Shown: one piece after another, positions 1 to 41,979 of the stretch
How the letters are laid out: every line of letters begins with the position of its first letter
Position numbering within the stretch: the first letter of the stretch is position 1
DNA from: Motilimonas sp. E26
GTDB lineage: Bacteria > Pseudomonadota > Gammaproteobacteria > Enterobacterales > CBDFNC01
Reading direction: 5' to 3'
DNA length: 41,979 nt
Assembly: GCF_021278025.1 (NCBI RefSeq)
Contig: NZ_JAIBHJ010000032.1
Coordinates: forward strand, 1-41,979
Notes under the pieces: generated by a model
Told to the model about the DNA's origin: nothing
Seen by the model: the letters and a program-made list of their open reading frames with translations, nothing else
Database searches by the model: none
Translations under genes and position numbers: made by a program

Positions 1-57
1 ACTTTTACAATTTATTTACCGCGCCAAAACTTGGCAAAATCAGCCAAACTCCATTAC

Positions 58-99
58 ACCTGCATAAATAAACAGCAGGTATAAAAGTGCAGGTCCTGC
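58..99. promoter_or_regulatory. Candidate operator with repeated GCAGGT hexamers
   Basis: In the leader of the efflux operon, ACCTGC (58-63) and GCAGGT (75-80) form an inverted repeat. A second GCAGGT (89-94) is followed directly by CCTGC (95-99), giving a compact palindrome. This could be an operator, possibly for the AraC-type regulator at the end of the operon. The link to that regulator is inference, and AraC sites are often direct repeats rather than palindromes. Confidence 0.25.
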
Positions 100-207
100 C
101 TATCCATTATGCCGCTAGGCTTAAACATACAGCAATTTGGGACACTTTTTCTCGTTGCAATCCTGTCACCATGCTCTGAATTCGCTAATTATTAATAAGC
201 AAACCTG

Positions 208-1086
208 ATGCATGAAGTTAAACCTTTTACGATTACAGCATTACTTGGCGCTAATAAGCTTTTAATAGGCTTCACTTGGGCTTTGGTATTACTCGAAAAT
301 GCGTTGATCGTCTTGATCCCCTTGTTCATCGGCTACGCCATCGATGGCTTATTACAAGACGACTTTCATGACTTTTATGTTCTGAGCACCATCTTGGTAC
401 TGATTGTCGCGTTGGTGGTAGCAAGGCGTATTTACGATACCCGAGCCTTTGGCACGATCCGCGTTAATCTTGGTTTGTCCGTTGCCGAAAAATTAGCACA
501 CTTGCCCATTAGTACTCGCAATGCACGACTTGATATGTCACGAGAGTTAGTGGATTTTCTAGAAAACGATATTCCACCGTTGATGACCGCAATTATCCAA
601 CTGGTAGCTGCATTAGTTATTTTAACGAGTGCCCATCTTGGCTTAGGACTCTCTGCCATCGTTGCCGGCATACTAATCATTGCAGCTTACGGCGCCGCCC
701 ATAGCCAATTTGTTACCACAAATGCGGCGCTCAATAATTGCAAAGAGCAACAAGTTGATGTGCTAGAGCAAGGGGTCAGTCGCTCTATTCACGCTTATTT
801 GCAAAAGATAAATCTGAAAGAAATCAAACTATCTGATACTGAAGCCATCGTATTTGGTTTGATTTTCTTACTGCTCTTTATCTTTGTCTTGTTCAACCTT
901 TGGCTAGCTACTCACAGCCTAACGCTGACGCCGGGCAGTATTTTCACCATTGTGAGCTACTCGCTGGAGTTCCTAGACGCCGCGATTTTGCTGCCCATCA
1001 CCTTACAAACTTGGTCGCGCTTAAGCGAAATAATACAACGTCTTAACACCCCAGCCCCAATCAAAGTAAACGGAGAGATACAATGA
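208..1086 (+). CDS. ABC-transporter-type six-TM membrane protein lacking an ATPase domain
   Basis: A 292-residue integral membrane protein whose hydrophobic segments (about residues 15-45, 55-70, 130-165, 210-235 and 245-270) resemble the transmembrane half of an ABC exporter. It ends before any nucleotide-binding domain: no Walker A, signature or Walker B motif is present, and no separate ATPase gene lies nearby. Similar stand-alone 'ABC transporter six-transmembrane domain' proteins occur in marine gammaproteobacteria. Its last bases overlap the adaptor gene by 4 nt (ATGA), so it is translationally coupled to the RND pump genes and probably works with them. Its mechanism is unknown. No strong ribosome binding site is visible before the ATG. 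Confidence 0.75.
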   Translation: MHEVKPFTITALLGANKLLIGFTWALVLLENALIVLIPLFIGYAIDGLLQDDFHDFYVLSTILVLIVALVVARRIYDTRAFGTIRVNLGLSVAEKLAHLPISTRNARLDMSRELVDFLENDIPPLMTAIIQLVAALVILTSAHLGLGLSAIVAGILIIAAYGAAHSQFVTTNAALNNCKEQQVDVLEQGVSRSIHAYLQKINLKEIKLSDTEAIVFGLIFLLLFIFVLFNLWLATHSLTLTPGSIFTIVSYSLEFLDAAILLPITLQTWSRLSEIIQRLNTPAPIKVNGEIQ

Positions 1087-2258
1087 AAAATAGCAAGCTA
1101 ATGCCCCTGATTGGATCTGTTTTGCTGCTGGGTATTGCTATCACGGTCGTGGTATTACTTGAGCCAGTTCCGGCTGAGCCCAGCGCCAGAGTTGAGCCAC
1201 ATTTGCCAGTGTCGGTGATCCAAGTGACGCCCGCGCCTTATCGGCCCAAACTTACGTTAACGGGCCATACCGTGGCGCGCTGGCAAACCCAATTGAAAGC
1301 GCAAACAAATGCCCAAGTGACGCGCTTAGATACCGCCCTTGAGCCGGGAACGTTAGTCAAAAAAGGGCAAATTCTGGCAGAACTTGACACCTTGCAGCTT
1401 GAGTCTGAGCGCGCCAATGCCTTAAGTGAAATCAAACAAGCTGAGTTACTGCTGCAACAACAGCAACATGAACAAACCGTTGCGCTGAAAATGCTAGCCG
1501 GTAAACGCAGCTCGGAGTTTGCCCGTAAAATCCCGCAAATCGCCGCGGCCAAAGCTCAGTTAGCGCAGGCGAAACAACTTCTTAATTCTATTGAACAAAA
1601 AATACGCGACAGCCAAATTCGCGCTCCTTTTGACGCTATCATCTTGCAACGCTTTATTAGTCCTCAACAATTTTTAGACGTTGGTGAGCCATTATTTGAG
1701 CTTGCCGCCAGCGATAGTCTAGATGTTGTGTTGCCCGTGGCCGAACAACATTGGCAACTGATCCATGCCAGTTTCGGCCAACCTGACATTAAGGTGATCG
1801 ACCGTCAATACCAGCAGTGGCCCGCCAAAGTACGATTTGTCGCGCCGCAAGTTGACCAAACCACCAAGCAGCGGCAAGTGGTATTAGCGATAAATAAACC
1901 TTTTCAGCAATCATCGCGTTTACTGCCAAATCAACCTGTCACCATTGAAGTTACCTTACCTGCTTTCCCGCTAGCTACCAAGCTACCTATCAGTGCGCTG
2001 ACGCCAGATGGATTGATCTGGCAGATTAATAAAAACAATACTTTACAACAAACTGACGTGCGAATTTTGGAAACAACCCCTGATCATGTTTGGGTAACTT
2101 TTCCGTCAAATGACCAACAGCAAAATGCGAAAACGATCGCCGTATACCCACTTACGTCAATGCTAGAGGGGGTAAAAGTAAAGCCTATTCCTTTTGCTGA
2201 GCCAACAACAACCGCCGCTAAAGTTCATTTTCTGACAACACTGGGAGCACAACGATGA
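1083..2258 (+). CDS. RND efflux system periplasmic adaptor (membrane fusion protein)
   Basis: A 391-residue protein with an N-terminal membrane anchor (about residues 8-27) that projects into the periplasm. It then has the usual order of parts for this family: a lipoyl/barrel-sandwich half (about 70-100), an alpha-helical hairpin rich in Gln, Ala and Glu (about 105-170), the second lipoyl half around 'IRAPFDA', and beta-barrel and membrane-proximal domains. Adaptors of this family link an inner-membrane RND pump to an outer-membrane channel. The start is supported by GGAGAG upstream. It overlaps both neighbours by 4 nt. No outer-membrane TolC-like gene is in the operon, so the channel must be encoded elsewhere. 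Confidence 0.92.
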   Translation: MKNSKLMPLIGSVLLLGIAITVVVLLEPVPAEPSARVEPHLPVSVIQVTPAPYRPKLTLTGHTVARWQTQLKAQTNAQVTRLDTALEPGTLVKKGQILAELDTLQLESERANALSEIKQAELLLQQQQHEQTVALKMLAGKRSSEFARKIPQIAAAKAQLAQAKQLLNSIEQKIRDSQIRAPFDAIILQRFISPQQFLDVGEPLFELAASDSLDVVLPVAEQHWQLIHASFGQPDIKVIDRQYQQWPAKVRFVAPQVDQTTKQRQVVLAINKPFQQSSRLLPNQPVTIEVTLPAFPLATKLPISALTPDGLIWQINKNNTLQQTDVRILETTPDHVWVTFPSNDQQQNAKTIAVYPLTSMLEGVKVKPIPFAEPTTTAAKVHFLTTLGAQR

Positions 2259-5200
2259 AATGGTTAACCCATTGGTTTATTCACAACCCTGTTGCGGCAA
2301 ATTTACTGATGCTAGCCATGATCGCCAGCGGATTGCTCAGCTTATCGCAACTGCGGGTGGAATCCTTTCCACAAATCGCGCCCTCAAGTTTAACCATTAC
2401 CATTGCCTACCCCGGCGGCACCGCACAACAGATTGATGCCAGTGTAACCCAGCGAATTGAAGACGCCCTTGGCGATGTAGCAGGGATCAAACGATTAGTT
2501 AGCCAATCTTCAGCGGGTATGGCGCAAATTCGCGTGCAAAAAAAATCCAACGCTGACTTAGGGAAGTTACTTGAGGATGTACGTAACCGAGTTAATAGCA
2601 TTGTCGGATTGCCCACTCAGGCCGAACGACCTCAGATAACACGTGAAGACTTCACCAATTTAGCCGCCTTTGTCATTATTTCATCCAAGCAAACCGCTCA
2701 AAATTTGCAACCCATTGCACGCCAAGTGGCTCTGGCATTGAAACAACATCCCGACATTACCAAGGTGACTAATTTAGGTGAGCGTGCTCCGCTAATCGTC
2801 ATTGAGCCCAATATTACGCAGCTTCAAATGGTGGGCCTTAACATTGAATCTTTAGCCCAGCGCATTGAACAAATGTCTATAGAAACCCGCAGTGGTGAGT
2901 TAAAAAGTGCGCAAGGCCGGATCACCTTACGGGGCGATGGCTACGCCGATAATCTCACCCTATTAAAGCAACTTGATATTATCGCGGAGCCCTCAGGCAT
3001 CATCAAACTAGGTGATATTGCCAGCATTTACCGCGACTATGAAGCGACCGGAGCCATCGTGCGCAATAATGGCGGAAGTGCCATTGCGCTGCAAATTAAT
3101 ACCAGTCAAAACGATAACTTACTTCACATTAGTCAAGCCATCAGTTCTGTGCTCAAAGAGCAACAAGCCTTGTTACCCGCTGATATTTCCCTAGCGGTAA
3201 TGGCGGATATGGCACCTTATATTGAAGACCAACTCAACCGACTAACGAACAATGCTTGGCAGGGGCTATTAATAGTATTGGTGATTTTAGGCCTGTTTTT
3301 ACGCCTTAGATTGGCCATGTGGGTAGCTTTAGGGATCCCAATTGCCCTTTGTGGCACCTTAGGAATGATGAACGTACTTAACTACAGCATTAACGACATC
3401 ACTTTATTTGGCATTATTTTAGTGTTGGGTATTTTGGTCGACGATGCCGTGGTAGTTGGCGAAAGCATTCATGAAACCCGTTTAACCAACCCCGATCCAA
3501 AACAAGCAGCATTTAAGGGGGTGGAATCAGTAGCGGTCGCCACTGTGTTCGGAGTGCTCACCACCGTGGCCGCCTTTTCTCCAATGCTCTGGATCAATAA
3601 CGAGTTAGCCAAATTATTGGCCCGCTTTTCAGCGGTGGTGATTATCGCACTGTTATTTTCACTCATTGAAAGTAAATTTATCCTGCCATCACATCTTGCC
3701 GCCATGCCCGCTCAAAGTAAGCCATGGCCCGCAGTGGCGAAATTACAATCATCGGCGCAATCAGCCTTGCACTACTTTAATCGCCAGTGTTACGCGCCCT
3801 TACTGTGCTATGCTATCCGCCATAAAGCCGCTTGTTTAATCAGCTTTTTTGCTTGCGTGCTGCTAGCGTATGGTCTGTGGTCGACCGGCTTTATTCGCAG
3901 CTCTGCGTTTCCCGAGATCCCCGGCCGCTATCTCAGCGCAACCATCACCTTAACGCCTGGCGCGCCATTGCCGCTGCAGCAACAAGCCCAAATGCAATTA
4001 GAGCAAGGGGCCAATAGACTCAATCAACAGCTGCAACATGACTACCCATTGAGTGCTCCACCCATCACTAACTTATTGGTATGGTCAACCGGTTATGGCG
4101 AAATAGAAGCCACGGTTGAACTCACTAACGAAGCCTTAACCGTGTTGCCCAACAACCTGGCACTGAATCAATGGCAACAATACAGCGGCCAATTTGAAGG
4201 TGCATATGCGGTCTCATTTTCGGCAGCGGACGCCCCTGCGGGCGGCACTTTTATCAGTATTTCTTCAGCAGATCATGCCCTTGCGATGCAAGCCAGCAAC
4301 CAACTGGCCAAACATTTAAGCACTTTATCCGGTGTACATGATGTGTATGATGACGGCCAAGGCGGCCAACAACAAATACGCATTACCCTTAATGAATTTG
4401 GTCATCAACTGGGATTAACACAACAGCAAATTGCGCTGATGATTGGCGGCGCTTATGGTGAACGTGAAATTCATCGCTTATTGCAACAGGGCCAAGAAAC
4501 CAAAGTGATATTACGCTATCAGGCCAAGCAGAAAGCCACTCAACAACAACTACTGCAAACCCCTATCTTCTTATCTAGCGGCAAGACGGTAATGCTAGGA
4601 GATGTGGCTAATTTAAGCTTCGAGCAAAAGCCAGAGGTGATCTATCGACGCGACCGCCAGCAAGTGGTGAACTTATACTGGCGACAAGATCGCACGGTGC
4701 AATCGCCAGAACAAACGCTGCAACAGCTCAAGCCGCTGATGGAAGATCTAGCCACGCGCTACCCCGGCGTTCAGATTCAATCAGGGGGTGAGTTTGAAGA
4801 ATTAGGCGAAATTCAAGCAGGATTTAAAACAGCGATGCTCTTAACCTTATTGCTTATCTACGCCTTGCTTGCTGTGCCGCTCAAATCTTACTGGCAGCCG
4901 TTAATTATTATGGCGGTGATCCCTTTTGGTTTTGCTGGGGCTATTTTTGGTCATGGCATAATGGGCTTACCTGTCAGCATTTTATCTCTGTTCGGCATGA
5001 TGGCAATGACAGGTATCGTCATCAACGACTCGCTGGTACTGATGACACGGTTTAACCAATATTATCGCGCCGGCATGCCATTGAATAAAGCCTTAATAAA
5101 AGCAGGGACGAGCCGTCTTAGGGCTATCTTTTTAACCACCATGACCACGGTATGTGGTTTATTGCCGCTGTTATTTGAAAGCGCGGAGCAAGCGCAATAT

Positions 5201-5359
5201 TTAAAGCCTGCAGCCGTATCCTTGGTATTTGGCGAACTATTTGCCACCAGTATTACCTTGATTATTATTCCTGTGTTGCTCGGCCTTTTTACATCTTCAA
5301 AGCAGCCCGCAATAGCAACTGAATCGATGAATCTCTTACTTAAACAAGTAGATAGTTAA
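2255..5359 (+). CDS. RND family efflux permease (inner-membrane proton antiporter)
   Basis: A 1034-residue protein with the size and architecture of AcrB/MexB-type pumps: an N-terminal TM helix, a large periplasmic porter loop beginning with 'PGGTAQQID', a TM bundle (about 335-545), a second periplasmic loop and a C-terminal TM bundle (about 845-1015). The proton-relay acidic pair is visible as 'GILVDDAVV' (D396, D397) in TM4. The second-half sequence 'MTGIVINDSLVL' is its counterpart. A GGGAG ribosome binding site precedes the ATG. It is translationally coupled to the adaptor upstream, and the regulator gene starts 2 nt after its stop. The substrate is not predictable from sequence; the closest character is the drug/toxicant HAE-type group rather than the heavy-metal CusA group. 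Confidence 0.93.
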   Translation: MKWLTHWFIHNPVAANLLMLAMIASGLLSLSQLRVESFPQIAPSSLTITIAYPGGTAQQIDASVTQRIEDALGDVAGIKRLVSQSSAGMAQIRVQKKSNADLGKLLEDVRNRVNSIVGLPTQAERPQITREDFTNLAAFVIISSKQTAQNLQPIARQVALALKQHPDITKVTNLGERAPLIVIEPNITQLQMVGLNIESLAQRIEQMSIETRSGELKSAQGRITLRGDGYADNLTLLKQLDIIAEPSGIIKLGDIASIYRDYEATGAIVRNNGGSAIALQINTSQNDNLLHISQAISSVLKEQQALLPADISLAVMADMAPYIEDQLNRLTNNAWQGLLIVLVILGLFLRLRLAMWVALGIPIALCGTLGMMNVLNYSINDITLFGIILVLGILVDDAVVVGESIHETRLTNPDPKQAAFKGVESVAVATVFGVLTTVAAFSPMLWINNELAKLLARFSAVVIIALLFSLIESKFILPSHLAAMPAQSKPWPAVAKLQSSAQSALHYFNRQCYAPLLCYAIRHKAACLISFFACVLLAYGLWSTGFIRSSAFPEIPGRYLSATITLTPGAPLPLQQQAQMQLEQGANRLNQQLQHDYPLSAPPITNLLVWSTGYGEIEATVELTNEALTVLPNNLALNQWQQYSGQFEGAYAVSFSAADAPAGGTFISISSADHALAMQASNQLAKHLSTLSGVHDVYDDGQGGQQQIRITLNEFGHQLGLTQQQIALMIGGAYGEREIHRLLQQGQETKVILRYQAKQKATQQQLLQTPIFLSSGKTVMLGDVANLSFEQKPEVIYRRDRQQVVNLYWRQDRTVQSPEQTLQQLKPLMEDLATRYPGVQIQSGGEFEELGEIQAGFKTAMLLTLLLIYALLAVPLKSYWQPLIIMAVIPFGFAGAIFGHGIMGLPVSILSLFGMMAMTGIVINDSLVLMTRFNQYYRAGMPLNKALIKAGTSRLRAIFLTTMTTVCGLLPLLFESAEQAQYLKPAAVSLVFGELFATSITLIIIPVLLGLFTSSKQPAIATESMNLLLKQVDS

Positions 5360-5360
5360 A

Positions 5361-6410
5361 ATGCAAATAACATCAGCTATGATTGAACCATGGCAATCGA
5401 CAAAATTAAACCTGATGACAACTGACTTGAATAATACCGCGCGCCCGGAATCTGTGGCTAGCAAGCCTTTCATTCTTGTGCCAGAAATGGCGCTATTGGA
5501 GCAGTTGCCGCCTCATTTACAGGCGCGGTTTGAAAAAGCTTTACAACTAATGCATCACGCCTTGAGTGAAGGGCTAACCTGGCAACAAGTGGCTGAGCGC
5601 TGCGCGATTTCCCCTTCACATTTTCATCGTCAATTCACCCAAATTTGGCATGAAACACCGGGGCAATACCTAAACCGCATTCGGCTGCAAATAGCCGTGT
5701 ATGAGCTATTTGAATTGCACCAATACAACATCACTGACATCGCCCACCGCTGTGGTTTTTCCTCTTCGCAAGCACTGGCTAAAGCGCTAAAACGAGAACT
5801 TAATATGAGCGCGAAGGCGCTGCGAGAAATGGCGCGTAGCGCAACGCCTGAACAAACGGCTCAGATGTTGGAAAAAATTGCCCATCCCACTTGTCCCGAG
5901 ACTAATACCAAGCATGCAGCGAGTATCCAACTCACTTCTCAAGCCAATCATGCGCAAAAAGGCAACAGTAAAAACCTAGAGCAGCAACTAGCGCAAGATT
6001 TACCTTGCCAGCTTATTTGGTATCCTGAACGAAGGCTTAGCGTAACTAAACAAGATAACTTCAGTTGGGATCGAGAGTTTGTTACTAAAGGAAAGCAAAC
6101 CAAAGGCTTATTCGCGCTATCGCCAGTCAACCAACTAACACGGCCATGGCATGAAATAGATGTTTGGCTCGGCACTGAAAATACAAATAACGAAGCCAAC
6201 CTATTTCTGCCTGCAGGTAATTATTTATGCACTGAGGTTTACCTCGTGTCGGATATTGGCTACATCGCCGCTTGGCAAGGATTGCTCGATTATGCAGAGC
6301 GCCATCAGCATCAAATCGACCAGACAGGCTACAGTGTCGAGCAAATACGTGATCTGGAGCTAACATTAACCGGCGGCGCAACGTTCGCGATGCAGGTTCC
6401 AATACTGTGA
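5361..6410 (+). CDS. AraC family regulator with C-terminal GyrI-like ligand domain
   Basis: A 349-residue regulator. Two helix-turn-helix motifs of the AraC/XylS DNA-binding domain occupy about residues 55-155 ('TWQQVAERCAISPSHFHRQF' and 'NITDIAHRCGFSSSQALAKA'). The rest (about 205-349) has the spacing of a GyrI-like small-molecule-binding domain ('YPERRLSV', later 'YAERHQHQID'). This HTH-first order is like that of SoxS/Rob-type regulators with an effector domain, such as Rob. It follows the RND permease stop by 1 nt, so it probably autoregulates the efflux operon in response to a pump substrate; that is inference. The start is uncertain: Met7 or Met19 could also be used, and no clear ribosome binding site precedes the first ATG. 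Confidence 0.85.
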   Translation: MQITSAMIEPWQSTKLNLMTTDLNNTARPESVASKPFILVPEMALLEQLPPHLQARFEKALQLMHHALSEGLTWQQVAERCAISPSHFHRQFTQIWHETPGQYLNRIRLQIAVYELFELHQYNITDIAHRCGFSSSQALAKALKRELNMSAKALREMARSATPEQTAQMLEKIAHPTCPETNTKHAASIQLTSQANHAQKGNSKNLEQQLAQDLPCQLIWYPERRLSVTKQDNFSWDREFVTKGKQTKGLFALSPVNQLTRPWHEIDVWLGTENTNNEANLFLPAGNYLCTEVYLVSDIGYIAAWQGLLDYAERHQHQIDQTGYSVEQIRDLELTLTGGATFAMQVPIL

Positions 6411-6463
6411 CTGGCTCCCAAGCTTATCAAGTGGAGCAATATTCCCCCTACTGACTTCTTATG

Positions 6464-8635
6464 CTATTGCGCCGAGTGCGCTAAACGCAAAGCATTAATC
6501 ATGATAAACAGCTCTGCCGTGGCGTTAGCATCATTTAATGCACGGTGATGGCCATTAAGGGTGATGCCTACATCTGCGCAAAGTTTACCTAATGAATAGG
6601 AGTCGTGACCAGGCAGCCACTTTCTGGCTAACACAACGGTACACAACTTAGCGCGGCGATAACTTAAGCCACAACGCGCAAATTCCGCCTTGATCATGCC
6701 CATATCAAAATTCACATTATGGGCGACAAAAATCGCGCCTTGGCTAAAAGCATCTATCTTTTCGGCTAGCTGCGCAAAAACAGGCGCATCGCGCACCATT
6801 TGATTATTAATGCCCGTTAGCGCGGTAATTTGCCTTGAAATATGTTTATTGGGGTTCACTAAACTCGACCACTGATCCACCACCTCTCCTGCCACGACTT
6901 TAACCAAGGCAATCTCGGTGATCCTGTCATATTCTTTTTGCCCGCCGGTGGTCTCTACATCAACAATTACATACGGCTGGGCGGGATCAAGCTGCCACGC
7001 CACTTGCTGAATAGACACATCAAATCCTGCGCTTAGCAACTGATTCATGGTCACCATTTGATTGCGGCGCAAGCTGTCACCGGGCGCTTTAACCTCAACG
7101 CAAAACAACTTGCCATCGCGCACGCCAATCAAGTCAGGATAACCATCTTTTAAGCCGCGATAATTTTTACTCATGGCGCGCAGATGCTTGCGCAGCGCAT
7201 CCATTGGGCTATGGCGAACCAGTAAACAAAGCTGATCATAGAGATTGTCATACCACGCCATAAAGCAGTTTGGCTCGCCATAATGGGCGGTTATTTGCTG
7301 CAACAGCCACGCTAGCATCGCCTGCGCATCAGTAAAGTGTTGCAGCCGCGTTTCTACCTCAGCGGCAAAAGTGTCGTAGAAATTATTTTCTTTAATGGAT
7401 TTCGGGCGCAGCGCAAATTCGTTACTGAGTTGGTTTTTGTCACTTTGATAAAGCTCAGGCCAAAAGCTAAGGCAAAACAGCGCGCGCCAAATGCCATTTT
7501 CACTGTGGATAGCCGTGATACCATGGCGCTGGTAATAATCAATCAAACCTTGCTCTGGCGCGCCAACAAACGCTTCGTCCAGTGGAATAGCAGTCCCTGA
7601 GTTACGTAGCATCTCGGTCAGTAATGACGTGCGCTGGGAGCCAAACTTTAAACGCGAAAAATCCTGCGCAAACAGCAATAAAGATTCATCTGCCGAAGCC
7701 TCAAGAATGGCGTTTAATTTGGCTTGGCAAAGGGTCAATTCGCCCTCGCCGTACAAGGCGCGAATATGCTTTTCCTGCGCTTTAGGATGATCGCTTTGTG
7801 CCAGCAACGTCATTGCTATATCGGGCGCATGGGTCAAGCAGTGATGCGCCAATTTGTAGCTTAATAAGTTATATTTTTCTTGGCCGTATCGCCCTATCGG
7901 CTCGACCTTTGCTGATGTTAATAGCGCTTGTGCGAGGGCGGTTTTTTCCTCATCACTCATCACCTTTAACTGGTGCAGCCACTGGCTGTAGTAAAACGCA
8001 GTTTGCGCTTCTTCTAATTCATCAAAGTGCGCATTTAATTGGCTCGCGGCTGCGCTACTACTGTTGCCATTGGTTTTTAATATGCCGAGATCGCGCATCG
8101 AAAATTGCGCTAAGGTGCCGCCAAGGTGGGCAAAGTACAAATATAAAAAATAGTCAAAGGTGTCTTTAAAAGCCGACTGCACATAGGCCTGATAAGTGGG
8201 ATCGCTAGTAGGTTTAATGGCGCAACTTTGCTTAAGTGCACAGTCAACCCACGCCTTTTTTTTGGCTGAGTTCGCCGGCATATCTACCACGCCCGCTTGA
8301 GCGCATACCTCTTGCAACTGCGCTTTGGTCAGCTCAGGCAATAACTGCTTGGCGGGTAATTGCGCCGCCGACGTGATCAACTGATGTTGCTCAAGCTCCG
8401 CCAATGCGGCAGTGATATCCAAAATTTCAGCGTAGTTAAATCGCGCCGGCGCAACAAAGGTACTTTTTCGATTTACAATGCGGATCAACAAGCATAACGC
8501 AGCCTCACTCAAGCGCTGCACAAGCGCATACTGGCGCTGCTGCTCTGCGTTAAGTAAGTGCATACTAGTGGCATCAATAAACGCCACCAGCTCGTAAAAA
8601 TGGGCTAAATAATACTTTTCAGGAAGTGTTTTCAT
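6464..8635 (-). CDS. FAN1-like VRR-NUC nuclease fused to a DEDDh 3'-5' exonuclease
   Basis: A 723-residue two-nuclease protein. Residues 1-545 match the bacterial FAN1 architecture: an N-terminal helical region, a TPR-like middle, and a VRR-NUC domain with 'GYPDLIG' (D501) and 'VEVK' (E514, K516), preceded by 'SENGIWRALF' (E379), the position of the fourth acidic ligand. FAN1 enzymes are structure-specific nucleases that unhook interstrand cross-links. From residue 553 a DnaQ-like exonuclease follows with all motifs intact: 'DVETTG' (D559, E561), 'HNVNFD' (D644) and 'HRALND' (H697, D702). Most bacterial FAN1 proteins stop near 550 residues, so this is a domain fusion. It is a single gene facing the efflux operon and probably acts in DNA repair. 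Confidence 0.88.
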   Translation of the reverse strand: MKTLPEKYYLAHFYELVAFIDATSMHLLNAEQQRQYALVQRLSEAALCLLIRIVNRKSTFVAPARFNYAEILDITAALAELEQHQLITSAAQLPAKQLLPELTKAQLQEVCAQAGVVDMPANSAKKKAWVDCALKQSCAIKPTSDPTYQAYVQSAFKDTFDYFLYLYFAHLGGTLAQFSMRDLGILKTNGNSSSAAASQLNAHFDELEEAQTAFYYSQWLHQLKVMSDEEKTALAQALLTSAKVEPIGRYGQEKYNLLSYKLAHHCLTHAPDIAMTLLAQSDHPKAQEKHIRALYGEGELTLCQAKLNAILEASADESLLLFAQDFSRLKFGSQRTSLLTEMLRNSGTAIPLDEAFVGAPEQGLIDYYQRHGITAIHSENGIWRALFCLSFWPELYQSDKNQLSNEFALRPKSIKENNFYDTFAAEVETRLQHFTDAQAMLAWLLQQITAHYGEPNCFMAWYDNLYDQLCLLVRHSPMDALRKHLRAMSKNYRGLKDGYPDLIGVRDGKLFCVEVKAPGDSLRRNQMVTMNQLLSAGFDVSIQQVAWQLDPAQPYVIVDVETTGGQKEYDRITEIALVKVVAGEVVDQWSSLVNPNKHISRQITALTGINNQMVRDAPVFAQLAEKIDAFSQGAIFVAHNVNFDMGMIKAEFARCGLSYRRAKLCTVVLARKWLPGHDSYSLGKLCADVGITLNGHHRALNDANATAELFIMINALRLAHSAQ

Positions 8636-8810
8636 TACGCTTAAGCACTGTATATAGATACAACCTATAGTATGGCAAGCGAACGTTAGTGTCTAGTGTC
8701 TGGAAAGTTCGGCACTTTTTCCTTTGTCACACAGCTAGCTTTATAGATTGTTTTATATTTACAAATCGACTATTTTCTACTTTGCCCCTTGATTAAGTGA
8801 TTTGCAAAAC

Positions 8811-9020
8811 ATGACTTGGATTAATCTGCTCATTACTCAACTTAAAAAGCACGCTTTTCTGTTTATGCTAATGCTCTCCAGCGCGCTGGTTTATATCGAA
8901 GTGACAGCGTCTCAAGAACAAATACCAACTAAATTGAGCTACCTCGTTGGCATTAGCGCAGCTTGGATTATCGCGTCTTTACTTTCTACTTTTAGCTGCG
9001 ACAAGCAAAACAATGATTAG
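8811..9020 (+). CDS. Small hypothetical membrane protein
   Basis: A 69-residue open frame from the ATG at 8811; a TTG at 8802 would add three residues. It encodes two hydrophobic stretches (about residues 15-29 and 42-59) separated by a polar segment, and ends in a charged, Asn-rich tail. This fits a small two-pass inner-membrane protein. I recognise no family. The Shine-Dalgarno signal is weak. The gene lies alone between the divergent nuclease gene and the phytase-like gene, so coding status is plausible but unproven. Confidence 0.45.
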   Translation: MTWINLLITQLKKHAFLFMLMLSSALVYIEVTASQEQIPTKLSYLVGISAAWIIASLLSTFSCDKQNND

Positions 9021-9210
9021 GTATTAGACATACAACAACTTCCTCTATTCAAACCCAGCACCATCCCTCACTGAAGACAAGCAGCTATTCCACATAAACT
9101 GGCATAAAACCATCATATAACTGAAACAAAATTAACATCTTGCCGCTATACCCTTTGCCGCTCTCAGACTTCCATTTTGAATCAATTTATAACAAATAAA
9201 GGCAATAAAG

Positions 9211-10596
9211 ATGATCGTAAAAAAAGGGCTCCCTACCTTAGCCATGGCGCTATTGTTTAATACTGGTTTAACCTGCGCCGAAGCGCTCAACGTCAGTCAT
9301 GTTGATTCACAAAATGGCGCGCCGTTGCCCTATCAAGTATTAAGAAACGATATTACTGATCATGCTAAACCCGAACATATGCTGGAGATCCGCAACGGCG
9401 GTTTCGGTTCAGATATGACCGCCCATCCAACCAACAAAAATCAGTTCTACGCATTAACCGATCGCGGCCCCAATGCCACTTATAAACAAGGTGAACACGG
9501 CAAAGGGAAGATTTTTCCCACCCCAGACTACACCCCTCGTATTGGCTTATTTGAAGTTAATGCCACTGGCAAAGTGACACTGGTTCGCACCATTTTATTA
9601 AAGCAACCCGATGGCACACCTATCACGGGGCTACCAAATCGCTCTGGCTTGGGCGGCACCGGCGAAACGCCCTACGACACAAAGGGCCAGCCTATTACGG
9701 TAAATGCAGACAAACCTTTTGATGCGAAAACCAACCCACTCAAGTTGGATGACTTTGGTCTCGACGGCGAAGGACTCGTCGCCTTAAAAGACGGCACTTT
9801 TTGGGTTAGCGATGAATACGGCCCACATATAGTGCATTTTGACAGTGATGGCGTTGAACTTAGCCGTATCAACCCCTTCCCCAAAGACAAACGCACGACT
9901 CTCAACCTACCTGCCGAGTTTGCTAATCGCCGCCCTAACCGCGGTATGGAAGGCTTAGCCATTACGCCCGATGAGTCCACCTTGGTCGGTATTATGCAAT
10001 CAACCATGCATAACCCAGACAAAAAAGTAAAAGACTTGAATTTAGTTCGGTTGGTCACGGTCAACTTGAAAACAGGCGAGATTGGCCAGTATCTTTACCA
10101 ACAAGAGAAGGCGCAAAATGCCAACTCAGGTATTGTTGCGCTCTCGGCTAACGAATTTTTAGTGATTGAGCGAGACGGCGCTTTTTTACGTGACGACCCT
10201 AACGCCATGAAGCATATCTATCGCATCAACCTTGCTAAAGCCACTAACCTAGAAGCCATTAAAAGCGGCGATACATTAGTACAAGATGAAAAACTGGGGT
10301 TAACCATAGCAGGAAAAACCCTTGAGCAAGTGGTCATGGCACAAGGTTGGGACGCGCTAGCATCACACCAGATAACACCGGTCAGTAAGTCTCTAGTGGC
10401 AGATTTAGTAAAAGAAGTGAAATATCCTCACGATAAATTAGAGGGCATGTGGCTAATCAACCCCACCACCCTTGGCGTGCTCAACGACGATGATTTTGCG
10501 ACTTGGTCAAGTGACGGCAAGCTAGCGCAAAAATACCTTGATAAAGATAACAAAGTGATTGATGCCAGCACCCTTTACATCATTGATTTAAAATAA
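9211..10596 (+). CDS. Secreted phytase-like esterase family protein
   Basis: A 461-residue protein with a cleavable signal peptide (about residues 1-24, ending 'TCAEA'), hence periplasmic or secreted. The body matches the 'esterase-like activity of phytase' domain: 'GGFGSDMTAHPT', 'YALTDRGPN', 'LDGEGLVAL', 'FWVSDEYGPHI', 'RGMEGLAI' and 'KLEGMWLI' are the repeated acidic/Gly blade motifs of a beta-propeller fold. The family is linked to phosphoester hydrolysis and phosphate acquisition, but few members are characterised, so the substrate is open. An AAAGG ribosome binding site precedes the ATG. It is a single-gene unit followed by a hairpin. Confidence 0.82.
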   Translation: MIVKKGLPTLAMALLFNTGLTCAEALNVSHVDSQNGAPLPYQVLRNDITDHAKPEHMLEIRNGGFGSDMTAHPTNKNQFYALTDRGPNATYKQGEHGKGKIFPTPDYTPRIGLFEVNATGKVTLVRTILLKQPDGTPITGLPNRSGLGGTGETPYDTKGQPITVNADKPFDAKTNPLKLDDFGLDGEGLVALKDGTFWVSDEYGPHIVHFDSDGVELSRINPFPKDKRTTLNLPAEFANRRPNRGMEGLAITPDESTLVGIMQSTMHNPDKKVKDLNLVRLVTVNLKTGEIGQYLYQQEKAQNANSGIVALSANEFLVIERDGAFLRDDPNAMKHIYRINLAKATNLEAIKSGDTLVQDEKLGLTIAGKTLEQVVMAQGWDALASHQITPVSKSLVADLVKEVKYPHDKLEGMWLINPTTLGVLNDDDFATWSSDGKLAQKYLDKDNKVIDASTLYIIDLK

Positions 10597-10611
10597 ATGA
10601 TTTAATAACTT

Positions 10612-10640
10612 CGCTGACGAGGTGGAATTCTTTGTCAGCG
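10612..10640 (+). terminator. Probable terminator hairpin of the phytase-like gene
   Basis: CGCTGAC (10612-10618) pairs with GTCAGCG (10634-10640), followed by GGTTTAAT. The stem is good but the T tract is weak, so termination is likely but not certain. Confidence 0.45.
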
Positions 10641-10768
10641 GGTTTAATCTAACCTTCACCTACTATTTGAACGCACCTCTGAATGGCTACCAAAGCAACT
10701 GAACTAGCACGAGCGTAACGCAAGACTATCTATCCGATTTGCATAAACTGTGGCATGACTCACTTTTC

Positions 10769-10777
10769 TGATATACT
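10769..10777 (+). promoter_or_regulatory. Extended -10 promoter element for rhlE
   Basis: TG-A-TATACT is a good extended -10 element, 80 bases before the rhlE start codon. No clear -35 hexamer stands at the usual distance, which is acceptable for an extended -10 promoter. Confidence 0.4.
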
Positions 10778-10857
10778 GCCGCCCTGCTCTGTTGCACCCT
10801 GTTCATCAAAAATATCGGCTGCACAGTTTGCCCCTTTTTATTTATCTGAGACACCCC

Positions 10858-12213
10858 ATGCCATTTTCAACACTTGGATTATGCGCTCCAATCTTAAAAG
10901 CCATTAGCGAGCTTGAATACAGCGCGCCTACGCCGATCCAAAAACAGGCTATTCCTGAAATATTGCGTGGCAATGATCTGCTTGCCGCCGCGCAAACTGG
11001 TACCGGTAAAACCGCCAGTTTTGTATTGCCATTACTGCAAATGTTTCAAGACTTACCAAAAATTCGCCCTAAGCGCATTCGCGCCCTGATCTTAACGCCC
11101 ACCCGTGAGCTAGCCGTCCAAGTGGCAGATAACATTGCTAAATACAGCAAATATTTGCCGCTAACCTCCATGGCCATGTATGGCGGCGTTGATATTGCGC
11201 CGCAAAAGCAGCGTTTAATTGAAGGGATAGATATTCTGGTCGCCACGCCGGGGCGTTTATTGGATATGCACAGCCAGCGCGCGCTGCATTTTGATGAATT
11301 GTCGGTATTGGTGCTCGATGAAGCCGACCGCATGCTCGACATGGGCTTTATTGAAGACATTAATAAAATTATTGAACGCTTGCCTACCGAGCGTCAAAAT
11401 TTATTGTTCTCGGCCACCTTGTCAAAACAAGTGCGCTTTTTGGCAAAAACGGCGATTGAAGATCCCGTTGAGATTGAAATTGTTAAAGACAATGCCAGTG
11501 CGCCGCAAATTGAGCAGTGGCTAACCACGGTTGATAAAGACAAAAAGTCGGCCTTGATTAGTCATTTGATCACCGAACAAAACTGGCAACAAGCGCTGAT
11601 TTTTATTCAAACCAAAAAAGGCGCGGCTAAGTTAGTCAGCCAACTAGAAAAACGCGGCATTGCTGCTGAGGCCATTCACAGCGGCCGCAGCCAAGCGATA
11701 CGTGAACAACTATTAGTTGACTTTAAATCAGGTAAAATTCGCTTTTTAGTCGCCACCGGCATTGCCTCGCGCGGTATCGACATTGACGATCTTGAGCGCG
11801 TAGTGAACTACGACTTGCCCGATGAAGCCGATGATTACATTCACCGCATTGGTCGTACTGGCCGTGCTGGCGCCTGTGGTGAGGCGATTTCGTTTGTTTC
11901 TAAGGATGACTTTAGAAACCTGTGCGCCATTGAAAGCCGTTTAGGCCAGTTAATTGTGCGCAAAGAAATTGAAGGCTTTGCGCCAATCAAAGAAGTGCCG
12001 ATATCTATTTTGAACTTTAAGCCAAAATTTAATCCTGCTGCTAAACCTAAGCAGCGTAAAGAGAATACTGGCCAAGACAAAAAGCGCAGCGCATCCGCAG
12101 GCACAGTGAAACCACGTCACGACAAAAGTGGCAGACCAGGAAGTGACAAACCCGCGCAACCAGCGAAAAGCGGCGAGCGTGAAAACCCATGGACCAGCGG
12201 CAAGTACCGTTAA
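10858..12213 (+). CDS. rhlE: ATP-dependent RNA helicase RhlE
   Basis: A DEAD-box helicase of 451 residues from the ATG at 10858; an upstream TTG would add 22 residues with no family match. Motifs in order: Q motif 'TPIQKQAI', Walker A 'AQTGTGKT', 'PTRELA', 'DEAD', 'SAT', 'ATGIASRGID' and 'HRIGRTGR'. A basic, low-complexity tail follows (about residues 385-451, rich in Lys, Pro, Gly and Ser), as in many RhlE proteins, for RNA binding. The N-terminus ('FSTLGLCAPIL') is closest to RhlE rather than SrmB, DbpA or DeaD. RhlE remodels RNA in ribosome assembly and RNA turnover. It is followed 9 nt later by ppiB. Confidence 0.92.
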   Translation: MPFSTLGLCAPILKAISELEYSAPTPIQKQAIPEILRGNDLLAAAQTGTGKTASFVLPLLQMFQDLPKIRPKRIRALILTPTRELAVQVADNIAKYSKYLPLTSMAMYGGVDIAPQKQRLIEGIDILVATPGRLLDMHSQRALHFDELSVLVLDEADRMLDMGFIEDINKIIERLPTERQNLLFSATLSKQVRFLAKTAIEDPVEIEIVKDNASAPQIEQWLTTVDKDKKSALISHLITEQNWQQALIFIQTKKGAAKLVSQLEKRGIAAEAIHSGRSQAIREQLLVDFKSGKIRFLVATGIASRGIDIDDLERVVNYDLPDEADDYIHRIGRTGRAGACGEAISFVSKDDFRNLCAIESRLGQLIVRKEIEGFAPIKEVPISILNFKPKFNPAAKPKQRKENTGQDKKRSASAGTVKPRHDKSGRPGSDKPAQPAKSGERENPWTSGKYR

Positions 12214-12222
12214 TAAGGCGAT

Positions 12223-12729
12223 ATGATGATTACTTTTACCACCAACGTGGGCGACATTGAGATTGAACTGGATTTTGAAAATGCGCCGCTCAGTGCAAAA
12301 AACTTTTTACGTTACTGTGAAGAAGGTTTTTACGATTACACCATTTTTCATCGCACCATCAAGGGCTTTATGATCCAAGGCGGTGGCATGACGGCAAAAA
12401 TGAAAGAAAAACCGGCCCATGCCCCTATTCGCAATGAAGCCGACAATGGATTAAAAAATACCTTAGGCACCCTGGCTATGGCGCGCACCGACGAGCCACA
12501 TTCTGCCACCAGCGAATTTTTTATTAACGTGGCCGATAACGACTTTTTAGATCACACTGGCCGCACTGCTGATGGCTGGGGTTACGCCGTGTTTGGTAAG
12601 GTGACTGCAGGAATGGAAGTGGTGAAAAAAATCGCCCGCGCTAAAACCACCACCGTGGCGGGCTACGATGACGTGCCTGTTGCAACCATTACCATCGAAA
12701 AAGTGGTCATCAACCTCAGCTCTGTTTAA
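12223..12729 (+). CDS. ppiB: Cyclophilin-type peptidyl-prolyl cis-trans isomerase B
   Basis: A 168-residue cytoplasmic cyclophilin without a signal peptide. The active-site sequence 'FHRTIKGFMIQGG' holds the catalytic arginine, and 'SATSEFFINVADN' and 'GYAVFGKV' are the other family signatures. It catalyses cis-trans isomerisation of prolyl bonds during folding. An AAGG ribosome binding site lies before the first of two adjacent ATG codons. The 9-nt gap suggests cotranscription with rhlE. Confidence 0.95.
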   Translation: MMITFTTNVGDIEIELDFENAPLSAKNFLRYCEEGFYDYTIFHRTIKGFMIQGGGMTAKMKEKPAHAPIRNEADNGLKNTLGTLAMARTDEPHSATSEFFINVADNDFLDHTGRTADGWGYAVFGKVTAGMEVVKKIARAKTTTVAGYDDVPVATITIEKVVINLSSV

Positions 12730-12748
12730 GCCTATCGCAGCAAGATAA

Positions 12749-12838
12749 AGTATGCTTTACGGCAAAATTTCGTTTTCAGGGATGAAAACGCCAAGCGTAT
12801 AGGGAAATATTTACAGCGTTTTTGCAGTAAAGCATACT
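12749..12838. repeat. Nested inverted repeat, miniature-element-like (about 90 bp)
   Basis: AGTATGCTTTAC (12749-12760) is perfectly inverted at 12827-12838. The pairing continues inward over GCAAAA after one mismatch, giving arms of about 19 nt. Inside sits a second perfect hairpin, CGTTTTCA (12771-12778), loop GGGA, TGAAAACG (12783-12790). Nothing in it codes. The shape suggests a palindromic intergenic repeat or a MITE relic. It lies after the ppiB stop and could also act as an RNA stem at the operon end. Confidence 0.6.
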
Positions 12839-12979
12839 ATTGTGCTTATCCAAGGTTCGGGTTAATCAATACCGCGCACTCAATACTATAAAGCAGGCGC
12901 AAAGATAAACCACCTGCGAACAAGCAACGTAAGGTAGAATACCCATTTCATTACCAACGTAGTTTGAGCAATAATAACT

Positions 12980-13645
12980 ATGGCGCATATTAATTTAGAT
13001 TTTACGCAAAAAGTGGTTATCGATACCGCGCAGCAGCCTTGGGTCGACAGCCCACTGGCCGGCGTTACCCGCAAAATATTATCCCGCGAAGGCGCTGAAA
13101 GTGGCCACGCCACCAGCATAGTACGATACGCCGCTAACTCCTATTTCAAGCCTCATCATCATCCCATGGGCGAAGAAATTTTTGTACTTGAAGGCGTATT
13201 CTCCGATGAAAACGGCGACTATCCCGCCGGCACCTATCTGCGTAACCCGCCCGGCAGCTCACATCAGCCTTTTAGTAAAGAGGGTTGCGTAATTTTTGTA
13301 AAACTAAACCAATTTTTAGCCGATGATTTAACCAGCGTGCGGGTGAATACTAATGAAACACCTTGGTTAGCTGGGCAAGGTGGCTTGCAAGTAATGCCAT
13401 TACATCAACACGATGTTGAGCACACCGCGTTAGTAAAATGGCCAGCAGGTGAGCAATTTGTGCCCCATCGTCACTTTGGCGGCGAAGAGATATTGGTGCT
13501 TAGCGGCGAGTTTTGTGATGAATACGCGCGATACCCAAGCGGCACGTGGCTGCGTAGTCCACATATGAGTGAGCATCATCCCTATGTTGAGCAAGAAACC
13601 GTTATTTTGGTGAAGGTCGGGCATTTGGGCACTGCTACTCAATAA
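12980..13645 (+). CDS. Tandem double-cupin protein (ChrR-like cupin)
   Basis: A 221-residue protein made of two similar cupin halves. The first has 'FKPHHHPMGEEIFVLEGVF' followed by 'YPAGTYLRNPPGSSHQP'. The second has 'FVPHRHFGGEEILVLSGEF' followed by 'YPSGTWLRSPHMSEHHP'. Each half keeps the HxH, Glu and distal His metal ligands, so two metal sites (typically Zn, Fe or Mn) are expected. The fold and spacing are those of the cupin domain of the anti-sigma factor ChrR, but the N-terminal zinc-binding anti-sigma domain is absent and no ECF sigma gene is adjacent. Enzymatic or sensory role is unknown. The ribosome binding site is weak. Confidence 0.8.
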   Translation: MAHINLDFTQKVVIDTAQQPWVDSPLAGVTRKILSREGAESGHATSIVRYAANSYFKPHHHPMGEEIFVLEGVFSDENGDYPAGTYLRNPPGSSHQPFSKEGCVIFVKLNQFLADDLTSVRVNTNETPWLAGQGGLQVMPLHQHDVEHTALVKWPAGEQFVPHRHFGGEEILVLSGEFCDEYARYPSGTWLRSPHMSEHHPYVEQETVILVKVGHLGTATQ

Positions 13646-13664
13646 CAAAGATTAAGCGCTGTAA

Positions 13665-13688
13665 TATACCCATGCAACCTCCAGATGC
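13665..13688 (+). repeat. TATACCC dispersed repeat, copy 1 (degenerate)
   Basis: TATACCCA-TG-CAACCT-CC-AGATGC aligns without gaps to the copies at 24161-24184 and on the minus strand at 29099-29122. The right half of the palindrome has decayed here. Confidence 0.6.
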
Positions 13689-13717
13689 TTATCCAGCAAG
13701 TATTGCTTTTTGGATAA
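13689..13717 (+). terminator. Weak hairpin after the cupin gene
   Basis: TTATCCA (13689-13695) pairs with TGGATAA (13711-13717), with an inner GCAA/TTGC pair. No T tract follows, so it may only be an RNA stem. Confidence 0.3.
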
Positions 13718-13883
13718 ACCCTATTAAGGCGATCACAATTTAAGTCCCTTTCGAGCTAAATCAGCCTAATCCTCTTTCTAAATGCCAGTAGCTTATTGTA
13801 TTTAAAATCATTATGCATACACTGGCTAGCATCTTGTTTCATCAAAATAATCTCTTTGCATAAATCAGAGTAGGCTCTATCAC

Positions 13884-15440
13884 GTGGAAGTATCTGAATC
13901 TCTCGTACAAGAATTGGCGCCGGATCAAGCCTCAATTAATGCCGCAAAAAAATTACTTAAGCCCGGTAAGTGGCCGGCTTTAGGTCAAGCCGCAGATGTG
14001 AATACTATTTGGGGTGAGTGCCAAGGCTCAGGCTCAACGCCTTATTACACCATGGCTGATGTGTCTGATCACGGCTACAAATGCACTTGCCCGTCTCGTA
14101 AGTTTCCTTGTAAGCATGTATTAGCTTTGTTTTGGCAGTTTTCTGATTTACCCGACAACTTTACTAAAACCACGCCACCAGAATGGGTGAATGATTGGTT
14201 AGGCCGCCGCCGACGCAGCAGCGCTAAAGTGAGTGAGAGTGACGCCGCTGCAAAAGGCAATCACTCAACTGCCGCGACGAACGAGAAAAAATCAACCGCT
14301 CAAGTATCACTTAACCAAACAGTAACCGAATCGCCATTAAGTGAAGCAGCACAGGCTAAGCGCGAAGCAGATAAAGTCATGCGCGCGATGAAAAATCGCG
14401 AAAAAACGCGTGCCAGCGTGCAACAAGGTTTGGCTGAACTGCAACAATGGATTAATGACCAGCTAAGTAACGGCATTATTCGATTTTTAAAAGACAGCCA
14501 GGGTAAATGTCGACAAATTGCCGCACGCTTAGTGGACGCAAAAGCCGCGAATTTGGCCGCGCGCGTTGACGAACTCCCCGCCAGAATACTGGCTCGCCCA
14601 CTGCAACAACAACCTAATGCAGTATTACAAGAATTGGCTAAGTTGGCGTTGCTCACTGAAGCTTGGCTAACCAACCCTGATGATATTGACGTACATCGCG
14701 CGGTGATAGCCAGTGAAAGCCGCGAGCAGTTAATCAATGCATTGAGCAATGAAACAAGCGATGAACCTAGCCATGAAGTAAACAGCATTAGTGACGCTGT
14801 AACTGGCTTGTTGCCACAAAAAGTAACCGGCACTTGGCAAGTCATCGGCGAAAAGTCTGAAATGCGTCGCAATGGTTTGCTAGCATCCCTGCGTTGGATT
14901 GTACGTTTGCCTGAGGAGGCAGAGGGATATCATGTTTCTCAGCCTGAGAATCTTACTTTAGCGTTACTATTAGATTACTTACCCGTATCCAGTGGCAGCA
15001 GTCAAATCAAAACTGCCATGGGCAAGCAAATCAAGGGGGATGTAATTTTTTACCCCAGCCGAGTCCCCTATCGTGCCATTTTGGGTGAGCATCAATATCT
15101 AACGATCTGTGACACCCCTTTAACAACCGACAATGGCGAGTCTCATCAAAATAAACCAGCCCTTAGCTGGCGCGATCACTTTTTAAGCCAACATCAACAG
15201 CAGCCTTGGACGCATGAAGTGCCCTTTATGGCGGCTTCGGGCCGTGTTAGCCAAGACGACGCTGGCCAATACTGGTGGCATAGTGATGTCAGTAATGAAT
15301 CTGTGCTATTGATAAACCCAGATCTTGAACCTTTGGTGTTAGGTAGCCAGCTACGCTCAGCTTTGATGTTACTTGATGGACAATTCGCTGAGCTGATAAG
15401 TGTGGACACTGAAAAATGGGGAATGATTGCATGTCTGTAG
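13884..15440 (+). CDS. SWIM zinc-finger protein, first gene of the MoxR-VWA cluster (YehQ-like)
   Basis: A 518-residue protein starting at GTG. The SWIM signature CxCx(n)CxH is 'CTCPSRKFPCKH' (C67, C69, C76, H78), a zinc-binding fold used for DNA or protein binding. Residues about 120-200 are charged and low in complexity; the remainder has no recognised domain. SWIM proteins accompany YehL-type MoxR ATPases in many bacteria (Escherichia coli yehQ near yehL/M/P). The 3' end overlaps the next gene by 10 nt, so it is translationally coupled to it. Its likely job is substrate or nucleic-acid recognition for the system; this is inference. Confidence 0.8.
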   Translation: MEVSESLVQELAPDQASINAAKKLLKPGKWPALGQAADVNTIWGECQGSGSTPYYTMADVSDHGYKCTCPSRKFPCKHVLALFWQFSDLPDNFTKTTPPEWVNDWLGRRRRSSAKVSESDAAAKGNHSTAATNEKKSTAQVSLNQTVTESPLSEAAQAKREADKVMRAMKNREKTRASVQQGLAELQQWINDQLSNGIIRFLKDSQGKCRQIAARLVDAKAANLAARVDELPARILARPLQQQPNAVLQELAKLALLTEAWLTNPDDIDVHRAVIASESREQLINALSNETSDEPSHEVNSISDAVTGLLPQKVTGTWQVIGEKSEMRRNGLLASLRWIVRLPEEAEGYHVSQPENLTLALLLDYLPVSSGSSQIKTAMGKQIKGDVIFYPSRVPYRAILGEHQYLTICDTPLTTDNGESHQNKPALSWRDHFLSQHQQQPWTHEVPFMAASGRVSQDDAGQYWWHSDVSNESVLLINPDLEPLVLGSQLRSALMLLDGQFAELISVDTEKWGMIACL

Positions 15441-16966
15441 TAAACAGTAGCGCCTCGCACAACACGAACGAAATAGAGCAAGCACTCCACCAAGGCGAGC
15501 AATTAGCAAAAAAATGGTTAGTGGGTCATGGCCAAATTCAGTTAGACGATTTGCCAAACAGCTGGCATGGGCAATTAGCACAACTAGAGCCAGCACAACT
15601 CAATTTGCATGGCTTGATTTTAACCCAGCAGCAGCAATTGGTAATGCAATATCAACAACCGCCCAAGGGCCTAATCGCTGCGCCAGACTTACCCGAACTT
15701 GATTTCCCCTGTATTGCCCCTTCATTGCGGCCATTGTTTAAGCGAGTCTTAGCTCAATGTAAGCAGCAGTTAAATGCTGGTCATTTACCAGTATTAAACT
15801 TACTTTCTAGCCGGCAAGTGTGCGCGCATCCCAACGACTGGATGCCAACCAAACACTCTAACACCACACCAAGCCTTTATATGCCTTGGTTATATTGGTC
15901 GAATAAACAAATCAACAAATGGCAAGGGCAACCCACTAGTGAGCTAGACCCACAGGCTTGGGCCGAGCTATTCCCCGCAGAGAAGCGAGAGCGGCTAACG
16001 CAACTGCGCCATAGCGACCCCATGTTAGCAGGTCAATTAATTCAGCAAATAGCGCAAACTGAGTTAGCGGAAAAACGCCTGCAGCTCTATCAAATACTGA
16101 GCGTCAATCTCAGCGCTCATGACCAACCTATTTTGCAAGCTTGCTTGACGGATAAATCAAAAAAAGTAGTGACACTCGCTAAGCAATTACTGGCTCGATT
16201 AGGTTGCTACATTGAAGACGAACAAATGCAGCAACAGGCTCAAGAATTAGCGCAGTGGTACCAGATAAAATCCAAAGGCTTGCTAAAGCACACTACCCTA
16301 GTGGAGCCTGTGCCATTAAAGAACAAAAAGCAACAGGCCCTACGCACCGAGTTTATTGCTGAAGTATCCTTACCCGCTTTGGCCAGCGCGCTTAACATTT
16401 CGTTAGCACAATTGTGCCAGGGTTGGCAATTTGACCAACAACGCGAACAAGACAATCTTGGTTTTATCCGCAACGTATTTGATTCACTGCCCGAGCCCGA
16501 GCTGGACATATTTATCACCCGTTGCTGTGATGAGCTAAGTGCCGACGGTGTATTTTGGCATGTGTTAAACGCCATTCAATTACGGTCTTCAACGCACGCC
16601 GCTGCCGCCGTGTTATATCAGCTACTCGACAAACGCACCCTGCAGTTAAGCTTTGCCAGCTGGCTTTCGTTAATCGATGCCCCTTTAGCAAAGCTGAACT
16701 GGCTACAATTTAGCAGCTGCCATGCATGGGCTGAGCTGCAACAAGAAATCAAACAAGAGCTTAAGGAAAAACATTACCTTGAGCACTATCACAACGAGGC
16801 AGAGTTACGTGCTCTGGGATTAGTTTTACCGCCAGAGGTCGCGCAGCGTGTCTATGATGAGCTGATCGCGCTGGGCATGATGGCTGCCGATCCTATGTTA
16901 GACGCACTTAAACTCAATATTGGGCTTGGCTTAGCGCAAACCCAAAATTCAAGGAATTTATCATGA
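15431..16966 (+). CDS. DUF5691 family protein of the MoxR-VWA cluster
   Basis: A 511-residue protein rich in Leu, Gln and Ala, mostly helical by composition, with no signal peptide or TM segment and no catalytic motif I can name. The start at 15431 is preferred because GGGGA lies 8 nt upstream; an ATG 15 nt earlier would add five residues. The segment from about 195 to 250 ('LTQLRHSDPMLAGQLI', 'QACLTDKSKKVVTLAKQLLA') looks like HEAT-type helical repeats. DUF5691 genes usually sit beside SWIM and MoxR/VWA genes, as here. It overlaps the ATPase gene by 4 nt. Probably a scaffold or adaptor; the function is unknown. Confidence 0.75.
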   Translation: MSVVNSSASHNTNEIEQALHQGEQLAKKWLVGHGQIQLDDLPNSWHGQLAQLEPAQLNLHGLILTQQQQLVMQYQQPPKGLIAAPDLPELDFPCIAPSLRPLFKRVLAQCKQQLNAGHLPVLNLLSSRQVCAHPNDWMPTKHSNTTPSLYMPWLYWSNKQINKWQGQPTSELDPQAWAELFPAEKRERLTQLRHSDPMLAGQLIQQIAQTELAEKRLQLYQILSVNLSAHDQPILQACLTDKSKKVVTLAKQLLARLGCYIEDEQMQQQAQELAQWYQIKSKGLLKHTTLVEPVPLKNKKQQALRTEFIAEVSLPALASALNISLAQLCQGWQFDQQREQDNLGFIRNVFDSLPEPELDIFITRCCDELSADGVFWHVLNAIQLRSSTHAAAAVLYQLLDKRTLQLSFASWLSLIDAPLAKLNWLQFSSCHAWAELQQEIKQELKEKHYLEHYHNEAELRALGLVLPPEVAQRVYDELIALGMMAADPMLDALKLNIGLGLAQTQNSRNLS

Positions 16967-18042
16967 GTGACACCCTTCGCTTACCCGTTGAGCAAACCTA
17001 CCAACACGAACTTGACGCTTTAAAAGCCGAAGATACAGGCAACAAGCCTTATAACTGGGCATTATCCCCACAAGCAGTGGTGACCTATTTAGTGGGCGGT
17101 GAAACGCCATCAGGTGTCGAAATTTCGGCAAAATATATTGGCCAACGCCGCATCATTGAAACTGCTGTTGCTACCTTAGCCACCGATCGCGCTTTGTTAC
17201 TATTAGGGGTTCCGGGCACTGCAAAGTCGTGGGTGTCGGAGCATTTAAGCGCCGCGATCTGTGGTTGCAGCACACAAGTGATCCAATGTACTGCAGGCAC
17301 CGATGAAAATCAGATCCGCTACGGCTGGAACTACGCGCAACTGTTAGCTCATGGTCCAAGTAAAGCAGCGCTAGTCGCCACACCACTGTTTCGCGCTATG
17401 CAAGCAGGTAACTTATGCCGTTTAGAAGAACTAACCCGAATGGGCTCGGATGTACAAGATACCTTGATCACCGTGTTGTCAGAAAAAATGCTGCCTATTC
17501 CTGAGCTTAATGATGCCATCTTCGCGCAACGGGGCTTTAATATTATCGCCACAGCCAACAACCGCGATAAGGGAGTCAATGAGCTTTCATCAGCATTAAA
17601 GCGTCGCTTTAACGTGGTTGTGCTGCCCTTACCTGACTCTGTAGAACAAGAAGTCGCCATTATTAACAAACGCGTTGCCGAAATGGGTAAATCCCTTGAT
17701 TTACCTGTACCGAAAAACACCGCCGCCGAAATAGAAAAAGTCGTCGCTATTTTCCGCGAGCTAAGAGGGGGAGAAACCCTTGATGGTAAACTTACCTTAA
17801 AAACCACTTCCGGTAATTTATCGACCGCGGAAGCCATTGCCGTGATGGTCGGCGGGCTTAGTCAAGCAAACTGGTTTAACCAAGGCCAATTAAGTGCGGC
17901 AGAGATCAGCCAAAATTTACTCGGCGCGATTGTAAAAGATCCGGTACAAGATCGCGCCGTGTTAGAAGAATACCTTGAAACCGTGCTGAAAAAACGCAAA
18001 GGGTTTGAAGACTATTACCATCACTTAAATCAGGTGTTATAA
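16963..18042 (+). CDS. MoxR-family AAA+ ATPase (YehL-type)
   Basis: A 359-residue AAA+ protein. Walker A is 'GVPGTAKS' (residues 82-89), the Walker B region is 'LCRLEELTR', and the sensor-1 region is 'IIATANNRDKG'. The sequence around 'DVQDTLITVLSEKMLPIPE' is typical of MoxR ATPases, which work as chaperone-like machines with VWA partners to insert metals or remodel complexes. Its neighbours (DUF5682 and VWA genes downstream) match the order of Escherichia coli yehL-yehM-yehP, which supports the YehL subfamily. It is coupled to the upstream gene by a 4-nt ATGA overlap, and the DUF5682 gene follows 9 nt later. Confidence 0.9.
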   Translation: MSDTLRLPVEQTYQHELDALKAEDTGNKPYNWALSPQAVVTYLVGGETPSGVEISAKYIGQRRIIETAVATLATDRALLLLGVPGTAKSWVSEHLSAAICGCSTQVIQCTAGTDENQIRYGWNYAQLLAHGPSKAALVATPLFRAMQAGNLCRLEELTRMGSDVQDTLITVLSEKMLPIPELNDAIFAQRGFNIIATANNRDKGVNELSSALKRRFNVVVLPLPDSVEQEVAIINKRVAEMGKSLDLPVPKNTAAEIEKVVAIFRELRGGETLDGKLTLKTTSGNLSTAEAIAVMVGGLSQANWFNQGQLSAAEISQNLLGAIVKDPVQDRAVLEEYLETVLKKRKGFEDYYHHLNQVL

Positions 18043-18051
18043 GGTTAGCTG

Positions 18052-20370
18052 ATGGCACTTTCTGATATTCACTATTTTGGTATTCGCCACCATGGCCCAG
18101 GCTCAAGTAAACGGTTGTTGGCCGCCTTAGATCAATTGCAACCCACGCGTTTGCTTATTGAAGGGCCAGCCGACTGTGGCCAACTACTTCCTTTGCTTGC
18201 CCACCAGCAAATGAAGCCACCGGTAGCATTACTTAGCTACGTGGTAGAGCAAGCCGAAAGCAGTATTTTTTACCCCTTCGCTGAGTATTCTCCTGAATAT
18301 CAAGCTTGTTTATGGGCGCGGCAACATCAAGTGCCCGTTGAGTTTATTGACTTGCCCATTGCGGTGCGCCTAGCGCAGATGCAAGTTGAGTTAGCGCCAC
18401 TTCAAGCAGATGAAGCCCTAGGCGAAGCAAACGACAGCACTGATCAACCTGAGCCAAATTCCGAACTCGATGAAGATTTATCGGCTTTGCTGCGCGATCC
18501 CATTGCCGCACTCGCCCACATAGGCGGATACCAAGATGCGGAGGCTTGGTGGAACGACTTAATTGAACAAAACCGTGATGACAACTTGGCTATTTTTGCA
18601 CAAGTCGAACTCGCAATGACGGCACTCCGTGACCCCATTTCCCAAGACTCGCCCGCGCTTGTGCAAGACCATTTGCGTGAAGCATTTATGCGTTTAGAGA
18701 TCGCCAAAGCAGCAAAAACAGAAGATGGCCAGATAGCAGTCATTTGTGGTGCTTGGCATGTACCCGCTCTAAAAGCCAAACACGCGGCAAAAGATGATCG
18801 CGCTTTGGTTAAAACCTTACCCAAAAAACTCGCCGCCAGTAAATATAAATCAACTTGGATCCCATGGACCTCATCTCGATTAGCCAGCCAAACAGGTTAT
18901 GGTGCGGGCGTGAGTGCGCCGATGTGGTATCAACACCTTTGGCAACATCGCGACAATGAAGATCATATAGCACCTTGGCTGGTGGCCATTGCCGAGCAGT
19001 TACGTAAGCAAGGCGCCATCATTTCAACTGCGTCAGTGATTGAGGCGCAGCGACTATGTCAGAGCTTAGCCGCCGTGCGCGAACGACCTCAAGCCAGTTT
19101 TGAAGAAATTATCGATGCAGTGATCAGTTGCCTATGTTTCGGCGAGCAGGCTCAGTGGCAACAAGTCAGCGATAGCGTGTTACTGGGGCATCAAGTTGGC
19201 CAGATCCCTGATGATACTGAGCTGGCGCCGCTGCTGGAAGACTTACAAAGATTACAAAAAAAATACAAACTCAAGCCGGAAGCGCTTGGACGAGAGCATG
19301 CCTTAGATTTACGTAGCGAGATTGGCCAGAATAAATCGGTATTACTGCACCGGTTGCAACTGCTTGAAGTACCTTGGGGCAAATTGCTCAGCGCAGGGAG
19401 CAGTCGCGGCACCTTTAGGGAAAAGTGGTTATTAGTTTGGCAACCCGAATACGCCATCAAGCTAGTTGAAAATATTGTTCACGGCAGCACCATTGAACAA
19501 GCGGCGAATAATAAAGTGATGGCCACTCTCGCCCAAGAGTCTCACTTAGCCAAGCTGGCACAATTAGTACATGGTTGTTTAACGGCAGAGTTAACCACTG
19601 CTACAGCGTTTGGTTTAAATCAGTTAACCTTACGCGCAGGCCATGTCAGTGATTGTCACGATTTACTCACCAGTATTGCCCCACTTATAGACATCAGCCG
19701 CTACGGTACTGCTCGGACCATGTCACTGGCACAAATTGATGATCTAACAGAACGCTTAGCCGTTCAAGCGGCGCTGGCATTGCCTTATGCTTGTCGTAAT
19801 TTAAACGATGAAGAAACTTTGCACTATCGCGATAACATCAGTCAGGCTCATCGCGCATTAGTGCTGCATTTAGAGGCTGGGGATACACTCGCACTATGGT
19901 GGAAAGCCATTGAAACTATTGTACATAGTGACCAATCAAGCTTGTTATTAGTGGGGTTGTGCGCACGCTTATTGTATCAAGCTGAAAAGTTAAATCGTGA
20001 ACAACTCAGTTTAATGCTTAATAGAATGCTCTCGCCTGCTTTACCTCCTGCTCAAGCGGCGCGATTTTTCGATGGTTTTTTCAGCGATGCCGTCGATCAA
20101 CTCTTATATGACTCTGTGTTACTCAACGCAATAAACACTTGGCTACTACAACTGGAGGAAACGAATTTTATTGAGTTTTTACCTTTGTTCCGCCGTGTTT
20201 TTTCAAGCCTAGATACGATGGAGCGAAAACGGCTATTCGACACGCTATTTAATTATCGATTGCAAGGTGAAACCCTGCAAACGTTAGACATGACTCAACT
20301 CGATCGTTGGCAACATCAGCTACTGCAATTGACGAAACTCGCCCGCCGCGATAAGGATTGGCTTGCATGA
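18052..20370 (+). CDS. DUF5682 protein (YehM-like), possible TIKI/TraB/ChaN-like fold
   Basis: A 772-residue cytoplasmic protein, close in size to Escherichia coli YehM (DUF5682). The N-terminal quarter has three spaced motifs: 'IRHHGPGS' (11-18) with 'LLIEGPAD' (E37), 'REAFMR' (R209, E210, M213), and 'ICGAWHVPAL' (G233, H236). This order (Glu after a beta strand, then Arg-x3-Met, then Gly-x2-His) resembles the TIKI/TraB/EreA/ChaN superfamily of metal-dependent hydrolases or heme-binding proteins. That relation is my inference. The remaining 500 residues are helical, without a known motif. It lies between the ATPase and VWA genes and overlaps the latter by 4 nt. Confidence 0.8.
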   Translation: MALSDIHYFGIRHHGPGSSKRLLAALDQLQPTRLLIEGPADCGQLLPLLAHQQMKPPVALLSYVVEQAESSIFYPFAEYSPEYQACLWARQHQVPVEFIDLPIAVRLAQMQVELAPLQADEALGEANDSTDQPEPNSELDEDLSALLRDPIAALAHIGGYQDAEAWWNDLIEQNRDDNLAIFAQVELAMTALRDPISQDSPALVQDHLREAFMRLEIAKAAKTEDGQIAVICGAWHVPALKAKHAAKDDRALVKTLPKKLAASKYKSTWIPWTSSRLASQTGYGAGVSAPMWYQHLWQHRDNEDHIAPWLVAIAEQLRKQGAIISTASVIEAQRLCQSLAAVRERPQASFEEIIDAVISCLCFGEQAQWQQVSDSVLLGHQVGQIPDDTELAPLLEDLQRLQKKYKLKPEALGREHALDLRSEIGQNKSVLLHRLQLLEVPWGKLLSAGSSRGTFREKWLLVWQPEYAIKLVENIVHGSTIEQAANNKVMATLAQESHLAKLAQLVHGCLTAELTTATAFGLNQLTLRAGHVSDCHDLLTSIAPLIDISRYGTARTMSLAQIDDLTERLAVQAALALPYACRNLNDEETLHYRDNISQAHRALVLHLEAGDTLALWWKAIETIVHSDQSSLLLVGLCARLLYQAEKLNREQLSLMLNRMLSPALPPAQAARFFDGFFSDAVDQLLYDSVLLNAINTWLLQLEETNFIEFLPLFRRVFSSLDTMERKRLFDTLFNYRLQGETLQTLDMTQLDRWQHQLLQLTKLARRDKDWLA

Positions 20371-21590
20371 ACGATAATACAAATACGCCCCATCCAGACG
20401 AGTCTGGTAAGCAGCAAATAATTGAGCAGCCTGATGAAAAATCGCGCCGTTGGCGCTTAGCTTTAGGCGTCGATGATGAGCAACAACAGGCGCTGAGTGA
20501 ACGCGACCAACGCCTGTCTGGCGCATTGTCTGCCTTGTACGGCGAAGACCCGCAAAAAAGTAGTGGCCGAGGTAGCTTAGGACGTTCAGCGCCGAAAGTA
20601 TCAAAATGGTTAGGCGATATTCGCGAATTCTTCCCAGCACCAGTGGTTCAGGTAGTACAACGGGATGCCTTTGAGCGCTTAGGCCTAAAAGAAATGTTGA
20701 TGGAGCCTGAGTTTCTTGCCGCCATTGAAGCAGATGTTCACTTGATTGCGGACTTAATCAGCTTGCGCTCGGTGATGCCTGAAAAAACCATCGACACTGC
20801 GCGCCAAGTGATTGAAAAAGTGGTCAATGAATTGCTGGCTAAATTAGAGCAAAAGACCAGCGAAGCGATTCGAGGCGCGGTCAATAAGTCGAAACGCAGC
20901 TTTCGACCTCGCTTTAATGATATCGACTGGCACCGCACCATTCATGCTAATCTGCGCCATTATCAGCGTGAATATAACACTGTAGTACCAGAAAAATTGA
21001 TTGGATTTATGCGCCAACAGCGTCGTCTCGCCGATTTAGATGAGGTTATTTTGTGCGTTGACCAATCAGGCTCGATGGCAACGTCTGTGGTTTATAGCTC
21101 AATTTTTGCCGCAGTAATGGCATCAATACCGGCGGTCAAAACCAAATTGATTTGTTTTGACACCAGCATTGTTGATTTAACCGAAGAGTTAGCCGATCCG
21201 GTGAGTGTATTATTTGGCGTACAATTAGGTGGTGGCACCGACATTAACCAAGCCATTGCCTATTGTGAAAATCAGATTGAACAGCCAAGTAAAACCCATT
21301 TGCTACTGATCTCCGATTTATATGAAGGCGGCAATGAAACAGAGTTAAAGCAACGTATTGCACAGTTAATAAAGCAAGATGTTAACGTGATAACCCTGCT
21401 AGCACTGAGTGACGACGGTCGCCCTGCATACGATGCTGAAATGGCCAGCGAGTTTGCAACATTAGGCAGTCCGGTGTTTGCCTGCACTCCTGATCAGTTT
21501 CCTGATTTAATGGCCACAGCCTTAAAGCGTGAAGATGTGCTGGCTTGGGCTGCTGATCAAGATATTAAAGCCATTAGACCGACTGAATAA
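20367..21590 (+). CDS. VWA domain protein (YehP-like), partner of the MoxR ATPase
   Basis: A 407-residue protein from the ATG at 20367, which overlaps the preceding stop as ATGA. The N-terminal half is charged and helical. The C-terminal von Willebrand A domain starts near residue 225 and has a complete MIDAS: 'DQSGS' (232-236), the Thr of 'GGGTDIN' and the Asp of 'LLISDLYEGG'. VWA proteins with an intact MIDAS bind a metal and a ligand and are the standard partner of MoxR ATPases. The size is close to Escherichia coli YehP. It is the last gene of the cluster, followed by a hairpin and the convergent ywbE. Confidence 0.88.
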   Translation: MNDNTNTPHPDESGKQQIIEQPDEKSRRWRLALGVDDEQQQALSERDQRLSGALSALYGEDPQKSSGRGSLGRSAPKVSKWLGDIREFFPAPVVQVVQRDAFERLGLKEMLMEPEFLAAIEADVHLIADLISLRSVMPEKTIDTARQVIEKVVNELLAKLEQKTSEAIRGAVNKSKRSFRPRFNDIDWHRTIHANLRHYQREYNTVVPEKLIGFMRQQRRLADLDEVILCVDQSGSMATSVVYSSIFAAVMASIPAVKTKLICFDTSIVDLTEELADPVSVLFGVQLGGGTDINQAIAYCENQIEQPSKTHLLLISDLYEGGNETELKQRIAQLIKQDVNVITLLALSDDGRPAYDAEMASEFATLGSPVFACTPDQFPDLMATALKREDVLAWAADQDIKAIRPTE

Positions 21591-21602
21591 AAGTGATGAT
21601 GG

Positions 21603-21632
21603 ATAGCGGTGCGACAGCCAACGTGCCGCTAT
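21603..21632. terminator. Hairpin between the VWA gene and ywbE
   Basis: ATAGCGG (21603-21609) pairs with CCGCTAT (21626-21632) between two convergent genes. There is no strong T tract on either strand, so it is a candidate only. Confidence 0.35.
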
Positions 21633-21655
21633 TGTTAACCAGTTAAGCTTAAGTA

Positions 21656-21850
21656 TTAATCATTGATCTTTTTAACTCGCCCAACATCACCACTTTCTAA
21701 TCGTACCTTTATGCCATGAGGGTGATTCGCTGAGTTAGTCAAAATATCTTTAACCACTCCATCGGTCAGCTTGCCGCTGCGTTGATCTTGTTTTAGCACT
21801 ATCGACACGGACAAACCTTTTTTAATATCAGACCGATTAGTTCCATTCAT
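21656..21850 (-). CDS. ywbE: YwbE family protein
   Basis: A 64-residue protein matching the short YwbE family (DUF2196): 'RSDIKKGLSVSIVLKQDQRSG' in pieces, then 'TDGVVKDILTNS', 'HPHGIKVRLESGDVGRVKKI'. The fold is a small beta-rich, KOW/SH3-like unit. The function is unknown; the family is widespread in bacteria and yeast-like fungi. It is a single gene convergent with the VWA gene. Confidence 0.85.
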   Translation of the reverse strand: MNGTNRSDIKKGLSVSIVLKQDQRSGKLTDGVVKDILTNSANHPHGIKVRLESGDVGRVKKIND

Positions 21851-21990
21851 TTCTTTTTATTCCCATTGTGTATTTTGAAGCGGCAGTGTGCCTGAAGCCC
21901 ACTACCTGGGTCAACAATGCTGCAAGTCAGTGACAATGCCCCCTTGAGACTATTTGGCGTTTTTAAAAGATAGGAGAATTTCCCTTTCGG

Positions 21991-22007
21991 CTTAAGAAAT
22001 CGTTAAG
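21991..22007 (+). promoter_or_regulatory. PmrA/QseB-like response-regulator box
   Basis: CTTAAG-AAATC-GTTAAG is a direct repeat of half-sites with an 11-nt period, matching the known PmrA/QseB-type box (YTTAAK-N5-YTTAAK) except for a G in place of the second Y. It lies 73 bp before the PepSY gene. PepSY/cytochrome b pairs are often under such two-component systems, but the regulator is not in this window. Confidence 0.5.
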
Positions 22008-22079
22008 AAAACAGGGGAATACTCATCTGGCTCAAACCGCTAATGTTTATTTATTAGTTACTTTTATTAGGAGTTACCC

Positions 22080-22355
22080 ATGTTAACGAGATTTAAAAAC
22101 ATCCCCTTTATTGCCCTTGCGTTCGTCGCCAGCGCCAGTTATGCCGATCCACAATGTAGTCAAGCACCAGAATCTGATTGGATCCCATTTGATACCGCCA
22201 AACAACAGTTAGTTGACGAAGGTTATACGATCAAAAAATTCAAAAAAACCGATACTGGCTGTTATGAACTTTACGGTAAAGACAGCCAAGGTGAGCGCGT
22301 TGAAATTTATTTCGATCCAACCAACATGCAAGTGATTAAAGAGGAGCGTGGCTAA
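22080..22355 (+). CDS. Periplasmic PepSY domain protein
   Basis: A 91-residue exported protein with a signal peptide (about residues 1-22, ending 'SASYA'). The mature part is one PepSY unit: 'WIPFDTAKQQLVDEGYTIKKFKKTDTG' in pieces, followed by 'CYELYGKDSQGERVEIYFDP'. Two cysteines in the mature protein (in 'PQCSQ' and 'GCYEL') could form a disulfide. A TAGGAG ribosome binding site precedes the ATG. The stop overlaps the start of the cytochrome b gene, so the two are coupled and probably function together at the membrane. Confidence 0.85.
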   Translation: MLTRFKNIPFIALAFVASASYADPQCSQAPESDWIPFDTAKQQLVDEGYTIKKFKKTDTGCYELYGKDSQGERVEIYFDPTNMQVIKEERG

Positions 22356-22873
22356 TGGAAAATAGTCCTTCACAACCTATTTGGGATATGGTCGTCAGAC
22401 TCACTCACTGGGGGGTAGCAGGGTTATTTTTTGCTAACTTTTTCTTCACCGAAGAAGGCAGCGACATCCATGAATGGGTTGGTTATAGTTTAGTCGCCTT
22501 GGTTGTGGTGCGGTTGTGCTGGGGACTCATTACCGACTCTCCGGCTCGTTTATCACGCTTTTTTCCCTCTGTCACAGCAGCCATTGAGCACTTAAAAGAG
22601 GTTAAACAAACCAAGCAGGATACCCATCAAGGACATAATCCAGCTGGCGCGCTAATGGTTTGGTTTATTTGGCTCAATCTATTGCTGATAAGCTTATCTG
22701 GTTGGGCCATGGGAACAGATGCGTTTTGGGGTGAAGACTGGGTGAAAGAAGTTCATGAGTTTTTCGTCAACCTGACTATGCTAGCTGTTTGTGGCCACGT
22801 TTTTGCCGTGTTTGCCATGACCAAAATAACCAAAAATAATTACCTTAAAGGGATAATTAAAGGTCATCGCTAA
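22355..22873 (+). CDS. Cytochrome b561-type membrane protein
   Basis: A 172-residue di-heme-type cytochrome b with four TM helices. Candidate axial histidines lie in 'RLTHWG', 'DIHEWVGY', 'EVHEFF' and 'CGHVFA'. This is the cytochrome b/b6-like (Ni-hydrogenase b-type) group that moves electrons between the quinone pool and a periplasmic partner. Its first base is the last base of the PepSY gene. The pairing suggests a small redox module, whose electron partner is unknown. Confidence 0.87.
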   Translation: MENSPSQPIWDMVVRLTHWGVAGLFFANFFFTEEGSDIHEWVGYSLVALVVVRLCWGLITDSPARLSRFFPSVTAAIEHLKEVKQTKQDTHQGHNPAGALMVWFIWLNLLLISLSGWAMGTDAFWGEDWVKEVHEFFVNLTMLAVCGHVFAVFAMTKITKNNYLKGIIKGHR

Positions 22874-22884
22874 CTCATTATCCG

Positions 22885-22914
22885 CCGCCTGCAGGTAGCA
22901 ATCTGCTCAGGCGG
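22885..22914 (+). terminator. Hairpin after the cytochrome b gene
   Basis: CCGCCTG (22885-22891) pairs with CAGGCGG (22908-22914), with an inner AGCA/TGCT pair. It lies 11 nt after the stop. The T tract is poor. Confidence 0.45.
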
Positions 22915-23088
22915 TGCATCATATTCTCCTATCATCACGCAACTAACTTAGGTCGCCTCATTTATCACTTATTGGTCAATGAAATTATTTTTTCCTGCTA
23001 TGCTCTTTATTATCTTTATAGTATTACGTTTTGTGCATTTAGCTGTCGCGCAACAATTGCAATCCATTAACATAGTTAGGAATTAATT

Positions 23089-23502
23089 ATGAATTTGTAT
23101 CGTATCGTGTACGCCAGCACCCTCTCTGAATCGTTTAGCAGTCAAGATATTGAACATATTCTAGCGTCTTCTCGGCGCAACAATAAAAAGCAGGATGTGT
23201 CGGGTATGCTTTTATTTAGCCATCGTTATTTTCTGCAATGTTTAGAAGGATCGAGAGATAACATTAATCAAACATATCAGCGTATTTTAAGTGACGAACG
23301 CCATTGTCGAGTAACTATTGTCAGCTATGAAAATGTTACACAGCGTGAGTTTTGCGCTTGGTCAATGGGCTATGTGCCTGAATCTCATTTAACAAGAGAG
23401 CTGCTGTTTAAGTTCTCGGCTTCAGCAACCTTTGACCCTTATACTCTATCTAACGTCAGCGCATTGGCGTTATTAAAAAGTTTACATGGAACCGTTATTT
23501 AG
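23089..23502 (+). CDS. Short BLUF-domain blue-light sensor
   Basis: A 137-residue protein that is little more than one BLUF domain (about 1-95) with a 40-residue tail. The residues of the photocycle are all present: Y8, N32, Q50 in 'YFLQCLEG', W91 and M93 in 'CAWSMG'. Such domains bind FAD and switch the Tyr-Gln hydrogen bond network in blue light. No effector domain is fused, so the output must go through a partner protein, as in other short BLUF proteins (PixD, BlrB). It is a single-gene unit with no regulator or GGDEF/EAL gene adjacent; the partner is unknown. Confidence 0.9.
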   Translation: MNLYRIVYASTLSESFSSQDIEHILASSRRNNKKQDVSGMLLFSHRYFLQCLEGSRDNINQTYQRILSDERHCRVTIVSYENVTQREFCAWSMGYVPESHLTRELLFKFSASATFDPYTLSNVSALALLKSLHGTVI

Positions 23503-23509
23503 AATAAAG

Positions 23510-23540
23510 CTTGGCAGTATCGATTAAGTAACCTGCCAAG
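23510..23540. terminator. Inverted repeat between two convergent genes
   Basis: CTTGGCAG (23510-23517) pairs with CTGCCAAG (23533-23540). The structure spans the stop codon of the fumarylacetoacetate hydrolase gene and lies just after the BLUF stop. It is a plausible shared terminator with weak T tracts. Confidence 0.4.
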
Positions 23541-24135
23541 AATGTTCAACAAGCAAGGTTTTTTGCTGAAAAATTTTACCCACAAACTGGTCGCCTACAT
23601 TAAGTTTACCTACCCCTTGTGGTGTGCCTGTCATCAATAAATCGCTATCATTAAGGGTCATAAAACTGCTTACTTCTGCGACTATGTCTGCAGGCTTGTA
23701 GATCATTAAATCATAAGTGGCTAACTGAATCAGTTGCTCGTTAATATATAGCTCCATACGTAGCTCACTCACATCACCTTTAAACGGGACAAACTGGCTG
23801 AATACCGCTGATTTATCAAACGCTTTGGCTCGCTCCCAAGGAAGCCCTTTAGCCTTTAAAGAGGATTGTAGCGCCCTTTTCGTCAGGTCTAAACCAACAC
23901 CCACTGCAAGTAATTGTCCAGACTGTAAAGCAAACGTTATTTCTGCTTCATAATGCACCTCATCATCGGCACTGGTACATAACTCCCTAGCAATAGCGGA
24001 GTTAGGTTTAACAAAGATCACGGGGTGATCTGGCGTTTCATTGCCCAACTCTTGGATATGTGCGACATAATTACGGCCAATACAAACGACTTTCGACGGA
24101 TAAACTGTTTCGCCATCTACTAATACTCCATTCAT
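23524..24135 (-). CDS. Fumarylacetoacetate hydrolase family protein
   Basis: A 203-residue protein from the ATG at 24135, chosen because AGGAG lies 6 nt upstream; a TTG would add two residues. It is the short, single-domain FAH form (like YcgM): 'KVVCIGRNYVAHIQELGNE', 'PVIFVKPNSAI', 'VHYEAEITFAL' with the metal-binding Glu pair, and 'DLLMTGTPQGVG'. Family members act as hydrolases or decarboxylases of acylpyruvates and related diketo acids with Mg or Mn. It is a single gene with a dispersed repeat upstream. The exact substrate cannot be inferred. Confidence 0.88.
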   Translation of the reverse strand: MNGVLVDGETVYPSKVVCIGRNYVAHIQELGNETPDHPVIFVKPNSAIARELCTSADDEVHYEAEITFALQSGQLLAVGVGLDLTKRALQSSLKAKGLPWERAKAFDKSAVFSQFVPFKGDVSELRMELYINEQLIQLATYDLMIYKPADIVAEVSSFMTLNDSDLLMTGTPQGVGKLNVGDQFVGKIFQQKTLLVEHSWQVT

Positions 24136-24159
24136 GAACAACTCCTATGCTGATGTAAC

Positions 24160-24194
24160 TTATACCCAATCAACCTAGAGATGCTTGGGTATAA
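24160..24194. repeat. TATACCC dispersed palindrome, copy 2 (complete)
   Basis: TTATACCCAA (24160-24169) and TTGGGTATAA (24185-24194) form a perfect 10-bp inverted repeat around a 15-nt centre. The core matches the copies at 13665 and 29099. It lies in the leader of the FAH gene. Confidence 0.7.
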
Positions 24195-24299
24195 TCGATA
24201 AGCTCGCAAGATATCACCTTAAATCGATAGCAACAATGTCAAGCGTTAAGAGAATTGAGCACTAAAAACTCAACCTGTCTCAAGCAGTCTGTAGGAAAA

Positions 24300-24329
24300 A
24301 GCCCTGCAATCAGTAATGAAAGCAGGGCT
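24300..24329 (-). terminator. Rho-independent terminator of katG
   Basis: On the minus strand, AGCCCTGC and GCAGGGCT form an 8-bp stem followed by a T5 run, 25 nt after the katG stop. This is a canonical intrinsic terminator. Confidence 0.85.
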
Positions 24330-24353
24330 ATTGAATACTAACATTTAAAACGA

Positions 24354-26534
<2,181 letters not shown>

Positions 26535-26723
26535 TTACTGTCTCCCTCTCATAATATTGATTGTTCAGTCAGTTGCTTCGGTCTTCGTCGCATTTTACGT
26601 TGCGATAACAGCACCACATGCTAACGATGCAGTCTTCAACCTATTTCAAGTTAAGTACATGCTACGCTTACAAGTTTAGAATAGATCATTAATTATCTTT
26701 TAGTATTAAGCTGGCCGTCTCTG

Positions 26724-27314
26724 CTACCTCGGGATCAGCACATCAGCTCCTGCCAGCTTATTTATCATGGCCTCACCCGCAAGCCATTCTCCAAAACCTG
26801 CTTCAGTATGAAAATGACTGGCGCCTTTAAATAACACGCCCTGACTACCCCACTGGTCAACCATCCATAAGCTGCGCTCAAGTGCCGTATGATCGTCATT
26901 GTCGCTGTAGGCTAAAATAGTCGAAAATGGTAGCTGTTCTTTCGGTAACGGACGCTGTACTTGAATAGGCTTAATGGCAGAGTCTGCGTCAATATCCGCT
27001 GGCGCAACCAGTAAAGCGCCAATCACCTTACTGCCGTTTACATTGCTACCTTCATAAACGTTCGTTTTCGCATATTGTAAAGCCCATTGAGCGATGGCAA
27101 CCGCACCGCAACTGTGCCCTACCAGAATGACATTACCTTCTATCTGGCTGACGGTGTTATTGACTCCCATGATCCATTGCTCTCGGACGGGGTTTTCCCA
27201 ATTGTCTTGCTGCACCCGCACCACATTGCGGTATTTGTTTTCGATGATGGTTTGCCAATGTTGCGGCCCAGCATTGGTGTAACCAGGTACATTTACAATA
27301 GTGGTTGTTGTCAT
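26724..27314 (-). CDS. RBBP9/YdeN-type alpha/beta hydrolase
   Basis: A 196-residue serine hydrolase. 'NVPGYTNAGPQHWQT' is the characteristic N-terminus of the RBBP9/YdeN family, 'GHSCGA' is the nucleophile elbow, and 'GASHFHTEAGFG' carries the catalytic histidine. The acid probably lies in the 'YSDNDDHTA' loop. Family members are small cytoplasmic esterases or peptidases of unclear substrate. It is on the same strand as the nitrilase-like gene 122 bp upstream and may be cotranscribed, though a weak hairpin lies between them. Confidence 0.87.
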   Translation of the reverse strand: MTTTTIVNVPGYTNAGPQHWQTIIENKYRNVVRVQQDNWENPVREQWIMGVNNTVSQIEGNVILVGHSCGAVAIAQWALQYAKTNVYEGSNVNGSKVIGALLVAPADIDADSAIKPIQVQRPLPKEQLPFSTILAYSDNDDHTALERSLWMVDQWGSQGVLFKGASHFHTEAGFGEWLAGEAMINKLAGADVLIPR

Positions 27315-27381
27315 TTTTTATTCAACTCAAGTGGTTTCCTTAATAATCTATTGCACCATGCCACGGCTTACTAAGTAAACA

Positions 27382-27403
27382 AGCCAGCCAAAAAAGACTG
27401 GCT
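27382..27403 (-). terminator. Weak hairpin after the GNAT-nitrilase gene
   Basis: AGCCAG (27382-27387) pairs with CTGGCT (27398-27403). On the minus strand a T-rich loop and a short T run follow, so termination would be partial at best. Confidence 0.3.
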
Positions 27404-27436
27404 GCAAGTAACACAAGACTAAATGCCTTAAATAAA

Positions 27437-28966
27437 TTAGGTTACTTTTTTGTTTAAGGTCAGTGAATACAAATCATGACGGCGATCTTTCATGGTGGTT
27501 ACGCTGCCATGACTGTGTAAGGCTTTAAGCAAATCGAGATTGACATCCACAATGACGCTCATTTCTGAATTGGGTGTCGCTTCGGCTTTGATCCCGGTAT
27601 TTGGGAACGCAAAGTCCGATGGTGTAAACAAAGCAGATTGTGCATATTGAATATCCATGTTGTTAACCTTAGCCAAGTTACCCACCGCACCAGCAATAGC
27701 CACGTAACACTCATTTTCAATCGCCCTAGCCATCGCGCAATGTCGCACACGGGTATAGCCATTTTGCGTGTCAGTCAAAAAGGGCACGAATAATATATTC
27801 ATACCCTGATCTGCCAGTAGCCTTGCGTACTCTGGAAATTCAACATCGTAACAAATCATGATGCCAATTTTGCCGCAGTCGGTATCAAACACTCGGATAT
27901 TTTGTCCACCCGTCATGATCCAGTTTCGGTCTTCTGACGGTGTGATATGTATTTTATCGTAGCGCTCCCATGTACCATCTCGGCGACATAAAAAGCCCGA
28001 GTTATAGAGCTCAGTGCCATTTAGAAATGGCATACTGCCAGTAATAATATTGATGTTGTACTTAATCGCAAATTCAACAAACTTGTCACGAATGGCTTCA
28101 GTAAACTCAGCCAATTTACGAATGGTTTCAGGAATACTTAAGTGATGAAACTGCGCCATTAATGGTGCATTAAACAACTCGGGGAATAGGATAAAATCAC
28201 TTTCATAATCGGATACAGCGTCGACAAAGAATTCGGCTTGTTCAAATAAGTCTTCCAAGCCAGACATTTGTCGCATTTGCCATTGCACCAAGCCTAAACG
28301 CACCTCCGACTTTGGCGCATTAATCAGTTTAACCGAGCGGGTGTAGTAAATATTTGGCCACTCGATAAGCGTGGCGTATTCATGGGATTCAACGTCGCCG
28401 GCAAGGTAGTTTTGTAATAATTTCCGAACATGAAAATCATTTGCCAACTGAAAGCTTAAAACCGGATCGTGTATTTCTTTTACCTTAACTTTTTCAATGT
28501 ATTCCTTAGCCGTCATTTTATCTGCAACTTTACTGTAACCTGGCATCCGACCGCCAGCCACAATCGCTCGTAAATTGAGGTTTTCGCATAATTCTTTACG
28601 GGCGCCATACAACCGCCGAGCTAAACGCATGCCTCGGTATTCTGGGTGAATAAAAACTTCAATGCCATATAACACATCGCCATCGGGGTCGTGGTGGGTA
28701 AACGTCATCTTTGAGGTAATTTCATCATAAGTATGATCATCACCAAATTTGCTGTAATTAATGATCAGTGAAAATGCGCACCCAACCACTTTACCGTCCA
28801 CGCAAATACATATTTGACCTTTAGGGAAACGGGTGAGTAATGCATCTAAGGCTTTTTCATCCCATGCATTTAGCTCTTCTACAGGGTAAACGTCCGCGCA
28901 TGCATTTCTTAGTTCTTCCATGTCAGCTTTGCTTAGATGACGCACTTCTATATGATTCGAACCCAT
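27437..28966 (-). CDS. GNAT acetyltransferase / carbon-nitrogen hydrolase fusion protein
   Basis: A 509-residue two-domain protein. Residues about 1-205 are a GNAT N-acetyltransferase-like domain with the acyl-CoA loop near 'HPEYRGMRLARRLYGAR'. Residues about 222-505 are a nitrilase-superfamily domain with the complete catalytic triad: E263 ('FPELF'), K338 ('YDKIH') and C372 ('MICYDVEFPEY'). The second domain should hydrolyse an amide or nitrile and the first should transfer an acyl group, so a two-step modification of one small amine or amide is likely. The fusion is recurrent in proteobacteria and Firmicutes, but no substrate is established that I can cite. It is a single gene divergent from the MscS gene. 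Confidence 0.9.
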   Translation of the reverse strand: MGSNHIEVRHLSKADMEELRNACADVYPVEELNAWDEKALDALLTRFPKGQICICVDGKVVGCAFSLIINYSKFGDDHTYDEITSKMTFTHHDPDGDVLYGIEVFIHPEYRGMRLARRLYGARKELCENLNLRAIVAGGRMPGYSKVADKMTAKEYIEKVKVKEIHDPVLSFQLANDFHVRKLLQNYLAGDVESHEYATLIEWPNIYYTRSVKLINAPKSEVRLGLVQWQMRQMSGLEDLFEQAEFFVDAVSDYESDFILFPELFNAPLMAQFHHLSIPETIRKLAEFTEAIRDKFVEFAIKYNINIITGSMPFLNGTELYNSGFLCRRDGTWERYDKIHITPSEDRNWIMTGGQNIRVFDTDCGKIGIMICYDVEFPEYARLLADQGMNILFVPFLTDTQNGYTRVRHCAMARAIENECYVAIAGAVGNLAKVNNMDIQYAQSALFTPSDFAFPNTGIKAEATPNSEMSVIVDVNLDLLKALHSHGSVTTMKDRRHDLYSLTLNKKVT

Positions 28967-29098
28967 GTTATTCCTTGACTTAAATAAAATAAATTGTCAG
29001 CTATAACCATATACTATTAAATTGAACAATAAAGTGAGTGATTGGTGATTATTTGCCCTTTCATGGATCTGACAATAAAAGCAGCTAAAGCTGAATAG

Positions 29099-29122
29099 GC
29101 ATCTTCAAGTTGATTGGGTATA
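29099..29122 (-). repeat. TATACCC dispersed repeat, copy 3
   Basis: On the minus strand, TATACCCA-AT-CAACTT-GA-AGATGC matches the copies at 24161 and 13665. It sits 38 bp before the mscS start codon. Confidence 0.6.
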
Positions 29123-29160
29123 AACAACTTAGTCGATTATGTCATCGAGAGAGAATCAAT

Positions 29161-30027
29161 ATGGACTTAGAACTGGTCAAAAACGCACTGTCTTTTGTGC
29201 TATTTAACTATAGCGGTAGCCCTATCACAGTGGCTCAGTTAATGCTTGTACCTTGTTTACTCGTGTTGACTTGGTACTTAGTTAGCCGCTTAGGCAGACT
29301 GATCCGAAAAGCACTTCAAGCACGTAATGTTAGCCCTGATGCAGTGCATTTGTTTTCTCGAATTTATCTCGTGCTCACCATTACTATTTTAGTGATCACC
29401 AGTTTAGAGGTGCTTAATATTCCCCTCACAGCCTTTGCTTTCGTTTCGGGTGCGATTGCCATTGGCGTTGGCTTTGGCGCACAAAACATCATTAATAATT
29501 TCATCAGTGGCTGGATTTTAATGTGGGAGCGCCCCATTCGCATTGGTGATTTTCTCGAAGTGGGTGAAGCGCGCGGTGTGGTTGAGAGTATTAATACTCG
29601 CTCTACCCTGATCCGCCGTAATGATGGTGTGCATATGTTAGTGCCTAACAGCCAATTGCTTGAAAATACAGTGACAAACTGGACCTTGATTGATAATAAC
29701 GCGCGCTCAACCGTTCGTGTCGGCGTCGCCTATGGCGAAGATGTGGTGTTAGTCGCCAAGCTGATACAACAAGTTTTGAATGAAAGAAAAGAAATTCTCA
29801 AGCAACCAGTCGCTTCGGTTATTTTTGAGGACTTTGGTGATAATGCTTTAATTTTTGACGCCGTGTTTTGGATTTGTGCCCATTCAGAAACCGATTTAAG
29901 GATGATTCGCAGTAATATCCGCTTTCGAATTTATGAGCTATTTAATGAACATAATATTGTCATTGCCTTCCCGCAACGTGATGTGCATTTAGATGGTCAA
30001 TTAACCCTAAAGCAAGAAAAAGATTAG
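29161..30027 (+). CDS. Small-conductance mechanosensitive channel (MscS family)
   Basis: A 288-residue channel from the ATG at 29161, chosen because GAGAGAGA lies just upstream; a longer TTG start has no support. It has three TM helices (about 20-42, 60-85 and 92-118), with the pore-lining TM3 rich in Gly and Ala ('AIAIGVGFGAQNIINNFISG' in part). The beta domain carries 'WERPIRIGDFLEVG' and 'LVPNSQLLENTVTNW'. It opens on membrane tension to release solutes on osmotic downshock. The length is close to Escherichia coli MscS. Single-gene unit. Confidence 0.93.
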   Translation: MDLELVKNALSFVLFNYSGSPITVAQLMLVPCLLVLTWYLVSRLGRLIRKALQARNVSPDAVHLFSRIYLVLTITILVITSLEVLNIPLTAFAFVSGAIAIGVGFGAQNIINNFISGWILMWERPIRIGDFLEVGEARGVVESINTRSTLIRRNDGVHMLVPNSQLLENTVTNWTLIDNNARSTVRVGVAYGEDVVLVAKLIQQVLNERKEILKQPVASVIFEDFGDNALIFDAVFWICAHSETDLRMIRSNIRFRIYELFNEHNIVIAFPQRDVHLDGQLTLKQEKD

Positions 30028-30052
30028 TTTTCGCTTTTTCGCCCACACAAAA

Positions 30053-30076
30053 AAACCGGCCGTATTTGGCCGGTTT
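30053..30076. terminator. Bidirectional terminator between mscS and potD
   Basis: AAACCGGCC (30053-30061) pairs with GGCCGGTTT (30068-30076), a 9-bp GC-rich stem with a 6-nt loop. On the minus strand a T7 run follows, which fits the end of potABCD. On the plus strand the T run is short. Confidence 0.85.
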
Positions 30077-30094
30077 GCATTGATAACTCATTAG

Positions 30095-31126
30095 TTAGGA
30101 TTGCTTTTGTTTCAGCATTTGCCAGTATTTCTCATAAATCGCGTTAGCATCGCCAAGGTCGTTATGGAAGCTGCCTTTTTCAAGTACTTCAGCCGGTGGC
30201 ACCACCATCGGATTATTACGTAGCTCTTCACTTAACAGCGGCACCGTTGCTTTGTTTGGTGTTGAGTAACCAATTTCCTCAATGATGATTTTGCCAATTT
30301 CTGGGCGCAATACAAAGTCGATAAACTTATGGGCACCTTCTACGTTGGCTGCGCCTTTTGGAATAACAAAGCTATCAACCCACAGCGTTGCGCCTTCTTC
30401 TGGGTAGATATATGCAACGGTATCCATTTCAACTTGTGCCATATAAGCTTCACCGTTCCACATCACGCCCATGGGCACATTGCCTTGGATCAGTGGACCT
30501 TTTGGTGAATCAGACAAGAATAGTTTTACATTTGGCAGTAAATCAACCAACAGCTCGTATGCTTGACGAATTTCATCTTCGTTACGGGTATTGTTTTCAA
30601 AACCTTTCACTTTTAATGCCATTAAAAAGATGTCACGGACATCGTCTAGCAATAAAATTTGACCTTTGTACTCAGGCTTCCATAAATCGGCCCACTTAGT
30701 AATAGTTTTGGGGTCAATTTCGTCAGTGTTAACGGTGATCGCCGTGCTGCCCCAAAGGTATGGCACACTGTATTGGTTATTAGGGTCATATGATTGATTA
30801 AGTAAGTTTGGCTCTAAGTTACCAAAATTTGTTAATTTAGATTTATCAATGGGCTGGATCAGATCGGCACGTTTCATACGCTCGATAAAAAACGTGGTCG
30901 GAATTGTAAGATCGTAACCTTTCCCTTTTAATAACTGTAACTTAGCAAACATTGACTCATTACTGTCAAACGTCGCCACTTCCACTTCAATGCCCGTTTC
31001 TTTAGTAAATTGCTTTAAAACGGTATCGGGAATGTAATCAGCCCAGTTGTATAACACTACTTTTTCAGCTGCTACTGCAGAAAAACTCATCAGCGTTGCC
31101 GCTGCAAGTGTTAACCATTTATTCAT
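30095..31126 (-). CDS. potD: Polyamine ABC transporter substrate-binding protein PotD
   Basis: A 343-residue periplasmic binding protein with a signal peptide (about residues 1-19, ending 'SAVAA'). The mature start 'EKVVLYNWADYIPDTVLKQF' is the classic beginning of PotD/PotF proteins, and 'PYLWGSTAI' and 'GVMWNGEAY' line the ligand cleft. It binds spermidine or putrescine and delivers it to the membrane complex encoded upstream. It is the last gene of potABCD, 50 bp after potC. Sequence alone does not separate spermidine from putrescine preference. Confidence 0.93.
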   Translation of the reverse strand: MNKWLTLAAATLMSFSAVAAEKVVLYNWADYIPDTVLKQFTKETGIEVEVATFDSNESMFAKLQLLKGKGYDLTIPTTFFIERMKRADLIQPIDKSKLTNFGNLEPNLLNQSYDPNNQYSVPYLWGSTAITVNTDEIDPKTITKWADLWKPEYKGQILLLDDVRDIFLMALKVKGFENNTRNEDEIRQAYELLVDLLPNVKLFLSDSPKGPLIQGNVPMGVMWNGEAYMAQVEMDTVAYIYPEEGATLWVDSFVIPKGAANVEGAHKFIDFVLRPEIGKIIIEEIGYSTPNKATVPLLSEELRNNPMVVPPAEVLEKGSFHNDLGDANAIYEKYWQMLKQKQS

Positions 31127-31176
31127 TTGTTTGTTCCTTTATACGCAAATGATTGCAAAAGTATATTTAAGCATCA

Positions 31177-31947
31177 CTATTTACGCTTGTAGCGCAGTAA
31201 TAGCTGTGAAATAACGATTAAGACTACCGAGCCAACAAACAGCAAGGTAGAAATGGCATTGACCTCTGGCGACACACCGACCCGCACCATGGAATACACT
31301 TTTAACGGTAATATTTCATAGCCCGGCCCGGTGACAAAGGCGCTAACAATCACATCATCAATTGATAAGGTGAAACTGAGTAACCAACCCGATGCCACTG
31401 CTGGCAAAATCATAGGCAGGATAATTTTGCTAAACACTTGCCACTCATTAGCGCCCAAATCGCGCGCGGCTTCGGTGACCGACATGTCTAAACCCTTAAG
31501 CCTTGAGAACACATTAATGATCACAAACGGTAAGCAAAAAGTAATGTGCGCTATCAATAAGGAAATATAGCCAAGCTCTATCCCTAAGGTGACAAATAAG
31601 ATCAGCAGCGCAATGGCCATCACGATATCAGGCGTTAACATACTGACAAACACTAAAGACGATACTGCGCCTTTGCCGTAAAAACGATACCGCTGCAATG
31701 CCACCGCTGCTAACGTACCAATTACGGTGGCCGCAGTGGCACTGGTGATACCAACAACCAATGAGTGCCAAGCGGCTTGCATCAAGGCATCGTTTTCAAA
31801 TAACTTTTCGTACCATTTAAAGGTAAACCCTTGCCATTTATTGCCATATCGTGAGCCATTTACCGAGTTCACCATTAAGACAAAAATCGGGCTGTAAACA
31901 TAAAACAGCACTAAGCCAATAAAGCTTAATTTAAAAATCCGAGTCAT
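31177..31947 (-). CDS. potC: Polyamine ABC transporter permease PotC
   Basis: A 256-residue inner-membrane permease with six TM helices. The EAA loop that contacts the ATPase is 'EAARDLGANEWQVFSKIILP'. It pairs with PotB to form the channel. It overlaps the end of potB by 17 nt, which shows translational coupling. Confidence 0.93.
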   Translation of the reverse strand: MTRIFKLSFIGLVLFYVYSPIFVLMVNSVNGSRYGNKWQGFTFKWYEKLFENDALMQAAWHSLVVGITSATAATVIGTLAAVALQRYRFYGKGAVSSLVFVSMLTPDIVMAIALLILFVTLGIELGYISLLIAHITFCLPFVIINVFSRLKGLDMSVTEAARDLGANEWQVFSKIILPMILPAVASGWLLSFTLSIDDVIVSAFVTGPGYEILPLKVYSMVRVGVSPEVNAISTLLFVGSVVLIVISQLLLRYKRK

Positions 31948-32803
31948 TTATGCCCCCTTGACGGTTAGACAACTTAGTGGCTCGGTAATAAAGCCAGAGC
32001 ATAAATGACAGCAGTAATATCATTAGTACACTTAGGGCTGCGCCAAACGGCCAGTCTCGGGTTTGAATAAATTGATTTTTTATCACGTTACCCAGTAATG
32101 CGTGTTTCGAGCCACCCAATAAATCGGCGACAAAAAACATGCCCATAGCTGGTAAAATCACCATCAAACTGCCCGCAACAATGCCCGGCAAGGTTAACGG
32201 CAAGGTGATGCGCCATAGCCGTTGCGCGGCGTTGGCACCTAAATCTTTGGCCGCATCCAATAAACGTAAGTCTAGTTTTTCCATCGCCGAATAAATCGGT
32301 AAGATCATAAACGGCAATAAGATGTAACTCAGACCAAAGATCACCGCAAACGGGGTGTACAATAAGTCTAACGGTTTATCAATCAGCCCTATCCCTAACA
32401 TGGCATCGTTAATCAAACCTTTCTTACCCAGCAGGTATTGAATGGCATAGATACGCACTAACGAGTTAGTCCAAAAGGGTACGATTAATAAGAATAAGAT
32501 GATCGGACGCCATTTACTTGGCAAGCTCATCAGACACATCACAAAAGGATAAGCAATTGCCAAACAAATACTTGCCGTGATCAGCGCCATCGACAATGAG
32601 TCCCACAGCAAACTTATAAAGCTTGGGTCAAACACGCTGCGCCAGCCATCAAGACTGAATTCAAAACGAATTAAAAAGTCTGGGTCGCGGGTTAAAAAGC
32701 TGGTGACTAATACCATTAAACTCGGCACTAATACGAACAGAGCCAACCAGCTAGTGGCAAGGCCTATCGCCCAGAACCGAAATTGATTAATTTGCATCTT
32801 CAT
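31931..32803 (-). CDS. potB: Polyamine ABC transporter permease PotB
   Basis: A 290-residue inner-membrane permease with six TM helices and an EAA-like loop '[20 protein letters not shown]'. Its start overlaps the end of potA by 17 nt. Two in-frame Met codons (residues 1 and 3) are possible starts. It is the PotB-type partner by order and by similarity to PotB. Confidence 0.93.
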
Positions 32804-33893
32804 ACGGCAACACCACTTCCCAGCCTGTCGTCCATTGCAACGCTACTTTTTGTTCTAAGCGATAGTCAAAATCCGGATCATCTTCATCAAAAAATTCACT
32901 GGCGATCACTTTCGTCCCCGACGCTAAACGAATGTAAGAATCCAAGGTTTTACCTTTGTAATTACATTCATAAATTTGCCCTTCAACGTGCACCGTATTC
33001 AGGGCTAAATCAGGCTTAGTTAAACGCACATCTTCGGGGCGAAGTAGCACATGAACTTTGTCATTCGCGGCAAACGGATAATCGGTTTTCACTACCCAAT
33101 CAGCGCCTTCGGCGATCACTTCTACGTGATCGTTATCAATGCGGCGCACCACATGGCCATCAAATTGATTAATTTCACCAATAAAACGGGCGACAAACAA
33201 ATTGGCGGGATTCTCGTAGATTTCACGCGGTGTTCCTATTTGTTGCACTTTGCCTTTGTTAAGCACCACAATGCGATCTGACATAGACAAGGCTTCTTCT
33301 TGATCGTGCGTGACATAAACAAAAGTGATGTTCAATTGGCGTTGTAAGCGTTTTAGCTCAATTTGCATTTCTTGACGAAGTTTGTAGTCAAGGGCACTAA
33401 GGGACTCATCCAATAACAATAAACGTGGACGGTTAACCACCGCGCGAGCAATGGCAACACGCTGCTGTTGGCCGCCAGATAATTGATGCGGTTTACGCTG
33501 GGCAAAACTGTCAAGGCGCACCATGCGTAGGGCTTCATCGACACGAGTGTTGATTTCAGCTTTCGCTACCTTGTGCATTTTTAAGCCAAACGCAACATTT
33601 TCATATACCGTCATATGAGGAAATAAAGCATAGCTTTGAAACACAGTATTAACCGGACGCTGCTCAGCTTTAAGTACTGAAAGGTTTTGCTGATCGAGCA
33701 TGACCGAGCCACAATCTTCTTGTTCAAAACCTGCAATAATGCGCAGTACCGTGGTTTTACCACAGCCTGAGGGGCCTAATAAGGTGAGGAACTCACCATC
33801 ATAAATAGTGAGATCTAACGCGTCGAGCACCGTGTTGTCGGCAAACGTTTTACTGATCCCAGAGAGTTGCAAAAGAGGTTGATACTCAGTCAC
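32787..33893 (-). CDS. potA: Polyamine ABC transporter ATPase PotA
   Basis: A 368-residue ABC ATPase, first gene of the importer operon. Walker A is 'GPSGCGKT' (40-47), the signature is 'LSGGQQQR', Walker B is '[12 protein letters not shown]' and the switch His is in '[10 protein letters not shown]'. The 'DESLSALD' form, with Ser where most importers have Pro, is also seen in Escherichia coli PotA. A C-terminal TOBE-type regulatory domain (about 240-365) follows. It powers uptake of spermidine/putrescine through PotBC. A 673-bp intergenic region upstream must hold its promoter. Confidence 0.95.
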
Positions 33894-33924
33894 AGTCTAT
33901 ATTCCAAATGGGTAGCCATGTCGG

Positions 33925-33946
33925 TTATTCATTTCAAGATGAATAA
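33925..33946. repeat. Perfect hairpin upstream of potA
   Basis: TTATTCAT (33925-33932) and ATGAATAA (33939-33946) form a perfect 8-bp stem with loop TTCAAG, 32 bp before the potA start codon. It may be a leader stem or an operator for control of polyamine uptake. Nothing more can be said. Confidence 0.4.
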
Positions 33947-34523
33947 TGCCAATGGGCTGTCAAAATAACCTTGGCATGCACCCACACCAAGAATGATAAA
34001 TCGTGTCATTTTTATTTACACTTCAAACGGGATAGCGTTGAAGTGTTAGCCTAGCTTGCGCTATTGCTGGCTATTTTATTACGTTATTTTGCCCTGAGAT
34101 TTGGCCTCAGTGTGGCATCAAGCAAGACGTAGGCACGCTGCTGATTTTTCGGCATTTTAACTTGAAAAGCGCTAAACACAACAATTATATACCGCTTCAG
34201 AAAAAATAATTTAAACCAATTAAATTCAACAACTTAAACACAGTAATTTTTCCTCTTTACAGCAACTGTAGGGTACAAAGGGCAATCAACAGCTAATGGT
34301 AATCATAAATTACCTGCTTACTCATCACCTAAAGAATCGTCATTCATGCAACAAATATCTGGCCAATAAGGCACGCAGATGAATGCAGTTCCGATGATGA
34401 CGAGCAATAAAACATAGCTATTTACCCTCTCACAAAAGTGCAAAGATCCGAACCATTCAATTAGATCACATTTTTTGTGTTTTTTTTGCACAGCTGACTT
34501 GACCAACAATTTATCTCGATATA

Positions 34524-34539
34524 CTGTATACATATACAG
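34524..34539 (+). promoter_or_regulatory. LexA (SOS) box of sulA
   Basis: CTGTATACATATACAG matches the Escherichia coli LexA consensus (CTG-N10-CAG with an alternating TA centre) almost perfectly. It lies 27 bp before the sulA start codon. A TTGACC -35 candidate (34499-34504) and a TACTGT -10 candidate (34522-34527) place it over the promoter, as expected for repression by LexA. Confidence 0.92.
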
Positions 34540-34566
34540 CATGTATATTTAAACAAGAGGCGAACT

Positions 34567-35037
34567 ATGCAGCTCATATCTCATTCATTATCTCAGCCAA
34601 ATCTTAAGTCAATGACAATCGATTTTTCCAGTATGATCAATAAATTGGATGAGAAAAGAGCCTTTTCCGAGCAGCCTATCTATCAGCGTGCACGCCATGA
34701 CTCTCTGCTCAATAAATTAATACACTATGGTCAGCAGCCGGGTTGGCTTGTCTTTATTGATCCCCCAGCTAAATTAAATTTACCGCTGTTGGCTAGCTTA
34801 GGTTTGGACTGCCAAAAAATATTATGCATCAAATCACATCAGCAACTTAGTAAGGTACGGTGCTTAGAGTTAGCATTGCAATCTACACACACGCGTTTAG
34901 TAGTTTGCAGTATTGACGGTTTAGAAAGTGCAAGCTTGTCAAAGTTAAAAGCGGCTGCTCGCATAGGCATGGGCTCGGCTATTTTTCTGGATGGAAACGA
35001 TATTGCTCAAGCGCAGCAAACAACTAGATTACATTAG
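34567..35037 (+). CDS. sulA: SulA-like SOS cell-division inhibitor
   Basis: A 156-residue protein whose core aligns with SulA: 'QPGWLVFIDPPAKLN', 'LLASLGLDCQKILCIKSH' and 'CLELALQSTHTRLVVCSID', then a Gly-rich end 'ARIGMGSAIFL'. SulA binds FtsZ monomers and blocks Z-ring assembly after DNA damage. AGAGG precedes the ATG, and the strong LexA box upstream makes SOS control very likely. Unlike Pseudomonas and Shewanella, where sulA follows lexA, this copy stands alone. The identification rests on both similarity and control; overall similarity to Escherichia coli SulA is low. Confidence 0.82.
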   Translation: MQLISHSLSQPNLKSMTIDFSSMINKLDEKRAFSEQPIYQRARHDSLLNKLIHYGQQPGWLVFIDPPAKLNLPLLASLGLDCQKILCIKSHQQLSKVRCLELALQSTHTRLVVCSIDGLESASLSKLKAAARIGMGSAIFLDGNDIAQAQQTTRLH

Positions 35038-35080
35038 AGGCCTAAGTAGTCTAATTCCCCCATACATTTCTATAGGCATA

Positions 35081-35107
35081 AAAAAACCTCCACTAGGGAG
35101 GTTTTTT
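35081..35107. terminator. Bidirectional terminator between sulA and adk
   Basis: AAAAAACCTCC (35081-35091), loop ACTAG, then GGAGGTTTTTT (35097-35107): a stem flanked by A6 and T6, so it ends both convergent transcripts. Confidence 0.9.
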
Positions 35108-35125
35108 ATTAGGTATTATAAATAA

Positions 35126-35797
<672 letters not shown>

Positions 35798-35816
35798 TTA
35801 TAGTTTAAAAATTTAG

Positions 35817-35840
35817 AAGCAGCAATTTACACTGCTGCTT
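35817..35840 (-). terminator. Terminator of the diguanylate cyclase gene
   Basis: AAGCAGC (35817-35823) pairs with GCTGCTT (35834-35840). On the minus strand the stem is followed by CTAAATTTTTAAA, a usable T tract, 46 nt after the stop. Confidence 0.55.
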
Positions 35841-35886
35841 AGAATTACTCAAGTCTATGGCCAAGTTAAGCCTGTTAAACCTTAGT

Positions 35887-37953
35887 CTAACGTTGTCGTA
35901 CATGGCGGTAATGATCTTGCTTAACACTATACATATTTTGATCCGCTACATTGTATAGCATTGAAAATGCGGTATTTTCTGTCGATGCGTAACCGATACT
36001 GCAACTAAACTGATCAAAACCACCAAGCACATCAAAAGCAAAATCAACACGAGGTTGCTCTTCTAACAACCGTTTATACAGTAACTGGTTTTTCTCTAAT
36101 TGTTCATTCGTCAGAATAATCGCGTATTCGTCTCCGCCCAAACGGTAGCACTTGTCTGTGATCCCAGCTGCACAATATCGCAGTAATTCGGCCACTTTAA
36201 TCAGTAACTGATCTCCGACTTGGTGACCTTTATTATCATTTACCTGTTTTAAGCCATTCACATCGATAATAAATAAGCCAACTTCAGCATCTAACTGGGT
36301 CGCATAAGCTTCTAAATCATCATCAAAAGCTTTGCGGTTGGAGAGACCCGTTAGGCTATCGGTATTCGCTAAATAATCGAGTTCTTGGGTTAATGCGCGG
36401 ATCTCTAGAAAGCTACTAAGCTCTTTGCCAAACAGCAATAACCATTGTGAATACTCTATTGCAGGCATTTTATTAACAGCTAACCAGCCAACTGGCTGTT
36501 GACTACTGCCAAGTCGTAATACTGGCACCCCACTGTCTAGTGAACAAATTCCTTGTTGCCAAGCTTCATCGCCCAACTGGTTAACTTCGTCTTGCATTGC
36601 GACGAGATCAAAATGGGCAGAAGTTGATTGCAACATAACTTCCCCATTGCCTCTACCATCTGCAAGATACAAAGCAAATTCCATTTTATCAATCGTCAAC
36701 TGCAAGTTATCTAATGTCAGGATCGCAACATTCTCATTGCTCATGGCATTTTGTAATGCACGGCGATATAAAATCACCCGTTCGAGTACGGTATTACCTT
36801 CTTCCACTAATCGTAACGTGTGTTCTAGCTCTGCTGTGCGCTGCGAAACCTTATGCTCGAGCTCTTTATTTAACTCTTCGACCCGGTTTAAGTATTTTTC
36901 TCTTAGCCCATCGGCATTAATCAACTCTTTATTCTTTTGCTTTAAATGAATAACTTGATGCCCTATCGTACGCTTCATTTCCATGATCAACTGATAAACT
37001 TGGTTGAACTCAAGAATAAAAAATCGATGCCGTTGTGGCGCATTAGAATCGGACTGGAAATCACGGATTAGCGTGTAAAGTCGGCCAAGGGTTTTTGAAA
37101 TCAATCGAGAAAAAAGGATGGTAATGAAAAGTGCGATGCTAAGAGCAGCTATTTGTACACTGAGTAACGGCGCTAATACTGCTTCGACCTCTTGAACAAG
37201 GCGCGCTGAAGGCTCAGCTAACACTACTTTAAGTTCAAAAGGGTTAAAGTAACCTTCTGGTTGTTCCGATACCACAAAGTCATAAAAGTTTTGCTCATCG
37301 GGGCTATTCCAATAGTCGCCACCTATCCACTTTTCACCCAAGTAAAATGCAACACTAAATTCAGGGACGACAAGTCGTAGCACTTGGCTAAAACTGTCAA
37401 TTGAAACTAAAGCCAACAAATAACCTGTATGCCGTTCATTAACATCATTTAATGGCGTGATAAGGGCTACACCGTATGGATTAGCCGCGTTTGGAACTAG
37501 TTTTGGATTGCTGTAATGAATAAATCCACTGTGCTCCAATAAACCGCCCAATCCTTTAAACTGCTTCAAAAAATTAGCTTCTTGTACATCATCGACACTA
37601 GCACCAATACCGGTTATAACTTGGCCTTGCGCATCCATAAAATAAAGTGAATGAACCCCGCGGTAGGTATTCGTAAACTGCCTAAACGCATTATTTATGA
37701 TCCTTGGTTGAGTATGCTGTATATCACTTTGTCCTTTCTCTTTTGCGAGATAACTCAGACTTGTCCCTAACATCGATATGTGATTAATCAACTTTTCACC
37801 AGCTAAACGCGCATGTAAAGCTAAGTTGTTTTGCGCGGCCTTTTCAACTGCGGCATAGGTTTGTTTGTATTGCATAACGGCAACGAAGCTAGCAGGTGCA
37901 ATCGCGACAGCAAAAATCATTAATACGGCAAATACAGGTAGCCTTATTTGCAT
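35887..37953 (-). CDS. Membrane-bound diguanylate cyclase with periplasmic sensor and coiled coil
   Basis: A 688-residue protein from the ATG at 37953, chosen because GGAAC lies 8 nt upstream and the TM helix then starts at the N-terminus; an ATG at 38001 would add 16 residues. Order: TM1 (about 4-26), a Cache-like periplasmic sensor (about 30-255, with 'SLYFMDAQGQVITG'), TM2 (about 263-285), a coiled coil (about 335-390), a GAF-like region (about 395-515) and a GGDEF domain. The active site is 'GGDEY' (606-610), with Mg ligand D564 in 'IIDVNGLKQVND'. The RxxD inhibitory site is altered to 'GITD' (597-600). It should make cyclic di-GMP in response to an extracellular signal. Single gene. Confidence 0.9.
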   Translation of the reverse strand: MQIRLPVFAVLMIFAVAIAPASFVAVMQYKQTYAAVEKAAQNNLALHARLAGEKLINHISMLGTSLSYLAKEKGQSDIQHTQPRIINNAFRQFTNTYRGVHSLYFMDAQGQVITGIGASVDDVQEANFLKQFKGLGGLLEHSGFIHYSNPKLVPNAANPYGVALITPLNDVNERHTGYLLALVSIDSFSQVLRLVVPEFSVAFYLGEKWIGGDYWNSPDEQNFYDFVVSEQPEGYFNPFELKVVLAEPSARLVQEVEAVLAPLLSVQIAALSIALFITILFSRLISKTLGRLYTLIRDFQSDSNAPQRHRFFILEFNQVYQLIMEMKRTIGHQVIHLKQKNKELINADGLREKYLNRVEELNKELEHKVSQRTAELEHTLRLVEEGNTVLERVILYRRALQNAMSNENVAILTLDNLQLTIDKMEFALYLADGRGNGEVMLQSTSAHFDLVAMQDEVNQLGDEAWQQGICSLDSGVPVLRLGSSQQPVGWLAVNKMPAIEYSQWLLLFGKELSSFLEIRALTQELDYLANTDSLTGLSNRKAFDDDLEAYATQLDAEVGLFIIDVNGLKQVNDNKGHQVGDQLLIKVAELLRYCAAGITDKCYRLGGDEYAIILTNEQLEKNQLLYKRLLEEQPRVDFAFDVLGGFDQFSCSIGYASTENTAFSMLYNVADQNMYSVKQDHYRHVRQR

Positions 37954-38170
37954 AAGCAATAGTTCCACAGCTGATTTTGAATAACATACATCAAAGCGCA
38001 TCCTTGCGTTATGTTGCGTGATTTGAATTTAACACCGCTCACTAAGTTACTAGGCTTAGTTCATTGCACACTTAAATGAGAGCGATTCTTGAGTAATTTA
38101 ATCACTTCTAAGTATAAGAGATTCGGTAAAAATTGGCGTGACCCACTGCACTTATCTTTGTTTCGCAATA

Positions 38171-38194
38171 AAAAAGGGAGCATTTAGCTCCCTT
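38171..38194 (-). terminator. Rho-independent terminator of htpG
   Basis: On the minus strand, AAGGGAGC and GCTCCCTT form an 8-bp stem with a 5-nt loop, followed by more T residues, 20 nt after the htpG stop. Confidence 0.88.
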
Positions 38195-38214
38195 GGGTAA
38201 GTATAGAAATGAAT

Positions 38215-40125
38215 TTACTTCATCAGTAGTGTATTTATGCGGCTTACAAACTCTGATGGATCATCTAAACTGCCTTTTTCTGACAATACCGCTTGCTCAA
38301 GTAATAGATTTAACCATTGCGCAAATGATTCTTCATCTTGAAGATCAGCTACATGCTTGACCATCGCATGATCTGGATTTAACTCAAACACCGGCTTTTG
38401 CTCAGGTACTGTTTGACCAACAGATTGCATTAACTTAATCATCTGAGTACTCATGTCTTGAGCGCCAGCAACAATACAAGATGGCGTATCCGTTAAACGG
38501 TGAGTCAGACGAACTTCGGCTACTTTATCGCCTAACGCCGTTTTAGCTCGCTCTAAAAAGCTTGCAAACTCAGTTTCTTGCTTCTCTTTTTGCTCTTTCG
38601 CTTCAGCATCTTCTAAATCGCCAAGATCTAAATCCCCTTTGGTCACAGATACTAGCTGCTTACCTGCAAACTCATTTAGGTGGCTCAGTAACCATTCATC
38701 AATGCGATCGTACATCAAGAAGACTTCAATGCCCTTCTTGCGGAAGATTTCTAAATGCGCAGAGTTTTTCGCGGCATTAAAACTATCAGCAGTAATGTAA
38801 TAGATCTTTTCTTGGCCTTCTTTCATACGCTCAATATACGCATCAAAAGAAACATTTTGCACTGCCTCATCAGTATGAGTTGAAGCAAAACGCAATAATT
38901 TTGCAACTTTCTCTTTATTGGCGAAATCTTCAGCAGGCCCTTCTTTTAACACTTGACCAAATTCTTTCCAGAACGGCTGGTATTTTTCTTCATCTTTAGC
39001 AAGTTTGTCCAACATCGACAACACTCGTTTACTGCAAGCATTACGCAACTTAGTTGTCACTTTAGTATCTTGCAGAATTTCACGTGACACGTTTAGCGGC
39101 AGATCGTTCGAGTCCAGCACACCTTTAACAAAACGCAGGTATGTTGGCATAAACTGATCAGCGTCATCCATGATGAATACGCGCTGTACATAAAGTTTCA
39201 AGCCGTGTTGTTTCTCGCGATTCCACATGTCAAATGGCGCACGTGCAGGAATATACAATAAGCTTGTGTACTCTTGTTCACCTTCAACTCGGTTATGAGA
39301 CCACTTCAGTGGATCCTCAAAATCATGGGAGATGTGCTTATAAAATTCTTTGTATTCTTCGTCAGATATTTCGCCTTTACTGCGAGTCCACAGTGCGGTT
39401 GCTTTGTTTACCGACTCCCAATAACCTGGCTTAGCTGGAATTTTCTCACCATCAGGGCCCTCTGTTTCAGGCTCTTCTGCTTTCCACATCTCTACAGGAA
39501 TACTAATATGATCAGAATATTTACTCACTATTTGACGTAATTGCCATTCGTTAAGTAAGTCTTCCTCGCCTTCACGTAAGTGTAGGATGATTTCAGTACC
39601 ACGATCTGCCTTAGTAATATCGGCAACTGTGTAGTCGCCTTCACCAGCAGACTGCCATTGCACGCCCTGATCGTGGCTGACACCAGCAGCACGCGTATTT
39701 ACGGTTACTTTATCTGCTACGATAAAAGCAGAGTAAAAACCAACACCAAATTGACCAATCAGCTGTGAGTCACGCGCTTGGTCACCAGATAGCTGGTTAA
39801 AAAATTCTTTTGTACCTGATTTTGCAATCGTTCCTAAGTGCTCAATCACTTGATCACGAGTCATACCAATACCATTATCGGCAATGGTGATGGTCTTAGC
39901 GTCTTTGTCGAAACTTAAACGAACTTTAAGGTCACCATCATTTTCGTACAAGGTGTCATCTGATAATGCTTTGAAACGCAGTTTGTCTGAAGCATCTGCG
40001 GCATTAGACACTAACTCACGAAGGAAGATCTCTTTGTTACTGTACAAAGAATGGATCATTAGCTGTAATAATTGTTTTACTTCGGCTTGAAAGCCATGAG
40101 TTTCTGTATGTACGGCGTCTGTCAT
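38215..40125 (-). CDS. htpG: Molecular chaperone HtpG (bacterial Hsp90)
   Basis: A 636-residue Hsp90 of usual bacterial length. The N-terminal GHKL ATPase has '[16 protein letters not shown]' (Glu and Asn), 'DNGIGM' and '[11 protein letters not shown]'. The middle domain has '[11 protein letters not shown]', whose Arg contacts the ATP gamma phosphate, and the C-terminus is the dimerisation domain. It remodels client proteins with DnaK under heat stress. A clear sigma-32 promoter lies upstream and a terminator downstream, so it is a single-gene heat-shock unit. Confidence 0.98.
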
Positions 40126-40162
40126 CTTACGTCTCTTATTTTACAGGGTTTAACACTAGGAC

Positions 40163-40193
40163 TAAGGTGGGGTTACAGTGCAGAGGTTTCAAG
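40163..40193 (-). promoter_or_regulatory. Sigma-32 (heat-shock) promoter of htpG
   Basis: On the minus strand, CTTGAAA (-35, 40187-40193), a 14-nt spacer, then CCCCACCTTA (-10, 40163-40172). This is very close to the RpoH consensus CTTGAAA / CCCCATNTA. The -10 lies 37 bp before the htpG start codon. Confidence 0.88.
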
Positions 40194-40220
40194 GGAAAAT
40201 TGATAAATTTTCCCTTTTTT
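40191..40220. repeat. Hairpin with a T tract between recR and htpG
   Basis: AAGGGAAAAT (40191-40200), loop TGATAA, ATTTTCCCTT (40207-40216), then T4: a perfect 10-bp stem. The T tract faces the plus strand, where no gene ends, while the stem lies between the recR stop and the htpG start and touches the sigma-32 -35 element. It may still terminate recR transcription partially, or block antisense reading. Confidence 0.55.
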
Positions 40221-40254
40221 ATTGGTTTGCTATCTCACATATCCGAGATTTAGT

Positions 40255-40857
40255 TTATTTAATAGAAATACGACCAGCAAAAGAATGAGACAACGTTGTA
40301 CCATCAACAAGCTCCAATTCACCACCAACGGGCACACCATGAGCTATTCGGCTAACATTGATTTGCTGCTCTCGTGCTAACTCCGCAATATAGTAAGCCG
40401 TAGCCTCTCCTTCAACAGTAGGATTAGTAGCCAAAATCAACTCACTTATATTGCCTTTTGCTAATCGAGCCGCCAAGGTATCAAGACCAATATCGTTAGG
40501 ACCAATGCCATCTAACGGAGAAAGATGCCCCATTAAGACAAAATAGGTACCTGAAAACTGCGCGGTTTGTTCAATGGCGAGCAAGTCTGCAGGGCTTTCA
40601 ACCACACAAAGTTGGCCATTTTGCTGCCTTTTTGGATTCTGGCATAAACGACAAATGTCATCTTCGGTAAAAGTTCGGCAGCTCTGACAGTGCCCGATAT
40701 TATCGATAGCAGAAGCAAGCACATGGCTTAATTTACTCGCACCGCTGCGATTTTTATCCAGTAAGTAAAAAGCCATCCGCTGGGCTGATTTAGGGCCAAC
40801 ACCCGGTAAACACTGTAAGCTTTTTATTAATTCATCTAATAACGGGCTAAAACTCAT
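40255..40857 (-). CDS. recR: Recombination mediator RecR
   Basis: A 200-residue RecR of usual length. '[17 protein letters not shown]' is the helix-hairpin-helix DNA-binding motif, '[16 protein letters not shown]' is the four-Cys zinc finger, and '[14 protein letters not shown]' with '[15 protein letters not shown]' forms the Toprim domain. With RecO and RecF it loads RecA onto SSB-coated gaps. In most gammaproteobacteria recR follows dnaX and ybaB; here its upstream neighbour is a beta-barrel protein gene 17 nt away. Confidence 0.97.
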
Positions 40858-40874
40858 AAAAGTACTGCTCCAAT

Positions 40875-41819
40875 TTAAAAGCTCATGGCCAAGCCCAAGG
40901 CATAACCATCACTATTTTGACCGAACATATAGCGTAAAACCAATCTGGTACGGGTGATAAAAATATCGTAATCACTCGAATCTAGCTCTAGCCCCACCCC
41001 GGCAGAGCTCATATAATCAAAGCCTAATGCACCGCGTTGCTCACCTAAGAACTGTGTATGTGCTCCTTCAAGTACATAACGCAAGGGCTTATTAAGTAAT
41101 TCATAACCTGTTGGCGCTCGGCGACGAAGATATAACGAGAGATTTTCAGCATTAGCTTGGCCCCTAGCGCCAGAAGCCGTAGATCCAAAGCTATTAAGCC
41201 TGATATAGCTATAACGCAACTCCGCATCAATATCTTGCCGCTCTGAAAATAATTCGTAATCCAACATTATCGACCCACCATAGCCATATGCATTAAGTGA
41301 GCCTCCATCAATAAATGAAAGATCCAAGTCAGACTGATTATTGACATACCACCGAGCAATTTTAATATCGCTGACCACTCTTCCCAGAGATACATTAACT
41401 ATCGGCCGCAATACCAAATTCTCATCAAGTTTGAAATCCCAGCCAACCCCGCCGCTAGCAGAAAGGCTATTCCACTTCAAAGGCAGTGTGCCGGTAACAT
41501 TACCACTAGTTATCACAAACGTAGGATCGAAGCGGCTAAATGCCAAAGTCCCCTCTAAGTAAATCGGCACATCTTCACTTATGGTTGCACCACCACCTAA
41601 TTGCGTCATCATAAGATCCGACGATTCAGGATTGTTTTGATCAATACTTAAGGTACTGGTAGTAACGTCAGGAACGACACTAAAGGACATCAAAGACAGC
41701 GCAGCATTAGCACGTGCGATGATTTTATCATTCGAAATCTGGCTAACGGCATGGTCTGAAAAGATACATAGGTACAATAGCAGGTAAACTCTATTTGCTT
41801 TTTTTATCATGCCAACCAT
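40875..41819 (-). CDS. Solitary outer-membrane autotransporter-type beta-barrel protein
   Basis: A 314-residue protein from the ATG at 41819, with GAG 6 nt upstream; the longer start at 41864 would abut the tRNA terminator and put the signal peptide far from the N-terminus. A signal peptide (about residues 4-27, '[17 protein letters not shown]') leads into alternating polar/hydrophobic strands, '[17 protein letters not shown]' being typical, and ends in a terminal Phe ('ALGLAMSF'), the outer-membrane assembly signal. It fits the 'solitary outer membrane autotransporter beta-barrel' family, which has a barrel but no passenger domain. The function is unknown. It is 17 nt upstream of recR and probably cotranscribed with it. 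Confidence 0.78.
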
Positions 41820-41867
41820 GGTTAACTCATCTGTACAGTTTGTTCGTACTGTATCGTTTCTCAAGAC

Positions 41868-41893
41868 AAAAAAAAACCTGACTCAAGGTCAGG
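41868..41893 (-). terminator. Terminator of tRNA-Gly
   Basis: On the minus strand, CCTGAC (41893-41888) and GTCAGG (41882-41877) form a 6-bp stem, followed by T9. It directly follows the tRNA gene. Confidence 0.85.
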
Positions 41894-41904
41894 CTTTATC
41901 GATT

Positions 41905-41979
41905 TGGAGCGGTACACGAGGCTCGAACTCGTGACCTCAACCTTGGCAAGGTTGCGCTCTACCAGCTGAGCTAGTACCG
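41905..41979 (-). tRNA. tRNA-Gly (GCC), missing its first base at the window edge
   Basis: Read on the minus strand, the window end gives CGGTACTAGCTCAGCTGG (acceptor and D arm), then the anticodon arm CAACC-TTGCCAA-GGTTG with anticodon GCC, the T arm GTTCGAGCC, and GTACCGC-T-CCA with encoded CCA. The acceptor stem pairs completely if the missing first base is G. It reads glycine codons GGC and GGU. Confidence 0.95.

What the first reader, a model, noticed from the sequence alone, without database searches (positions are those of the whole stretch)
13884..21590. Five-gene SWIM / DUF5691 / MoxR / DUF5682 / VWA cluster as a single coupled system
Five genes lie on one strand with overlaps of 10, 4 and 4 nt and one 9-nt gap, so they should be made in fixed proportion. 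Escherichia coli has a partial version (yehL, yehM, yehP, yehQ) of unknown function. MoxR ATPases with VWA partners usually remodel or activate target complexes, and MoxR-VWA modules have also been proposed in conflict systems. Here a zinc-finger protein and a HEAT-like protein are tied to the machine, but no obvious target enzyme is encoded nearby, so the substrate is either one of the five or encoded elsewhere.
Basis: partly seen in the sequence, partly recalled or inferred. Interest (0 to 1): 0.7.

Follow-up and report, generated by a model that had tools for sequence, protein, structure and literature searches.

The report
Five-gene ATPase-driven hydrolase cassette
Five unstudied bacterial genes travel together as one unit in many phyla and look like an ATP-powered machine in which one protein carries a hidden TraB/Tiki-like hydrolase domain, giving the unknown E. 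coli yeh genes a first testable function.

Summary
Five co-directional genes (SWIM, DUF5691, MoxR, DUF5682, VWA_CoxE; 13884-21590) overlap by 10, 4 and 4 nt with one 9-nt gap. They are a real unit: 67 of 69 close relatives with enough flank hold all five families; in 249 genomes DUF5691 passes its cut-off in exactly the 5 that hold this type of DUF5682; fusions SWIM-DUF5691 and DUF5682-VWA exist; a close congener (97% identical left of the site, 92% right) has an empty site lacking this 8.0-kb block. E. coli yehLMP is the homologous core of a second architecture, with DUF4132 instead of DUF5691 and a SWIM protein alike only in its motif.

Best model: MoxR-VWA activates or gates the DUF5682 hydrolase, with SWIM (OB-like) and DUF5691 (HEAT-like) as receptor. 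Activity, substrate and trigger are unshown. No defence or SOS link was found.

The parts
13884..15440 (+). SWIM zinc-finger protein, 518 aa: SWIM domain (C67, C69, C76, H78), helical middle, OB-like region about 310-412
   Evidence: Pfam; ligands invariant in 49 rows; model; structural matches
15431..16966 (+). DUF5691 protein, 511 aa, HEAT-like repeats
   Evidence: Pfam (HEAT_2 in 13 of 49 relatives at E up to 0.5, best 1.6e-5)
16963..18042 (+). MoxR AAA+ ATPase of the YehL type; Walker A GxPGTAKS, E155-E156 where DE is usual, N199, R214-R215
   Evidence: motif names recalled
18052..20370 (+). DUF5682: N-terminal (about 1-245) TraB/Tiki-like domain with H13, E37, R209, H236; mostly helical C-terminal part
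20367..21590 (+). VWA_CoxE protein with MIDAS residues (D232-x-S-x-S, T291, D317)
   Evidence: motif name recalled
13633..21654 (.). 8.0-kb block absent from a congener, where 71 bp stand in its place; holds the five genes

Best explanation
The cassette encodes one ATP-driven protein machine. Shown here: the five genes are a conserved unit, present or absent as one block in close congeners, and MoxR-DUF5682-VWA is the core shared with E. coli yehLMP. Supported by prediction: the N-terminal domain of DUF5682 is a TraB/Tiki-type domain with the G-x2-H, E, R, G-x2-H residues of that family, so probably a peptidase or esterase. Inferred: the MoxR ring and its VWA adaptor bind DUF5682 and use ATP to switch the hydrolase on or to feed it its substrate, while the SWIM/OB protein and the HEAT-like DUF5691, fused in some bacteria, form the receptor that recognises the trigger or substrate (a nucleic acid or a protein). 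The substrate is unknown.
Confidence: 0.45

Rival explanations
1. A conventional MoxR-VWA maturation chaperone: DUF5682, SWIM and DUF5691 are scaffold or adaptor subunits, the TraB-like domain is not catalytic, and the client complex is encoded elsewhere.
For: Known MoxR proteins are thought to mature or activate other complexes (PMC3893208 passages). The DUF5682 C-terminus and DUF5691 look like helical-repeat scaffolds. The closest structural match of the N-terminal domain is a subunit of a respiratory complex.
Against: No specific client gene recurs beside the cassette in 89 loci. The presumed catalytic residues are invariant in both architectures, which a pure scaffold would not need.
Confidence: 0.27
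2. A defence or other conflict system: the SWIM/OB/HEAT proteins sense foreign nucleic acid and MoxR-VWA releases DUF5682 as the effector.
For: Patchy presence (DUF5682 in 9 of 79 relatives), all-or-none block and a different site in another congener, MoxR-vWA ternary conflict systems are described (PMC7159879 passages), Pfam bpMoxR match 27.4 bits against a cut-off of 27.
Against: Only weak PADLOC matches to the five proteins, best E 0.0071. Of 147 flanking ORFs, PADLOC at E 1e-10 gave 9 family-member matches, 4 of them SspA/DndA, cysteine-desulfurase-like by recall (no control set). No added domain on VWA in the 22 aligned rows. No related viral stretch, one unannotated phage record.
Confidence: 0.12
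3. A DNA-damage or genome-maintenance system: SWIM/OB binds single-stranded DNA, as WGR or DUF4132 proteins may in the yeh architecture, and the machine clears a protein from DNA.
For: OB-like region resembling PriB, SSB, RPA and BRCA2 OB domains. WGR-domain YehF about 3 kb before yehI. Deinococcus DUF4132 operon DRA0165-0166 is induced when DdrO is depleted (PMC8533742 passage).
Confidence: 0.11

Closest known systems
E. coli yehI-yehK-yehL-yehM-yehP-yehQ cluster (YehL subfamily of MoxR)
   Same: Homologous MoxR (40%), DUF5682 (25.5%) and VWA (33%) in the same order, and a SWIM protein; the mixed alignment with E. coli-type DUF5682 keeps the H, E, R, H residues
   Different: DUF4132 (YehI) stands where DUF5691 does here; YehQ has no significant match to the SWIM protein here; the SWIM gene is last instead of first
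TraB/PrgY/GumN family, Tiki superfamily
   Same: Whole-domain profile match, best structural matches, same H/E/R/H residues
   Different: A helical extension of about 500 residues and a place beside MoxR and VWA; activity untested
MoxR-vWA ternary (VMAP, iSTAND and other) systems, eLife 2020 PMC7159879
   Same: MoxR ATPase plus vWA co-chaperone plus a third conserved protein in one gene cluster
   Different: Third protein is DUF5682 and no effector is fused to the vWA protein in the rows seen; the words SWIM, YehL, EreA and TraB do not occur in that paper's main text
RavA-ViaA of E. coli
   Same: MoxR plus VWA pair
   Different: Window MoxR matches RavA only at 22%, E 0.045, and VWA matches ViaA at E 0.004

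Membership tests
YehL subfamily of MoxR ATPases | Closer in sequence to YehL than to another MoxR subfamily member | tested here: met
   40% over 358 aa, E 9.6e-72 to YehL; 22%, E 0.045 to RavA; the other five subfamilies were not compared
YehL subfamily of MoxR ATPases | YehM- and YehP-like neighbours | tested here: met
MoxR AAA+ ATPase | Walker A, Walker B, sensor 1 and arginine finger | tested here: met
   Invariant in 22 rows, but the Walker B place reads EE instead of DE; motif places recalled
VWA / MIDAS protein | DxSxS, T and D of the metal site | tested here: met
   D232, S234, S236, D317 invariant, T291 in at least 90% of 22 rows
TraB/PrgY/GumN (Tiki superfamily) | Sequence-profile relation over the whole domain | tested here: met
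   E 1.4e-4 to 1.9e-4, 190 columns, with shuffle and family controls; moderate probability, and Pfam's TraB model does not hit DUF5682
TraB/PrgY/GumN (Tiki superfamily) | Shared fold | tested here: inconclusive
TraB/PrgY/GumN (Tiki superfamily) | Active-site His and Glu residues and nearby basic residue | tested here: met
   H13, E37, R209, H236 in 61 of 61; the first Glu of the 2His/2Glu set of PMC6254334 (two residues before the first His) is not matched
TraB/PrgY/GumN (Tiki superfamily) | Peptidase or esterase activity | not testable with these tools
   needs purified protein
VMAP-type MoxR-vWA conflict systems | VMAP third component | tested here: inconclusive
   Pfam names the third protein DUF5682 only; no VMAP profile was compared
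VMAP-type MoxR-vWA conflict systems | Variable effector domains fused C-terminally to the vWA protein | tested here: not met
   The 22 VWA rows end within a short distance of each other without added domains
SWIM zinc-finger proteins | CxC...CxH zinc ligands | tested here: met
   C67, C69, C76, H78 invariant; Pfam SWIM in 49 of 49

The most novel reading that the evidence does not exclude
A bacteria-wide, previously undescribed class of ATP-gated Tiki-type protease: a nucleic-acid-sensing SWIM/OB plus HEAT receptor triggers a MoxR-VWA motor to activate DUF5682, with the receptor module swapped for DUF4132/WGR proteins in the yeh version, so one protease core serves several sensors.
Probability: 0.2. 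Interest if true: 0.85.

Novelty: new variant of a known kind. Interest (0 to 1): 0.6.

Why it matters
MoxR-VWA pairs are widespread, and I found no assigned client or function for the YehL branch. Placing a likely Tiki-type hydrolase at the centre of the cassette turns a cluster of unknown genes, E. coli yehLMP included, into a specific testable machine. It would link an AAA+ chaperone to a hydrolase superfamily that, as far as I recall, is not known to need one. No paper in the searched library names DUF5682 or DUF5691.

Tried and rejected
Foldseek with the DUF5682 model gave only weak matches, mostly helical repeats; only the VIA-align second look gave the TraB rows. PDB sequence searches with the DUF5682, SWIM and VWA profiles gave no convincing relative. 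EreA and ChaN profiles did not match DUF5682; they are not excluded as distant kin, and ChaN itself matches TraB only locally (E 9.3e-4, 49 columns). SOS control: no box before the cassette here, none of 77 upstream regions with the strict pattern and no excess with the looser ones. Defence islands: one search drew 148 of 192 flanking ORFs of 150-520 aa within 3.5 kb; I passed 147 of them on; PADLOC matches are few, without a control set. Other recurring neighbours in 89 loci: ABC-type ATPases (13 loci), short-chain dehydrogenases (10), sensor/regulator proteins (9) and one doubtful frame (4). Foreign base composition: the cassette is 46-49% GC, like its left flank. Long frames over MoxR and DUF5682 in two loci are not in one frame by my look at the coordinates and were dropped; one search lists the fusions found.

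The other 11 loci are short at one end (4 of them still hold all five). The two exceptions, L079 and L080, are cyanobacterial. Two DUF5691 matches below the cut-off (G009, G209) are in genomes without a DUF5682 match. That searched the same 249 genomes is inferred from the shared handles. DUF4132 occurs in 10 of 249 genomes: all 7 with yeh-type DUF5682 and 3 without.

Full report
WHAT IS THERE. One search lists five + strand reading frames: SWIM 13884-15440, DUF5691 to 16966 (ATG at 15431 or 15416), MoxR 16963-18042, DUF5682 18052-20370, VWA to 21590 (ATG at 20367 or TTG at 20358). Pfam names all five above the curated cut-offs. PADLOC and NCBIfam give nothing convincing; the best NCBIfam score, MadB ATPase 52.7 bits, is far below its cut-off of 475. 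Upstream lies a ChrR-like cupin gene, downstream PepSY and cytochrome b561 genes.

IT IS A UNIT. A scan of genome contigs with DUF5682 found 588 relatives and returned the best 80. Of the 69 with enough flank, 67 hold all five families, with profiles trained on the same loci. A tree of 60 of these loci plus the window holds Pseudomonadota, Bacteroidota, Actinomycetota, Cyanobacteriota, Chloroflexota, Verrucomicrobiota, Planctomycetota, Acidobacteriota and others. The order is mostly constant. Some exceptions keep the five together: L044 and L084 are permuted, L098 has SWIM-DUF5691 divergent, and L070 and L099 have a gap between MoxR and DUF5682. An independent test used 249 genomes of the phylum: DUF5682 in 11, DUF5691 over its cut-off in 5, exactly the five with the window-type cassette (G000, G028, G082, G111, G196). 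By profile search SWIM is fused to DUF5691 in L029, L073, L086 and L097, and DUF5682 to VWA in Streptomyces atratus L032. Pfam was run on three of these: L032 shows both parts, L097 both, L029 DUF5691 only. Pairwise distances of the five families correlate at 0.82-0.92 over 77 loci, against at most 0.126 in 500 permutations per pair; co-inheritance explains part of this.

EMPTY SITE. Congener G250 matches the window at 96.9% over 10726-13632 and 92.2% over 21655-26693, but has 71 bp in place of window 13633-21654. The simplest reading is that the block came or went as one piece. In congener G249 none of five proteins from the window's flanks lies in the 20 kb around the cassette, and G251 has a yeh-type DUF5682 with MoxR and VWA. 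None of the eight proteins scanned is an integrase, and GC content does not break at the left edge.

TWO ARCHITECTURES. Records show SWIM-DUF5691-MoxR-DUF5682-VWA in Rhizobium, Methylosinus, Hymenobacter (first two fused) and Deinococcus, and DUF4132-MoxR-DUF5682-VWA-SWIM in E. coli and Iodobacter, with a related form in Streptomyces whose SWIM match is below the cut-off. Window MoxR, DUF5682 and VWA match YehL, YehM and YehP at 40, 25.5 and 33%; SWIM and DUF5691 have no significant match in the yeh cluster. In the 249 genomes DUF4132 occurs in 10, including all 7 with yeh-type DUF5682. The conserved core is thus MoxR-DUF5682-VWA; that the other genes are exchangeable receptor modules is inference.

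HOW IT MOST LIKELY WORKS. Inferred: MoxR hexamers and the VWA adaptor act on DUF5682, which sits between them in both architectures and is fused to VWA in one record; ATP hydrolysis activates the Tiki-like hydrolase or presents its substrate; SWIM and DUF5691, sometimes one protein, recognise the trigger. No step has been tested at the bench. Rivals are a plain maturation chaperone, a defence system and a DNA-maintenance system; see their entries. Evidence for defence is thin and no SOS box precedes the cassette, though a Deinococcus DUF4132 operon answers to DdrO (PMC8533742 passage).

NOVELTY. The kind (MoxR-VWA module) is known, and the YehL subfamily is named in print (PMC3893208 passages). 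The library holds no paper with DUF5682 or DUF5691, none with two of MoxR, 'SWIM zinc finger' and DUF5682, four with both MoxR and YehL (one seen in passages, the rest as a listing) and three with two or more of yehL, yehM, yehP, yehQ, yehI, molR, seen only as a listing. The library lacks most subscription papers. The eLife survey of MoxR-vWA systems does not use the words SWIM, YehL, EreA or TraB in its main text. The hydrolase assignment and the two-architecture picture therefore appear new within what I could search.

Noticed in passing
window 12709-12867: A strong hairpin repeat of about 155 bp (fold z-score -3.8) with 40 scored matches in this genome and many in a congener; MITE- or REP-like.
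   Followed up: partly
window 34522-34541: A LexA-type box with an exact CTGT-N8-ACAG core just before a 156-aa SulA-like reading frame at 34567-35037 (the SulA name is from its look, not from a family search).
   Followed up: partly
L028 14226-15394: The VWA gene of the Methylosinus trichosporium plasmid cassette lies in pieces in different frames and is not annotated.
   Followed up: no
L026: In an E. coli IncF plasmid the yeh cluster sits between IS26 copies beside resistance genes, which suggests IS26 carried chromosomal DNA.
   Followed up: no
L143 9821-12685: The window's genome also has a stand-alone DUF4132 protein with DUF5724 and DUF7737 matches; none of the five families was found in the 20 kb around it.
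   Followed up: partly
L144 3423-11424: A cassette SWIM - 682-aa protein without Pfam match - MoxR - DUF5682 - VWA that may bridge the two architectures.
   Followed up: partly
window 16963-18042: The Walker B place of the MoxR reads EE instead of DE in all 22 rows, yeh-type members included.
   Followed up: no
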